Shown: positions 1 through 64,000 of the stretch, piece by piece
Position numbering within the stretch: position 1 is the first letter of the stretch
Layout: every line of letters begins with the position of its first letter
Assembly (NCBI GenBank): GCA_963402885.1
Contig: OY727100.1
Location: 8,233,501-8,297,500, forward strand
Reading direction: 5' to 3'
DNA: 64,000 nt
Source: Antedon bifida
Taxonomy: Eukaryota > Echinodermata > Crinoidea > Comatulida > Antedonidae
Made by a program: the position numbers and the translations under genes
Notes under the pieces: model-generated
What the model was told of the DNA's origin: nothing
Databases searched by the model: none
The model's input: the letters and a program-made list of their open reading frames with translations, nothing else

Positions 1-89
1 TATGGAGTAAAAATTGCATGTTGCACACAAAATTTTGTGCACATGCACACTTTAAAAAAAATAGCAATAGATTGATATTGATTTAGTAA

Positions 90-712
90 TATGTCGAGGG
101 AGAGAATTACAAAGAGAAGCAGATGAGAACATAAAATTGACAGATACTTTTGAATGCAAGCAATGTTACATATATGGAAGTTAGTAGTTTTCGTAACATG
201 ACATATATGGTTGTTGAAGGATAATAATGCATCATAATAAACCCCAAGAATTTTAATGGAAAAATTGTACAGGAATTAAAAGAAATGGAGGGAATGTTGA
301 ATTTAGTATTGCAAGAGCATGTTGGATGATAGCCAGGATGATATTTTAGAGAGACAGCTTTCAAGTCGTTTTGTTATATCATGAGATTCAGAAGGATTAA
401 AATCGATATATAGCTGTAAGTCATCAGCATATATAGGTGGTAGTAATTGTTTTCTTTACTAATTTCAGTGAGAGGGAAAAGATACAGAGGGAAAAGATAC
501 AGAGAAAAAAGCAAGGGCCCAAGGATAGAACCTTGTGAAACTTGCATTCTAAGTTCTTGGGAGCAGAACTAGTATCATTGATTTCAACGCACTGGGTCCG
601 GCCAGTCAGATAAGATCGAAACCAATCATTCCTATTAATTTGAGACCAAAACTTTGTGACCTGGTTGCTAAATATTTGTATGACCATTTTCTTGACCAGT
701 GGTCATATGGAG
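90..712 (-). pseudogene. Decayed non-LTR retrotransposon reverse transcriptase fragment
   Basis: Read on the minus strand, this stretch gives, in order, WFRSYLTGRTQCVEI, a worn form of the PQG-SILGP block (SLGPCFFL), then YADDLQLYI (YADD codons at 420-431), then KISSWLSSNML, IKILGVYYD and HICHVTKTTNFHICN. This is the palm-to-thumb order of CR1/Jockey-like LINE reverse transcriptases. The YADD block is in a different frame from WFRSYL, and stops follow KISSWLSSNML, so the copy is dead. The endonuclease and the early RT blocks are absent, which fits a 5'-truncated insertion. The family assignment within the non-LTR group is uncertain. Confidence 0.8.
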
Positions 713-1558
713 TCTTGGTAAACTTTTAGCAGTTGTTTGTTAGAGTGATATCAATACAAGTGTATTTTGATATTAAGCATGACAATATTCATTACTGTAG
801 TTATTGAAATATAAAATGTGCTCCATGCAAAAAGTTTTGTGTATTTCTGTTCTATTAGAGCAAATAAATAAATACTGAGACTAAAATTATAACTCTCTGA
901 CCAGTGGTCACTGAGATATTGATAAGGTCATTTTCTTCACCAATGGTCAAAATAGAGTTTCACATTCACGGCAAAAGAAATATGTATTGTGACACCAACT
1001 ACGACTATATCCGCTCAACAATTTTTGAGATATGTAAAATTTGCTCTAAGCTAAAAATGTTTGTTCCGGGTAAAAATGTCAAAATAAGGGTTTATTGACA
1101 GTTATTACATTAGAGCAAATATATTTAAATCGCTACTGCGCAAAAGGGAGCGCTCTTGGAAAGCCCTTTGTTCCAACTATACAAACATAATTATAATACT
1201 ATAGGTAGCAATATTACTTGTGTAACATACTCAGCAGATAATATTTTTTAAGCCAGGTACTCCTTCAAAGTTTTCAGTGTTATTAAATATCCATAGTAAG
1301 AACAAGTCAGTATATTTTGAAGGTAACGTATAAATAGAAATAACAAAAAAACAACATTACAATGTATACGGCATAAATGTATGCATAGTTCTATCTGCTT
1401 AGACCCAAGAATCAGAGCGTTTTTTATGCAAGGCATTGGAATGTTGATTGTTGTGTCTGAACACCTTGACTTTTAGCGCCATTGATTACCGTACGCCTTG
1501 CGTTAGATAACAAACCTAACGCCGCGAGTCTGAACATACCCTTATACACTTTACTAAA
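713..1558. other. No gene recognised
   Basis: AT-rich sequence with only short random open frames. Near 690-960 the phrase ACCAGTGGTCA recurs, twice followed by a similar context, which suggests a small old repeat. No splice-bounded coding signal was seen. Confidence 0.5.
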
Positions 1559-1694
1559 GGCCACCTCAGACAGCATTATACGACAAGGCCCGACAACGAT
1601 TCATCTTGTCTGGATTTGACTCGTCGGTGCTGTCAGAGTTGAATCTAGACAAGACATCTTGAGATAGCGTTGAGCGAAGCTGTCTGAGATGGCC
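1559..1694. mobile_element. Small terminal-inverted-repeat element
   Basis: The stretch opens with GGCCACCTCAGACAGC and closes with GCTGTCTGAGATGGCC. These are inverted copies matching at 15 of 16 positions. The interior is more GC-rich than its surroundings and has no open frame. This is the layout of a short non-autonomous DNA element (MITE). I see no clear target-site duplication, so the exact boundary is uncertain. Confidence 0.5.
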
Positions 1695-2385
1695 ATACCT
1701 ATATACTTGTATGAAAGTTTGCACAAGAATTTCCAATTTTTTTTTTGCCGAATACCTAAATACATACTGTACCAATATTAATATATTGACAATGACATTA
1801 CAAAAGCTTCTTGCAGTAATATCGATATCACTCAGTGCAAGCTGCAATCTATATATAAATTATGGTTATTTCTGACATAGGCGAGCACAATGCAAAAACT
1901 TCGGTACAAATCTCCGCCATGGATACCTACCTTATCTATCTCAGATGTACCGTGAAACGTAGATTTGATAACATTAGTTTTCACATCGACGCTATTGTTC
2001 GATATTTCTATCGTAGGAAGATATTATAAAGGGTTTTATAAGAAATTTTCTGATTTCAATCGGTAAATTTTAACTCTATGCGCGTAATTTCCGGGTTCAC
2101 GGTAAGGTGTGTCAATCACCTTGCAAGTTCCCTGCATGGTTGGTTTCAACCAGGGAGTTGTAAAACAACTCCCTGTTTCAACTAAGTTGGCCGTTGGTGT
2201 TTGGTGGCGATAGCCATTTTGGTTTTTTGTTTGTTTTCAGACCGCGCGTGTGAAGGTATAGTAATTACATAAAGATCAAATTAAATATATTCATAAAACA
2301 TAGAAGTAAATTGTGGGAAATAATTATATAAAATGACATCGAGAGAATTGATGTCATTGATGTCTTTTGTTTGAAATCGAATGAA
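1695..2385. other. No gene; one perfect hairpin
   Basis: No coding signal. At 2151-2175 there is a perfect 11-bp stem, CAGGGAGTTGT pairing with ACAACTCCCTG across an AAA loop, itself bracketed by direct GTTTCAAC copies. It is probably part of an old repeat; no terminator function is claimed. Confidence 0.5.
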
Positions 2386-2520
2386 ACCCCGATAGCTGAG
2401 TTGTTGAGTAAGCTGCCAGGACTTTATGTATACTGTGCGCTATCTGTGTCCCATCAGGACCCTGGGATACTTCTGCCCATGTTGCAAGCCGTCTAAAACG
2501 TCTTCCTTCTTAGGCCAAAA
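2386..2520 (+). repeat. Possible tRNA-derived SINE head
   Basis: CCCCGATAGCTGAGTTGTTG followed by AGTAAGCTGCCAGGACTT resembles a tRNA D-arm and box A region continuing into an anticodon arm. A clear box B is not visible. It could be a decayed SINE; chance resemblance is possible. Confidence 0.3.
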
Positions 2521-2779
2521 CGGCTCACTGTGTCGCGGAATAATGTATTAATTATACCAATTAGGATGGTATTTATTTGAATAAATGCCCGGAACACCTC
2601 CTCAATAAATCATCACTAAAAATAATTATCCCACTCTCACCTAGCTTGAAAATATTAGATTAGATTTTAGACGTTATTTTAAGTTTAAAAAAATTTATGA
2701 TTCACTCACAAAAATTCAAATGCGTCTACTGCTTTGATACTGCAACTGTATACTTGACTGGTTTGATATACATTATGCT

Positions 2780-2860
2780 GCATTCATTATTTGCTTTATA
2801 TAACACCTAAATAAATTCCTGTCATTATGGGTCACATTGCGTGCAATAGTATGCACTATT
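2780..2860 (-). repeat. End fragment of a foldback MITE family
   Basis: The run CATTATTTG, ATAACACCTAAATAAATTCC, TGTCATT, GGGTCACA is the reverse complement of the run at 32720-32790 and is also related to 31885-31960 and 31985-32060. It is therefore one end of the family described at 31972-32231. The other half is missing here. Confidence 0.55.
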
Positions 2861-3149
2861 GAACTGTCGTTCAATTGTACTTTTATTCGTGTACGAAAAA
2901 AAAAATCTTTTCGCATTTGGAAAATATTTTTTTTATACTATTGCTTTTGAAAAACACCTATTTTGTACTTCCGTCACGAAGATTGATTGTTACGACTGGT
3001 TTCGTGCTGGAAGTACATTTTTGGAGAGATGTACTAATTTATTTACCAAAAAAGGCATTTAAATTAGCTTTAAATAGCATGATTTTTATTAATTAATGGG
3101 AACAGTTGAAAAAGTTTATTTTAGAATAGTACTGTAGATGATGATTTTT

Positions 3150-3425
3150 TGTATACTATTCGTCTAATGGCGAGAACATTTCATTTCTTGAAAGACATAG
3201 CATTGGTTGGTGTGTGTGGCTTTTCTGAAAACTATTGTTGCTATTTTCATCAATCATACGAGTGAATCCAGGAATTGGATACAGTTATCTGCTGTGGATA
3301 TGTCTTCGTAAAGTAAAATTAATGTCTTCGTCGATTTTGTTTAGGTGTTGTAGTAAAGGTTGTGTTGCGTCTTTGGGAATTATCATTATGTCATCTACAT
3401 ATCTTTTTCATAGCCTCAGTTTGAT
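3150..3425 (-). pseudogene. Penelope-like element reverse transcriptase fragment
   Basis: On the minus strand the text KRYVDDIMIIPKDATQPLL is followed by LLQHLNKIDEDINFT and, after a stop, a worn NNSFQKSHTHQ that recalls the YRKPTHTD block. RYVDD codons are at 3390-3404. A K/R-Y-V-D-D motif, then a HLN...I-x-FT block, then the K-x-THT block is the Penelope-like order. Stops interrupt it, so it is a relic. Its neighbour at 3430-3860 is a Penelope-like piece on the opposite strand. Confidence 0.7.
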
Positions 3426-3429
3426 ATCG

Positions 3430-3860
3430 ATGTGTGCTGTAGTATTGCCTATGCCTGTAAGTACAGCACACACCGACAGGAAATAGCGACACTAAAGCCT
3501 TCAGGAAAGCCATGCACACTTCTACACAGATGTAACAATATAACCTTAAACAATTCAGACAAACAGATCGAAATCAAGACAATACAACTTCACTCAAACA
3601 GTGTAAACTACAGTCATGGACAATTAGAAACGTACAAAGTAACTTAGAAAACTCGCACACCTCCCGTAGAGGAAGACATGAGAAGGTCGGCAACTATCCC
3701 ATTGTGAAATGGTTTACGAGTAGGGCACTCAAGACAAGAATAAAAGAACATAAGAAAGATGTTGACAACACCAAAACCATACAGCCACACACATTGTGGA
3801 ATGCTTCTTCCAGTGAGAAAGGGTCGAGGAATATCCCGCTTATCTGGACTCATTAAGTAG
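3430..3860 (+). pseudogene. Penelope-like element fragment with GIY-YIG-type tail
   Basis: On the plus strand VSTAHTDRK (about 3455-3484) resembles the end of the Penelope YRKPTHTDR block. Further on, SRALKTRIKEHKKDVDN (about 3719-3769) matches the core of the GIY-YIG endonuclease of these elements (R-x-L-x-T-R-x-x-E-H-x-x-D). HTLWNASSSEKGS follows. Stops and frame changes lie between, so it is inactive. The strand is opposite to the RT piece just upstream, which means a local inversion or two separate insertions. Confidence 0.6.
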
Positions 3861-4059
3861 ATTTTGCGATGCACCTTAATCTCGCGATTGTTCTGAAATC
3901 ATATGTACATCCCTAATATGGTCCTCGGTCAAGTTGTCCTTCAAGGTCTCTAGGCCTAGCAAACAATGGCTCTCGTAGGATCGCGATCAAAAAACAATGC
4001 AGTTCGTAGGATTGCGATCAAAAACAATACCTAGTAGCCACGAAGCTGGAACGTGGGTA

Positions 4060-4140
4060 ATTTTTAGCTGTACTGTAGTGCATTAAGAGCTTGCTTATTT
4101 GCGCTATATAAGAATGAACTATTATTATTATTATAAAACA
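4060..4140 (+). repeat. SINE-like 3' tail
   Basis: TTTGCGCTATATAAGAATG followed by ATTATTATTATTAT has the look of the 3' tail of a short retroposon ending in a trinucleotide run. The head is not recognisable here. Confidence 0.35.
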
Positions 4141-5163
4141 AAATTGTTCTATACGTTAATCTTAATCACAATAGGTGGGGATATAGCAGCTTTCGTTTTC
4201 GCAAATTGCCACAGAAAACCATACCTGCATGGTAATAGAATATTTCCTGCACACACTTCTGTGAGAAACAGGTTAAAGAACAAGATTGGCTTCAACGTAA
4301 AATTACAGAATCAATTAGCATAAAGGAAACAGTATAAAACGATGAACATGGCACGAAACAATGTCATTCATTCCTAACAACTGGTCTCTTAAACTACACT
4401 TGAAACCATCCAGTGGCTGGAAAGGAGCCCAATTGACATCATAGTAACACACAACTGACAAACTGTAGCGGACTGTTTTGACACGCAAGTTATATCTTGT
4501 TTAATTATCAATATATTTTTTACTTTTCCATACAGCATTTAAAATATTTCCTTAATAAAGATTTTTTTGTCTCAGATATTAATTACAAATTTAACATCAA
4601 GTGTCAAGATGCACTGCATGATACTACTGTACGACTGTACCTAAATTCAGATTTTAATACATGGTGTACTGTATAATGGCAAGAACTGTAAGACCAGAAT
4701 TTCTGTATGTTTTTTGCACCGCGCATTTAGGCAGTTTTATATTCAAGGGAACGGAAGCATTAGGAAACTGTATTACGCGAAAGCTATAGTTTACTACTGT
4801 TTTGCTGAAAAAATGGGAATTTGTAAACTGGGCTGGGCTCAAATCCTAAAGCATGTCTGGAAGAAGAGTGTACGAGATTTATGCAGACAGTACTACAGTC
4901 TGTAAGACCGGTTTAATAAACAATATTTTCCGTAGTAATTCACCATTTTTCAAATTCTTCCTCTATGGTAAATAATTTTGGCGAATGGTGTGTATAGACA
5001 AAGAATTGTTGATTAGAGAGTAAGATTGTCGTCGGCTGTACGATGAAGGTTTTGGGAAATTAGAAATTTTGTTTACTGGAATGTTGGGGTATGTGGGTCC
5101 CTACAACTTTAGGGAGTAATGCCCCCCACCTACCCCGAAATATGCACAGTACTATAGTTTAGT
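4141..5163. other. No gene recognised
   Basis: AT-rich DNA. Open frames of 60-75 codons occur on both strands but overlap one another, have low-complexity composition and show no domain. TACTGT and ACAGTA words are frequent. Confidence 0.5.
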
Positions 5164-5435
5164 TTAAAGATATATTGTCCCCCAAAAACATGAAAAGTGA
5201 AGATTAATTAAATCAGACTTTGAATATGTTATTTTGTAGTTTTAATAAAGTTAATCAAAAAACCTCGCAAACAAATTAATAATCAATCACTTTTACAGTT
5301 TTTTCAGGTAAATACTTTTTTTTTCAATCCAATTTTTGGTCAAAGTGGATAACTATTAATATGTTAATTAAAATGACATATTCAACCACAATGTTGGCAA
5401 GAATTATTTTTTCAGGGGGGACAATACATCTTTAA
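5164..5435. mobile_element. piggyBac-type MITE, short copy (family 1)
   Basis: A TTAA at 5164-5167 precedes AGATATATTGTCCCCC, and GGGGGACAATACATCT precedes a TTAA at 5432-5435. The ends are inverted copies differing at one position and are flanked by TTAA, the target duplicated by piggyBac transposons. A longer copy with the same ends lies at 27912-28435. Both share an interior phrase near the right end (GGT-AAAGT-GATAACTA, AAAATGAC). No transposase frame is present, so it is non-autonomous. Confidence 0.8.
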
Positions 5436-8400
5436 GTTGTATTTTTTTTCTATACATCATGGACTCTGTTCTGAAATAAAATTTGATTTGTTTCATTCAT
5501 AATATACATCCTCAAAACAGTGATGTATTTAATTAATACCCGATAGGCCCTGCTGCTTTATGATTAAATAGAGCATTTCATTTTCAGACTATAATTTTAC
5601 GTTAATAATTGATAATATACAATTATTTCTTAAATTATAATTAAAACTGTTGGAAAAAGTCTACCCCTTTTTTTGTAAGAAATATTGCTTGTTTAAATGT
5701 GTTGTAAGGTTTATCTACACTATTTGTTTTATAAGATCACATGCCTGTTGATCAATTGTACTAAGTTGGTACAATAAACTAAGCGATTAACTAAAAAGCT
5801 GTAGTGTTGACATGCTATACAGTGTGGTAAATGAAAGTTACTAAAATAAAGAAACAATTTGGATGGAAAATTGTCTGGAAGAATCATGGTGTAATGGAGG
5901 GATATCGGACTAGCTGGAGAGGTTTGATACCTGTCGGCGCTCTGGTCTTCTTTTTTTGGAAGGGTACCTTATACCATATTATTAGATTGTTGTATCCTTA
6001 GGAAGATACATCAAACATTTGTATTTATTTCAGTTTTATTGAAAAAGGATGAAAACATTTTCACTGTTAATCTTGGTATGGAAACAAGGGACAGATAGCA
6101 ATGATTTGACAGAGGAACAAAGGCAACCAGATTGACTGTATATTGACTTTATATGTTAGCATAAAGATCTTGATGGCATAAGCTTACCTACATGGGCAGC
6201 AATATTTTGTATTTTTTTAACCGGTGAAGAAAAGAGAACAAAAAGAGAATTAGAGTAGTTTGTTGAAATAAAAGCAAGAACAATGAGTCTTAACTGAACT
6301 TGTCCGATTCTGCAGGTATTTTAAAGATTATAACTGGGACGATATAACGCAAGCAGATACAAGCAAATACTGTACTGGTGGACCGCGAGGAATCCCATCA
6401 AGATTATCAACACATTTGAGTTCAATTGTACTTAGTTTGAGTGACGGAAATTGATTCTCTTTGCCTTTGGATCAGACGTAAAGCTGTTGTTTGTCCTGTG
6501 AAACATACAATGCCAACACATGAAGAATTTAGTGCACTATTATTTAAAACAAAGCTGCTGTCCATGGTAAGTGGTGAAATGTGGTTGAAAATGTCTTCAA
6601 CAGAGTATGAATAAGAAAACATACATTTTGTAAGCGTACTTAAATATAGAATATAACATTTTATGCAGTTTGCTTCACTATCCAGTAAGTGATGCGGAAA
6701 TGTTATCCTAAACCTACCATGTCTGCATTGCTTTTTTTTGTTACTATTCTCACTCGCTTTCATTTCATACAAATAATAAAATAAAAGATATTTTATTTTG
6801 ATTGGTTATTCATTTTGTGCAAGCGTAAATTGCAAGAAATTGAATGGATGTACAAACTCTTTTATAAAAAACATACTAAACAATATAAACTATTATTTGT
6901 GGATAATAATAATTTTGTAACGTATAAGATTGATGTGGCAATAACAATAACTTCATGGGTTATGGCAATCATGAAATTATTTGTATGAAAATTATAAAAC
7001 AGTAGGGTTTTAACTGTGAAAAGTATGACAAAGTTCTTATTCTTTAAAGTTTATTAACCAAAAAAGTGTACCAGATAGGTTTGAAATATTGTAGTATATG
7101 AAGCAAAAAACGAAGTTAGAATTGTTGAACACCTTGCAGTAATCTATCATACCTCAACGTAGGCAAATGTGTAAAATACCCCACCTTGGCCTATCACAAT
7201 TCTAGCATCTTTTTAATGCTGAATGACTTATTCTAACATTCTTGATTTTGATTAAAGGAAATGATGATTCACATCACTTACAATTTAAATAAAGTGAAAA
7301 AAATATATTTTTCCGGAGAAATCTCACTGCATGTAGGAGAATTTTACAGTAGGCGGAGTTATGCACTCTCTGAGCGGCTTTCTAGTTTATTAAATGCGTT
7401 ACTGCAATGCATAATTAATAGTTGTATTGGGTACAACAAATGTTGGTGAAAGAAAATAGTATTGCTACTGAATTTTAGAAAACTTTAATAATCCAAGTAT
7501 CCTGTAATTTGCTATGGCGAAATGTTGTAATTATTGTTTAAAGTTTTGTTGCAATTTGCGACAGAATTTCTCCAAGCTAATCAACTCAAGTCAGGGAAAA
7601 TGGCAGTGTAGACAATCCCACTTGCGAACTCTGAGAAAGTAAAATTTTTTTTATTCACTTTTGTTTTGATCGCTAAACAGCTTATAATATAAAATAATAA
7701 ATATTTAAGAGCGTTGCGTAGCACATAAAAACAATTTATTGGCTACAGTATAGTGTAATATTTTTATGAATATCAATTATAATTTCTTATGTGAAAGATT
7801 GGTGTTTTTAATGTATATGTATTTTGCAATGTTTTTGTGTTTTAGAGTGCGTGAAGATGGTCATATCGCAAATCATGTGTTTGCAATATTTTAAAGATTT
7901 TCTTGATTGAAAATGTAAAGTGTCGAACCAGAATTCATCTCAGTTTTTCCATATAGTGTAAATGGAAATGTCATCTAAGTTGGTTGTTGTCTTTGAATGT
8001 TTTTATATAAATTTATTGAACTAGATGGTACCATCTAGGTTGTGCCTAAAGAATACATTTTGGCGTAAAAAAACTGACAATGTTCAAATGTTCACTAGGC
8101 TATATGTGTACAGAAGGACTATGCAGGACTAAATACCTGTAGTTCACATGGAGCAAATACAGACATGGTGATTGATGTAATGGCTGCAGGTCCAAAGAGG
8201 AAACATTTTTTTAAATATATTATTTATTTACTCAGTATAGAAATGTATTAATTAATTTAATAATGTACCACTGAACACAATAAACATTTGCCCTTTAATA
8301 CTTTGTTGAAACTGCCACAATAAAAATTCAGTAGCATGTGTCGAGTTTGAGAATCAATTTTTAATAGTATAGTTTATTTGTATAAATATGTTTATGTATC

Positions 8401-11400
8401 CGACAGTGTACCCACACTCACAGTAAAAATCTGCGCTTTAAATGGCGACCGAAAATGCCCATAAATTCTTCACTTAATGTATGTACCAACTAAGGTATGG
8501 AGACTGAATTTGTTATGTCATCCACAACTTCTAGAAAACCCAAATATTGTATTTATGCACTGATTTATTATGGAAGGGAATATCAATATCAAATCATCAA
8601 TCAACCACTTTGTTAAATTTATGTTCAACAGTATGATGTTGTATTTGAGCTGGTTAACCGGATATCAGTAATTTAAGAAACAATTATTGTAGAAATAGGT
8701 ATGTATTGTAAATACAAAGCATTCTCGCACTATTGTGGGTGCGGTTATTTTTCATGTCATAATTTAATATATGAATAGCGTGCTTTTTTCTTACATTGCG
8801 GGTGCAATTTAACAATCCATGGCTGTGATACAAGCCACACACGTGCATTCTCCATACAGCGTTGAAAGCACGTAAAATGTAGGTTCTACTATACTTGTTT
8901 TAAAACAATCAAATGTTTGAAATGTCTTGTTTACATTGTCATATGTTTTGTTGTAATCACAATATAAAGTATACATTTTCATAGCTCTTTTGCATAGAAA
9001 AATTCTAAAGCACCAAATTTATTAATAAATACCATTATTTAATATTAAAAATAACAATAACAAATCAATAATAAACGTTATTCCTTTTTAAACCAGTTTT
9101 CTGGAATAACAACAGCATTTTTTAAACACCTTCAGAGATATATCTATTCAAATAATAATTTGATCCCTTTAGATGCAATGTGAAAATACATTTCTAAAAT
9201 AAAAAATACAGTACTAATATGTGTATTGTATGATTAAAAAAAAAATCAAAGTAAAAAGTTTGAAATGGATTATAAAAACTTCCAAAAAATGTTTAAAAAT
9301 TGTGTTTATTAATAAAAAGATAATTATATTATTGGTGGCACTGTTCTGAATGACGAATTGCGTACACTACTGTACTTGTGCATTATTATTAAAAGCATAT
9401 TTATATAATAATACATTTACTGAAAAGTATTATACATTTAAACATATTTGATTATTTGTCTAGGCCCAATCAAATCAACATCTCGTCGGCTTACCTGCTA
9501 CAAACAAGCATGTTGCTCAGGCTCAGACACACACGATCAATTCATATTTCACAGTACGCCTTGAGTCAAGCGCGAAAGCACAATGGGTTATTTTTGTTTT
9601 CCCAATAACATGGTACGTCTTAAGCATTACTTTTGTGAGAAAATCGCAAGAAATCAGTGTTTTAATTGTCTCTAGTCTACAAAATATTATTAAAGAACGA
9701 TCTAGGTTTTTGTTTTTTTTTGCATATTATAACTACAGTAGCCAACATTACAAATTCTAATTTTTTGCATGGTCTAAGCATCTAGGCACAAGTTGATGTA
9801 GGGCCTAGTCAAAATATTTCAGCCAGCCCATTTTTTCAAGCATGATTTTTTGTACCACCGAAGTACAATGCGACACCCCCACCTAATTTTGGCAAGCTTT
9901 GACTTAATTATATAGTCAATCGGAAAATACTGTAACTCAAATGAAGAAAAGTACAATAAAAATTCCTATTGAATTTTTGTCTACAATAGACAGTTTACAA
10001 AATCACATTAATCTTATTATTACATGTAGAGCATTTCCTGACATGAAGATAATTGACTGGAAAACGTACAAAGAATCAGTATGCATACAAATGATAGTCT
10101 GAATTTAGACTAGGTTATAAAAAACAAGAATTAACCAGTTGGTTAATCATAAGCTTTTAAGAAAGAATAAGAAAAATCATTACACAAAGCTATCCCCTGT
10201 TAACATGATATTTGGTTCGTACAAGACGAAGGAAATTGGTGCCATACACAGTATAATTGCAAGCCAAGAGTAGACACCACTTGTAATTATAGATTGTATT
10301 GACTGTTACTGTATACCAACAGGCATTAATCTAATGCATAGCAAGCTTTGTATAATTGGACAAACTGAAATGCAAAAGATCAGAAATTGTTTCAGTAAAA
10401 ACTTTAAATAATAAATAGGGCCTGTTTTCTGCTGCATATCCTCAAAATACGGTATATTTCATTTAGTATTTTGAGTACCCCGGGTGGTTGTCATTAATTT
10501 TACCCAAACTGCCTTTCGATCCCCACAAAATGAAGACAAGTTATTCTTTCTCTTAGAATTTGTTATGCTGGCAATGTTGTAGCCTACAGTACTGCTTTCA
10601 GAGGCTCCTCATTTTTGTATTGACTTGTTTCATTGACAAGTCAGCACCCCGTACTCAAATTATCTTTATAAATCTGGCTGTCCTGTTTGTTCCCTTTTAA
10701 TTCCACCCCCCCCCCCCCCCCACCACAGATTAATTGCAAACGTTATGATGTTGTTCTGACTGACTAGATATCTATCTTTATAAAAAGTTTACAGAAAATA
10801 AAAAATACTGTATTTTTTATTGGCAGCAGAAAAAGGTATACAAAATACGGTATAAATTTATAAATACTGTATTTTATCCACAAATTTGGTAGGCCAAAAT
10901 ACATATTTGTGAGCACCATTTCTGATGGCAAAAATACAACATATACGGTATTTAGAAAATACCATATTATATACAGTATTTAGAAAATACCATATTATAA
11001 TACGGTATTTATTTGGCAGCAGATACAAGTCCATATAGTTATAATACTGTATTTTAAACAAAGATTTTTTTTTTCAGAAAGATTTTTTTTTTATCAGAAA
11101 TGAATTCTGAACAATCCATCTACTGTCGAAGCCATGATGGTATCAAATCCACTGAAGTTCAAACTCCCTCATCAACACAGAAGATGAGATGCTTGAACAT
11201 GAATTATGGGTAATTGGGACTCGAGTTGAGGATGGTTTTGAATTGTTGCTTAGGACTAACAAACTGTAAATGTTATTTCGTAAAAAAAAAAAAAAAGAAA
11301 TGGCAACTTGCAAACGTATTCAAGACAAGGCTCTTTATTTATTGCTTTAAAAATCACACAATTCCTAGTATTAATTTATAAAAAAAAATTCAAAGTTAAT

Positions 11401-12550
11401 AAAATAGTGATCTATAATAAAGACATGGTACATCATACTCTATGTATACTGTATCCTTCAGATAAATATAAATATGATCCTGTTTTTTTTTTTAAACACT
11501 ACAGTATTTGGCCAGACTCAAAATATTTGTTTTCCTGTCATAGAGAGAGTATTTTGTTTCATCTGGAGTCATAATCAAGTTCATCAACATTGTATGGAAA
11601 AAAATAATGAGAAGATGAGGGATAGTATACTACTGTACTTTACAAGCTGCTGGGTTGGTTGTGCATACGAGGACAGCTAACCGAAACCGATATTTGCTAT
11701 TTAAATGTGGTGGTTGGGTAACAGGAGCTTTGGGGGTTGGTTGCTGCCAAAACAAGTGAACAGTGATAAAAGAAAAACACCGAGACATATACTGCTTTAA
11801 ACTGCGAACAAATGACTACAATCACCCAGGGGAATACTGTAGGCTTTTTCAAAAGGTGTTTACCCCCTCTTTAGTCAGTCAGAAAACAGTTTCCTGAGAT
11901 TTGAAAGTCATTTATTAAATATTTATACCATGAAGCACCCCTACATCAAAAAAGTGACTTACCTTTACACGACATTGTAAAGTTATACAAAATTTGTTTT
12001 AAATTAAACTTGACAGAATCAGGCGAGTCATTTATCCCATCACCATTTCTAATTTAACAATACTATTGTAGGGTTACCGAGAGTTGACTCTGTTATTGCC
12101 ACGATTCAACTACGCATACGTTACTAAGCATGCTGTGTCATTGACGTAATTTGTATAATAATTCTTTTGAGTGTTTGTTTATTTACCTATCATTTTATCA
12201 GATCAAATATTTTTTATTGCCATTATATTCAACCACAAATGTGATATAATATTGTATTTTATAGCGCGTAAAGGTTTTGTTTAAAATAATATTCAACCTT
12301 GTTTTTGTAGTTGAGCCTCTCATTACCTGGCATTTGTTTATCATCCTACGCCAAGATAATATAGTTCCTGATGCCTTGTGCTTATTAGAAGTGATAAAGT
12401 ATTTTCTTGATATGAGGCGTTTATTGTTTAAATCTTTTAGAGAAAAGAGAATATTCTGTGAGGCTCAACTACTGTACAAAACCACCATTTTGTGTTATCA
12501 TAAGCCAATCAAATCTGAGCTTTCCCTTGATATTGGCAGAGTTCTGCGGT
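5436..12550. other. Seven kilobases without a recognisable gene
   Basis: No frame here shows a domain, and no chain of splice-bounded coding blocks could be built. The 116-codon frame on the minus strand at 6422-6772 has no recognisable motif. Visible items are a 15-16 base C run near 10699-10716, and a cluster at 10800-11060 in which AATACTGTATTTT and its variants AATACGGTATTT and AATACCATATT recur about ten times. Several A and T homopolymers also occur. Confidence 0.45.
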
Positions 12551-12552
12551 GC

Positions 12553-12606
12553 TGACGTCACGACGTGTCGCGACAGTAGGTAGCGCTGCCTGGTTGCTAG
12601 GGCAAC
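12553..12606. promoter_or_regulatory. Candidate promoter element: CRE plus X-box-like palindrome
   Basis: A perfect TGACGTCA (CREB/ATF site) lies at 12553-12560. A GTTGCTAGGGCAAC palindrome lies at 12593-12606 and resembles the RFX X-box (two GTTGCC-type half sites two bases apart, one base off consensus). The DNA between is CpG-rich against an AT-rich background. No coding start is adjacent. The nearest start, GCP2, is 3 kb downstream and has a splice acceptor just before its ATG, so a noncoding first exon upstream is plausible. Promoter function is inference. Confidence 0.4.
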
Positions 12607-12704
12607 CAAAAGTGCTTTTGTATAATTTGTTGTCACGATTCATGCATAGCAAACTGCGAATGTAAATTCGATTTACTTTTTTTTTGTTGATAATTTGTTT
12701 ACAA

Positions 12705-12929
12705 TTGTCGTATTCGATTGGGAACTTTCGTTGTCAACGTAAAGATTCGTTGAGTACTTTTTGTATTCGAATTGTAAATTTGTGCTCAACAGAAAGTCAT
12801 TCGAATAGAAAACGTTGACAACGAAAGCTTTTTCGTTAAGAACAATCTCAACGCTCAAAATACTCCGTTAAAGAAGTACTCAACGGAAAAACTGTACTCA
12901 ACGGTGAAAGTCTAAATCGAATACGACAA
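12705..12929. mobile_element. TIR element with TTGTCGTATTCGATT ends
   Basis: TTGTCGTATTCGATT at 12705-12719 is repeated perfectly inverted as AATCGAATACGACAA at 12915-12929. The interior of about 195 bp has no open frame of note but several internal partial repeats (GTTGACAACGAAAG, ACTCAACGGAAAAA and similar). This fits a small non-autonomous DNA transposon. No target duplication was identified. Confidence 0.55.
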
Positions 12930-14221
12930 ATGACCTTGACTTTTAACCTCATGAGCGCTTTAAGCGCTTATCGTGGAGAATCGGTTAACCAGGGATTTCC
13001 ATAAATTTATGCCAAATTATAATTTGTTGCCTAGTTTTTATTTACTAATAATTAGTTATTTCCGTATTATATATCTCCATTTCTTTCATTAATTTAACCA
13101 AATTTCCAGTCTTAAAATAACCAGCTCTACATTAGCACCTAAATTGAAATCGCTGGGCATGGCCATAACGGTCACTCACCATCATTGCTGTACAAAAATG
13201 TTTTTAAATTGGGTTAAGCTCAAGAGATTGAGGCGCGAAAGTACAGTAGCAGTTTAAATTGCCGTATAAATCGATTTGTTCACAAGCGATTTTTGGCTAT
13301 CAAAAAAACGAAAATTACCGGTAAACGTAACCGAATTACGGCGCACACTGATTGGAATTTTCATGGTCAAACATTGGGGATCGACTCGCATTTGCAATCC
13401 ACAACTTTAACTATATTAATGATAACCATCGGCTGAAACAGATGCATTTTAGTAAGATTGCATAATAATATGAATGCAGTAACCGAACTATTTTCTATAA
13501 AAACTGGTGATCAAGAAGCGTTTGTTAGTTATTTCAAAAGGTACGTCCTCACAAAATATGCTAGGCTCGAATCTAGAAGTTAATTAAGGTCGAAGGTTCT
13601 TCAAAACATCAAAACGCTTTGTAATGTAGCTACCTACCTGTTCTGCAAACCGAAGTTTAAGATATAATTCTTGAATTACCCTTTTGCTTGCTTATAGTTA
13701 AATTATTTAGATATTACAATAACATTATAAAAGAAATTAGGTTTATGTTAAGCCTCGCAGCAGACAGAAAGAACCACTCTGCATCCAACAAAAAACATGG
13801 CGATTTCACATAAAATGGCAGGCATTATTAATACATAAATCAAGTTATGAATATAAATAAATAATTGGAATAAATTTTATATATTAAAAAAAAATTACAT
13901 AGCATGTTTATTATTCCTATTATTATTGTTATAGAATGAATAAATAAAGCAGACCTAAGCGTAAATATCAAAACATTTTGTGTCAATGGGTCATGGAGTT
14001 ATGATGCGAGGTCAGGCACAGAAGTAATGTTGTCGTCCGTGTTGTGTGTGCGGGAAAAATAAAAAAATAAAAAAAATGTTTTAATTTTTTTCTATTCAAT
14101 TACTTTGATTTAAGGCTTTTGGATACCCAGGCTTTCTATATCATTTTTTTCAGTAAGGTTTGCAATAGTGAATTCCTAGCAGCGGGTGAATACTGTTTTT
14201 AATTGGGTGCGAAAGTGCAGT
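12930..14221. other. No gene recognised
   Basis: AT-rich upstream flank of GCP2. A GT donor-like AAAAGGTACG at about 13537-13546 could end a noncoding exon, but nothing else supports it. Poly-A and poly-T runs occur near 13885 and 14060. Confidence 0.4.
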
Positions 14222-14385
14222 ACTCTACTTAGACTAGTTAGTACTAGCCTAGGCCTAGGCCTAGGTAGGCCTAGTAGGCTAGGCCTAGCTAGCCTAGGCC
14301 TAGGCTAGTACTAGGCCTAGTAGGGCTAAGGCTACACTAGCTAGCTAGGCTAGAGAGGACAACTCTAGCCTAGGCCTAGGCTAGG
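14222..14385. repeat. CTAG/GGCC low-complexity palindromic block
   Basis: The block is written almost entirely from CTAG, AGGCCT and TAGGC words (for example CTAGGCCTAGGCCTAGG), many of which are self-complementary. Smaller patches of the same composition recur at 32390-32465, 45195-45235, 45970-46010 and 46665-46790. This is low-complexity DNA and does not encode a product. Confidence 0.8.
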
Positions 14386-14391
14386 CTGGTC

Positions 14392-14640
14392 AACCCGTAC
14401 CCATGCTAACTCGTACCCATGCCAACTCGTACCCGACTTGGCTAACTCGTACCCAAATAATTGGTCAACTCGTACCCACTTTGGCTAATCCGTACACAAA
14501 CCAACCCGTACCCATATGCAAACTCGTACCCCTGTGTCTAAGTAAGTATTTGGCTTACTCGTACCCATTATTTGGCTTACTTGTACCCATTTTTTTGGCT
14601 TACTTATACCCATTCACTTGCTTACTTACCGATTTGATGC
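14392..14640. repeat. Irregular tandem array of CTCGTACCCA words
   Basis: About twelve copies of a core like AACTCGTACCCA, spaced by variable 5-15 base linkers that often read TTGGCTA or TTTGGCTTA. Copies towards the right decay to CTTGTACCC and CTTATACCC. The 87-codon open frame over it is a by-product of the repetition. The grammar is like that of the arrays at 42139-42462 and 46455-47085. Confidence 0.75.
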
Positions 14641-14716
14641 CGCAAAGGTATGCTTTTGGCGTGTGAATATTTTTATATTTAAATTGTTTTTTTTATTTTA
14701 CAGGATATAATTCGTC

Positions 14717-15504
14717 TTAAAGGCCAGGTATGGGCAAAAAATTTCTATTGATCATACATTCATACATTATGTATTTAGAAATAAAAGAGAATTAAGACTT
14801 GGAAAAAAGTTTTAACTTAAGGAATGCCCAAATCAAGAGAAATAATTTAATTTTAATGTTTTAGAAAATGCTTTAGTTTAAGAAATGACCTCCTAAATAT
14901 TGATTCATGTTATGTAATATGGGCCGAAGGCCAAAATTACGAATAAAGAAAGAAAGAATTCCAATAATTATCGATTATAGTTTCCCCTATGTTTCATAAT
15001 TTTTGGGATTTTATTTGTGTTACACGAGCTTGTTGAAAAAAAGCACTTTCTTATCAGTGTTCAAATTACACAGTAAAATCTCTATTCTTTTGTACACAAA
15101 TTTTGTAAATAGAGAGGCATTTTAAAAAGCTATAAATAATAAACGGTGTGGTAAAAAATGTTATCAGATTACTAAATATAGGTAATATAACTTGAATTTT
15201 ACATTTCTGGTATTTTTATTCAACTTCAGATTTTTATTTTCATGCTATAGCAAAAATTATCCACCATATATCCACCATCTTTTTTTACCTTCTAGGGAGT
15301 CACCAGACATGTTATTACATTGGGTTAAACTACCTAACTACTGAAAAAAAGTCTTCCTGATTTTTATGGCAGAATTTTGCCAAATTTTGTATTTGACCAT
15401 ATTAAGGGAAATTCATGTTTTTTCGTCTTGATTTACAAATATTTGATTTATGTGCAATTAACCAGATATTATATTTAAGATTCATGCCTGTACCTGAGCT
15501 TTAA
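14717..15504 (+). mobile_element. piggyBac-type MITE, copy A (family 2), with nested insertion
   Basis: It starts TTAA then AGGCCAGGTATGGGCAAAAA and ends CATGCCTGTACCTGAGCT then TTAA. The ends are imperfect inverted copies (about 14 of 20 positions) flanked by TTAA. Copy B of the same element, in the same orientation and close to identical over most of its length, is at 35363-35964. Copy A is longer by about 200 bp because of an insertion at about 14762-14961. It ends some 30 bp before the splice acceptor that precedes the GCP2 start codon. Confidence 0.8.
14762..14961 (+). mobile_element. LINE 3' tail inserted in the MITE
   Basis: Copy B reads GATCATACATTCCAATAATT continuously. In copy A the same site is split by about 200 bp that end in ATATGGGCCGAAGGCC, AAAATTACGAATAAAG, and an AAAG run. 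A conserved 3' block followed by a short simple-repeat tail is typical of a 5'-truncated non-LTR retrotransposon. A similar GGACCGAAGGTC phrase is near 22258. Confidence 0.6.
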
Positions 15505-15552
15505 AAAGATAAGACCTTATTTTGTTATTTTTAGGTCCTCATAGTACTTAGA

Positions 15553-15605
15553 ATGAGTGAGTTTCGTGTGCATCACCATGTTAGTGAACTTATTAAACTT
15601 TTGGG
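15553..15605 (+). CDS. TUBGCP2: GCP2 coding exon 1
   Basis: Encodes MSEFRVHHHVSELIKLLG up to a split glycine codon (ends GG, donor GTAAGA). ATG at 15553 is chosen because the first residues match the conserved GCP2 start. The acceptor TATTTTTAG ends at 15534, so this exon also carries 18 bases of 5' UTR. Confidence 0.92.
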
Positions 15606-18600
15606 GTAAGAATCTAAAAGTATGCATGTTATATTATTATTTCTTTTGTCATTGTACTGTTATTTGTAGGTTTTTGCACAACAGCAAACACAACACATCA
15701 TAATTCTTTATTTTGAAACCAATCAAGGTCAAGTCAAATTGATAAAAATATTTTAGTGTTGGTTAATTTTATATAAGTTAATGCTGCGAATACCAATAAA
15801 ACCTTTGAGAGAATATTCATTACTACCAGTAATATTTTAAGAATTGTTGTTATAAGGCCACGTAAAAAGTTGTTTATCGTAAGTATGTTTTGTTGACTTA
15901 CAATACCAAGTATTCAAATGTTTGTAAATTACTACCGTATACACACAATTTAGTGGAGCTGTAGCTTGGTGGTTAACATGCTTGCCTTCCAATCCCAAGG
16001 TCCAGGGTTCATTCCTGACCTAGTGCCAGGGTTGTAACCCATGACTCTTTCAACCCCACTCCTGAAGCCTCAAATGAGACTTTATAAGCACGATAAATTA
16101 TAAAAAATAGCTTATCCATCCTGTAATTGGCAAGTTACTTGCTGTTAGATGCGTATGAAATAAAAGAGAAAAATATGCTTTTAAATGGGACTTACTTTCC
16201 CAGTTAATTTTGCCTTCCAGTTCATTGGCAAGTAAAAAAAAATCATTAGTACTAATACTATATATGCGGATGTAGGGATCAACGACTCTCTTTTTTTACA
16301 TGACCTAATAATAGATTAAGCATTATTGATTTTTGTTTTCAGTCATTACAATTTTTATTCATTGTAACTGCATTGCCTTTTACCTAATAGAACCAAAGGA
16401 GATGAAGGTCCTGAAGTGTTCACAGACTTATTGTTAAAGAATAGAACACCATACATCTCAACTCAAGTGTCTGTTCATGGAGCAAAAAGGAAAATTGCTG
16501 AATTCACTAGAACCCCTCATGATTTCCTTAAAAAATATGATGAACTTAAATCTAAAAAGTGAGTGTACATTTATAGGCCTGTACAGTATGTTTAGTAATC
16601 TGTTCTTTTTGTGAGAATTCTGTGTGAACTCGTAATAAGTTTGCAGTGGCTGAATTCTGTCGCATTTCATTCAAATGGGTTTTTATTTTGGGACAGTGGA
16701 CAAAGAATGGAACAGAGTGTATACTGAGCTTTATGCATGTGCACAGTCTTTTGTCTGTCTGACAATCCCCAAAGCTAATAGCTCCCTAATTAGTTACTGG
16801 AGATTGGGGCTTAAATAATAAGTTACAGTGGTGGATCCAAGATTTTGAAATAAGGAGGGCAAAGGGGCTAACAATTCTAAAATGAAGTGCTGAACTTAAT
16901 GCCCTATCTTTTGCATTGCAATATTCAAAATAGGGGGAAGGGCATTGGGGAAAAGGAAATGTCATCTCTACTTATTTCTGTTACACTTCAATAAATTGTA
17001 GAAATTACTTTAAGACCTTATAAAACTACAGAATTTGAAGAGATTTTGCAAGATTTCAGCACAGATTTGAAATACTTGTTTTATTTATAGCTGTTTACAA
17101 TAAAATAAAACATTTGCTTTGCAGTGTTCGTGACTTGGATGTCCTTGTCTCTCTTCTTTCAAAGATATCTGATGATAGAGCTGTTGTTAAAACGCTGGAG
17201 AAAAATGCCAAGAAGATGGAAACACCAATGGATAAAATGCAGCTACCCCAATCAGGATCCAAGATGTCAGACAGGGAAGTGTCAGAGTTAAGAAACCAGC
17301 TGCTATCATTTGCCAGTACCAGTAGTCCAGTACAGACTTCAGAGTCCCTTCGTAGGATGATGAGAGAACGCCAAACCAAGAAAAATTGTATGTGTTTTAA
17401 TATGTATATTATACTGTACTATCTATTCAAACTTTGTTGTTTCATTTTATTTCGTTCCAACATATATATTGAGGTGTTACTACTGTATGTCATGGCAAAA
17501 GTTATTTCGATTCCAATTTCAGCATCTATTAATCTACCGGTAATTCCTGCGTGGGCCTATGAGCGCCCTCATTTGACAGATGAGTTTGTGGTATCTGCAA
17601 AGGGTACAACGCAAACTAGTGTTCCACTTGGTAATCAACCACTTGCTGTACAAGAGTTAGCAATTGTTCAAGATCTCCTCATGGTTTTGAAGGTAACTTT
17701 TATAGAAAAAAATTAATTATCAAATACTGTAAAAGCCCAAAATGTTTGCCTTCCCTTAATTTTGGAGACTCAGTTAATGGGGATGGTTGTCATGTGTTAT
17801 ACTGTCCATTGACTAGTGAACCTGTACTTAAATCAAACACCATATATTTTCGAAGAATTAAAGGACTGTCACAAGCATCTAACATACAGTAACAATACTA
17901 ATAGTTAATCTTGTCCAGGTTCTATTGTTAATAATAATTATTATACTGTATAATAATAATATAATATTTTTACACACATATGGCATGTTACTTGAGATGT
18001 TTTTTGCTACGTAAAAGGAAAGACTTGTTTTAAGTTAATTATGATGGTGTCATGGCATCATTTTGTATTGACTTTATTATTGATATCAAATTTTGTAGGG
18101 GAGTGAGGGGCGTTACATTTTTGTGAAACCATCTCCAGGTAGTGCGACACCACGCGAGTTTAATGTTGACCCAACACTTGATGTCTCGCTTCAAGAGCTA
18201 GTTTATAGAATCTTACCAATGTGTTCCAACTACTCCACTATCATGAGATTCGTTGAGGATAAGGTGGCGTTTGAGTATGGTGTTGTAAACCATGCCCTCT
18301 CTAAAGCAATTAGGACGCTGATTAAGGTAAGCTATTATTATTTATTATTGTTTTTTCGATAAATTAAACACAAATTTAAAATTCTACGCAAAATGTAATG
18401 TTATTTTAAAGGTCAAAAACTCATATAGAAAAGAATAAAACATGATCACTTATGGCAACATTACTATCCGATGTTAGCTGTAGTAATACGGCCAGAATTC
18501 TGTGTACCAAAACCAAGAAAATTGCCATATTTGAAATAGTTGTACTGTACTGTACTGAAAAAAGTTCTGTCAGGCATGGTTCAGAAACGTCTGCCATCTC

Positions 18601-21600
18601 GGTTATGTTTCAGCTGTTAGTTAGTTAGTTCAGCCTTTAATATTTTATTAAATAATGTATTTTTAAAATTTTAAATGTCCAAGCAGTTACCCACACAGTC
18701 TTTGCAGATTCAAAATCCACTGTACTGAGCATTGATATCAATGGCCACGCGTTTTAGTCACTGATCTAATTGTGAATTCGAAATACATTATGTTCCATGG
18801 ATTTGTTTTAGTGTTTATCCATAAAATTCAGGAAAGTGATATAGCCTATTATGTAAGACATATCAAGAAACATTAGTGTACCAAATGTGAGCATGTACCA
18901 TTCAGCGGTTTCGGAGGAGATACGTGAAATTACGCGAAAAAATTTAGTAACATTAATATATAGATTCCTTTGGTTTTTTTTCCCAGGAATATTTCATCCT
19001 TATTGCTCAATTAGAATACCAATACCTGTTAGAGAACCTGCCTCTTCAAAGGCTATGGTTCTATCTGCAGCCTTGCATGCAGACACTCGATATTCTAGCA
19101 TCAATAGCAAGCTGTATTGAGAGAGGTGCTTGTTCAGGTGGATCCGTTCTAAGCTTACTGCATGAGAAAACAACAGCAATGATTGGGTAATTACAAATAT
19201 AAAGTCACTTTAAAAAGTTATTGATTTAATAATTATCTCCTAAAAATTCCTTTTGAAAACACTTTGTGTACCACAAATCTAACGTTACTAGAAAATGGTC
19301 TGGAGTAGAGCACAGACCAGGTCGCTAATTCTCAGAAAATGTTACTTTCTCTGACAGAAAAAAGGTCTGAACAGTAGATTATTTTTTTTCAAATCTCGAT
19401 ATTGAGTTTTGAAAAGAAGATATTTTTAATTTGTATAAATTCGGCCACTATGATTTAGCCCTGAACATTGTTATTCAAGATCAAGCTACTAGATGTGAAA
19501 AATAGCATTTAATCCATAATGCATTGGGAACTGTGTATGCTGCATTTATATAGAGGTAATAACATTGATGATTCTGAAATGTATCTTTTATATTCAAATT
19601 CCATGTGATTATTTTACAGTGATGCCAAAGCCCAGGATCTGTGCCTTTACCTCACCCAATCAGCATGTGCTCCATACTTTGAGATACTTGAAAAATGGAT
19701 TTACAAGGGAATTATACGGGATCCCTATTGTGAGGTTGGTAAATTGTCAATTATTATACATATTAGCATAAACCTGTATTACAGCATGGGTAACTTTTTA
19801 TGGACACATTTTAGAAGAGATGAAAACTATAATATGCTGTACAATTTGTACTGTACAATTGGTGAAATTGATGAAGAAAAAGTTGATGTATTATATGAGA
19901 AAGAAGAAAATAAGTTTATTTTTCATTGGTATAGTGCTGTATTAATTCTGCCGCGTCATCGTTTCAGTCTGTACTGGGCTACTGTGTATCTGCTTGAGGA
20001 CACAATAAGCTATATTTCTAAGCTTGTTGATGAAAATGCTATTTTACAGAGGGCCCAACTTGGAAAGTAAAAATCGTGAGCCTAGCCAAACATGAACACA
20101 TTTTGAAACTACCATACTGACATGAAATTACGTCAAGTTTGGGGGTGGACTTATACCCAAGAATAAAAAAATGCAGATTATACCCGGCGGAGAAATGAGA
20201 AAATAGTACAGTAGTTTAGTTGGTTTAACTAATATTAATTGTTCTGAGATATGTGATTGAATCACCTCATCAAAAACAGTAATTCTTATATTTTTTTTAG
20301 TTTATGGTGGAAGAAAACGATTCAGTTCATAAAGAGAAATTGCAATGGGAATATAATGATGCGTATTGGGAACAACGCTATACCATTTGTAGGGATAGAA
20401 TTCCTGTCTTCCTTCAGACGGTTGCAAACAAGATACTTAGCACAGGAAAATACCTCAATGTCATCAGACAGTGTGGTAAATAAATACCATTATTTTATCC
20501 ATTATTATTTGTTGTTTGGGTCATCAACACATGTGTGCTATTCAGCCCAGTAGGCTGCAATACGCAGGTTATTCCTCACATTTTTGTTTTTTTACTACAC
20601 TGTAAGGCCTAAAAAAACCAAAAATAACAAGAAAATCATCAATTGAAATAGAGGCTTGATCAGATATTTTTGGTTTTAGTTATTTGTGTTAATGAAAATA
20701 CTTGCTACTGGATAAAAATCTTAAATAATAATGATATATAAAAATCACGCATGTAATTTCAACTCAACAAAGAAATCCAATAGGTCAAAGCCTAGATGAT
20801 TTTCGAATAGTTGATTATTAAAGAAATAATTATTCAAAAAAGAAATGAAAAATATATTTTTTTAATGCTTAATTGCCAAATAAAAAAGAAAACCTACGCT
20901 TTTTTGGTCAGCATTTTATAAAAGTCGTTTAAATATTAGAGATTTTAAGGATTGACAGATAATTGTTTAAACATTATTTCAGGGCGCAGTCCAGCATGTC
21001 CTATTGCTGAAGAAATTTTGTACACATTAAATGAGCGTGAGTATGTTGATCAGATTGAGAAGACTTTTAGTCATGCCAGTCAAGAACTGATTGATCTACT
21101 CATGCAAGAACGAGAGTTAATGGCAAGGCTCAGGTATGCCATTTTATTTGAGTTTCTAGATCTGGAAAACCCAAAATCCACCCTTTTTAGATCGAGAAAA
21201 CTCAATTTTAAGACCTGAGTTTTATTCTATTAACTCAGACCATTAAATTAACCAGAGGGATTACACAACACCTTTTTATAAAAAGAGAAAAACAATTTTA
21301 GTTCGTCAAAGGCCTAGACCTTACTCCTAGCTAGCCTGGTAACAACAAATATCATACCCAAGGGGTTTTTAAGTGTGGGTGGTCTTTTAAATCAAGGTGG
21401 ACGGATCAATTATGATTAGTGGAAAGGTGTAATAAAAAAGTCTGATATCCATTATTCTCTATGTATTGTGGTGGTGATATTGGAAATAGAGAGCTTTTGC
21501 TATCTCAATCGCTAACCGGTAATCCAAGAAAAATCCAACTTATTGTGTATGATGTCACCGGTTTAGGGGTTGTTTGACCGATCCTGTTCTCCTGTGCTCT

Positions 21601-24600
21601 GTGAATTAAACACTGGCCCTCGTTGGGTGAATTGTGAACAAAATATAAATTTTCATTTTCAGTTTTTCATCTCTGTTTATTTTATATTATGGTTTGAAAT
21701 TAAATTTAAAAATCAATCCTAAGCCATAAACAGTATAAAAAGGTTGGAAATAGAAGCCTTTTACAGTGCAAGAGGAAAACGAACCCATATTTGTTTAACT
21801 GGGATATTTCTGAATGCCGAATTCATCATTTACCCAGGTACATTCTGATGGTTTTTTATGCCATTTACTCTAGCATACCTCATTTCTGCATCTCAGGTAC
21901 ATAATTCTGGATTATCTCTTGTATTTAGATCCATCAAGCGATATTTCCTGATGGAGCAAGGTGATTTCTTTGTTCACTTTATGGACATCACAGAAGATGA
22001 AATGAAGAAAGGCATGGAAGAAATAATGCCATCAAGGTTGGAGTCACTGGTGGAATTGGCCATCAGAACCAGTGAAGCAAATGCAGATCCTTTCAAAGAT
22101 GACCTCAAGTAGGTATTTTTTAGTTCATTCTTAGGCTGTGTAGAGGCTTCTATGCCACGGAGGCAGCAACCGTTTTTATTCAATCAAGACTATTCCTAGA
22201 TAGCATACATAGTTGCGTATGTGGCTTGTCACCCTGAAAATTACGAATGAACAATTTGGACCGAAGGTCTAGCTTCTGTCTTAGGTATACAACAAAAGGG
22301 AGTCTCATACAACATGTCTCGAATGCAAAATCAAGTTTATTCCTCTCTGATCAATTTCTTATAAAACACGAACAAACACAAAACGATACAAACACAAAAA
22401 CCATGGACCTCAAACAAGAGAATGACCACAATTTAGGGCAATAGTTTAACCCTATGGATAATAAATTTACTTAAGTATGACCTGTCTCCAATTACCAGGA
22501 CTCTTACAGTATGGTTCTTATCAATAACATTAAATTTGTTATAAATCCGGACTAATATATTACGACGTAACCCGTCTCCAACTACCAGGGTGTCTGCAAT
22601 AATATTACCCTTCTCAACAACTTTACACTAATTGCCACTCAGGGCTTACAGAGTAAATACTAGCTCCAGTGTGGTACCTTCCCAACACTTATGTGACTTA
22701 AGTGTCAACAATCAACTGTTATTACCCAATGCAATTCAAATAATATAGAAATATACTGTAACATGGTACTTCGAGTCAGTAACAAAAGACACAACACGCC
22801 ATCGGTATGCTTCCAATTTCTTTATTCTTGGATCTTCACCTTAAGAGCCCCCAAACTATAACCGTTAAAGTTTATGGCTTCCCAGCTCCTGAGGCTACCT
22901 ACAATATAATCATCCCAACAACTTGCTAGATAATAATTGTTACATATGAAATAACACAAAATAGCAATATACTATATACACATAAATTACGAGCTACGAC
23001 GTCCCTCGGATCGGCATAGTATATGGCCTGTCACAAATCCAGGCACTGTATATAGTTTAATGACTGCCTAACCAATTATACAAGAGTAATACAATTTAAA
23101 TAAATACTACTAGGACGTTGCTTACTGCTTCAGCAGCCACTTCGAGCTTGCCCCTTACAAGTTCCTAGCCTGATCCTTGATCATATCAGCTACGGTAACT
23201 TCTTACTTCTCTCTACTTGGAGACCTGGGCACAACTCCAATTCTCATCAAGGCAACGCCCTACTACGTGGCATACTCTACTGTGTACCCCTTGCTTTGCA
23301 TATTCATTTAAATAATTTTAATTAATTTGTCGCCCTCTAGCGGTCTAAAACCTTTTAAATTTTTAACCTTTTAAAAACATTATCAACTGTGACATATACT
23401 ACTGCTTATTATTCTGATACTGTGGATTTACAACACCAAGTTATCTTTTCGAAGTGTCAGCTACAGTTCCACACGCTAGCTGTCTCTTCTTCCAGTGGTT
23501 AACATGGTTAAAATGGCTGTGGCTTTCAGACTTCCTCCGGTTGTACCATTTACAAATTGTTAAGTGTAACCTCATGTACTTGAACGTAGACGACAAATGT
23601 CCACTGGCAAAGGCTGCTTAGACTATCATAGGAGACGACGAATTAGATGCACGTTCAGCTGTGAGCCTTGTCGGGAGTTTCAATCCGCGATACTGCGCTC
23701 ACCCCAGTCCGTCGATTTATAACTGAACTACAATAATATGAGCATCATGGTTCTACCAATTCTTATAAAAGGCCAGGCTTATACAGTTAGGTGCGACCAA
23801 TGCACACTGCGCCCCACGATAAATAAGCTCTAAACAATCACTCCTAGATGTCCCGCACAATTGGCTCCTAGATTTACCGCACAATTGGCTGTGGGAAATA
23901 ATGACTCAACGCAATGATGTCGAGAGATTGAGTGCCCAACATTTCGCAAACCACGCTAGACGACGCTTCGCCTCACCGGGCAAGCAATATGCAATTATTC
24001 CGCCGCAACAATACCTTGAAATATTCTATGGTCCTATACCTACCACTCTAGAGAGGGCGCTATACTAGACTATAGTTTTCAAGTGTGACATGGCTAATCA
24101 CTACATCTCCTCTTTTCATGCATTCACACGACAGTACAGAATAGTGTTACAATAGTGTCTTTCATTTTATCATTCATTTCATACATACATTTTTTTGTAT
24201 TGTACTATTAAAAAAAAGTTTACTTTCAAAAACATGAAATGATTAATTAACTTAATTGGATTATGGTCTGGGGAATCCGCCGGGGTTTTCCACCAATATA
24301 TGTTTTCTATTTTGAAATAATCGGCAGCGTACTGCGAAGTATGTTTGGGATCATTGTCCTTCATGAAACAGAATTTGTTATCTGTGAACTTAGCTGAAAC
24401 ATACGGACGTAATACTTTATCTAAAATCGTGTCCACATAAAATTCTTTCCTCATTATACCGTCAAATATGATGATTGGCGTCGCTCCCTCTGTAGAAATT
24501 CCTGCCCATATGTGTAATGTTGTCCTAGGTTTCGGTTGTTCAATTCAAGTTCAATTGTACATTCGCCTGTAAAGATAACGCGTTTGAACTGTTCGGCATT

Positions 24601-27600
24601 TCTTATACATTTCACTGCAAAATCAAATCGATCAATCCGATTCTTTGCTCTTATTCATTGGCAATATCTTGCACCTTCGCAAACCCATTCCAGTCTCCTA
24701 CGTCGTTGTCTTACGGATCTGTCTGAAAATGTACAGCCTGTTTTCTCTTCCAATATATCCCGCAGCTTACTTGAATTCAATTCTGAGCTGGCATCCATTT
24801 CGTTGTTTATAATTGTCAAGTGTTCGTCTCTAAATTTACTGGGCCGGCCAGTACAAGCTTTATCGGCAAGCGTCGAATTGCTGCGTAAACGTATAATCTG
24901 GATCTAGTAGTGTAAGGTGTTTTCATCATGAAATTTATTTCGAATGTGTCCACAAAAATCTCTCACAAAAACTCCCATCCTATTCATACAATTGTAGTAT
25001 TATTAAGAAACAATAAGGTTTTCATATTAAAGAAAACGCCTAACATTGCCTATTGTCTTGAATCAGATTAGTCATTCCTATTTATTGGCTTTTCTCTGCA
25101 TGGGATACATAAGGCGTCACAATGTTAATTTATAATATATTACATGATAATGATATATTTAGGGATAATACAATTAAACGATTTTTTTTCCTTTTAATTA
25201 CGCGTTATTTCATAATGAATGAACTCTTCACCTTTCGATCAGTTAGGTCCCTCAAAGTCACGAAAAGCATGCGTGAAAAAGACGGTATATTTACCCATGC
25301 CATTAAATATGTTTTGATGTTTCGATATTTGTTTATAATAGTCAGGTTAAGTAATCGTCACTACAACCATGATCATCTACATACACATGTTTAACACCTG
25401 CTTTAACAGAATCCTGTCGTCGACTTGCATTGCTGGAAACTTTTCTCTTTAAGTTACAGCAACAACGAACAAAATGTCCAAATTCATGACAATAATTGCA
25501 TTGCTTACTGCTTAGCCGGACAAACACCATTGTGAGGAAAATTTTGACCACAATAAAAACAATTACGATTTGCTGAATGTCTATGTGTACTTTCATGTCG
25601 TTGTCGTGTCTTTCCCTGCCTTGTTATTTGAATAAGTAAATTTATTTACCGTACCATTTGGTTGATGAATGTCCTCCATCCCATGCGCTTCACGTTCTAG
25701 CCAATTTAACAAATATTATCCAAAGACATGTCCTCCTGTAGAGCTTGTCTGCAAAACTTTTTATTTCGTCCGCCATGAATTATCTGATTCTTAATCTCTG
25801 CATCCCTTGCATCCTGGTTATCATATCTATTTCCAGATTAAAAAGCCCATTATTGCTTCACAACCTTTCTACCCAATGTTGTTTGTCGTTGCGTCCTTCA
25901 TATGAGCCTTGAAATTAAGTTTTGATGAAGGCTTGAGCAGTGATGCCCGTGTAAGATAAAAACTTGATTTACTTGATGTTGAGACTTACAAAGACGTAGC
26001 TTGTGTGTCCCTCGACGTGTTTCTATATATTATCAAGTCTACTATAGGAGGCAAACTTGCAGAAAGAAGTAGACAAGTGTTTTTCCAGCCTTGACTTGAA
26101 TCGGTTGATTGAATCGGAATCTATGACCATTGACGGTAATTTATTCCAGACATTGCATATGTTTTGTGTGAAGAACTTTTGTCTGTCTGTCTGTGAGGTG
26201 GCTTACTGTTTTGAGATCTTCCGTCGCGATGTGCTCGTTTAAGTTTATGTTTAGAGTCAAATGTGCTGTGATGTCATCAGCCAAGAGTAAACAATTTTCC
26301 CTTGAAGCCTGTTCAAAACCGACAAGTCGAATGTTGTTTCTTCTTGAAAAACGCTCAGATTTGTTGAGACCATCTTTTAGTTTGCTGATCTCGCTTTGAT
26401 GAGCTTCAACCTGGCTTTTGGTTTCTTTGTTCTTACTTTCAATTGTTGAAATTCTCTGGTAGTTTAGGTCAATACTATCTTTTAAATCCAGTTTCATTTG
26501 TCTTTGTTCACCCAATATCGATTTAACTGTAGAACGAACATACGTTTCAAAGTATGTGCATTCATCATCCGTGTTCACATCGTTGGCTTGGTCGACGGGC
26601 TTAACAGCCTTCGCCGTCTTTTGTTTCGGCATCACTTATTCACTGAAAATTAGCATACACAGGAGTGTAATCCAGGAGCTCCACAGGAAGCACGTCTTAC
26701 TCATGAACTCGTGCTGCTTTGATCAAATATAAAATCATGATTCTTATAAATATTAGGATTTTAAACATATGCTATTATTACAAACCTTTGTTTTACAGAC
26801 CAATTCTTCTACCTTACGACCTGATCACCCAACTATTGCGAATTCTATCTATTGAGTCGAAACAAGAAAAAGGTTAGAGGTGTTTGTGTTTGTATATCTT
26901 TCAGTCAGCAGCAAGCATAGTGCCATGTTTGTTCAAGCCTCTGAAATGGTTTTCCTAGATAAAGTGTAATTAAAGAGAAACAAACCCATGTCTTGATACA
27001 AGGTTTATGGTATGTTTTATATCCATAAAAATAAATCTTGTTTGAGGCTTAGATAGTTTTTTCTCAGAAATATCCTTTATCCAGGATAGCCTGTGTCATA
27101 ATGTATGAGCTTGGCAGAATGTGATCAGATACACTGTTCATACTATAGGAAACAATTTCGGCTGTTTTAAAACATTCTAAATAATTATGTATTGAAAAAT
27201 GTTTTAAACAAATCATAAGATATAATATTGCAATGGTCTTGTTTGTTTTTACTGTTAGTTGTCTTTCAAGAGATGGACCCTACTGAAATCCATATATCTG
27301 GTCTTGAGGCATTCTCATTTGATTACATTGTAAGGTGGCCTGAATCACTTATTTTGAGTCGAAAGGTAAGATGGAATTCATGCTACATAAGCTTGTACTC
27401 TGTCTCAGAGTTTAGTACCTCAATCATTGTCATAATGAGTTTTTAACTTACATTATATAGCTTTACTCTGTTAACTTATTGTCATGATTAATTAGTTTAA
27501 TAAAGGTCACAATGAGGATTGTCATACTTCAAATGTCAATAATAATGGTATGAATGGCAAATACAGATGATGATTTAAAAAACAGAACAATTTCTGTGTA

Positions 27601-30600
27601 CTAGGGTAAACTTGAGCTCTATCTACACTATCAAACTTATGTGAAATGTGATCTGCCCATATATGGACATAATGAAGTCATTTCACTACCATATTTGGTA
27701 CCATATTTTTGTCACATAAAGTTTGATAGTGTAGAAGAGCATTTAGTTGATCATTTTGTTTAGTGCATCGCGATACACATAGTTTTGAGAACTGTGAAAT
27801 ATTATACAAATAATGAATCGATGCTGAGAATATTCACATCAATGTATGTTGTAAAAAAAATAATGAGTGAAATGGAGAGAACATTTTAAGTTGAAAGATT
27901 GACTTCTCTATTTAAAGATGTATTGTCCCTTGAAACACAAAAAAATGAAGGTCGAATTATTCTAAATTTAAATTGGCCATATCAAAGTAATATTAAAGTT
28001 ATTCACTTTAAGTTGAAAATTTGTTTACGTAATTAACAGGTAAATTAATTTAATTACATTTCGTCTGGAAAATCGTCGCGAGCTAAAGTAAACAAAGATT
28101 TCAAACCACGAGTATGCATTATGCATGATACTAATTAGGATTGTTTACAACTCGTCACGGTTGAGAAGGTGTTTTCACACAGATCTCGAGGAAATTTTAT
28201 GATTATGCATACAGAGTAGCCAAACAAGCGCGTTGCATTATGAGATATGTTTTGATCGAAAACTTTGACTGGAAGTCAAAGTTATTTTTTCTGTATTTCA
28301 GTTAAATGATTTTTTTTTCGACTTATTTTTTGGTGAAAGTTAATAACTATATGATACTTCAAAATGACGCACTTTTTTTCGAATATTTTTTTAAACATTT
28401 TTTTGGAATTAGTCAAAGGGACAATACATCTTTAACAAGGCAGACGAATATAAATATTCATTATTTTATTATTACTTGACTACAGCATATGCCTTTTTGA
28501 ATAGACCAGTCAATCTTTAAACTTAACATTTTCTATTCATTCCACTCATAAACATTCATTATTTGTTTTACAACATACCTATGGCTGTAAACTATTATTC
28601 AACTAATATTAACCACTTACATTTCTAGGCCCATTACAAAATATGGTGGAGTAGATCCGCTATATATGATGATTTTTGTTTGCTATTACAGGCATTGACA
28701 AAATACCAGATGTTATTTCGTCATCTGTTCTATTGCAAGCATGTTGAACGTACCATATGCAGTGTTTGGCTTAGCAACAAGAGTGCCAAGAAGTTCTCTC
28801 TGCATTCTTCCAAGTGGTATGCAGCAGGGTTTGCTCTCCGTCAGCGAATGTTGCATCTTGTTCAGAATCTCCAGTACTACATGATGTTTGAGGTCATTGA
28901 ACCCAATTGGTTATTGATGTTGGAGAATTTTAGAAGTGTAAGTTAATGATAAAGATTAACATGCAAACTACATTTCTATATTGTGTTTAGAAAAAAATGT
29001 TTAGATAATTTATTCATTCAAAATACAATCAAGTATAAATAAGTATATGTAATTATGAATGAAGATTCTTACATAAGTGTGTATGTGTGATCAAGATCCT
29101 CTATTAACATTTTGTTTGACTTACCTCATGGTTTGGACTATATCACAAAATATTTTTTTGAGCATGCCCTGCGTTAACCCTCTATTAAAAATCTAAAAAA
29201 GTGTAATATATGACATCATATTAGGATTCATCACTTCAACATTAATTCTGTCATTAGAATATTCCAGAATTATTTTCTTATTGTGTATTCAACTCCCAAT
29301 TGAATCATTTAGCACCTTGACTGATAATAATTTGTGTGATATCTTCTTGCTTAGGTGTCTAATATTGATGATGTCTTAGAACATCACACAGACTTCTTGG
29401 ACAAATGTTTGAAAGACTGTATGCTAACAAATCCTGATTTACTCAAGATAGTCAGTAAACTCATGCTTGTTTGTGTTACCTTCAGCAACTGCATTCAGGT
29501 GAGTGTCTATATTCAGGGGAGTGCCTGAATTCAGGTGAGTGTCTATATTCAGGGGAGTGCCTGAATTCAGGGGAGTGTCTATATTCAGGAGAGTGCCTGA
29601 ATTCAGGTGAGTGTCTGTATTCAGGTGAGTGTCTATATTCAGGTGAGTGTCTATATTCAGGAGAGTGCCTGAATTCAGGTGAGTGTCTGTATTCAGGTGA
29701 GTGTCTATATTCAGGAGAGTGCCTGAATTCAGGGGAGTGTCTGTATTCAGGTGAGTGTCTATATTCTGGTGAGTGTCTATATTCAGGAGAGTGCCTGAAT
29801 TCAGGGAAGTGTCTGTATTCAGGTGAGTGTCTATATTCAGGGGAGTGTCTGTATTCAGGGGAGTGTCTGTATTCAGGAGAGTGCCTGTATTCATGTGAGT
29901 GCTTGTATTCAGGGGAGTGTATGTATTCATGTGAGTGCCTGTATTCAGGGGAGTGTCTGTATTCATGTGAGTGCCTGTATTCAGGGGAGTGTCTGTATTC
30001 AGGGGAGTGTCTGTATTCAAGGGAAGGGTCTATATTCAGGGGAGTGTCTATATTCAGGGGAGTGTCTGTATTCAGGGGAGTGTCTGTATTCAGGGGAGTG
30101 TCTGTATTCAGGGGAGTGTCTGTATTCAGGGGAGTGTCTATTCAAGGGAAGGGTCTATATTCAGGGGAGTGTCTGTATTCAGGGGAGTGTCTGTATTTAG
30201 GGGAGTGTCTGTATTCAGGGGAGTGTCTGTATTCAGGGGAGTGTCTATATTCAGGGGAGTGTCTGTATTCAGGGGAGTGTCTGTATTCAGATTCTATTCT
30301 CATTTTGCACATCTTCCATATTTTTAATAAAGTACATATTTTACAGCGATTCACTCAAAGTATGAATGTTGAAGCTCAGGTAGCTCAGTTGTCAACTACA
30401 GAGTCTACACGAAGAAAAGATAGAAAAGGATCTAAAGACACAGATGAATCAAAAGCAAAGAAACAAACTACAACTAAGGTTAGTTTGTATGTATCGACTA
30501 CCAAGAATTTGTGTAATGGTGTATAAAGAATGTATAATATAAATATTATTTTCAGTATATAAAAATAATAACCTAAAATATAAAAAACTCCAGACAACAG

Positions 30601-33499
30601 TTCACAAGATCCTGTTCACCAATTAAACTGGCTAGCCATATACATGGTTCACAAGATCCTGTACACCAATTAAACTGGCTAGCCATATATACATGGTTCG
30701 TTACAACAGTTCACAAGATCCTGTACACCAATTAAACTGGGTAGCCATATACATGGTTCACAAGATCCTGTACACCAATTAAACTGGCTAGCCATATACA
30801 TGGTTCACAAGATCCTGTACACCAATTAAACTGGGTAGCCTTATACATGGTTCATTACAACAGTTCACAAGATCCTGTACACCAATTAAACTGGCTAGCC
30901 ATATACATGGTTCGTTACAACAGTTCACAAGATCCTGTACACCAATTAAACTGGCTAGCCATATACATGGTTCACAAGATCCTGTACACCAATTAAACTG
31001 GGTAGCCATATACATGGTTCACAAGATCCTGTACACCAATTAAACTGGGTAGCCATATACATGGTTCATTACAACAGTTCACAAGATCCTGTACACCAAT
31101 TAAACTGGCTAGCCATATACATGGTTTGTTACAACAGTTCACAAGATCCTGTACACCAATTAAACTGGCTAGCCATATACATGGTTCATTTACAGCTTAT
31201 CTTACAATTCTAGCAAGCCTTCTTCTACTTTCCACTATACTATCCTTTCTTCCTTCACTGAAAAATTCCTACCACTAGAGGTTATCAACCAACCATGACA
31301 GTGGTGCATGACTAAGTATGAGACGTGACTTCAAACTGGTGTATGTGATTGGCCAATTGGTACAGTCATATTCGATGGGCCCTCTTGTATGTTGAAACAC
31401 TTTTTGACCTACGATAATCTCTTCGGATATAATATACTTTTTTGTGACTTTCACACAGGTTGTATCTGAGCATGTAGATCAGTTGATCGCCAGTGAAGAG
31501 TTCAAACGAACGATTTCTAACTTTGACACCAATTTCTCAACTCTACTGATTGAGCTCCTGGATAAGCTAAGCATCTACAGTACCACCAACTGCGAGCACA
31601 ATATGATGAACATCATCCATCGTCTGGACTTTAATGGCTTCTACACACATCAGTTGGAAGACCTAGCTTTGGAGAGAAGCACATGTGAAGATCCCAAACG
31701 TGGAGATGAAGGTATGTGGAACTTGCAAAAATAACTCAGGGCCAGTGGAACGTTTTGTAGGGGAGGGTGTCGGTTGTTTTGATAGTGGGAAAAAAGTAAA
31801 TGTTTTGTTTAATGTTTGCTAGAGTTTCTTAATTGAGCTGGACATTAAGCATAAAAATAGGGCACTTAATCTATCATATGACCCATAATCAAATTACAGG
31901 AATCTATTTAGGTGTAATAATATACAAATAATGAATGTTTATGAGTGTATTTGTAATAATAATAAGTGTAATACCTTACCTTATTTGATTCAAATGACAA
32001 GAATCTATTTAGATGTTATATAAAACAAATAATGAATGTTTTATATTCGTGTAATGGTACAAATAATGGTACAAATAATATCAACTTGGCTGTCGCCTCG
32101 TTGATATATAACCTTTCATCATTCACCTCATGCCATTATTTGTACCATTACACGAATATAAAACATTCATTATTTGTTTTTATATAACATCTAAATAGAT
32201 TCTTGTCATTTGAATCAAATAAGGTAAGGTAGCCCTAGCCAAAGGCCTACATTTCATTCACATTGATTAAAAACAGTAACATTTGGTTTTTAATATTATA
32301 TTAAATGTTATATTTATATGGATTTTATAAACACACCTACTTTAGTGTTAATTATGTCAACAAACGACCAAACAATCTTAGGCCTAGCAAGGCTAAAACG
32401 CCTAGACTAGGCCTAGCCTAATAGAGCATGGCCTAGGCTAGACCTAGTAGCCTACTAGTACTAGCTTGGCTGAAAGGCAAAACTTCGACAGACAATTGGA
32501 ACTTATCTAGGCTAATTATGGTTTTTCCAACAATTCCACGTCTTGTAGGCATGTCCCCATTAATTAATCAAAATCCTAAAAACGATCTAAAGCTAATTTA
32601 AATGCCTTTTTGAATGAAATTAGTACAGTACATATATGTCCAAATCGTACACAAATATCTGCTGCTGTTGCATATCTCGCGGTGGTGTTTACTATTTACT
32701 TACTTACTATGTTGTACTATTGCACACCATGTGACCCACAATCGTCCAATCAAATGACAGGAATTTATTTAGGTGTTATAATAAACAATATACAAATACA
32801 ATAGTATACTCCTAGTTTATACAGGATTACAAGAGAGGTATATCAGATGTTTATCAGTTTATTTTTGTGTTTGAACACAAAATAAGCTAAACCACAAAGG
32901 TGACTGTATTTAATTCCATTAGTGAAAATAACATAACTATAGAGTTGTCAATATCTGTAAATCAATATTTTCATAATGATACAATAAAGTACTATTATTG
33001 TAATGTATTGTACTACCGGTTAGCCTATGCCAGGATAAGGCTACTACTGTAAAATCACGGGCTGCAGCAGTTATCGCATAATTCCCAGGGCCTATTTTTT
33101 CATTTTGCATTTTAAAGTGTGTAATATAATTTTTAAAAAAACTGTCTTTTTTTAACTATACATAGCTACTTATATGTACATTTAAAAGACTTCCTCATCA
33201 TCCAAATTTGAAATTGAAACCAATGAACCAAAACAATTGAACGAATATTATTATCTCATTATTGTGTCAAGAACAATTACTTATATAAATACTTTCTTTC
33301 AAATGTGCTTTCATTTTGTTTGTTTAGATATCAGAGCTTTGCATTTTACATTAAGAACAAATGTTAAATGTTTTGTTACTAAGTAATGTTTTCTTTCTTC
33401 CTTTACTTTTTAGCCATCTCATCATTATTGAAAGGTGCCTCTATAAAACTTCCAACTATATCATTGGATGAAGGTCGAAGGTCAACTAAAGGTTCTTAG
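15553..33499 (+). CDS. TUBGCP2: Gamma-tubulin complex component 2 (GCP2), 17 coding exons
   Basis: This subunit of the gamma-tubulin small complex binds gamma-tubulin and nucleates microtubules at centrosomes and other organising centres. Coding exons: 15553-15605, 16391-16558, 17125-17387, 17523-17692, 18099-18326, 18987-19186, 19620-19734, 20301-20475, 20983-21133, 21929-22108, 26799-26872, 27271-27365, 28692-28937, 29355-29498, 30347-30478, 31459-31711, 33414-33499. All introns are GT-AG and all phases join, giving 910 residues against about 900 for vertebrate GCP2. The start MSEFRVHHHVSELIKLLG is the conserved GCP2 N-terminus. The GRIP1 region runs from about residue 200 to 505, with EKWIYKGIIRDPY and GDFFVHFMD near its end, and GRIP2 follows to about 880 with GLEAFSFDYIV, MLFRHLFYCKHVER and LSIYSTTNCEH. 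A splice acceptor 18 bases before the ATG implies an upstream noncoding exon. The C-terminal 28 residues are less conserved. Confidence 0.96.
15955..16170 (+). repeat. tRNA-derived SINE in GCP2 intron 1
   Basis: GGAGCTGTAGCTTGGTGGTT is a tRNA 5' half with a good box A. CCAGGGTTCATTCCTGACC about 45 bases on is the box B arm. A non-tRNA body follows, ending in an A-rich stretch. It is transcribed within the GCP2 pre-mRNA in the same orientation. Confidence 0.75.
16391..16558 (+). CDS. TUBGCP2: GCP2 coding exon 2
   Basis: Encodes TKGDEGPEVFTDLLLKNRTP, then VHGAKRKIAEFTRTP and DFLKKYDELKSK. The donor is AA|GTGAGT. This is the conserved N-terminal region before GRIP1. Confidence 0.93.
17125..17387 (+). 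CDS. TUBGCP2: GCP2 coding exon 3
   Basis: Begins after TTTGCAG with VRDLDVLVSLLSKI. A charged, poorly conserved linker follows, rich in K, M, S and Q, and the exon ends RQTKKN before donor GTATGT. The linker lies between the N-terminal helix region and GRIP1. Confidence 0.9.
17523..17692 (+). CDS. TUBGCP2: GCP2 coding exon 4
   Basis: Encodes PVIPAWAYERPHLTDEF, then VQELAIVQDLLMVLK, at the start of the GRIP1 region. The donor is AAG|GTAACT. The preceding intron of 135 bp is the shortest in the gene. Confidence 0.93.
18099..18326 (+). CDS. TUBGCP2: GCP2 coding exon 5
   Basis: Begins GSEGRYIFVKP and continues LVYRILPMCSNYSTIMRFVE to KAIRTLIK, a canonical GRIP1 segment. Acceptor TTTTGTAG and donor GTAAGC, both in phase 0. 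Confidence 0.94.
18987..19186 (+). CDS. TUBGCP2: GCP2 coding exon 6
   Basis: Encodes EYFILIAQLEYQYLLENLPL, then LQRLWFYLQPCMQTLDILAS and GGSVLSLLHEK. The acceptor is TTTTTTCCCAG. The exon ends GG before GTAATT. Confidence 0.94.
19620..19734 (+). CDS. TUBGCP2: GCP2 coding exon 7
   Basis: Encodes DAKAQDLCLYLTQSACAPYF, then EILEKWIYKGIIRDPYCE. The donor that keeps frame, GAG|GTTGGT, is weak, and a stronger GTAAAT lies four bases downstream. The reading frame stays open into the intron as far as 20070 (see findings). Confidence 0.92.
20301..20475 (+). CDS. TUBGCP2: GCP2 coding exon 8
   Basis: Encodes FMVEENDSVHKEKLQWEYND, then YWEQRYTICRDRIPVFLQTV and KILSTGKYLNVIRQC. The acceptor is TTTTTTTTAG and the donor G|GTAAAT. 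Confidence 0.94.
20983..21133 (+). CDS. TUBGCP2: GCP2 coding exon 9
   Basis: Encodes GRSPACPIAEEILYTLNERE, then YVDQIEKTFSHASQELIDLL, ending LMARLR at a split arginine. Acceptor ATTTCAG, donor GTATGC. Confidence 0.94.
21929..22108 (+). CDS. TUBGCP2: GCP2 coding exon 10
   Basis: Encodes SIKRYFLMEQGDFFVHFMDI, then RLESLVELAIRTSEANADPF and KDDL. This is the highly conserved GRIP1/GRIP2 junction. The donor is AA|GTAGGT, followed by the 4.7 kb transposon-filled intron 10. Confidence 0.94.
22240..24110. other. Unassigned repeat-like DNA in GCP2 intron 10
   Basis: More GC-rich than its flanks and without a coding frame. Two diverged copies of a segment of about 90 bp are visible (CTGTCTCCAATTACCAGG at 22482 and CCGTCTCCAACTACCAGG at 22572). 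The phrase CGCCCTCTAG near 23331 recurs inverted near 24046. It is probably the noncoding part of an inserted element, but I cannot name the family. Confidence 0.4.
24230..24925 (-). pseudogene. Dead Tc1-like transposase
   Basis: On the minus strand: CTGRPSKFRDEHLTIINNEM (helix-turn-helix region), SDRSVRQRRRRLEWVCEGAR, VIFTGECTIELEL, then in another frame PRTTLHIWAGIS, GATPIIIFDGIM, CFMKDNDPKHTS and TPADSPDHNPI. This is the order of a Tc1/mariner DDE transposase (PF01498/PF13358 type). The first catalytic Asp (normally TDEC) is Gly. The third acidic residue, normally Glu after NPI, is Lys. An internal stop and at least one frameshift also occur. Only the middle Asp of DNDPKHTS remains. It sits antisense in intron 10 of GCP2. 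Confidence 0.85.
25340..25860 (-). pseudogene. Ty3/gypsy gag relic with CCHC zinc knuckle
   Basis: On the minus strand NQDARDAEIKNQIIHGGRNK, then FCRQALQEDMSLDNI, matches the capsid C-terminal region of Ty3/gypsy Gag. After frame changes comes CNYCHEFGHFVRCC, a C-x2-C-x4-H-x4-C zinc knuckle (about 25459-25500). Stops interrupt it and no pol follows. It lies antisense in GCP2 intron 10, next to the deleted LINE. Confidence 0.75.
25990..26640 (-). pseudogene. Internally deleted LINE: ORF1 head joined to RT tail
   Basis: From 26635 down to about 26200 the minus strand encodes an ORF1-like protein: a basic, Q/K-rich start, a coiled-coil-like stretch (IESKNKETKSQVEAHQSEIS), then LNKSERFSRRNNIRLVGFEQ, the hallmark RRNNIRI/L motif of LINE ORF1 proteins. 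At about 26180 it switches frame into KFFTQNICNVWNKLPSMVI, then SINRFKSRLEKHL, the extreme C-terminus of a CR1/Jockey-like reverse transcriptase, and stops. The endonuclease and RT domains are missing. Confidence 0.8.
26799..26872 (+). CDS. TUBGCP2: GCP2 coding exon 11
   Basis: Encodes PILLPYDLITQLLRILSIES, then KQEK. The acceptor TTTTACAG and the donor AAAG|GTTAGA flank it. The exon immediately follows the repeat-filled intron 10. Confidence 0.93.
27271..27365 (+). CDS. TUBGCP2: GCP2 coding exon 12
   Basis: Encodes EMDPTEIHISGLEAFSFDYI, then VRWPESLILSRK. The acceptor TTTCAAG is chosen over an AG two bases later because only it keeps phase. Donor GTAAGA. Confidence 0.93.
27912..28435. mobile_element. 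piggyBac-type MITE, long copy (family 1)
   Basis: TTAA then AGATGTATTGTCCCTT at the left, and AAGGGACAATACATCT then TTAA at the right. The 16-base terminal inverted repeats are perfect and TTAA flanks both sides. It shares ends with the 272-bp element at 5164-5435 and lies in GCP2 intron 12. No transposase is encoded. Confidence 0.85.
28470..28575 (-). repeat. Half copy of the foldback MITE family
   Basis: AATAGACCAGTCAATCTTT, then CACTCATAAACATTCATTAT and TTGTTTTA matches the right arm of the foldback elements at 31972-32231 and 37355-37531. The complementary left arm is missing. It starts about 35 bases after the MITE at 27912-28435. Confidence 0.55.
28692..28937 (+). CDS. TUBGCP2: GCP2 coding exon 13
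   Basis: Encodes ALTKYQMLFRHLFYCKHVER, then SVWLSNKSAKKFSLHSSKWY and NLQYYMMFEVIEPNW, the centre of GRIP2, which contacts gamma-tubulin in this family. Both edges are in phase 0; donor AGT|GTAAGT. Confidence 0.95.
29355..29498 (+). CDS. TUBGCP2: GCP2 coding exon 14
   Basis: Encodes VSNIDDVLEHHTDFLDKCLK, then DCMLTNPDLLKIVSKLM and CNCIQ-type end (FSNCIQ). It ends GCATTCAG|GTGAGTGTCTAT. This exon-intron junction is the founding unit of the 18-bp minisatellite that fills intron 14. Confidence 0.95.
29499..30292 (+). repeat. 18-bp minisatellite filling GCP2 intron 14
   Basis: About 44 head-to-tail units of consensus G(T/G)GAGTGTCT(A/G)TATTCAG, beginning exactly at the intron 14 donor. The exon side of the donor (ATTCAG) and the intron side (GTGAGTGTCTAT) together make one unit. 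By my count thirteen units keep the GTGAGT donor hexamer, all in the exon-proximal part up to about 29970. The rest, and all distal ones, read GGGAGT, GAGAGT or GGAAGT. An alternative unit GCCTGAATTCAG is frequent at the left. The long open frames over it exist only because 18 is a multiple of three. Confidence 0.95.
30347..30478 (+). CDS. TUBGCP2: GCP2 coding exon 15
   Basis: Encodes RFTQSMNVEAQVAQLSTTES, then a lysine-rich stretch (TRRKDRKGSKDTDESKAKK) ending TTTK. The first residues are conserved and the basic tail is a variable spacer in GCP2. The exon sits between two minisatellite introns; acceptor TTTTACAG, donor GTTAGT. Confidence 0.92.
30599..31190. repeat. 47/60-bp minisatellite in GCP2 intron 15
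   Basis: Eleven units start TTCACAAGATCCTGTACACC and contain AATTAAACTGG(C/G)TAGCCATATACATGG. Six are of the 47-bp form or close to it. Five carry an added 13 bases at their end (TTCGTTACAACAG or a variant). Units are nearly identical, so the array is young. The minus-strand 75-codon frame over it is a by-product of the repetition. Confidence 0.93.
31459..31711 (+). CDS. TUBGCP2: GCP2 coding exon 16
   Basis: Encodes VVSEHVDQLIASEEFKRTIS, then NFDTNFSTLLIELLDKLSIY, STTNCEHNMMNIIHRLDFN and GFYTHQLEDLALERS. This is the conserved end of GRIP2. Acceptor CACACAG, donor G|GTATGT. Confidence 0.95.
31885..32231. mobile_element. Foldback (palindromic) MITE in GCP2 intron 16
   Basis: The arms at about 31972-32085 and 32120-32231 are near-perfect reverse complements (TACCTTACCTTATTTGATTC ... 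GAATCAAATAAGGTAAGGTA). The short loop contains CGCCTCGTTGATATATAAC. Just before it (31885-31960) is a partial, more diverged copy of the same arm, so one copy appears nested in or next to another. Relatives: 2780-2860, 28470-28575, 32705-32805, 36690-36920 and 37355-37531. Confidence 0.8.
32705..32805 (+). repeat. End fragment of the foldback family
   Basis: Reads TTGCACACCATGTGACCCA, then CAAATGACAGGAATTTATTT and AGGTGTTATAATAAACAA. It is the reverse complement of 2780-2860 and a longer version of the outer arm at 31885. It lies in GCP2 intron 16. Confidence 0.55.
33414..33499 (+). CDS. TUBGCP2: GCP2 coding exon 17 with stop
   Basis: Encodes ISSLLKGASIKLPTISLDEG, then RRSTKGS and TAG at 33497-33499. 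The acceptor is ACTTTTTAG. Phase agrees with exon 16. This tail is not strongly conserved in the family, so alternative last exons are possible. Confidence 0.8.
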
Positions 33500-33570
33500 C
33501 TACATTTAATTTTTTTTCATATTAACTGATTGTCTAAATTGCAGTGAACATGTATTGTTAAAAGGTGATG

Positions 33571-33576
33571 AATAAA
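33571..33576 (+). promoter_or_regulatory. Candidate polyadenylation signal of GCP2
   Basis: AATAAA lies 72 bases after the GCP2 stop codon, with a GT-containing stretch (GTGGTATGTAAAT) about 15 bases downstream. It is the first such hexamer after the stop. Confidence 0.6.
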
Positions 33577-33859
33577 CACTATGCAAACAAAAGTGGTATG
33601 TAAATAGAAAGATGTAAAGTGTAGATAATAATCCATACTTACCTTACTTGAATCATGTACTGTATAAAAGAAGTAAAAAAATAACAGATGCTGGAATATA
33701 CACACATATGCAAAGACAATACAGATAGTAACAGGCGTAAAAAAACTAGGTGATGCTAATTGAGCTTGACCCCCTTAAAGATACCCTTTGCTTGTGTTAA
33801 GCAGTCTTGACTGTGAAGCAATGCAGTGTATTCCCAATATAGAAATCAATTCCAGACAA

Positions 33860-34070
33860 TTAAAGCCTGTTTTCCTGTCGACGTTATTCAACGCTATCAT
33901 TAACAATAATCGGCGATCTTCTACGTAAACATTGAAATGTTAACGATTTACAGGAAAAGGTACTCGATATCGTTATCATTTCAACTTGATCGTTTTCAAA
34001 CGATCGTCGTTAAACTGTTAATGATCAACGACGATAGCGTCAAATAACGTGGACAGGAAAACAGGCTTAA
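33860..34070. mobile_element. TTAA-flanked MITE with AGCCTGTTTTCCTGTC ends (family 3)
   Basis: The left end is TTAAAGCCTGTTTTCCTGTC, continuing GACGTTATT. The right end is the reverse complement, AATAACGTGGACAGGAAAAC then AGGCTTAA, with 23 of 24 bases matching. It is 211 bp long with no open frame. A related right end (CGTTGACAGGAAACCAGGCT then TAA) is at 53073-53095. Confidence 0.8.
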
Positions 34071-35362
34071 GAGAGCTACCGAATCCTAGGTGATTGCCAG
34101 TAAGTTAGACTAGGCCTTACCTACTGTACCACTACTAGACAAGTGCTAAATAAAACACAGGCCTAGCCATTAAAAACATTGTCATTTACCTATTTTCTTA
34201 CTACATTTTTAATACAGGTTGGCGCCAATTTAAATGGTTAATTCGACATCAAATTTAGTTAGCCCATTCAAAAAGGCAACTATCATATTCTGAAGTTAAA
34301 TCTGAAATGAAATTATACATATTTGTATATTGTTTTGGTTATTTATAAATAAATAAATTGCTATCCATTGCTTAAAATTAAGCTAGATATTGAAAATAAA
34401 CTATACAACTTGAAATATGGAGAGCTATTTGATGTACTGTAGGTCATGCAAATCTATTGATTATCAAGTTTTATGAATAGTTTATTACTTAAAAGTAAAT
34501 GTTTTTTGAGATTTGTATTTTGAAAATTATCTGAACTGCAGTCTTGATTTATTGTTTTTTTAGTGTCAAACACTTAAATGTATATAAGCAATACTTTAAT
34601 AAAGATTTAAAATAGTCCAGTGCATGTTTTCCTGTATAAATTATTGAGTGTGTTGTTGAATATGCGGTCACGTCACAGGGAGGAAGGAGTCTTGTGAAAA
34701 CCACACACAACAGAGCCTCAACCATCATAGATGGTATGATTTGGAAAAACCTGGGCAGAACCAGAATTGAATAAACGGTGGCAATATACACTAACATACA
34801 ATATTAATAGTCTGTCAAAAGTAGCTCATAATTTGATTTTAATTGTCAAAAGGGGAGTGCACACCCCTGGATCCGCCCCTGAAAAGTGAATGTACTAAGC
34901 AAACTAATTGATTAATATCCTAAAAAAATGATGAATCATCAATCGCTTTCGTTAATGAAAGCCTGTTTTTTTGCATTTATTAAATTAATACAATCACTGG
35001 TACGTGTCCTTACCCCATTTACATTCTTTTTAGTTTTTGACTTCAAACCCTAAAATGTCTATAAAAATAAATCGGAAACTAACAGTTATGTATATGTTTT
35101 CTAGCAGAGGAATTCAAAGAGTAGCAATCAGCTTGTCTGTTGTCTATACATTACTACATCTTTTGACCATTTAACTTTTAATGTTTAGTCTCAATTTGAT
35201 CAAATTAAATTTTGAATACACCATTTTGTATTTTAAAGAGTTATAAAAACGTTACTAAACAACAAAATGAGTTCTGTTGGAACAAAACAATATATTTGTC
35301 AATAAAATTGGTTTTGTGAAATGCATGATACATTTTGTTGCATGGCAGCATGCTAAATTGTT
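34071..35362. other. Intergenic, no gene recognised
   Basis: AT-rich. GGGAGTGCACACCCCTGGAT at 34854 followed by CCGCCCCTG looks like the end of a widespread repeat. The 82-codon minus-strand frame at 34549-34797 shows no domain. Confidence 0.45.
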
Positions 35363-35964
35363 TTAAAGGCCAGGTGCGGGCAAAAAATGTCTATTGATCA
35401 TACATTCCAATAATTATCGATCTATAGTTTCCCCTATGTTTCATAATTTTTGGGATTTTATTTGTGTTACACAAGCTTGTTGAAAATAAGCACTTTCTTA
35501 TCAGTGGGGGGATAGTTCAAATTACACAGTAAAATCTCTATTCTTTTGTACACACATTTTGTAAATAGAGAGGCATTTTAAAAAGCTATGAAAACTAAAC
35601 GGTGTGGTAAAAAATGTTATCAGGTGACTAAATATAGGTAATATAACTTGAATTTTACATTTCTGGTATTTTTATTCAACTTCAGATTTTTATTTTCATG
35701 CAATAGCAAAAATTATCCACCGTATATCCACCATCTTTTTTCACCTTCTAGGGAGTCACCAGACATCTTATTACATTAGGTTAACTACCTAACTACTAAA
35801 AAAAAGTCTTCCTGGTTTTTATGGCAGAATTTTGCCCAATTTTGTATTTGACCATATTAAGGAAAATTCATGTTTTTTCGTCTTGATTTCTGTTACAAAT
35901 ATTTGATTTATGTACAATTAACCAGATATTACATTTAAAATTCATGCCTGTACCTGAGCTTTAA
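35363..35964 (+). mobile_element. piggyBac-type MITE, copy B (family 2)
   Basis: TTAA, then AGGCCAGGTGCGGGCAAAAA at the left; CATGCCTGTACCTGAGCT then TTAA at the right. It is the uninterrupted 602-bp counterpart of copy A at 14717-15504, in the same orientation. Together they bracket the GCP2 gene. There is no coding capacity. Confidence 0.8.
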
Positions 35965-36689
35965 AGCAAGAACACGTTCTTAATATATGATACTTATATG
36001 CAAAAATATTCAAGGCTTTTACCAAGAAATTCATTTTATTTGTTCATAAAATTTTAGTTTATTAGTTTTATAAATATACTAAATAATATTTTTGAACACT
36101 TTTCATTTGGGCAGTCCTGTTCGCATCACTTGGTTGTTGTCTACGACTCTCTAGAATATTATTAGTATATTGCTATGGAAATGGGAGAGTTTACTGTATT
36201 TTAAACTACATTGATGATAGATAAATAAAAGTCGGCTGGAATAATGATGCTTTCCATTACCAATTGATCCGAAAAGTAATTTATGTTTCAAATTCAAAGC
36301 AACAAACACAAGGCAATACAAAATCAATATGCTGTACTATGACTTTTTATTTTTTAATATTTTAATTTATATAACAAAATATCATTTTATGGCAAAAAAA
36401 ATATTTAAAATATAAAATTGTATGGCAAAAACATAAGCTTGAAGTGTTGTTGTTAGCACCACATAAACTAAAAGCATTAAACTGAACACAATTATAGCTT
36501 ACAAATAATATATGAATCAACATTTCAATTTGTATCAATTACGACATTTTAAAAATAAAAAATATATTTCAACCATAGCGCTTTATTAATACTGTAGCAG
36601 TACTATGCATCCAAAATGGGAGCACCGCTTTTTTTTAATAGCCTTCGATGATGATTCAATTAATCAATAATTGAGTAAAAGTTTAGCTC
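35965..36689. other. Intergenic, no gene recognised
   Basis: Very AT-rich with long A/T runs and no structured repeat that I could delimit. Confidence 0.45.
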
Positions 36690-36920
36690 AGAAAAGTAGT
36701 GTTATAAAACAAATGATATATTCGTTGAATGGTGACAATTTTTCATTCGTTGAGAGATTGACTGCCCTATTTCACCCGGCTCGGTATTGTTGATAATTTT
36801 ATTTTTTTTATTTTATTTTTAAAACCAGAAAAAACAGCAGAAACAGATCCGCCACTTACAGATTGGTTTAAATAATAATTAAATAATAAATAGAGTAGTT
36901 CATCTTTCAACCAATGAAAT
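36690..36920. repeat. Diverged member of the foldback family
   Basis: GTGTTATAAAACAAATGATA, then GTTGAGAGATTGACTGCCCT on the left. On the right, AAATAGAGTAGTTCATCTTT then CAACC is complementary at roughly three quarters of positions. The interior carries a T-rich low-complexity run. Confidence 0.5.
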
Positions 36921-37354
36921 ACAGTAATCTCACCATCCAAATCATATGTACAGTATACTATCGTGGACTCGTAAGTAAAGTGTTCTTCATGTTACCATCA
37001 TGCAGGGAAAATGTTCAATTATCAATGAAAATGTTCACTGTCATGTCATTTTGAATAGTTTATACCTTTTATAACACACCTGATTGTATTCTTACAATTT
37101 GATTGGTCAATTACACATCAACTGTCATTTGATATTAGCCCTATCTAAAGAAAAAGTGATATAATAAACAGCTTTCTGTAAAAATTGTGACAATTTTTGC
37201 CACATGACGTTGACTTGTTGAAATAAACTTGTTGTGCACACAGTCTATAACTGTTCTACTTCGCGTCTTAAGTTGAAGCACTGCCTATTTTAATGGCCTA
37301 CCTTCTCGACCTAGCATTTGTCAATGGTTTAAGATCGATAACTTGAATAAAAAT

Positions 37355-37531
37355 AGGTGTTATAAAACAATGAATGAATGAATGTTTATAAGTTGGTGAG
37401 AATATTTCACGAGTTGAAAAATTGACCGATCTATTTTAAACTTGTCTCCGCCTCGTTAAAAATAGAGCAGTCAATTTTTCAACTCATGAAATATTCTCAC
37501 TATCCAACTCATAAACATTTATTAAGTAACA
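37355..37531. mobile_element. Foldback (palindromic) MITE
   Basis: The left arm GTTGGTGAGAATATTTCACG, AGTTGAAAAATTGACC is matched by the inverted right arm GTCAATTTTTCAACTCATGA, AATATTCTCACTATCCAAC. The loop holds CTTGTCTCCGCCTCGTTAAA. The outer ends share GTGTTATAAAACAA with the other family members. Confidence 0.75.
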
Positions 37532-39313
37532 TACACTTTAGCTTACAAATCTAAAAAATGATGGTTCATTCTACCAGACCGATATTTCTAGAATTTTAAT
37601 CCTTTGTATAAATAACAATTTTATAATACTATCGGCTTTCTCCATATTTACTACCATGCACTTTGTATTGTTTTAAAGTAGGTATTGAACACACATTTTG
37701 ACATCCAGTTTAAATACAAAAACCATGTATATATGATTCCCAAAATTGCAACTATGGAATTTATATTATTTTAAATATTAGTTGTACACTACAGACGTAT
37801 ATTGTATTATAACAAAATTTGATCTTAATATCAGGCCATCATTTTTCAATTCTTATCAACATTAATTTGTTGATATTAGTCGCTATGATATCAGAAGAGA
37901 GTATGTACCTAAATTTAGCCTCTGATATCACTCAAAAACTATTGTCCCCTTTCTGTTACTGTATTGGTTTGGGTTCATTTCTCAAAAATAATTACTGTAT
38001 TAATACAATTTATCATAAGTTTGTAAATATACTTGAACACAAAGATAAAAATAGTGTGGCTATTTCGGTATAATTTTTAAATTAGCAATTAGTACAATAT
38101 GATATTACTGTAAATATGCTATTTTAAATAGCATAATAGCATTTTTATTAAAATAAAGTATCTCCAAACAATGTTTGACCTTTATTAAACAATGTTCAAT
38201 ATGATTCCTGGATTAACACTGTTTTGGTCAATACACTACATGTTAGTACTTGAACAAGGAAACCAGCTCCACTAAAATAAAAATATTTTTGATAGAACTC
38301 AATAAGCAGTATGATACCAAAAATAAAACATACTCTATTTAATATAGCCGTCAATAAAACTACATAATATATAAGGAAGGAAACCAGCTCCATTAAAATC
38401 ATGTAGCAATATTCTAGAAATCAAAAAGCAGTACAGTAGTATGATATAGCTTACTGTGGCTATGTAACAGCGATAACTATATTATTTGTAAAATATATGC
38501 ATTTCATATCGTGACTTTTTTGTATAGGTTCTAAAGAATTGCGACCTTTTGTTGTCACATGATGCACCAATCAACTATGTGCCTTTCTAGTAGAAAATTA
38601 ATTCTGCGCACACTCTGCAACATATGAACATGCATAGAATTATTTTTTACTTGATAGTTCCATAGTCGAGTTGCTTGTTGTGAAAACGACAGGTCTATAT
38701 TAAACACTATATACGGTAATACAATCTTTTAATAAGTAATCCTCTGAAATTATAATATTGTACATTCAATTATATAAACAAATCTGAAACAGTAATACAA
38801 GCCTATGTTCAGTTTAAGACAACCACTGTATGCATACAATAGGTGGTTTGGAATATCTATATAGTTCATTTTAAGTCCACCAGTCTGGTTTCTTAAAAGC
38901 CTGATTTTGGAATGCATTTTATTAAATACAATCACTTGCACATGTCCTTGAAAATGTTCCCCTTACATCTCCCCTCCATTTTTGACATTAAACCTCTAAA
39001 ACTTCTTATATACTAACACTTTGATGACTCCATACTGGAGGTTTTATTGCTTCTTTGAATGCAATATACCCCACATGCAAACCGCAACAGCACCCCTGAA
39101 TTTTTTCTAAATTTATAATCAATTAAACTTGAAAAAATAAGCAGTTTGAATGGCGGAGACATACTGTAAACTTATAATTAAGTGACTGTAATTTTGTACA
39201 CATGTATACAAATTATTTTGAAGCACAGGATGCACAAAATGTATATGTTATGAAAACAAATGTAATAAGAACATTAAGAATTGTGTAAGGGGTGGGGTTG
39301 CTGTATTCTGTCT
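37532..39313. other. Intergenic, no gene recognised
   Basis: AT-rich. The phrase GGAAACCAGCTCCA(C/T)TAAAAT occurs twice (about 38258 and 38379), marking a small local duplication of about 120 bp. No coding signal. Confidence 0.45.
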
Positions 39314-39429
39314 GCGATTTTTTTTTTTGTACATAAGTTGGGGACCCCTTATGTGAAAGACAGCCAAACTACTTCCTAATACTAAACCTAACCCTCTAAT
39401 AATCTCTCTCTTACTATAAAGTAAAAAGA

Positions 39430-39500
39430 AGTTCATGGAATTCGAACCTCATACATCTACATGTAAAGTACATAGTCTGATCCACTCGACTAAACAGACG
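39430..39500 (-). repeat. tRNA-like sequence inside the inverted-repeat element
   Basis: On the minus strand GTCTGTTTAGTCGAGTGGAT has a box A-like D arm. Then comes a symmetrical anticodon-like arm (CTACATGTAGA region), then GAGGTTCGAATTCC, a good box B. The acceptor ends do not pair well, so it is a tRNA-derived repeat, not a working tRNA gene. Confidence 0.55.
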
Positions 39501-39587
39501 GCTCGAGAGAAAGCGTTTGCATTAGCGAATTGTAGCTAGCTCAATTCTTATGTCACACCTTATGGATATGACTAATGAATATTTATG

Positions 39588-39593
39588 TTTATT
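39588..39593 (-). promoter_or_regulatory. Candidate polyadenylation signal of the KLHL gene
   Basis: TTTATT on the plus strand is AATAAA on the minus strand, about 75 bases after the KLHL stop. It lies inside the inverted-repeat element. Confidence 0.4.
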
Positions 39594-39667
39594 TTGTGAC
39601 GTTTCATGAGGGGTCCTCAACTTATGTACGAAAAAAATATATCGCATCCTGCCTACCATTGGCTGGT

Positions 39668-41389
39668 TTACTTGCTTGAAAATGGCGGGCCTAAGTACTT
39701 ATAGATGCTTAGGCAATGTCCGTCCACTCCAACAGCACTTGGCATTGTTGTTTTTTTCTGCCACTCTTTTATTCGTGGATCGAACAATTGAAGATCACAT
39801 TGTCGTTGTTTATGTTTGTTTATGATGGCAGCATATATCTTGTCTCTCACAGCTACAGCCCCAAACAAATTTTGCTCCTTATTTGGCAACAACATTGGTG
39901 GCAATAGACTATCGGATTTGATGTCATAAACTTGCATTCCGTTAACGCCATACCCACTCAGTATATACATGATGTCATCGATAACTATTGCTGGGAACCG
40001 CTTTCTTGGAATGCTTACTGCTCTTATCACTGTCCATGTGTCATTGGTTGTATCGTAACACTGGATGTTTTGAAACTGATTCAACTGACTACAAGCACTA
40101 CCACCCGTCACATATATTTTATGTTTGTTTGAAACGACGACAGGAGAAGATACTGCAACTGGTAATGGATTAACAACTTCCCATAGATTTTCAGCAGGAG
40201 AAAATCTTTCAACCATATCAACCATCCTGTTATCTCCAATTATATAGAGAAACCCATTGACACCAATGGACGAATGCTGGGTACGTGGCATGTGAAAATT
40301 CTTGCATGAATGCCAATTTGCTTTATCGACATCATAACAATACACTTCATTACTGACGATTTTAGACTTTATTCCACCAGAAATGTAAATACAATTGTTT
40401 AAAGTCCCAACTGCGAAATCAAATATATCCAAATTAGGTAGTCTTGTAAGAATACCCCAACGATCGGTTGACGGATTGTAATAAAACACATCACGATCAT
40501 GAGAGCAGCTGCCACCCATTACCACAACTACTTCGGATTTGGTGGAATAACGAGGAATGAGAGTGGAATCACAAAGGTATTTTTCTCGTAAACGTAGCTG
40601 GTTATTTCTGGCACTTCTCAGCATGTCAGCACATTCTGGGTTTTGTTTAATGAGCGGATTGTCAAGCTGTTCAAGTAGAAAGTCTGGTCTTGTGAAAGGC
40701 AGACGGACGCAAGACAGAAGAGATGGTAGCAGTTCCTGGTTATCATTGGATCTAATCCAGGCAAATATTGCTTTGTAAATGGACTCTTCTCTATCGATGT
40801 TTATTTCATCATTTGACAGATACTGCTGTAACTCCTGCAGTGTTAGTTGATGATATTCATCATGTTTAACAACCTCCATGAAATAATCCAGTGCATATTG
40901 TTGTGCCTTCTTATACAAATTCCACAGTGAAAGCCTCTCAGAGAATTTCTGTATTCCTAAGCAATTTGGTGGATCCAGATTTTGTATTAAGAAGTTACAA
41001 CATGCATCGATCACCTTATTATATTGCAAATGACATGCTGTTTCTAACAAAGCTTGTGCATTTGAATCAGTCACTGTTAACTCTGTTGTGTATGAATAGT
41101 CAAGCAAAAGTGAGAAAATGTGAGGATCAATTTGGTTGTTAAAGTGTACAACGCCATTGATGCTTTCAGAAAGATTACTAGTAAACATTGCACGGAAATA
41201 CTCGCTACTGCAAGCCAATATTGCACGATGTGCATGGAAGGTTCTCTTGTGTATGTGGATGATGGTATCTGTAAGGTCTCCACGTTTTCGCATGTTATCC
41301 AGCGAACAAAGGATGTCGTGTGGTTGACTACATGTTTCCGTTTTCAGTTGTTTGTCATCTGCAGGTTTCAATGAAGAACTTTCGGCCAT
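39668..41389 (-). CDS. Kelch-like BTB-BACK-Kelch protein, 573 residues
   Basis: A complete intron-free frame from ATG (AATGTACGATGGCC context) to TAA. The BTB domain is at about residues 24-136 (GDLTDTIIHIHKRTFHAHRA, then ILACSSEYFRAMFTSNLSE), BACK at about 143-245 (IQKFSERLSLWNLYKKAQQY, YKAIFAWIRSN, RLPFTRPDFLLEQL), and about five or six Kelch repeats at 286-565 with GG or related doublets (VVVMGGS, YISGGI, YIIGDN, YVTGGS, YILSGY). Proteins of this architecture act as substrate adaptors for cullin-3 ubiquitin ligases, BTB and BACK binding the cullin and the Kelch propeller binding the target. The length is usual for the family. I cannot assign the exact KLHL orthologue. A CAG acceptor at 41432-41433 suggests an intron in the 5' UTR. 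Confidence 0.93.
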   Translation of the reverse strand: MAESSSLKPADDKQLKTETCSQPHDILCSLDNMRKRGDLTDTIIHIHKRTFHAHRAILACSSEYFRAMFTSNLSESINGVVHFNNQIDPHIFSLLLDYSYTTELTVTDSNAQALLETACHLQYNKVIDACCNFLIQNLDPPNCLGIQKFSERLSLWNLYKKAQQYALDYFMEVVKHDEYHQLTLQELQQYLSNDEINIDREESIYKAIFAWIRSNDNQELLPSLLSCVRLPFTRPDFLLEQLDNPLIKQNPECADMLRSARNNQLRLREKYLCDSTLIPRYSTKSEVVVVMGGSCSHDRDVFYYNPSTDRWGILTRLPNLDIFDFAVGTLNNCIYISGGIKSKIVSNEVYCYDVDKANWHSCKNFHMPRTQHSSIGVNGFLYIIGDNRMVDMVERFSPAENLWEVVNPLPVAVSSPVVVSNKHKIYVTGGSACSQLNQFQNIQCYDTTNDTWTVIRAVSIPRKRFPAIVIDDIMYILSGYGVNGMQVYDIKSDSLLPPMLLPNKEQNLFGAVAVRDKIYAAIINKHKQRQCDLQLFDPRIKEWQKKTTMPSAVGVDGHCLSIYKYLGPPFSSK

Positions 41390-41429
41390 CGTACATTACA
41401 AGTAGGTTTCTTGACAGTAAATTTTTGGC

Positions 41430-41440
41430 TGCTGAAATAT
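41430..41440 (-). promoter_or_regulatory. Candidate 3' splice site in the KLHL 5' UTR
   Basis: On the minus strand TTTTTATATTTCAG ends at 41432, about 42 bases before the KLHL ATG. Many intronless KLHL coding regions have a spliced leader exon, so this is a plausible acceptor. No donor was located. Confidence 0.35.
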
Positions 41441-42138
41441 AAAAACAATCCATTCAAAACAATTTTTATAAGAAATTTAGTCAGACGAGAAAAGGCTAGA
41501 TACAACAGGTGAGATATTCTGTGTTCTCCATGGAACACTAGCTGAGAAGACTTTTGTTCCAATCCAAGCTTACTGTCTAAAACTCAAATTAGAAGTTTAG
41601 TGTAGAATGTTCCAAAAACAATTAAACTTAGAATACTAGCTTGTGTGTTCAATGTGCACTGTCCAAGCCGGAATCTAGGTCCATGGCCATAGCATTTCCT
41701 AGGCACTCAAGAATACTATTACTGTAGCCCAGTTGGTAGCCCTGTGGCTTTGTGTATGCCTACCGGTACTATTTTTATAATGCAGAATATTTTCCAATCA
41801 AACTGTAACCTTGAATTAAGATACATGAATATTCGTAACAATGATATTGATTAGTTCTATCAGACAAGGCTTCCCTGGTTCTATCTAGTAACCTCTTAAT
41901 CCAGACAAGGCTTGATTAAGTTCACAAAGCAGACAATAGAATTATCTATAAAGTAAACACTATCAGGAAATAATGTTATGCCTATATGCACCACATAGCA
42001 AATAAATGTAAAAGCTTATAGTAGTACACAGGTCATTACCTATGTCCCAGTGTATTACGAAGAATACATGAATTGAGTAGGTTTACATTAGACCAATAAA
42101 AAAAAATAGACAAAAACAGATAAATTTGTATAAACGCA
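41441..42138. other. KLHL upstream flank, no gene recognised
   Basis: AT-rich. Two diverged copies of a phrase near AGACAAGGCTT(C/G)(C/A) (41862 and 41903) were noted. No coding frame. Confidence 0.4.
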
Positions 42139-42462
42139 CAGATTCGGCCAAAACGTCCCACTTTGTGGGACGAAATGTCTCACTCACATTTTGTGTGGTA
42201 TTTATCAAGTTTTTAAAGGTTTAAAACTTTGTTTTTTCGTGCTAAGCTAAAAAATGATCATTTTCGACAATTTTTTCAAAATGTTTGCTTTTTTGCATCT
42301 TTATCCTCATAGTCTCTCTGAAATTAAAGTTTGGGGGAAAATACTTATAAAATGCATATCAAAGCCGATAAGCACAAGTGTGCCAAATCGTCTCAGGGCC
42401 GAATAGTCCCGGGCCAAATCGTCCCCAGCCAAATCGTCTCAGGGCCGAATCGTCCTGCTACC
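42139..42462. repeat. Element with CCAAATCGTC/GGCCGAATCG words
   Basis: On the left, GATTCGGCCAAAACGTCCCA, with the hairpin GTCCCACTTTGTGGGAC. On the right, a run of GCCAAATCGTCTCAGGGCCG, then AATAGTCCCGGGCCAAATCG and so on to GGGCCGAATCGTCC. GATTCGGCC at the left is inverted as GGCCGAATC at the right, so the words may be subterminal repeats of one DNA element. Confidence 0.55.
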
Positions 42463-42519
42463 ATTAATTACTACTAACATGAATATTAAAAATTACTAAA
42501 TAGAATCGTACCTATAAAT

Positions 42520-42850
42520 CTAAAACTGTATAGTAACAATTGTGGAGTCATTGAAGATGAAAAACATATGTTTTATTATTGTAGTAATCACATACTGTGG
42601 AATAAAATTGACAATATATTTAAAAAGTTAGATAACAGCAGTAGCTTGTTCAAAGAACTCCTGTTAGGATGTAACTGTCAAATAAAAAATCAATGTACTT
42701 AATTGCCATGTACGTCATACAGTATACACAATCAAAATTCTAACTGAGTTTAAAAAACCTGTATGCCAGAATCCCTAGATTCAGTTTAAACTTATTTTAA
42801 AAGAAATGAACACACAGTTGTAACTTATAAGTGGCATCCATAATTAAAGT
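42520..42850 (+). pseudogene. LINE C-terminal fragment with zinc-binding motif
   Basis: On the plus strand CGVIEDEKHMFYYCSNHILW, then NKIDNIFKKL and LFKELLLGC resembles the zinc-binding tail (zf-RVT, C...H-x-F-x-x-C...FW) of L1/Tx1-type LINE reverse transcriptases. Stops interrupt the following part. The rest of the element is not here. Confidence 0.55.
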
Positions 42851-43531
42851 GTATTTATGTAGTGACATGACATACATTTCCAAAATATACTGTATTTTTA
42901 AAATGTACTATATCATGTACAAAATGAAGTCTGGATAAGTTTTTATGGTTATTTGTATGCATAATCAACACTAGTAGGCCTATGTATAAAGGTTAAAAGT
43001 GTAAAAATCAGAAAATAACGAAAAATGGAAATTTAACATACGAAAATGAAATGTGAATATAATACATATGAAAGATTGAATGAATAAAGGTGGTGGTTAA
43101 CCACAAAAGAGAAAAAAACAAGCACGAATGTGCGATACTCGGGGTACAGCAAAAGAAGCTGTAATGACGTCATAAGACCGGATGTAACGTCACATACACA
43201 TCAATAACCTCGCTACCAAATTACGGCTATACGGTACTATCTTCGAGACGTGATATGGCTGTATCCGGTTTGAAATTAAAAAATCCGGCTCTATAGCTTT
43301 GAGGACATGTCCCTGTAGTATATTCATGCCAAATCCCAGCTCAATACTACAACGAATAAGGGAGGAGTATAGTACTTTATAAATCGCACTTTTTACTCAA
43401 TAGTGTCTGGATGGAAGAAGAAGAGGAAAAGATGAGAGAGTCCTAGACTCAGGTACCCAAAGTAATAAAACGAGATATACTCTATATCATATTACGTATA
43501 CAGTATTTCACCATAAAGTTTAAGAAAAATA

Positions 43532-43603
43532 GGTTTCGCCAGGGCTCGAACCGGGGACTTTCTGCGTGTTAAGCAGACTTGATAACCACTACACTACGAA
43601 ACC
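43532..43603 (-). tRNA. tRNA-Val (anticodon AAC)
   Basis: The 72-nt body has a perfect 7-bp acceptor (GGTTTCG with CGAAACC), a D arm TAGTGTAGTGGTTATCA, an anticodon stem TCTGC/GCAGA with loop TTAACAC (AAC, valine), and a T arm CCCGGTTCGAGCCCTGG. A T5 run follows the 3' end, as expected of an RNA polymerase III terminator. Oddities are one mismatch in the T stem, one in the D stem, and a T at the discriminator position. It may be a marginally functional or recently decaying copy. Confidence 0.7.
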
Positions 43604-43812
43604 TCTTACACCAAAAATGTGGGTTACACAAAGTTTTTTAATTCATTTAAATTACAAATAAATATGGTAATAAGCACAAAGCAAAATAAACATGTGTAAA
43701 AGTGATAATTACCGGTTACACAGAATAAGTATTTAAAAAAATAATAAAAATAAGATATACTGTATATCATATTGCGTATACAGTGCTTTTCACCATAAAG
43801 TTTAAAAAAAAT

Positions 43813-43884
43813 TGTTTCACCCTGGCTCGAACCGGGGAGCTTCTGCGTGTTAAGCAGACGTGATAACCACTACGCCAAGAAGCT
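43813..43884 (-). tRNA. tRNA-Val(AAC)-like copy, probably a pseudogene
   Basis: Same D loop, anticodon arm (TCTGC TTAACAC GCAGA) and TTCGAGC T loop as the copy at 43532-43603, and followed by a T8 run. Its acceptor 5' strand reads AGCTTCT against TGAAACA, so only about four of seven pairs form. Flanking sequence is shared with the first copy, showing a direct duplication with a period of about 280 bp. Confidence 0.5.
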
Positions 43885-44095
43885 GCATATAACAACATAA
43901 CAAATTAATTAACAAATAAAAAATCCGGCTCTATAGCTTTGAGGACATGTCTCTGTAGTATAATCATGCCAAATCCCAGCTCAATACTACAACGAATAAG
44001 GGAGGAGTAGTACTTTATAAATCGCACTTTTTACTCAATAATGTCCAGATGGATAAGGTTAGTGAGTCTTAGACTCGGGTACCCCCGAGTAAAAA

Positions 44096-45704
44096 CATGA
44101 ATACTGTTACAGTACACTGGAATCGGCCAGGGTAGAATACATTATAGACTTTTTGACAAGATAGAATTCAGAACAATCTTTTTCAGCAGCAACAAAAATA
44201 ACGAACAGCACAAAATATCGTACAATTATTATTTTAAGCAAAAAAGGGTATTTTAAGCAAAATAACCTATTTCTGTCGCAAAATGTTATGCCCTAAAAAG
44301 TACAGTATAAGCCTACTAATAGATTAAGAAATTCATTATATATTTTATAACGCTAATATAACTTTGATCTATGATTCATTAATTGTGCAACCTTATATTT
44401 GAACCCTTTTTGTTTTATAGTTTTAAAATCAGGAAAAACAATTTTCGTTTTTTATTTCCATAATTGACACTAAATATATCTTCTATCTTGTTAAACAAAT
44501 GTATAAACGTACTTGTTCATTGCACTCATAATATCACTGTGTAAGAATAGCAGGTGTAAAAGGCAATAGGCGTCCCATACACATTCACATGAACGTGGGA
44601 CAGTCTGAAATTTGGACGAAATCCGTTGTTGGACAAGGTCTTTGTTTTTGTGAAAAATATGTTAATTTTGAGCATTTATTGAAGGAGATATCTAAGTAAT
44701 ACTCACTATTGGATATTTTTTCTAGACAAAAACCACTTAAAACAAGTCGTAGGCCTAGAATTTTAATAAAATCGACAAAAGAAAACCCCCGGACCGATTT
44801 TGGCAGTGGCGGACTACGTTTTAGAGCCAATACTGGTCCGGCCGGACCGATTTTGGCCCGGACCATATTTGTCGTGACAGGTATCTGCTGGTGGTGTTTA
44901 GTTAGTAGGACCGTGGTGTTGTACCACAAAAACCGTTTGTTTGCACGTCGTATCTCCGGGATAGAGTTGACTCCACTAGTCTAGAGGGTCCGGAAAACAT
45001 TCAGCTTCATTCAACCCGCAGAGAGCACACTGACGTTTAATGGTGTGGTTCATTGTGGTTCATATTTCCTTTAATTCCTAATTAGTAATACTAATATTTA
45101 ATAATAATATTAAAAGTAATATTTTTTTTATGTAAACATAAACTTCCTTACCTCAATCAAGTGGTTTTGGGCTTGTAGTATGTAGTATGTGTATTGTACT
45201 AATAAAGCTCTAGGCCTAGTAGGCTATAGCCTGTGATTTACTCAAGAAAAACGAATTTGTTATAATTATATTATAAATAATATTAGGCCAGACGAAAATT
45301 GTTCTTCTCATCAATACACCGAGTAGAATCGTGTCTTGTTGTGATCTATAAAAACAGAACTGTGCGACAGCTGAATAATATTAAATACAGTATAATAATA
45401 AAAGGTTTTGTAGTCTATGGATCCAGTCGCCATGCAGCAATGTAGATTATTTTTGATTTGGGTTTCTGTCTACCGTCTGTACTTCTGATACTATTCAAAT
45501 ACAGTATACACGGGCGGCGGCGTGCATCAGCAAAGAACCCGGCCCACGATGGTTGCACGACGATACCACCTCCACGACGATCATGACATGATCCAGTAGT
45601 TGTAGGGCCTAGCTCGGCCTACCTAGTTTTATAATACAGTAGGCCTAATACTTAATATAATAGCTTAATATTTGCAATTGTAACAAGTACAAGTACTTAA
45701 TATT
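44096..45704. other. Intergenic, upstream of the TMEM42-like gene
   Basis: No gene recognised. At 44791-44870 the words GGACCGATTTTGGC and GGCCGGACCGATTTTGGCCC repeat and give antiparallel spurious frames of about 90-115 codons on both strands. CG-richer DNA at 45505-45615 may mark the promoter region of the next gene. Confidence 0.4.
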
Positions 45705-45929
45705 ATGATAGGAGCTTTGCTGCCCGTTTTCGCTGGTCTATGTGCAGCATTGGGTTCAGTTTGTGCCAAGTTGGCATTAAATTCTGACGTCCTGATGGAG
45801 ATTTGCACTCGCGGGAGAGAAGCCGGTTCCACCGCATTGATGTATGTCATTGATGCCTGGCTTGACTTTCATCAAGGACAAGGGGATAAAATAAGCCCAG
45901 CCCTAGAAGATGAGACAATTTGCCAAACG
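45705..45929 (+). CDS. TMEM42: TMEM42-like coding exon 1
   Basis: Starts at MIGALLPVFAGLCAALGSVC, the first membrane helix, and runs to ICQT before the donor ACG|GTATTT. The second half (residues about 28-75) has no counterpart in the vertebrate protein that I know. The start is the only ATG ahead of the helix in this frame after an AT-rich leader. Confidence 0.75.
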
Positions 45930-48900
45930 GTATTTTATAACTGACTTTCCTAATACTATAGTATAAAATTTAGGCCTAGTAGGGCCTAGGCTATATAGGC
46001 TAGGCCTAGACTATAAAGACTAAATATATCAAAAAGACCCCCGCATGCGCACAAACCCTGCTTGTTTTGATCCTTAAATTAAGGATCGTTAAGCAGTAAG
46101 TATTCCAAAGAAGAAGAAGAAGAAGACTACCCTAAATTGAGATGATGTTTATTATATTAATTATATTAATAATAATAATTATTATAATTAATTAATATTA
46201 ATTAAGGCTGACTCAGCTGAAAATATATGAATTATGATTGCCCACAATGTAATGTTGAACTGATGAGACAATTGGCATGGTTAAGCATGTACATATAAAT
46301 TTCAATTTCCTAGACATGGTTCATGCACATAAATTAGTATTTTATATTACCAGCACAGTCAACCCTGCATCTAATGATTCCTTGTTTTCTATCGGCAAAG
46401 TTGACAATTCTTTTCACCAGACAGGAAACGGTCATATTATCTGTCGGCCACTCATCATCTACCTACAGTGGGTGCAGGTCAACTCGGCCCAAAACCGTCT
46501 CGGCCAAAGTCAAGTCGGCCCCATGTCAACTCGGCCTCAAGCCAACTCGGCCTCACATCAACTCGGCTATATACTAATCGGTCAATTCGGCCATATTAAA
46601 GTATGGAACACAAAAAGTGCTTAATTTATTTAAATATTATTAGTTGTGATGTTATTGTTAGTCTCAGTAGGCCTAGGCCTATATGTTGTTTATGTAGGCC
46701 TAGCCTATATATTTTGATACAAGGATTTTCCCAGAATGAATCGAAATATTCTTAGATATAGGCCTAGCCTAGGCCTAGATACAGTAGATATTATTAGATT
46801 ACAGTAAAATAAAAATGTTTATAAAAAATAATATATTTAAACTTATTTTATTATTTTATCAATTCGCTTCGCTTTTTGCGTTCCATACTTTATTGTGACC
46901 GAGTTGACCGATTAGTTTTTGGCCGAGTTGACGTGAGGCCGAGTTGACTTGAGGTCAAGTTGACGTGTGGCCGAGTTGATGTGTGGCCGACTTGACTTGG
47001 GGCCGACTTGACTAGGGGCCGACTTGACTTTGGCCGAGACGGTTTAGGGCCGAGTTGTATCGAATTCACCTACAGTACTAGCTACTTACTAAAAAAACAG
47101 GTAATGTTGAGATGTTGGCGAGTCGACCTAATCCTTGTACTCAATAAAAACAGCAGTGAGTAAAGATGAGATGAATTAATTAATTAACTAGCGGTTTGAA
47201 AAGACTAATCCATAATTATGGATTAGTATTTTCAAACCGCTGGTTGAAATGATGAGCAGGGTAGTCTAGGACCTGGGTCAGATTTGTATGCATTTAATTT
47301 AGGAGAGAATATCTCAACTGTTATAGGATAATTTGACCCCAAGGAACAACATGGGATATGTGCCAAATTTGCTATCCGGGGCGAACATGCCCAAAACCGG
47401 GTCAAAAATGTGCATATTTTATTATTTTTTTACAAAAATGAGTATATTAAATAGTGTAAATTTAGTTTGGTTTATTTATAATATTAAATAATTCAAATGT
47501 TCTTTTGGTGTCAAATTGTTCAGAATATACATATTTATATTCAGTCTAACACAACTTTTATCGAAAAAATTACCGGAAATGCTTCTACTGACCTTTGACC
47601 CCAAAATGACCAAAAACACATTTTCTGGTTAAATTATTTTTTCACTAAAAGTTGTATTAGACTGAATATAAATATGTATATTCTGAACAATTTGACACCA
47701 AAAGAACATTTGAATTATTTAATATTATAAATAAACCAAAATAAATTTACACTATTTAATATACTCATTTTTGTAAAAAAATAATAAAATATGCACATTT
47801 TTAACAAAATTAGCATCATAAATACAGATTTTTAATACAAGTTGGGTAGAAATGGATAGAATATTTTATGGGCTTTCATTTGATACCAAATAGTTTTTCC
47901 AAACACTTAATCATAAACATAACAATTACGCTACCAAATATTCATTTTTTCTATAAAGTTAATCAAAATATGCACATTTTCCATACAATTAGCTTCATAA
48001 TTAAATATTTTCAATACAAGTTGGGTAGCAGTGGGTAGCACATTATGTATGCTTTCATTTGATACCATACAGTTTGTCCATTTGCATTTTAAAGAATAAT
48101 TTAACCCGAAAATGTGTTTTTTTGGTCATTTTTGGGTCAAAGGTCAGTAAAAGCATTTCCGGTCATTTTTTCGCTAAAAGTTGTGTTAGACCGAATATAA
48201 ATATGTATATTTTGAACAATTTGTTCCCAAAACCAAATCTGTACGACAAGTGGTTGTCGAGATATAAGAACCACACATTTTTAACCTTTGACCCCGGTTT
48301 TGGGCATGTTCGCCCCGGATAGCAAATTTGGCACATATCCAATGTTGTTCCTTGGGGTCAAATTATCCTATAACAGTTGAGATATTCTCTCCTAAATTAA
48401 ATGCATACAAATCTGACCCAGGTCCTAGACTAGGGAACTAGATGCACTGTGCCAATATAAAATAATAAATTGCCTGCTACATGGTCAGCAAATTAATATT
48501 AAAAACATAATGCAGAAAGGCTGCTTTTGCTTTCAAATAACGATGTTAAATCCAATCTATTACTTTTTTTTTCAGATTTCCTTTTACTTACAAGCTTTAT
48601 CATTTTTTGGAATCTTTCTCTTCAATGCATTGATGTGGACATTGTTTGTAAAATCTTTACAACTTTCAAGATCATCTGTACAGGCAACTGTTACAAACAG
48701 TGCATCTAATTTTTTCTTTTCTGTAAGTTGGATTTATGCAAAGTACTGTATCTCTATTGTAGATTAATAAAACATTGAGTACAATCAATTCTCATGCTTG
48801 TGATCTGGTGCATGCCAATTCAAATCATTCATTCATTACGTAAAAGAGGTCCACGGTACCGAACAACTCGATGTCAGTGACCTGCAGGCAGTTGACCCTC

Positions 48901-50041
48901 TGTGCAGCGGCCAAGGTCAAAGGAATAGCTGTAACAGGCGGATTACGTCTAGGTGCTGTAGATGATCCAGGTCGGCGAGGAACTAGAGTGCAGTAGGTAA
49001 CTTGACACGGAGACTGCTCTCACTGTCTCTCGAGCTCCATGATATACAGTGATGAGGGCCTCTGTTTTCAGCCAAGTCATGCGGTGCGGCCCTACAGGGC
49101 TTCGGCTCTATGGTGATTGATGCTTAGAGAAATTTATCATTAATTTGATTTCATAATCTGCCTGAGCTTGTCTATCCACCTAGTTTTATTGTTTGCCTCT
49201 TAGATTGGGATTCTATAGTGGGTTGTTAGTTAACTACCAATATTATTTCTTTACTTCTCTATATATGTTTGTTTTTTTAACTGCTGTAGCACATTGCTCC
49301 CAAGTCCAATTGGATCCACACTCCCAAGTTCTTTTTTGTATGTGTTCTTTAGTGTTTTACCATTCATTATTGTAGTGTGGGTTGTTATATCAAATCAAAT
49401 AAAAAATGAGCACTTCCCCACATTAAATTCCATTTTCCATGTTTTGGATCAATACTGCACCATAATTTTGATCAATTTTAGCAAAACTGATGTAGGCCTA
49501 TTCAATTTCCAATGTTAAATCAATACTGTAATTTATCAACATTATTTAGTGTTATTATTTTATAAAATTATTTCGTTATACCTACAGTACAGCAGTGCTT
49601 CTCATGTAAATTTGGAAAACACATAACCACAGCCAATAGATTGAATTATTATGGTTTACATTGCACAAAAATATTTTATCCAAAAATGAATGCAACATGA
49701 ATAATTATCAAATTTTATTATTTTTAAATAAAAAAACAAAATTATTTGGGGGAAAATACATTGTTTTTTTATATTTCCTATTGTACAAAATACTTGTATG
49801 TAGTGCTGTACATGATGAACAAACAAAATGTACTGTAAGAGCTGTTGAATAATAACATTCTACTGTAATTTAACTATTGCAGGCATTTATAGGACATTTA
49901 TTGTTTGGAGAGCCACTTGGTATAAAATGGTGGATAGGTTCAATGTTGATAATTACTGGTCTCATCTTAATGCAGAATGGTTCTGAAAAAGTGTCTAATG
50001 AAGAAGAGAATATAGAAGAATTGCAAAAAAAAGATAAATGA
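45705..50041 (+). CDS. TMEM42: TMEM42-like multi-pass membrane protein, three coding exons
   Basis: Exons 45705-45929, 48576-48722 and 49883-50041 join in phase 0 to give 176 residues. Hydrophobic segments lie at about 2-24 (GALLPVFAGLCAALGSVCAK), 78-103 (FYLQALSFFGIFLFNALMWT), 109-133 (SVQATVTNSASNFFFSAFIG) and 138-157 (IKWWIGSMLIITGLILMQNG). This is the EamA/DMT-like four-helix half-transporter layout of TMEM42. ALMWTLFVKSL and GEPLGIKWWIG match conserved positions. The C-terminal tail is acidic and lysine-rich (NEEENIEELQKKDK). Compared with vertebrate TMEM42 there are about 45 extra residues between helix 1 and helix 2, encoded at the end of exon 1. The biochemical function of the family is unknown. 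Introns hold large foldback elements. Confidence 0.8.
46455..47085. mobile_element. Foldback element built of CAACTCGGCC words
   Basis: The left arm (46460-46625) reads ACCTACAGTGGGTGCAGGTC, AACTCGGCCCAAAACCGTCT, CGGCC and continues with repeated GTCAACTCGGCCTCA-type words down to AAAGTATGGAACACAAAAAG. The right arm (about 46875-47082) is its reverse complement with more copies of the word. The centre is AT-rich and has TAGGCC patches. No transposase. It lies in intron 1 of the TMEM42-like gene. Confidence 0.8.
47190..47241. repeat. 26-bp-arm palindrome
   Basis: AGCGGTTTGAAAAGACTAAT, CCATAATTATGG, ATTAGTATTTTCAAACCGCT is self-complementary apart from one base pair, with no loop. It could extrude as a cruciform. 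It is 20 bases from the next foldback element. Confidence 0.85.
47262..48432. mobile_element. Long-TIR foldback element with nested inverted repeats
   Basis: The terminal arms of about 150 bp (47262-47410 and 48285-48432) are near-perfect inverted copies starting TAGTCTAGGACCTGGGTCAG and containing TTGCTATCCGGGGCGAACAT. Inside, 47410-47600 is inverted again at 47640-47820, and part of it (CATTTTTGGGTCAAAGGTCA, AGTAAAAGCATTTCCGG) recurs at 48130-48240. GGGTA/TAGGG flank the ends, compatible with a TA target. No transposase frame. Confidence 0.85.
48576..48722 (+). CDS. TMEM42: TMEM42-like coding exon 2
   Basis: Acceptor TTTTTTTTCAG. Encodes ISFYLQALSFFGIFLFNALM, then WTLFVKSLQLSRSSVQATVT and NSASNFFFS before TCT|GTAAGT. 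It covers helix 2 and most of helix 3 and aligns well with vertebrate TMEM42. Confidence 0.85.
48845..49125. other. GC-richer block in TMEM42-like intron 2
   Basis: The base composition changes abruptly here (for example CGAACAACTCGATGTCAGTG, ACCTGCAGGCAGTTGACCCT) and returns to AT-rich after GGTGATTGATGC. No open frame or tRNA signature. It looks like an inserted, unrelated segment of unknown type. Confidence 0.4.
49883..50041 (+). CDS. TMEM42: TMEM42-like coding exon 3 with stop
   Basis: Acceptor ACTATTGCAG. Encodes AFIGHLLFGEPLGIKWWIGS, then MLIITGLILMQNG and a charged tail ending QKKDK-TGA. Candidate AATAAA at 50502-50507. Confidence 0.87.
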   Translation, partial: AFIGHLLFGEPLGIKWWIGSMLIITGLILMQNGSEKVSNEEENIEELQKKDK

Positions 50042-51400
50042 ATGTAGTAAGTACTGTAACAATACTACATGCCATTAGTTCATGTGTCTTAAATTTGTGC
50101 ACAGAAATTGTTGAAATCCTTTTTAAACTTGTACGCGCACGTTATGTATCATGTGAAAATTGTCAATCTTGCATGAAATTTATGAGCACTGATATTGGTA
50201 AAAGGTTGTGAAGATTAGATGCACATAGATCATACACCTTGAAAGTAAGTGATTCTTGAACATAGAAAATATATTGAAAAGTTGAATTAGGTTGATTAGA
50301 ACTGATTCTGAAAGAAAATTGTCTGAAGAAACTGTTCACTGTGACGAGTTCGGATTATCCGAAAATGATTATGCCATTCTATGTCATGAAGTAAATGTTT
50401 GCAGTGATGAATTATGTCTATTTACAGAGTACACGGTTACACCAATTTTGGGCACGTAAAAGTGAGATGTTCTCTCTTTTAAACACGATGAACTTTTACG
50501 AAATAAATGAAATTCTGACATTTTGAATTCAACTGGCCATATGAGGATGTCATGACATCAGATAGACAACATTTTTTTATGAATTTATATCTACAACTAT
50601 TCAATAGTTTCCATAATCAGTCACATGGGTCACTGTTCATTCCGATGAGCTATAACATTAAAATATACTAATAATCAACTAAAGATAAAGTTATTAATTA
50701 AATTTTTATTTGTATCCAATAAGTCATTTCATCCATTCTCTTCTGCCTCTTTAGCTATGGGACGGTCCAACGTGGATGACTTTATTTTTACAAGACACAA
50801 TCTTACAGATCCAATTACCACTGACTTCAACTACTCTTACCATCAGCCACATGTTTCGAGGTAATGTTGTCAAGCAGTACAAGTACAACATCTTCCAATT
50901 ACCACTGACTTCAACTACCATCAGCCACAAGCATTTATGTCATGTTTCTGGCTGGCTGGCCTCATTTGCCTCTCTATGGGAGACAGATCTGATTGATCCT
51001 AAATCTTTGCCTAGAAAAAGAAATGTGGTGAGGGCTGTTTGATGTGCTTTTAAACTTTACCATAGTTTGAGCCTATCTATGCATGTTCTATATATTTAGA
51101 CAAACAAGTTGGAAACATTTTGTAACAATTGGATGTTTACTTATATATTTTTGTTTATCTATTTGAGAAAGCCAACTGATAGTGGGCGAAACGTCAGGTA
51201 AATAAATAATCGTTGTTTACTATTATAACCTACGCTTGAGATATAATTAACTATTACATTTTATTTGATTACAGTTTTTACAATTTTTTTTTAAATTTTT
51301 ATAATAGACCAAGAAATTATTCAAAATTGGTATTTGAGAAAATCATGTTTAAATTTCATGCAAGATTATAATTATTGATTAGAGCTGGAAACTATAATTT
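50042..51400. other. TMEM42-like 3' UTR and flank
   Basis: AATAAA at 50502-50507 is a candidate polyadenylation signal. CCAATTACCACTGACTTCAA followed by CTAC and CATCAGCCACA occurs twice (50811 and 50895), a short direct duplication. GTGGGCGAAACGTCAGGTAA at 51183 resembles the GAAACGTC tail common in Penelope-like and related repeats. No gene. Confidence 0.45.
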
Positions 51401-51421
51401 GACAAAGATTTCTTCTGAAGT

Positions 51422-52010
51422 GTATAGTCACCTACCGGTAGCTGCCAATATTCATTGCATATGACCAACCTGTCTATCTCTGCAAAGTTTGCACAATTCA
51501 CTGGCTGTGGACTCTGCCGGTTTTTTTCGTCCTTCTGTGTCAGTATATGCATGGCCTTTGGTGCGTGCCTGTTTCCGGACGTTTTTTACTCAAGAATTTG
51601 TGTCCACCATTAGCTGCCTCTTTCTCCAAAATACTTTCTTCAATTCCAACTCTTTCAATGTTCTTTCACTTCCTGGCAGCCTTTGCAAAAACCCCATTTT
51701 TAAAAAAAAAAGAAAACAAGTTTGTTCACCATCATTTGTGGCATCTGCAACAGCCGTTTTCGAGTCGTTGATGGCTGATGAATGTGTGTTTTGGATGCAT
51801 GTTCCAAATGACATTATATGTTTCACAACAAGAAATCCTTCTGAAGTGATTGTATAGTCACCTAGCTGCCAATATTCATTGCATATGACCAACATGTCTA
51901 TCTCTGCAAAGTTTGCACAATTCACTGGCTGTTGACTCTTTGCCGGTTTTTGTCGTCCTCCTGTATCAGTATATGCATGGCCTTTGGTGCATGCTTGTTT
52001 CCTGACTTAA
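51422..52010. repeat. Direct duplication of about 155 bp
   Basis: GTATAGTCACCTACCGGTAG to GTGCCTGTTTCCGGACG (51422-51580) recurs at 51852-52005 as GTATAGTCACCTAGCTGCCA to ATGCTTGTTTCCTGAC, about 430 bp apart. Both copies lie in the MADF-like gene fragment read on the minus strand, so an exon-like segment was duplicated. Confidence 0.8.
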
Positions 52011-52239
52011 TACATAAATAATATGACAAATAGTTACGATGCCTACCTCACAAAAGCGGTCCTTCTTGTATTGTAAATGTGTAGGCATTCAGCTGCGGGC
52101 CAACCAACCCATTCCGATATCGCCTCCCACACATTTTCTTCTCCCTCTTGTCATTTTTGTATGGTTTAACTTCTTTGTCGTAAAGACATCTGTAATTTTG
52201 GACCAAGTCAAATAAAATTACTTCTTTCGATGTCAGCAT
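51590..52239 (-). pseudogene. MADF-domain-like gene fragment
   Basis: On the minus strand from ATG at 52239: MLTSKEVILFDLVQNYRCLY, then DKEVKPYKNDKREK, and in the next frame NVWEAISEWVG and AAECLHIYNTRRTAFVR. This fits a MADF (Myb/SANT-like) domain: L-I-x-L-V-x-x-x-x-x-L-Y-D, then Y-K-x-x-x-x-K, then W-x-x-I. A shift in an A-rich run breaks the frame. The following open block at 51590-51925 contains the duplicated segment and has no known domain. It is either a decayed host gene or the accessory gene of a Harbinger-type transposon. Confidence 0.45.
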
Positions 52240-53099
52240 TTTTCTTGAGAATGAAGCCCGATGTTATCATCAATGCAAGGAATATATACATTGTTATGTC
52301 CGCTCTGGCCGTTCTTTTGATATTCCCAAACCGCTATCTCTTTGTCGCGCCTCTCTACAAGCGGCGTCTTTATACTTGATTTTCGCAGGTTGTAAAGTAA
52401 CTAAACCAGGGTATATACTATCAGTATAATCTTACTCCTCCATGCTATAATCATGGAGGGAAATTCCTCCATGCTACAGTATATTAATCAGGGAGCCTTG
52501 GTTATAATCATTTATTTATTTTGCATTGGTTGTTACCATTTTATTTTCGAGAAATTCAGAACAAATATTACAGGAACCGTACAATTCAATTCAAAGCAAA
52601 ATTGTTTATTTATTTAATTCAGTTGGAGCTAATTAGCTAATTAGCCTCATTTGCATATCCTGTCACCAACTTGGATGCTTATAGTGTACATAATTATTAT
52701 TGTTTTGTTTTCACTTGCTCTGGAAAATGGTTCTATGATGGTATCGAAACGTCAACCTTTTTTTGTCATTAATTTTATTTTATATTTAAGATTATGTAGT
52801 AAACGTCTTTTAATTTCGGGAGTGATGTAACGTTACATAGCATAAGCGACGTAAACATCCAAAATGTAGAAAATCATCAGTTTCCTGTAATTTCGTGTAA
52901 AATCGTCGTAACAAACGCATCAGACGTTAGCGGTTTCCTGCTCAGCAGCCAGCGACGGCGATATCACCGTCAGCCACATCGTTTTTGCGTAAACAAAGGC
53001 GTTGACCGGTTTCCTGTAAAAACATATGCTCTCATGAAAAATCGACTTAGTCGTAGTAAAAATCGAGTTTTTACGTTGACAGGAAACCAGGCTTAAAGT
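52240..53099. other. No gene recognised; MITE end at right
   Basis: CATGCTATAATCATGGAGGG, AAATTCCTCCATGCTACAG near 52442 is a short local duplication/inversion. TGGTATCGAAACGTCAACC at 52739 is another GAAACGTC-type repeat tail. At 53073-53095 CGTTGACAGGAAACCAGGCT then TAA matches the end of MITE family 3. Confidence 0.4.
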
Positions 53100-53335
53100 G
53101 ACAGCTAACCCCAATGATAACCTTGCATGTTATTTTTCTATTCTTTGAAAGTCTCACTTTTTTTGGTAGTAATTTCTGTAAGCCTTTGTGTCCAATACTT
53201 TGAGTAATCTGAATCCGCCTCATTTCTGTCATTACATTAAACGGTTTTAAAATGTTTTTTTTGATCGGTGCACAAGGCCTTGATGATCCTCCCATCAGGA
53301 TCTCTTGCATCATATCCTGAATCACACCTTTTTTT
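53100..53335 (-). repeat. Diverged copy of a segment also at 54520-54650
   Basis: TTTTTTTGATCGGTGCACAA, GGCCTTGATGA and, before it, CCGCCTCATTTCTG are shared with 54540-54640, with insertions. Both are next to gypsy fragments, so this may be a noncoding or degenerate coding part of that element. A minus-strand frame of 84 codons has no domain. Confidence 0.4.
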
Positions 53336-53339
53336 TAAC

Positions 53340-53485
53340 ATCAATACATGCTTCTAGGATACAAATTGACTCAGTGGAATTCTCTGTTAATTCATTCATG
53401 AGAATCTTTCATACTCAAGGTTGATATACCTCAATATGTTTATACGTTGATAAATATGACATTCCTATATAGTTATTCTGGTCAG
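53340..53485 (+). repeat. Solitary monomer of the 55-59 kb satellite
   Basis: CATCAATACATGCTTCTAGG, ATACAAATTGACTCAGTGGA, then the monomer ATTCATTCATGAGAATCTTT, CATACTCAAGG... matches the left edge of the main array at 55172-55330, including its unique lead-in. The array edge and this outlier therefore derive from one duplication. Confidence 0.75.
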
Positions 53486-53659
53486 TGTAGGTGAAATATA
53501 AAACGAGATTTATGATCAGTAAATGCAACAAACTTTTTACCATATATATAGATAATATCTTAATTTACCAATAGCCCATACAATAGCAAGACACTCTTTT
53601 TCTGCTACTGAATACCGTTCTTCTCTTGCCAATAATTTACGGCTCCCACTGCATGTTCT

Positions 53660-54260
53660 TCACCTATCATTAGTCTGGGGATGGTAAGCACTTGTTTTAA
53701 GTTGAGTTATATGCACTCTACTACATAAGTCCTTCATGATCTTTGACATGAAGTTGGTACCCTGATCATGAACTATTTCTTGAGGTATGCCTGTCCTCGA
53801 GAAAACAGTGATCAATGCCTTAACTACCGTTTCAGCTCTTATGTTGGAAAGAGGAATCGCCTCAGGGTATCTAGTGGCATAATCACAAATAGTCAATAAG
53901 TATCTGTTTCATTTCTGTGTTCTTTCTATTAACGGCCCTACGATATCAATGCCTATTCTCTTAAATGGCGTGTCTATTATGGGCATAGGAAATCAATGGA
54001 TTTTTACGCTTGCGCTTAGATTTGTTCATCATTTGACATATAGCGCATGTACGACACTCTTTATGTGCTTGCGCTCTGGTCAAAACACATAAATCCTTCG
54101 CTATAACGTTACCACAATGAGCATCTAAGTCATGTCCTAACAGAAGTCTCGTTGCAAACCTTCGATAATCGCTACTTCTACTGAACCTTTCACTACTTTA
54201 CATTGTACGTCTATCAAAGCTAATATAATTCTGGTCCGATTTTCTCTTGTGTGGTAGTTC
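53660..54260 (-). pseudogene. Ty3/gypsy pol relic: protease end joined to integrase
   Basis: On the minus strand: ALIDVQCKVVKGSVEVAIIE, LLGHDLDAHCGN (end of a retropepsin-like domain), DLCVLTRAQAHKE, CRTCAICQMMNKSKRK (second half of the integrase zinc finger), PMPIIDTPFKRIGIDIVGPL, then the catalytic core TICDYATRYPEAIPLSNIRA, IVHDQGTNFMSK and SAYHPQTNDR. Two catalytic Asp positions are visible; the Glu that should follow the YHPQTNG motif is lost. Stops and frameshifts are present, and reverse transcriptase and RNase H are absent between protease and integrase. Confidence 0.8.
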
Positions 54261-54289
54261 CGCTTCCTGATGACTAGCTATGTGACTTC

Positions 54290-54550
54290 TTGGAAGGTCC
54301 ATCTCCTGGGATGGGTTGTAGATCCTCTTCATGAATTACAGGCTGTCTGTCACCTGAAATGGATGGTCGCTGCTCCTGATTGACTGGATGTCTGTCTTCT
54401 TGTGGTGGTGATTGTGGCTCCTCTTCACGGGTAACTTCTTCTTCTGAGATTGATGGCGCCGGAATATAATCCGGGTCATTATCTATGTCATCAATGAGTC
54501 AGTAACCTGAACTGATCTCAGTGTTCCAATTCCGTTCTTGCTCAAGAATC
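54290..54550 (-). pseudogene. Acidic, proline/glutamate-rich open stretch
   Basis: On the minus strand DPDYIPAPSISEEEVTREEE, PQSPPQEDRHPVNQEQRPSI, SGDRQPVIHEEDLQPIPGDG is open and strongly biased. It lies just upstream of the protease end in the same orientation and is probably part of the same gypsy polyprotein. No domain is recognised. Confidence 0.4.
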
Positions 54551-54639
54551 CGCCTCATTTCTGCCATGTACCATTCATTACATCAAACGGTAATGTTTTT
54601 TTTGATCGGTACACAAGGCCTTGATGAGGCTTCCCATCA

Positions 54640-55152
54640 GCTATTTATTCACAAGTGTCATAATGATGTGAGCATTTGACTATCCTGCCTAACAAACAAA
54701 CAAAATGCAATGCAAATAATAAATTCACACAGAACGAAACAAGTCTTTAAGTGAGCTTTGAAGATCGAAACGGAGGAATACTCATGAATGACCAATGGCA
54801 AATAGTTCCACAATTTTGGAGCAGCAATCACAAAAGATTGCTCCCCTATTCCTACACCATGGATACTCAAGAGTGGTTGAGTCAGATGTTGACCAGAGGA
54901 AACAAGTACAGGTTGCCGAATGAAACTTAATTAGCTCTGAAATATAGGGTGAGGATAAATGATGAATGGATTTAAAAACAAATAAAAGAACTTTGAAAAC
55001 AATACACTGTTCCACAGGGAGCCAATGGAAACAACGGAGGACAAGATGGGTAGCACTATTAATTTTATTATAGGTGTTTGAGGCAATCTGTTGCAATAGT
55101 CCAATCTCGATCTTACTAGGGCATGTACTAGCTTTAATGTATTATCCTCATT
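54640..55152 (-). pseudogene. LINE (CR1/Jockey-like) reverse transcriptase C-terminus
   Basis: On the minus strand: LVHALVRSRLDYCNRLPQTP, then in other frames NKINSATHLVLRCFHWLPVE, VLLFVFKSIHHLSSPYISEL, SIHGVGIGEQSFVIAAPKLW, NYLPLVIHEYSSVSIFKAHL, KTCF. These are the thumb and connection segments (SRLDYCN, LHWLPV, A-x-x-LWN-x-LP, F-K-x-x-LK) of CR1/Jockey-like LINEs. At least two frame changes occur. The 5' truncation point abuts the satellite array. Confidence 0.85.
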
Positions 55153-55159
55153 TAAGAAA

Positions 55160-58100
55160 CTTTCACAAATTTACATCATCAATACATGCTTCTAGGACAC
55201 AAATTGACTCAGTGGAATTCTCTGTTAATTCATTCATGAGAATCTTTCATACTCAAGTTGATATACCTTGCAATGTTTATAAGTTGATAATATGACATTC
55301 CTATATATTTATTCCTGTCACTCAGTGTCAGTGAAATATAAAAAGAGAGTTACTTTTATTGTTTCGTATAGTAATGTGAGATTTTGTGAAATTAAATGTC
55401 CAGATTTCATTAATTCATTCAGGAGAATCTTTCATACTCAAGGTGGATACCTTAAAAATGTTTGCAAGTTGATAATATAACATTCCTATATATTTATTCC
55501 TGTCACACATTGTCCGTGAAACATTTTTTTTTAAATCGTTGCTTTTATTGTTTCGTAAAGTTGATAAATACGACATTCCTATGTTTATTCCTGTCACTCA
55601 GTGTTGTTGAAATTTTAAAATAGAGTTACTTTTATTGTTTCATAAAGTAAGATTTTGTGAAATTAAATGTCCAGATTTAATTAATTCATTCAGGAATATC
55701 TTTCATACTCAAGGTGGATATACCTTAATATGTTTATACGTTTATACATATGATAAATATGACATTCCTATATATTTATTCCTGTCACTTGGTGTTGGTG
55801 AAATAATAAATGAGTTACTTTTATTGTATCATATAGTAATGTGAGATTGTTTGAAATTAAATGTCCAGATTTAATTAATTCATTCATGAATATCTTTCAT
55901 ACTCAAGGTGGATATACCTTAATATGTTTATAAGTTGATAAAAGTGACATTCCTAGATATATTTATTCCTGTCACTCAGTGTTGGTGAAATATAATAAAA
56001 GAGTTACTTTTATTGTATCGTAAAGTGATGTAAGATTTTGTGAAATTAAATTTCCAGATTTAATTAATTCATTCAGGAGAATCTTTCATACTCAAGGTGG
56101 ATATACCTTAAAAATGTTTGCAAGTTGATAAATATGACATTCTTATATCTTTATTCTGGTCAGTGTCGGTGAAATATAAAAAGAGAGTTACTTTTATTGT
56201 ATCATAAAATATTGTGAGATTTTTAAAAAAATGTCCATATTTCCTTGATTCATTCATGAGAATCTTTCATACTCAAGGTTAATATACCCAAGTTGATAAA
56301 TATGACATTCTTATTCCTGTCGGTGAAATATTAAAAGAGAGTTACTTTTATTGTTTCGTAAAGTAATGTGAGATTGTTTGAAATTAAATGTAAGATTTCA
56401 TTAATTCATTCAGGAGAATCTTTCATACTCAAGGTGGATATACCTTAATATGTTTATAAGTTGATAAATGTGACATTCCTATATATTTGTTCCGGTCAGT
56501 GTCGGTGAAATATAAAAAGAGAGTTACTTTTATTGTATCATAAAGTATTGTGAGATTTTTTGAGATTAAATGTCCATATTTCCTTGATTCATTCATGAGA
56601 ATTTATTTCTTTCATACTCAAGGTTAATATACCCAAGTTGATAAATATGACATTCTTATTCCTGTCGGTGAAATAAAAAAAGAGTTTTACTTTTATTTTT
56701 TCGTAAAGTAATGTCAGATTTTGTGAAATTAAATATCCAGATTTCATTAATTCATTCAGGAGAATCTTTCATACTCAAGGTGGATATACCTTAAAATGTT
56801 TACAAGTTGATAAATGTGACATTCCTATATATTTGTTCCGGTCGGTGTCGGTGAAAGATAAAAAGAGAGTTACTTTTATTGTATCGTATAGTAATGTGAG
56901 ATTGTTTGAAATTAAATGTCCAGATTTAATTAATTCATTCAGGAATATCTTTCATACTCAAGGTGGATATACCTTAAAATGTTTACATGTTGATAAATAT
57001 GACATTCCTATATATTTATTCCGGTCAGTGTCGGTGAAATATAAAAAGAGAGTTGCTTTTATTGTATCATAAAGAAAGGTGAGATTTTTTGAGAATAAAT
57101 GTCCATATTTCCTTGATTCATTCATGAGGATCTTTCATACTCAAGGTTAATATATCCAAGTTGATAAATATGACATTCTTATTCCTATCGGTGAAATATT
57201 AAAAGAGAGTTACTTTTATTGTTTCGTAAAGTAATGTGAAATTGTTTGAAATTAAATGTAAGATTTCATTAATTCATTCAGGAGAATCTTTCATACTCAA
57301 GGTAGATATACCTTTAATATGTTTATAAGTTGATAAATGTGACATTCCTATATGTTTATTCCTGTCACTCAGTGTTGGTGAAATATAATAAAAGAGTTAT
57401 TTTTATTGTATCGTATAGTAATGTAAGATTGTTTGAAATTAAATGTCCAGATTTAATTCATTCATTCATGAATATCTTTCATACTCAAGGTGGATATACC
57501 ATAATATGTTTGCAAGTTGATAAATATGACATTCCTATATATTTATTCCAGTCAGTGTCGGTGAAATATAAAAAGAGAGTTGCTTTTATTGTATCATAAA
57601 GAAAGGTGAGATTTTTTGAGAATAAATGTCCATATTTCCTTGATTCATTCATGAGGATCTTTCATACTCAAGGTTAATATATCAAAGTTGATAAATATGA
57701 CATTCTTATTCCTGTCGGTGAAATATTAAAAGAGAGTTACTTTTATTGTTTCGTATAGTAATGTCAGATTGTTTGAAATTAAATGTCCAGATTTAATTAA
57801 TTCATTCAGGAGAATCTTTCATACTCAAGGTGGATATACCTTAATATGTTTATAAGTTGATAAATATGACATTCCTATATATTTATTCTGGTCAGTGTCG
57901 GTGAAATATAAAAAGAGAGTTACTTTTATTGTTTCGTAAAGTAATGTCAGATTTTGTGAGATTAAATGTCCAGATTTAATTAATTCATTCAGGAGTCTCT
58001 TTCATACTCAAGTTGATATACCTAAAATGTTTACAAGTTGATAATATGACATTCCTATATATTTATTCCGGTCAGTGTCGGTGAAATATAAAAAGAGAGT

Positions 58101-59335
58101 TACTTTTATTGTATCATAAAGAAAGGTGAGATTTTTTGAGAATAATGTCCATATTTCCTTGATTCATTCATGAGGATCTTTCATACTCAAGGTTAATATA
58201 TCAAAGTTGATAAATATGACATTCTTATTCCTGTCGGTGAAATATTAAAAGAGAGTTACTTTTATTGTGTCGTATAGTAATGTAAGATTGTTTGAAATTA
58301 AATGTCCAGATTTAATTAATTCATTCAGAAATATCTTTCATACTCAAGGTTGATATACCTAAAATGTTTGCAAATTTGATAAATATGACATTCCTATATA
58401 TTTATTCCGGTCAGTGTCGGTGAAATATAAAAAGAGAGTTACTTTTATTGTATCATAAAGAAAGGTGAGATTTTTTGAGAATAATGTCCATATTTCCTTG
58501 ATTCATTCATGAGGATCTTTCATACTCAAGGTTAATATATCAAAGTTGATAAATATGACATTCTTATTCCTGTCGGTGAAATATTAAAAGAGAGTTACTT
58601 TTATTGTATCGTATAGTAATGTAAGATTGTTTGAAATTAATTGTCCAGATTTAATTAATTCATTCAGGAGAATCTTTCATACTCAAGGTGGATATACCTT
58701 AATATGTTTATAAGTTGATAAATATGACATTCCTATATATTTATTCCTGTCACTCAGTGTTGGTGAAATATAAAAAGAGAGTTACTTTTATTGTGTCGTA
58801 TAGTAATGTAAGATTGTTTGAAATTAAATGTCCAGATTTAATTAATTCATTCAGAAATATCTTTCATACTCAAGGTTGATATACGACCTTAAAATGTTTG
58901 CAAATTTGATAAATATGACATTCCTATATATTTATTCCAGTCAGTGTCGGTGAAATATAAAAAGAGAGTTACTTTTATTGTATCATAAAGAAAGGTGAGA
59001 TTTTTTGAGAATAATGTCCATATTTCCTTGATTCATTCATGAGGATCTTTCATAGTCAAGGTTAATATATCAAAGTTGATAAATATGACATTCTTATTCC
59101 TGTCGGTGAAATATTAAAAGAGAGTTACTTTTATTGTATCGTATAGTAATGTAAGATTGTTTGAAATTAATTGTCCAGATTTAATTAATTCATTCAGGAG
59201 AATCTTTCATACTCAAGGTGGATATACCTTAATATGTTTATAAGTTGATAAATATGACATTCCTATATATTTATTCCTGTCACTCAGTGTCGGTGAAATA
59301 TAAAAAGAGAGTTAAGATTTAATTAATTCATTCAG
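55160..59335. repeat. Satellite array, about 22-24 monomers with higher-order repeats
   Basis: Monomers are marked by TTCATACTCAAGG, AAGTTGATAAATATGACATT, TATTTATTC, GTCGGTGAAATAT, AAAGAGAGTTACTTTTATTG and AATGTCCAGATTTAATTAAT. Two main forms occur: long ones of about 176-194 bp with GGTGGATATACCTTA, and short ones of about 151-160 bp with GGTTAATATATC and a trimmed TTCTTATTCCTGTCGGTG. Blocks near 58500-58800 and 59030-59310 are almost identical, so there is a multi-monomer unit of about 530 bp. Open frames of 60-90 codons inside are by-products. Confidence 0.93.
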
Positions 59336-59555
59336 TATATAGGTGATCTTCCCAAGTGTCAGTATAGATAATTATATCATCATCGTATCAGTTGATCCTT
59401 GATAATTACATTGATGAGCCTTTGGAATCTTTGAGCTAGCATTCTTTGTGCCAAATGGCATGCAGTGATATCGATAAAGTGCTAGTATTATTACTAAACC
59501 TTTAGGGACCTAAAAATTAATCTTTCATAGGCTCCATTAGTACAGGCTACAACAC
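59335..59555 (-). pseudogene. Ty3/gypsy reverse transcriptase fragment
   Basis: On the minus strand LYRYHCMPFGTKNAS, then (shifted) RFQRLINVIIKDQLIR and DDIIIYTDTWEDHLY. This matches the gypsy order Y-x-x-MPFG-x-x-NA, FQR, Y-x-DD-I-x-Y-S/T-x-x-W-x-x-HL. Frames change twice. The fragment ends exactly where the satellite array begins. Confidence 0.75.
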
Positions 59556-59804
59556 TTATTGAGTCATCAAGGACTTCTTCAAATAACTACTGTATACTGC
59601 ACTGATTTAATCTATTTTGCTATTTTCAAAATTAATATAGATGTTTGGTTTTCCTTTAGTATATTGATTACCTGCCTATTCCGCTTACGACAGTTTTACT
59701 AACTAGCAGGGGGCTAGCAGGTTAGAGCCCATTGTTTCTCCAAAAGGGCGAAAGACCCGTACTGTACTAGATAAAAAAATATCTTGTTTTTTTTTTTGTA
59801 AAGT
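59556..59804. other. No gene recognised
   Basis: Short spacer of mixed composition. CTAGCAGGGGGCTAGCAGG at 59703 is a small direct repeat. Confidence 0.4.
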
Positions 59805-60192
59805 CTACTTACCATCGATAACAACATTAATTCTCCTGCCACCTTCAATAACATGGGGAGGGTCGTGTAGCGCCCGATCGCCTAGTATACGATTTAAATC
59901 CTCATAAATGGGCGACGTCATACGTCCCTTACCAGAACGGCTGTTCTTGTCTTTCGCGAGCGTGTATTGACACCTCAAATTTTTTAACTTGTTCGTGATC
60001 TGTGTTGTTCGCAACAATGTTTTTATATATTTGAGAATCCTTTCTGTTACCTGCCATCCTTCCCCGTACTTTTTCCTCTCCCCACAACTGAATCACATAT
60101 CTGGTTATTTCATCCATCCACATTTTGATTTTACTACTTCTTCGTTCCACTGTCAAACCACGAGGAAAACACACATGGTACAAAAACAACAC
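59805..60192 (-). pseudogene. Myb/SANT-like (trihelix) DNA-binding domain exon, frameshifted
   Basis: On the minus strand KMWMDEITRYVIQLWGEEKV, RGRMAGNRKDSQIYKNIVAN, then in another frame QITNKLKNLRCQYTLAKDKN, SRSGKGRMTSPIYEDLNRIL, GDRALHDPPHV. This is the Myb/SANT-like domain found in MSANTD, ZSCAN29-type and Harbinger-linked proteins: W at the start, LW in helix 1, IY-x-x-I in helix 2, K-x-K-x-L-x-x-x-Y in helix 3. The two halves are in different frames near 60005 and the linker is short. A good donor (ATGGTAAGT) follows at about 59810. It is a damaged exon, or an assembly indel in a live gene. Confidence 0.6.
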
Positions 60193-61329
60193 AAAAGGTC
60201 AGGACGCGACGGCATCTGTCACAACTGTCAATCAAATAACCGTTATTTCATGTTGCAGCTAAAAATTGCTCAGCAATAACCGGTTAAACAGTGTTCTAAC
60301 ACCGATTTGAATTGGTGTTTTTAACTGGTTATTTTGCGCTGCCTTTTAACCGGTTACGTCGTGGGCTATTTTATCTTCATAAGAGTCGTTTATAGATGCT
60401 TCTGGAACCCCCTTAAAAATTTAATTACAGGTTTGATTTTCTCTCCTTAAATTCTCTAATCCATATCTGAACCTTTCTTTTCAATTTCAATAGTTCTGTT
60501 CACATCTTTGAGATTTAGAGTTTCGACAGACTTAGTTGGGTGTAATCGTTACCAGCGATCGAAGAGGCTTTCATATTCTCTAGCAAATTCTACAAAAGTT
60601 ATTACAACTCTTCTGCTCCCAAAGCAGTAATGATTTTCTGATTCGTCACACACCTTCTCAATGTTGAATTGCCACTTTCTGAATTGAACTTTAATTTCTT
60701 CAGAGTCTCAGTCTGGAATATTTTACTGAATTCAGCGATTATACCAACTTCATTTTCGTGGTGGGCAACAATAAATACCAGTGTACCACATTTTCTCTCT
60801 TATAATCTCTAAATAATCATTGAAACGTTAAAACCTTGCCTTTCCATCAAATACTACTCTCACAGGTGTTGTTTAATAATTAATAAATAAAACGGTATGG
60901 GCCTCTTTGGAATTAAAACTCAACTTTAATATGTAGTTTTTAACCAGCTGCCATTGCACAAAGGCAAGACAAGGTAGCATCTCTTTTGGACAGTCCATTG
61001 TCGACATAAAAATCTATATCTTATAGAAGTTTGCAGCAGCCTCTCCAAATTCGTGTTTGCCACTGCTGCATTGAGGCCAAAGTTATGGACCTTCGTTCAT
61101 TTTTCTAGCTTCTTTCCACCAAAGGAAGCGTAGTCATTGATTTCAGCAAGTTTAAATATTTTTCATTTTACATATTTTTCTTAAAGGAATGATTCTTAAT
61201 TTCTTTAAAGATCATTTCAGCTTCGTTAATCAAACTATGCCCAGTAGGCGTCAATGTATCAATGGAATCTGGTGTCCTGATTGCAGTTTTGAATTGAAAA
61301 TTTAGATACACATTATCCATTTAATTAAT
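60193..61329. other. Degenerate minus-strand coding-like DNA, unassigned
   Basis: AACCGGTTA-type words recur at 60278-60350 (CAATAACCGGTTAAAC, TTTAACCGGTTACG). From 60440 to 61300 the minus strand carries interrupted protein-like text (TLKKLKFNSESGNSTLRRCV; AREYESLFDRW; KVHNFGLNAAVANTNLERLL) that may belong to the P-element-like relic that follows. I could not assign it firmly. Confidence 0.35.
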
Positions 61330-62210
61330 ATAAGCTGTTAAGCTCAGAATTATCTGCGTCGTGTACATGTGATTGATATATGAATACAATGGCCGACCTC
61401 ATCATGTTGCAGAATAGAACAATTCAAAAGATCAACTAGAAATTCACTATCGTCCTGATTTTAGCTACCACCAGTAGATACTGTTTTCAAATATTGTGTT
61501 TTTGCAATTATTTTCAGAGGGAATTTAAACTGTAGTGATTTGGTAAACAGAGATTTTCCAAGCAATCCTGTGTCAATCGGGATGTTAATGGGAACTTCAA
61601 TCTTTGGCTGAGTTTGTGTTGAACTTCTAGTACGAAGGTTGAAGAACTCAACCCGTTTGTATTGGCTTCCATTCTTTTAAGTCTTAATGATCCTACTGTA
61701 TGAACATATTGCAAATGCCTCCAGGAATGATATAGCTTCATTATACTTCTTATTTAATATGCTTAATGCCATTACTAAAGGATGATTGGCCTAAATTGAA
61801 TTAAATCAAACTAACGATTTGCTTGTTGAATAAACAATGCAGTTGTTAAAAATGAATCTTTAGGTAAGTCCTCTTATCATGAAAACCATGTGGGGCTACA
61901 CCAGAGTTACCAGAGAGCGTCGCATTCCAAAGTATCACTTCACTCATCGATTGTATTAAACGCTGAGTGTGATACTCATCTTGTCCAGTGTGAGACAGCA
62001 TATCGGCTCTATGGTGTTGCATTTTGGAAACTTTTACTTCCATTAATTTGAACACCGTGTCTATACCTGGTTCAAATGGGATGTCGTTGCAGCGTTCAAA
62101 TGGATGGAAATGGCAAATGCTTATGCTTATCAATAAGAAGGTTACAACGTGTTGGTCCACATGCAAATTAATTTGTAGTGTGCTCTTTATTGTATCAAGA
62201 TAAACCATTG
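61330..62210 (-). pseudogene. P-element/THAP9-like transposase relic
   Basis: On the minus strand: LSQRLKFPLTSRLTQDCLEN, with the hallmark LTQDCLENL (61551-61580). After a frame change come KSLQFKFPLKIIAKTQYLKT and VSTGGS, then NQDDSEFLVDLLNCSI. This order matches the C-terminal part of P-element/THAP9 transposases (L-T/S-Q-D-x-L-E-x-x-F, then an F-K/R-x-x-L-K block). The upstream open stretch at 61846-62208 (120 codons) may be part of it. Stops and shifts make it inactive. Confidence 0.6.
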
Positions 62211-64000
62211 TGTTTTTCGTCTCTAGTGGGTAAAGTTGCTCTTTGAATATCTAAATTCTTTCCTCTAGTCTTCTCTTCACCAAGATATCAAAATTGACTT
62301 TCTTTGCTTTATTTAACTCAGTTTTGCTTTTTGCTAACATTCTTAAATATTTTGCTAAATCATCTGTGGTAAATTCAGCTTTTTTTTTACCATTTAAAAG
62401 TAGTCAAGCCTTGATGATTTTTTTGATTATTTTTCATTTTGCATTATTTAACTTCTTCATTGAATGTTGCCATGTTTGAAGTTAGCAATAGGTGTGGGTC
62501 ATAAGATTCATTTTTTCTATTTCTATTTCAAAAGATTTTCGATGTTTGGGAAAACTTGATTTCTTGTGCGTCTAATAATACAAAATGAAATGCTTAATTT
62601 GCAAATAGTATCTCGTAGCTATTTCTTTATAAAATAAAAATATGTACGGTAGTAGAATACATACCATCTAAGGTACCTCACTCAAAAGTTGCTTGTAGCT
62701 GTCCTATATATTTGACTGTTATGTCCAAAAAAAAATAAATTTTATATGGTCTTTTCTTTGTGTAGCTGTATGCCGGCGAAAGTTCTGACATCTGAATGCT
62801 ACTCCTACTACAGTAATGAAATGCTATTTATTATAACTTCCATTCCCCTTGAATGTGTCATCCATCGCTATCATCAAGAAATTCATAAAAGCTTCTGAAA
62901 TGATTCTTGGTGTATACTTTCAGTTTTGTTTTGAGTTTAGGGTCTGTAGTTATTATCTTTGAATAGAATACAATCATTTTGCATGTCCAATGTTTTTGTA
63001 GCACTCAACATTGAGATACATCTTCTTCAAGACGGAAGGATTTTCTTTTTGCAGATACTAAAATCCTGTGCACTTTAAAGAACCTGGTGTAGGGTATGTT
63101 AGAGGTTATTCTGGTGTACTGATCCGTCTCTGCACATGTTGTCGTTGTTAACATTGGTGGCAATTCGACACAAAGGGACCCTTAAGTAAAAGTTATATAT
63201 ATATATATGTACTTTAAAATATCCATCCATATCCTAGAGTGTTTTTACACTAGAAAATTCAAATAATTTTGTTTGTTTTTAAATTCCTCGTTGATCTTCT
63301 TAAGTTTGTTAGGGTAAATCATAATATCAGAATCGGACATTATTTGTACAAACATGGAAGTACCACAAGGTATTGTACCGTTTTTGTTCAAAAATTTTTT
63401 CTCCCATCTTTAACGATGAAAATTTAACTACAATAATTTTTGGTAATGGCACATAACAATAAAAAAAAAAATTGATAATGAAATAATAAGACACTTTTTA
63501 ATAGTAATATTCTTAATTTTTAATTAAAATTTTTATGAACTGTAATTTTAAGATTGTATTATTATATTATTCATTGTTGTTATATTATATTTTTATATTT
63601 ATTGTAATAATACTACATTTTTATACTATATTTTTATATCCGTTTTTGTATAAGTAAGCAATGCAATTTCCAGTTTATTTGGACAATAAAAAGTTTTCTG
63701 TATCTCTATCTGTATCTACAGTTACTAGTCCACTGCACTGTATAAAGTGCAATATAAATACTGTGTAAAGTACTTAGAAACGTATGTATGTATTCAGCGA
63801 ATATTATAAGTCAACCAATATTATGAGTATTGTTTCATATAGCAGGTGGTTCACACTAGTCTTATCCTACCAAGTCCATACCTAAGGAATAATTCTGTAG
63901 GTGTGAATATAGGTCTCTATTTTCTAAGCATATCTTAAGTGTCATTGCAATCCTTTGTATTCAAAGTATGAAAATCTTACTTTGTTCATAAGCTTTCAAA
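62211..64000. other. AT-rich flank, no gene recognised
   Basis: No domain or splice-bounded coding block. A short TA run sits at 63197-63211. GGACAATAAAAAGTTTTCTG, TATCTCTATCTGTATC at 63680 is a repeat tail with a CTGTAT/CTATCT microsatellite. Confidence 0.45.

Follow-up and report, generated by a model that had tools for sequence, protein, structure and literature searches.

An intronic minisatellite that starts at the 5' splice site of a GCP2 gene and was probably born there

The GCP2 (TUBGCP2) gene in the stretch of DNA analyzed here (64,000 nucleotides, hereafter the window) contains an intron that opens with 44 head-to-tail units of an 18-bp sequence, and the first of these units is the gene's own 5' splice site. 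We propose that the array is probably an intronic minisatellite born at this splice site through slippage between two copies of ATTCAG, and that it is a load that the gene merely tolerates rather than a device. The order of events and the use of donors described below are what we infer from one allele.

The host exon and the array

The identification of the exon at 29355-29498 as part of GCP2, made in the original prediction, was confirmed by homology. When this exon and the next two were joined, phmmer matched them to five distinct PDB GCP2 sequences, the best of which was chain 6tf9_RP1 (E 1e-57), and the exon alone matched Pfam PF04130 (GCP_C_terminal) with an E value of 3.2e-11. The protein match is unbroken over the exon junction (CIQ|RFTQSM here, CLQRFTQSM in 6tf9_RP1), and the intron is therefore placed at 29499-30346, with a length of 848 nt and in phase 0. 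Its first 792 nt (29499-30290) are the 44 tandem units, after which come 56 unique nt. The junction between exon and intron reads ATTCAG|GTGAGTGTCTAT. The features, all on the plus strand, are as follows.

29355..29498, plus strand: GCP2 (TUBGCP2) exon of 144 nt and 48 codons, ending in phase 0 with TGC ATT CAG (phmmer, Pfam)
29493..29498, plus strand: ATTCAG at the exon end, the 5' copy of the bounding short direct repeat
29499..29516, plus strand: unit 1, GTGAGTGTCTATATTCAG, the donor required by protein homology (sequence, homology)
29517..29534, plus strand: unit 2, GGGAGTGCCTGAATTCAG, with no GT at its start and carrying TGA at 29526-29528 (sequence)
29499..29984, plus strand: proximal block, units 1-27, with 13 GTGAGT units and 13 distinct unit sequences
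29985..30290, plus strand: distal block, units 28-44, with no GT at unit starts, 6 distinct sequences and greater homogeneity
30285..30290, plus strand: the last ATTCAG, the 3' copy of the bounding short direct repeat
30291..30346, plus strand: unique intron end of 56 nt with the acceptor TTTTACAG; by homology the exon resumes with RFTQSM at 30347

The array is made up of copies of GTGAGTGTCTATATTCAG and variants of it and is, with an 18-bp unit repeated 44 times, a minisatellite, a class of head-to-tail arrays with many copies of units of about 10 to 100 bp. Tandem Repeats Finder (TRF) reported an 18-bp period with 44.6 copies at 29489-30290 (87% matches, score 1152). Parsing from the exon edge gave 42 units of 18 bp, one of 19 bp and one of 17 bp, in agreement with the earlier description of an exon end followed by about 44 tandem 18-mers of the junction, and the first unit starts exactly at the exon edge. 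At up to three mismatches, the 18-mer has 47 matches in the window, with 0.11 expected from shuffling; 42 of them lie inside the array, and the other five, each with three mismatches, lie inside an unrelated 183/339-bp satellite.

Thirteen of the 44 units begin with GTGAGT (units 1, 3, 7, 8, 9, 11, 12, 15, 16, 19, 23, 25 and 27), and the bases before it are CAG in nine, CAT in three and CTG in one. The other starts are GGGAGT (23 units), GAGAGT (5) and other sequences (3). The earlier count of thirteen perfect GTGAGT copies within the first ~29 units, near the exon, was correct, the last of them being unit 27, as was the statement that the distal units are nearly all GGGAGT: among units 28-44 this start is found in 15 of 17 and GGAAGG in 2 of 17, and none has GT. 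The claim that every unit ends in TATTCAG was too broad, given that 31/44 units do so and 37/44 end in ATTCAG. Units 1-22 of the proximal array show a 4- and 7-unit periodicity. An odd unit pair with ATTCAAGGGAAGGGTCTAT is present twice, seven units apart, at 30015-30040 and 30140-30165, which suggests a block duplication within the distal half.

Probable origin at the splice junction

The proposed origin of the array in the splice junction is well supported, given that the unit is the junction itself, that ATTCAG stands at both ends, that the exonic part is conserved coding sequence and that an exact 30-mer of the array was found at a single place. This 30-mer, which spans two intact units and as a pattern would miss diverged copies, has only one location in the 315.6-Mb genome (27 contigs), and a reversed control pattern gave 0 matches. 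We rejected a dispersed repeat or transposon carrying the motif on the basis of the single genomic place of the exact 30-mer. In the prokaryote genome contigs and in the viral contigs, collections that are uninformative on animal relatives, the exon protein had 0 loci and the array patterns had 0 matches.

In the model of Haber and Louis (1998), as described in PMC6947457 and PMC2820488, a minisatellite is born between short flanking direct repeats. The array corresponds to that account in that its unit is composed of a 6-bp flanking repeat, within the 5-10 bp expected of such repeats, and the 12 bp that separate its copies, and in that it starts and ends with the repeat, ATTCAG being present at 29493-29498 and at 30285-30290. 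What differs here is that one of the repeats is coding exon, that the interval is a splice donor, and that the ancestor is a reconstructed one. The exon copy of ATTCAG is probably the older, given that it consists of conserved codons.

We suggest that the ancestral intron would have been ~74 nt long (one unit plus the 56 unique nt) and that ATTCAG would by chance have occurred twice, as the last six exon bases and again at +13 of the intron. An 18-bp duplication would then have arisen from these two copies by slippage or unequal exchange, and rounds of block duplication would have brought the array to its 44 units and lengthened the intron to 848 nt. That unit 1 is still a perfect donor is presumably explained by the gene's need for one. 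The remaining units would have been free to drift, so that donor-bearing and donor-less versions could spread by homogenization, the most recent round of which may have produced the GGGAGT block at the distal end. Substrates for such slippage are not rare: of 390 AGGT sites in the rest of the window, 5 have the preceding 6-mer again within 60 nt, and 72 have the preceding 4-mer again over that distance. We also compared the 36-nt flanks with the unit over 18 offsets; the best agreement was 13/36 downstream and 16/36 upstream. The upstream value is in phase and is the highest of the 18 offsets, and we take it as chance because this stretch is conserved coding sequence. Taken as a birth at the splice site, the array points to splice junctions as possible starting points of minisatellites.

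Donor strength, a potential premature stop and possible unproductive splicing

Nine of the 44 units match the 5' splice site consensus (CAG|GTGAGT), and unit 1 among them is GCP2's own donor at the exon edge. With what we take to be the sequence of the U1 5' end, each of the nine forms an in silico duplex of -11.7 kcal/mol; by this pairing they are the best GT sites on the plus strand of the 64-kb window, and no other site equals them. The eight further copies, identical to the real donor and each at -11.7 kcal/mol, lie 36 to 324 nt downstream of it. Seven other candidate donors of GCP2, of which only those at 28938 and 30479 adjoin homology-supported exon edges and the rest come from ORF ends, pair at -5.9 to -9.5 kcal/mol. 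At a threshold of -6.9 kcal/mol or lower, 38/44 units pair with the U1 5' end, versus 3/7 of these other candidates.

With the exon ending in phase 0 and the 18-bp unit amounting to six codons, unit 2 adds GGG AGT GCC TGA, which places a stop at 29526-29528. Because unit 2 does not start with GT, unit 3 is the nearest alternative GTGAGT donor. Splicing from any of the later GT units (3 to 27) would leave the TGA of unit 2, in frame, within the mRNA, a potential that lies in the sequence, and the earlier arithmetic, by which donors from the third unit on lead to a premature stop, was verified. The truncated product would follow GCP2 as far as the counterpart of residue 763 in chain 7as4_A (902 residues) and then carry nine further residues; by this alignment it would lose the last part of the C-terminal domain. 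A message with such an early stop is a substrate of nonsense-mediated decay. In the cell, unit 1 would be the usual donor and the later units would be decoys that sometimes compete with it. If a GT unit from 3 to 27 were occasionally used as donor, translation would terminate after nine added codons and the message would be exposed to nonsense-mediated decay; the products of this competition would be destroyed, and the gene would tolerate the loss. The array is most likely just tolerated by GCP2.

We considered that the same competition could instead serve as a dial for unproductive splicing, committing a fixed fraction of GCP2 transcripts to decay, with array length or GT count tuning the dose. 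The eight further donor copies, with their identity to the real site, their distance of 36 to 324 nt and their equal U1 energy, are consistent with such a dial, as is the fact that the TGA of unit 2 falls in every such longer exon, and in IFI6 two of the downstream repeat units are reported to serve as donors (PMC4526556). We nevertheless consider this unlikely, given that a neutral array predicts an equal load. The feature of a poison exon, a stop in the alternative isoform, is present here as sequence potential only (TGA at 29526-29528).

In the human 6-16/IFI6 gene, a repeat unit similar to the donor consensus lies at the edge of an exon. Turri, Cuin and Porter are said to have described it in 1995 as a 12-bp unit in about 26 copies, with downstream use adding whole codons. 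The array in GCP2 is like IFI6 in anatomy, having a donor-consensus unit of which the first is the gene's own donor at the exon edge. It is unlike IFI6 in that GCP2 is an unrelated gene, in that 18 bp are repeated in 44 copies and in that the second unit brings a stop. The longer in-frame proteins of IFI6, a nondefining feature, are not expected here: the phase is 0 and the units are 18 nt long, but unit 2 carries TGA and has no GT. For the human gene (G1P3), two downstream repeat units acting as donors and three mRNAs are reported (PMC4526556). IFI6 was the only splice-donor minisatellite met in our literature search, which covered parts of the sources, and others may be in print. The array in GCP2 is significant in that identical 5' splice sites, spaced at 18-nt multiples after a conserved exon and accompanied by a built-in stop codon, form a natural test of donor choice by the spliceosome among equals. 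Array copy number may vary between individuals, as that of minisatellites often does, and this would provide a dose series.

The ATTCAG unit ends may compete as acceptors. When scored with a crude matrix, the 36 ATTCAG acceptors in the array averaged -1.0 (82nd percentile among AGs of the window) and the true acceptor reached -5.1 (52nd percentile), but this matrix, by ranking the true site low, is not discriminating. RNA structure was set aside, given that the folds of 29480-29620 (z -2.08, 6/200 shuffles as stable) and of 29450-30346 (z -1.32, 3/20 shuffles as stable) are too weak. A 12-bp palindrome, CCTGAATTCAGG, occurs in six units (2, 4, 6, 10, 13 and 17), and its CCTGAAT is complementary to the exon-end ATTCAGG. 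Pairing of CCTGAATTCAGG could in principle mask the donor. A stop-to-stop frame at 29459-30526 on the plus strand (355 codons) is open through the array, including the 19- and 17-bp units. It is in frame with the next exon (its translation ends QRFTQSMNVEAQ...) and out of frame with the preceding exon, and it is therefore unreadable from the latter. No support was found for the array as a coding exon; a transcript starting inside the intron could still read this frame.

Distal loss of the donor T, weaker readings and the neighborhood

The T of column 2 is present in 13/27 proximal versus 0/17 distal units (Fisher p 0.0005). The C of column 8, a position with no known donor role, has a similar distribution (10/27 versus 0/17, p 0.004). 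The A of column 12 has a weak polarity (6/27 versus 0/17, p 0.07), and the A of column 11 has none (9/27 versus 5/17, with one of the 5 contributed by the unaligned 17-bp unit). Alterations are found in 29/42 units at column 2 and likewise in 29/42 at column 11. Identity among units is 0.942 in units 28-44 versus 0.864 in units 1-27. Variation at the three donor-critical positions (+1, +2 and +5) is confined to +2, with +1 and +5 intact in 42/42 units of 18 bp, and changes at other donor positions are few (-1 in 3 units, -2 in 1, +3 in 3 and +6 in 2). The distal loss of GT looks mostly like late homogenization, in which one donor-less type would have been spread by a late distal expansion; we read it in this way because column 8, without a donor role, shares the polarity.

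In neutral simulations with uniformly placed block duplications, run under four settings, a distal run of at least 17 altered units arose in 39/1958 comparable columns, and 38 of those 39 came from one of the four settings. In a smaller neutral run, a distal run this long arose in 0 to 12% by setting, 10 to 16 GT units were kept in 0.8 to 5.1% of arrays, and some column was altered in at least 31/44 units in 8 to 23% of arrays. Given that the simulations rarely give a long distal run, selection or a late distal expansion must be added. Uniform turnover alone is a poor account of the distal run, and one allele cannot separate expansion from selection. The original prediction had left the choice between donor strength being selected against and being homogenized away. 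The pattern leans toward homogenization (column 8, unit identity, and +1 and +5 intact), with selection keeping some room through the simulation result (39/1958).

Selection against decoy donors would have stripped GT from the far units and left copies that are U1-like but unspliceable. The presence of GT in 13/27 proximal versus 0/17 distal units fits such selection, and uniform neutral simulations seldom reproduce the pattern (39/1958 columns). However, only +2 is altered among +1, +2 and +5 while +1 and +5 are intact in all 42 of the 18-bp units, column 8 has equal polarity without a known donor role, and the nearest decoys (units 3, 7, 8 and 9) are intact, so that we regard this selection as improbable.

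Given that 38/44 units pair with U1 at -6.9 kcal/mol or lower and that 31/44 have no GT at the donor place, the latter could hold U1 without splicing. The intron might then act as a landing strip for the U1 snRNP and, with nine identical full donors and the stop of unit 2, array length would set the share of productively spliced GCP2 transcripts, a suggestion that we find very doubtful. If true, it would amount to a copy-number dial on microtubule nucleation that possibly differs between individuals.

That the array itself made the intron, by tandem duplication of an AGGT-bearing exon segment, is scarcely credible: the unit does contain AG|GT, in keeping with that model (PMC4974935), but the 12 bp after ATTCAG do not resemble the sequence with which the next exon begins (CGATTCACTC) and have no counterpart in the conserved protein, and the acceptor lies in 56 nt of unique sequence belonging to the intron itself. 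The mismatch between these 12 intronic bases and the next exon means that exon copying by the array was not what created the intron. In that model the unit is exonic and supplies both donor and acceptor; here 12/18 bp are intronic and the 56-nt acceptor region is unique. The array resembles the model (PMC4974935) in being a tandem duplication over an exon-intron boundary with AG|GT and departs from it in that, on the present evidence, an existing intron was lengthened and no new intron was made.

By its genes, the window appears to be animal DNA. A second, unrelated minisatellite with 47/60-bp units (GTTCACAAGATCCTGTACACCAATTAAACTGG...) lies at 30600-31190, in the very next GCP2 intron. A DDE_3 transposase piece at 24179-24544 on the minus strand lies between the GCP2 exons 21849-22112 and 28629-28943 and is therefore probably intronic, and a piece of an rve integrase is found at 53660-53908, also on the minus strand. 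An uninterrupted, KLHL-like BTB-BACK-Kelch frame of 575 codons from stop to stop occupies 39668-41395 on the minus strand. A satellite-like tandem array with 183/339-bp units extends over several kilobases at 55558-59226. Two 16-bp tandem arrays, CTCGGCCTCAAGTCAA at 46480-46567 and GGCCGAGTTGACTTGA at 46920-47038, are roughly reverse complements of each other and lie ~350 bp apart; they are perhaps parts of a small mobile element.
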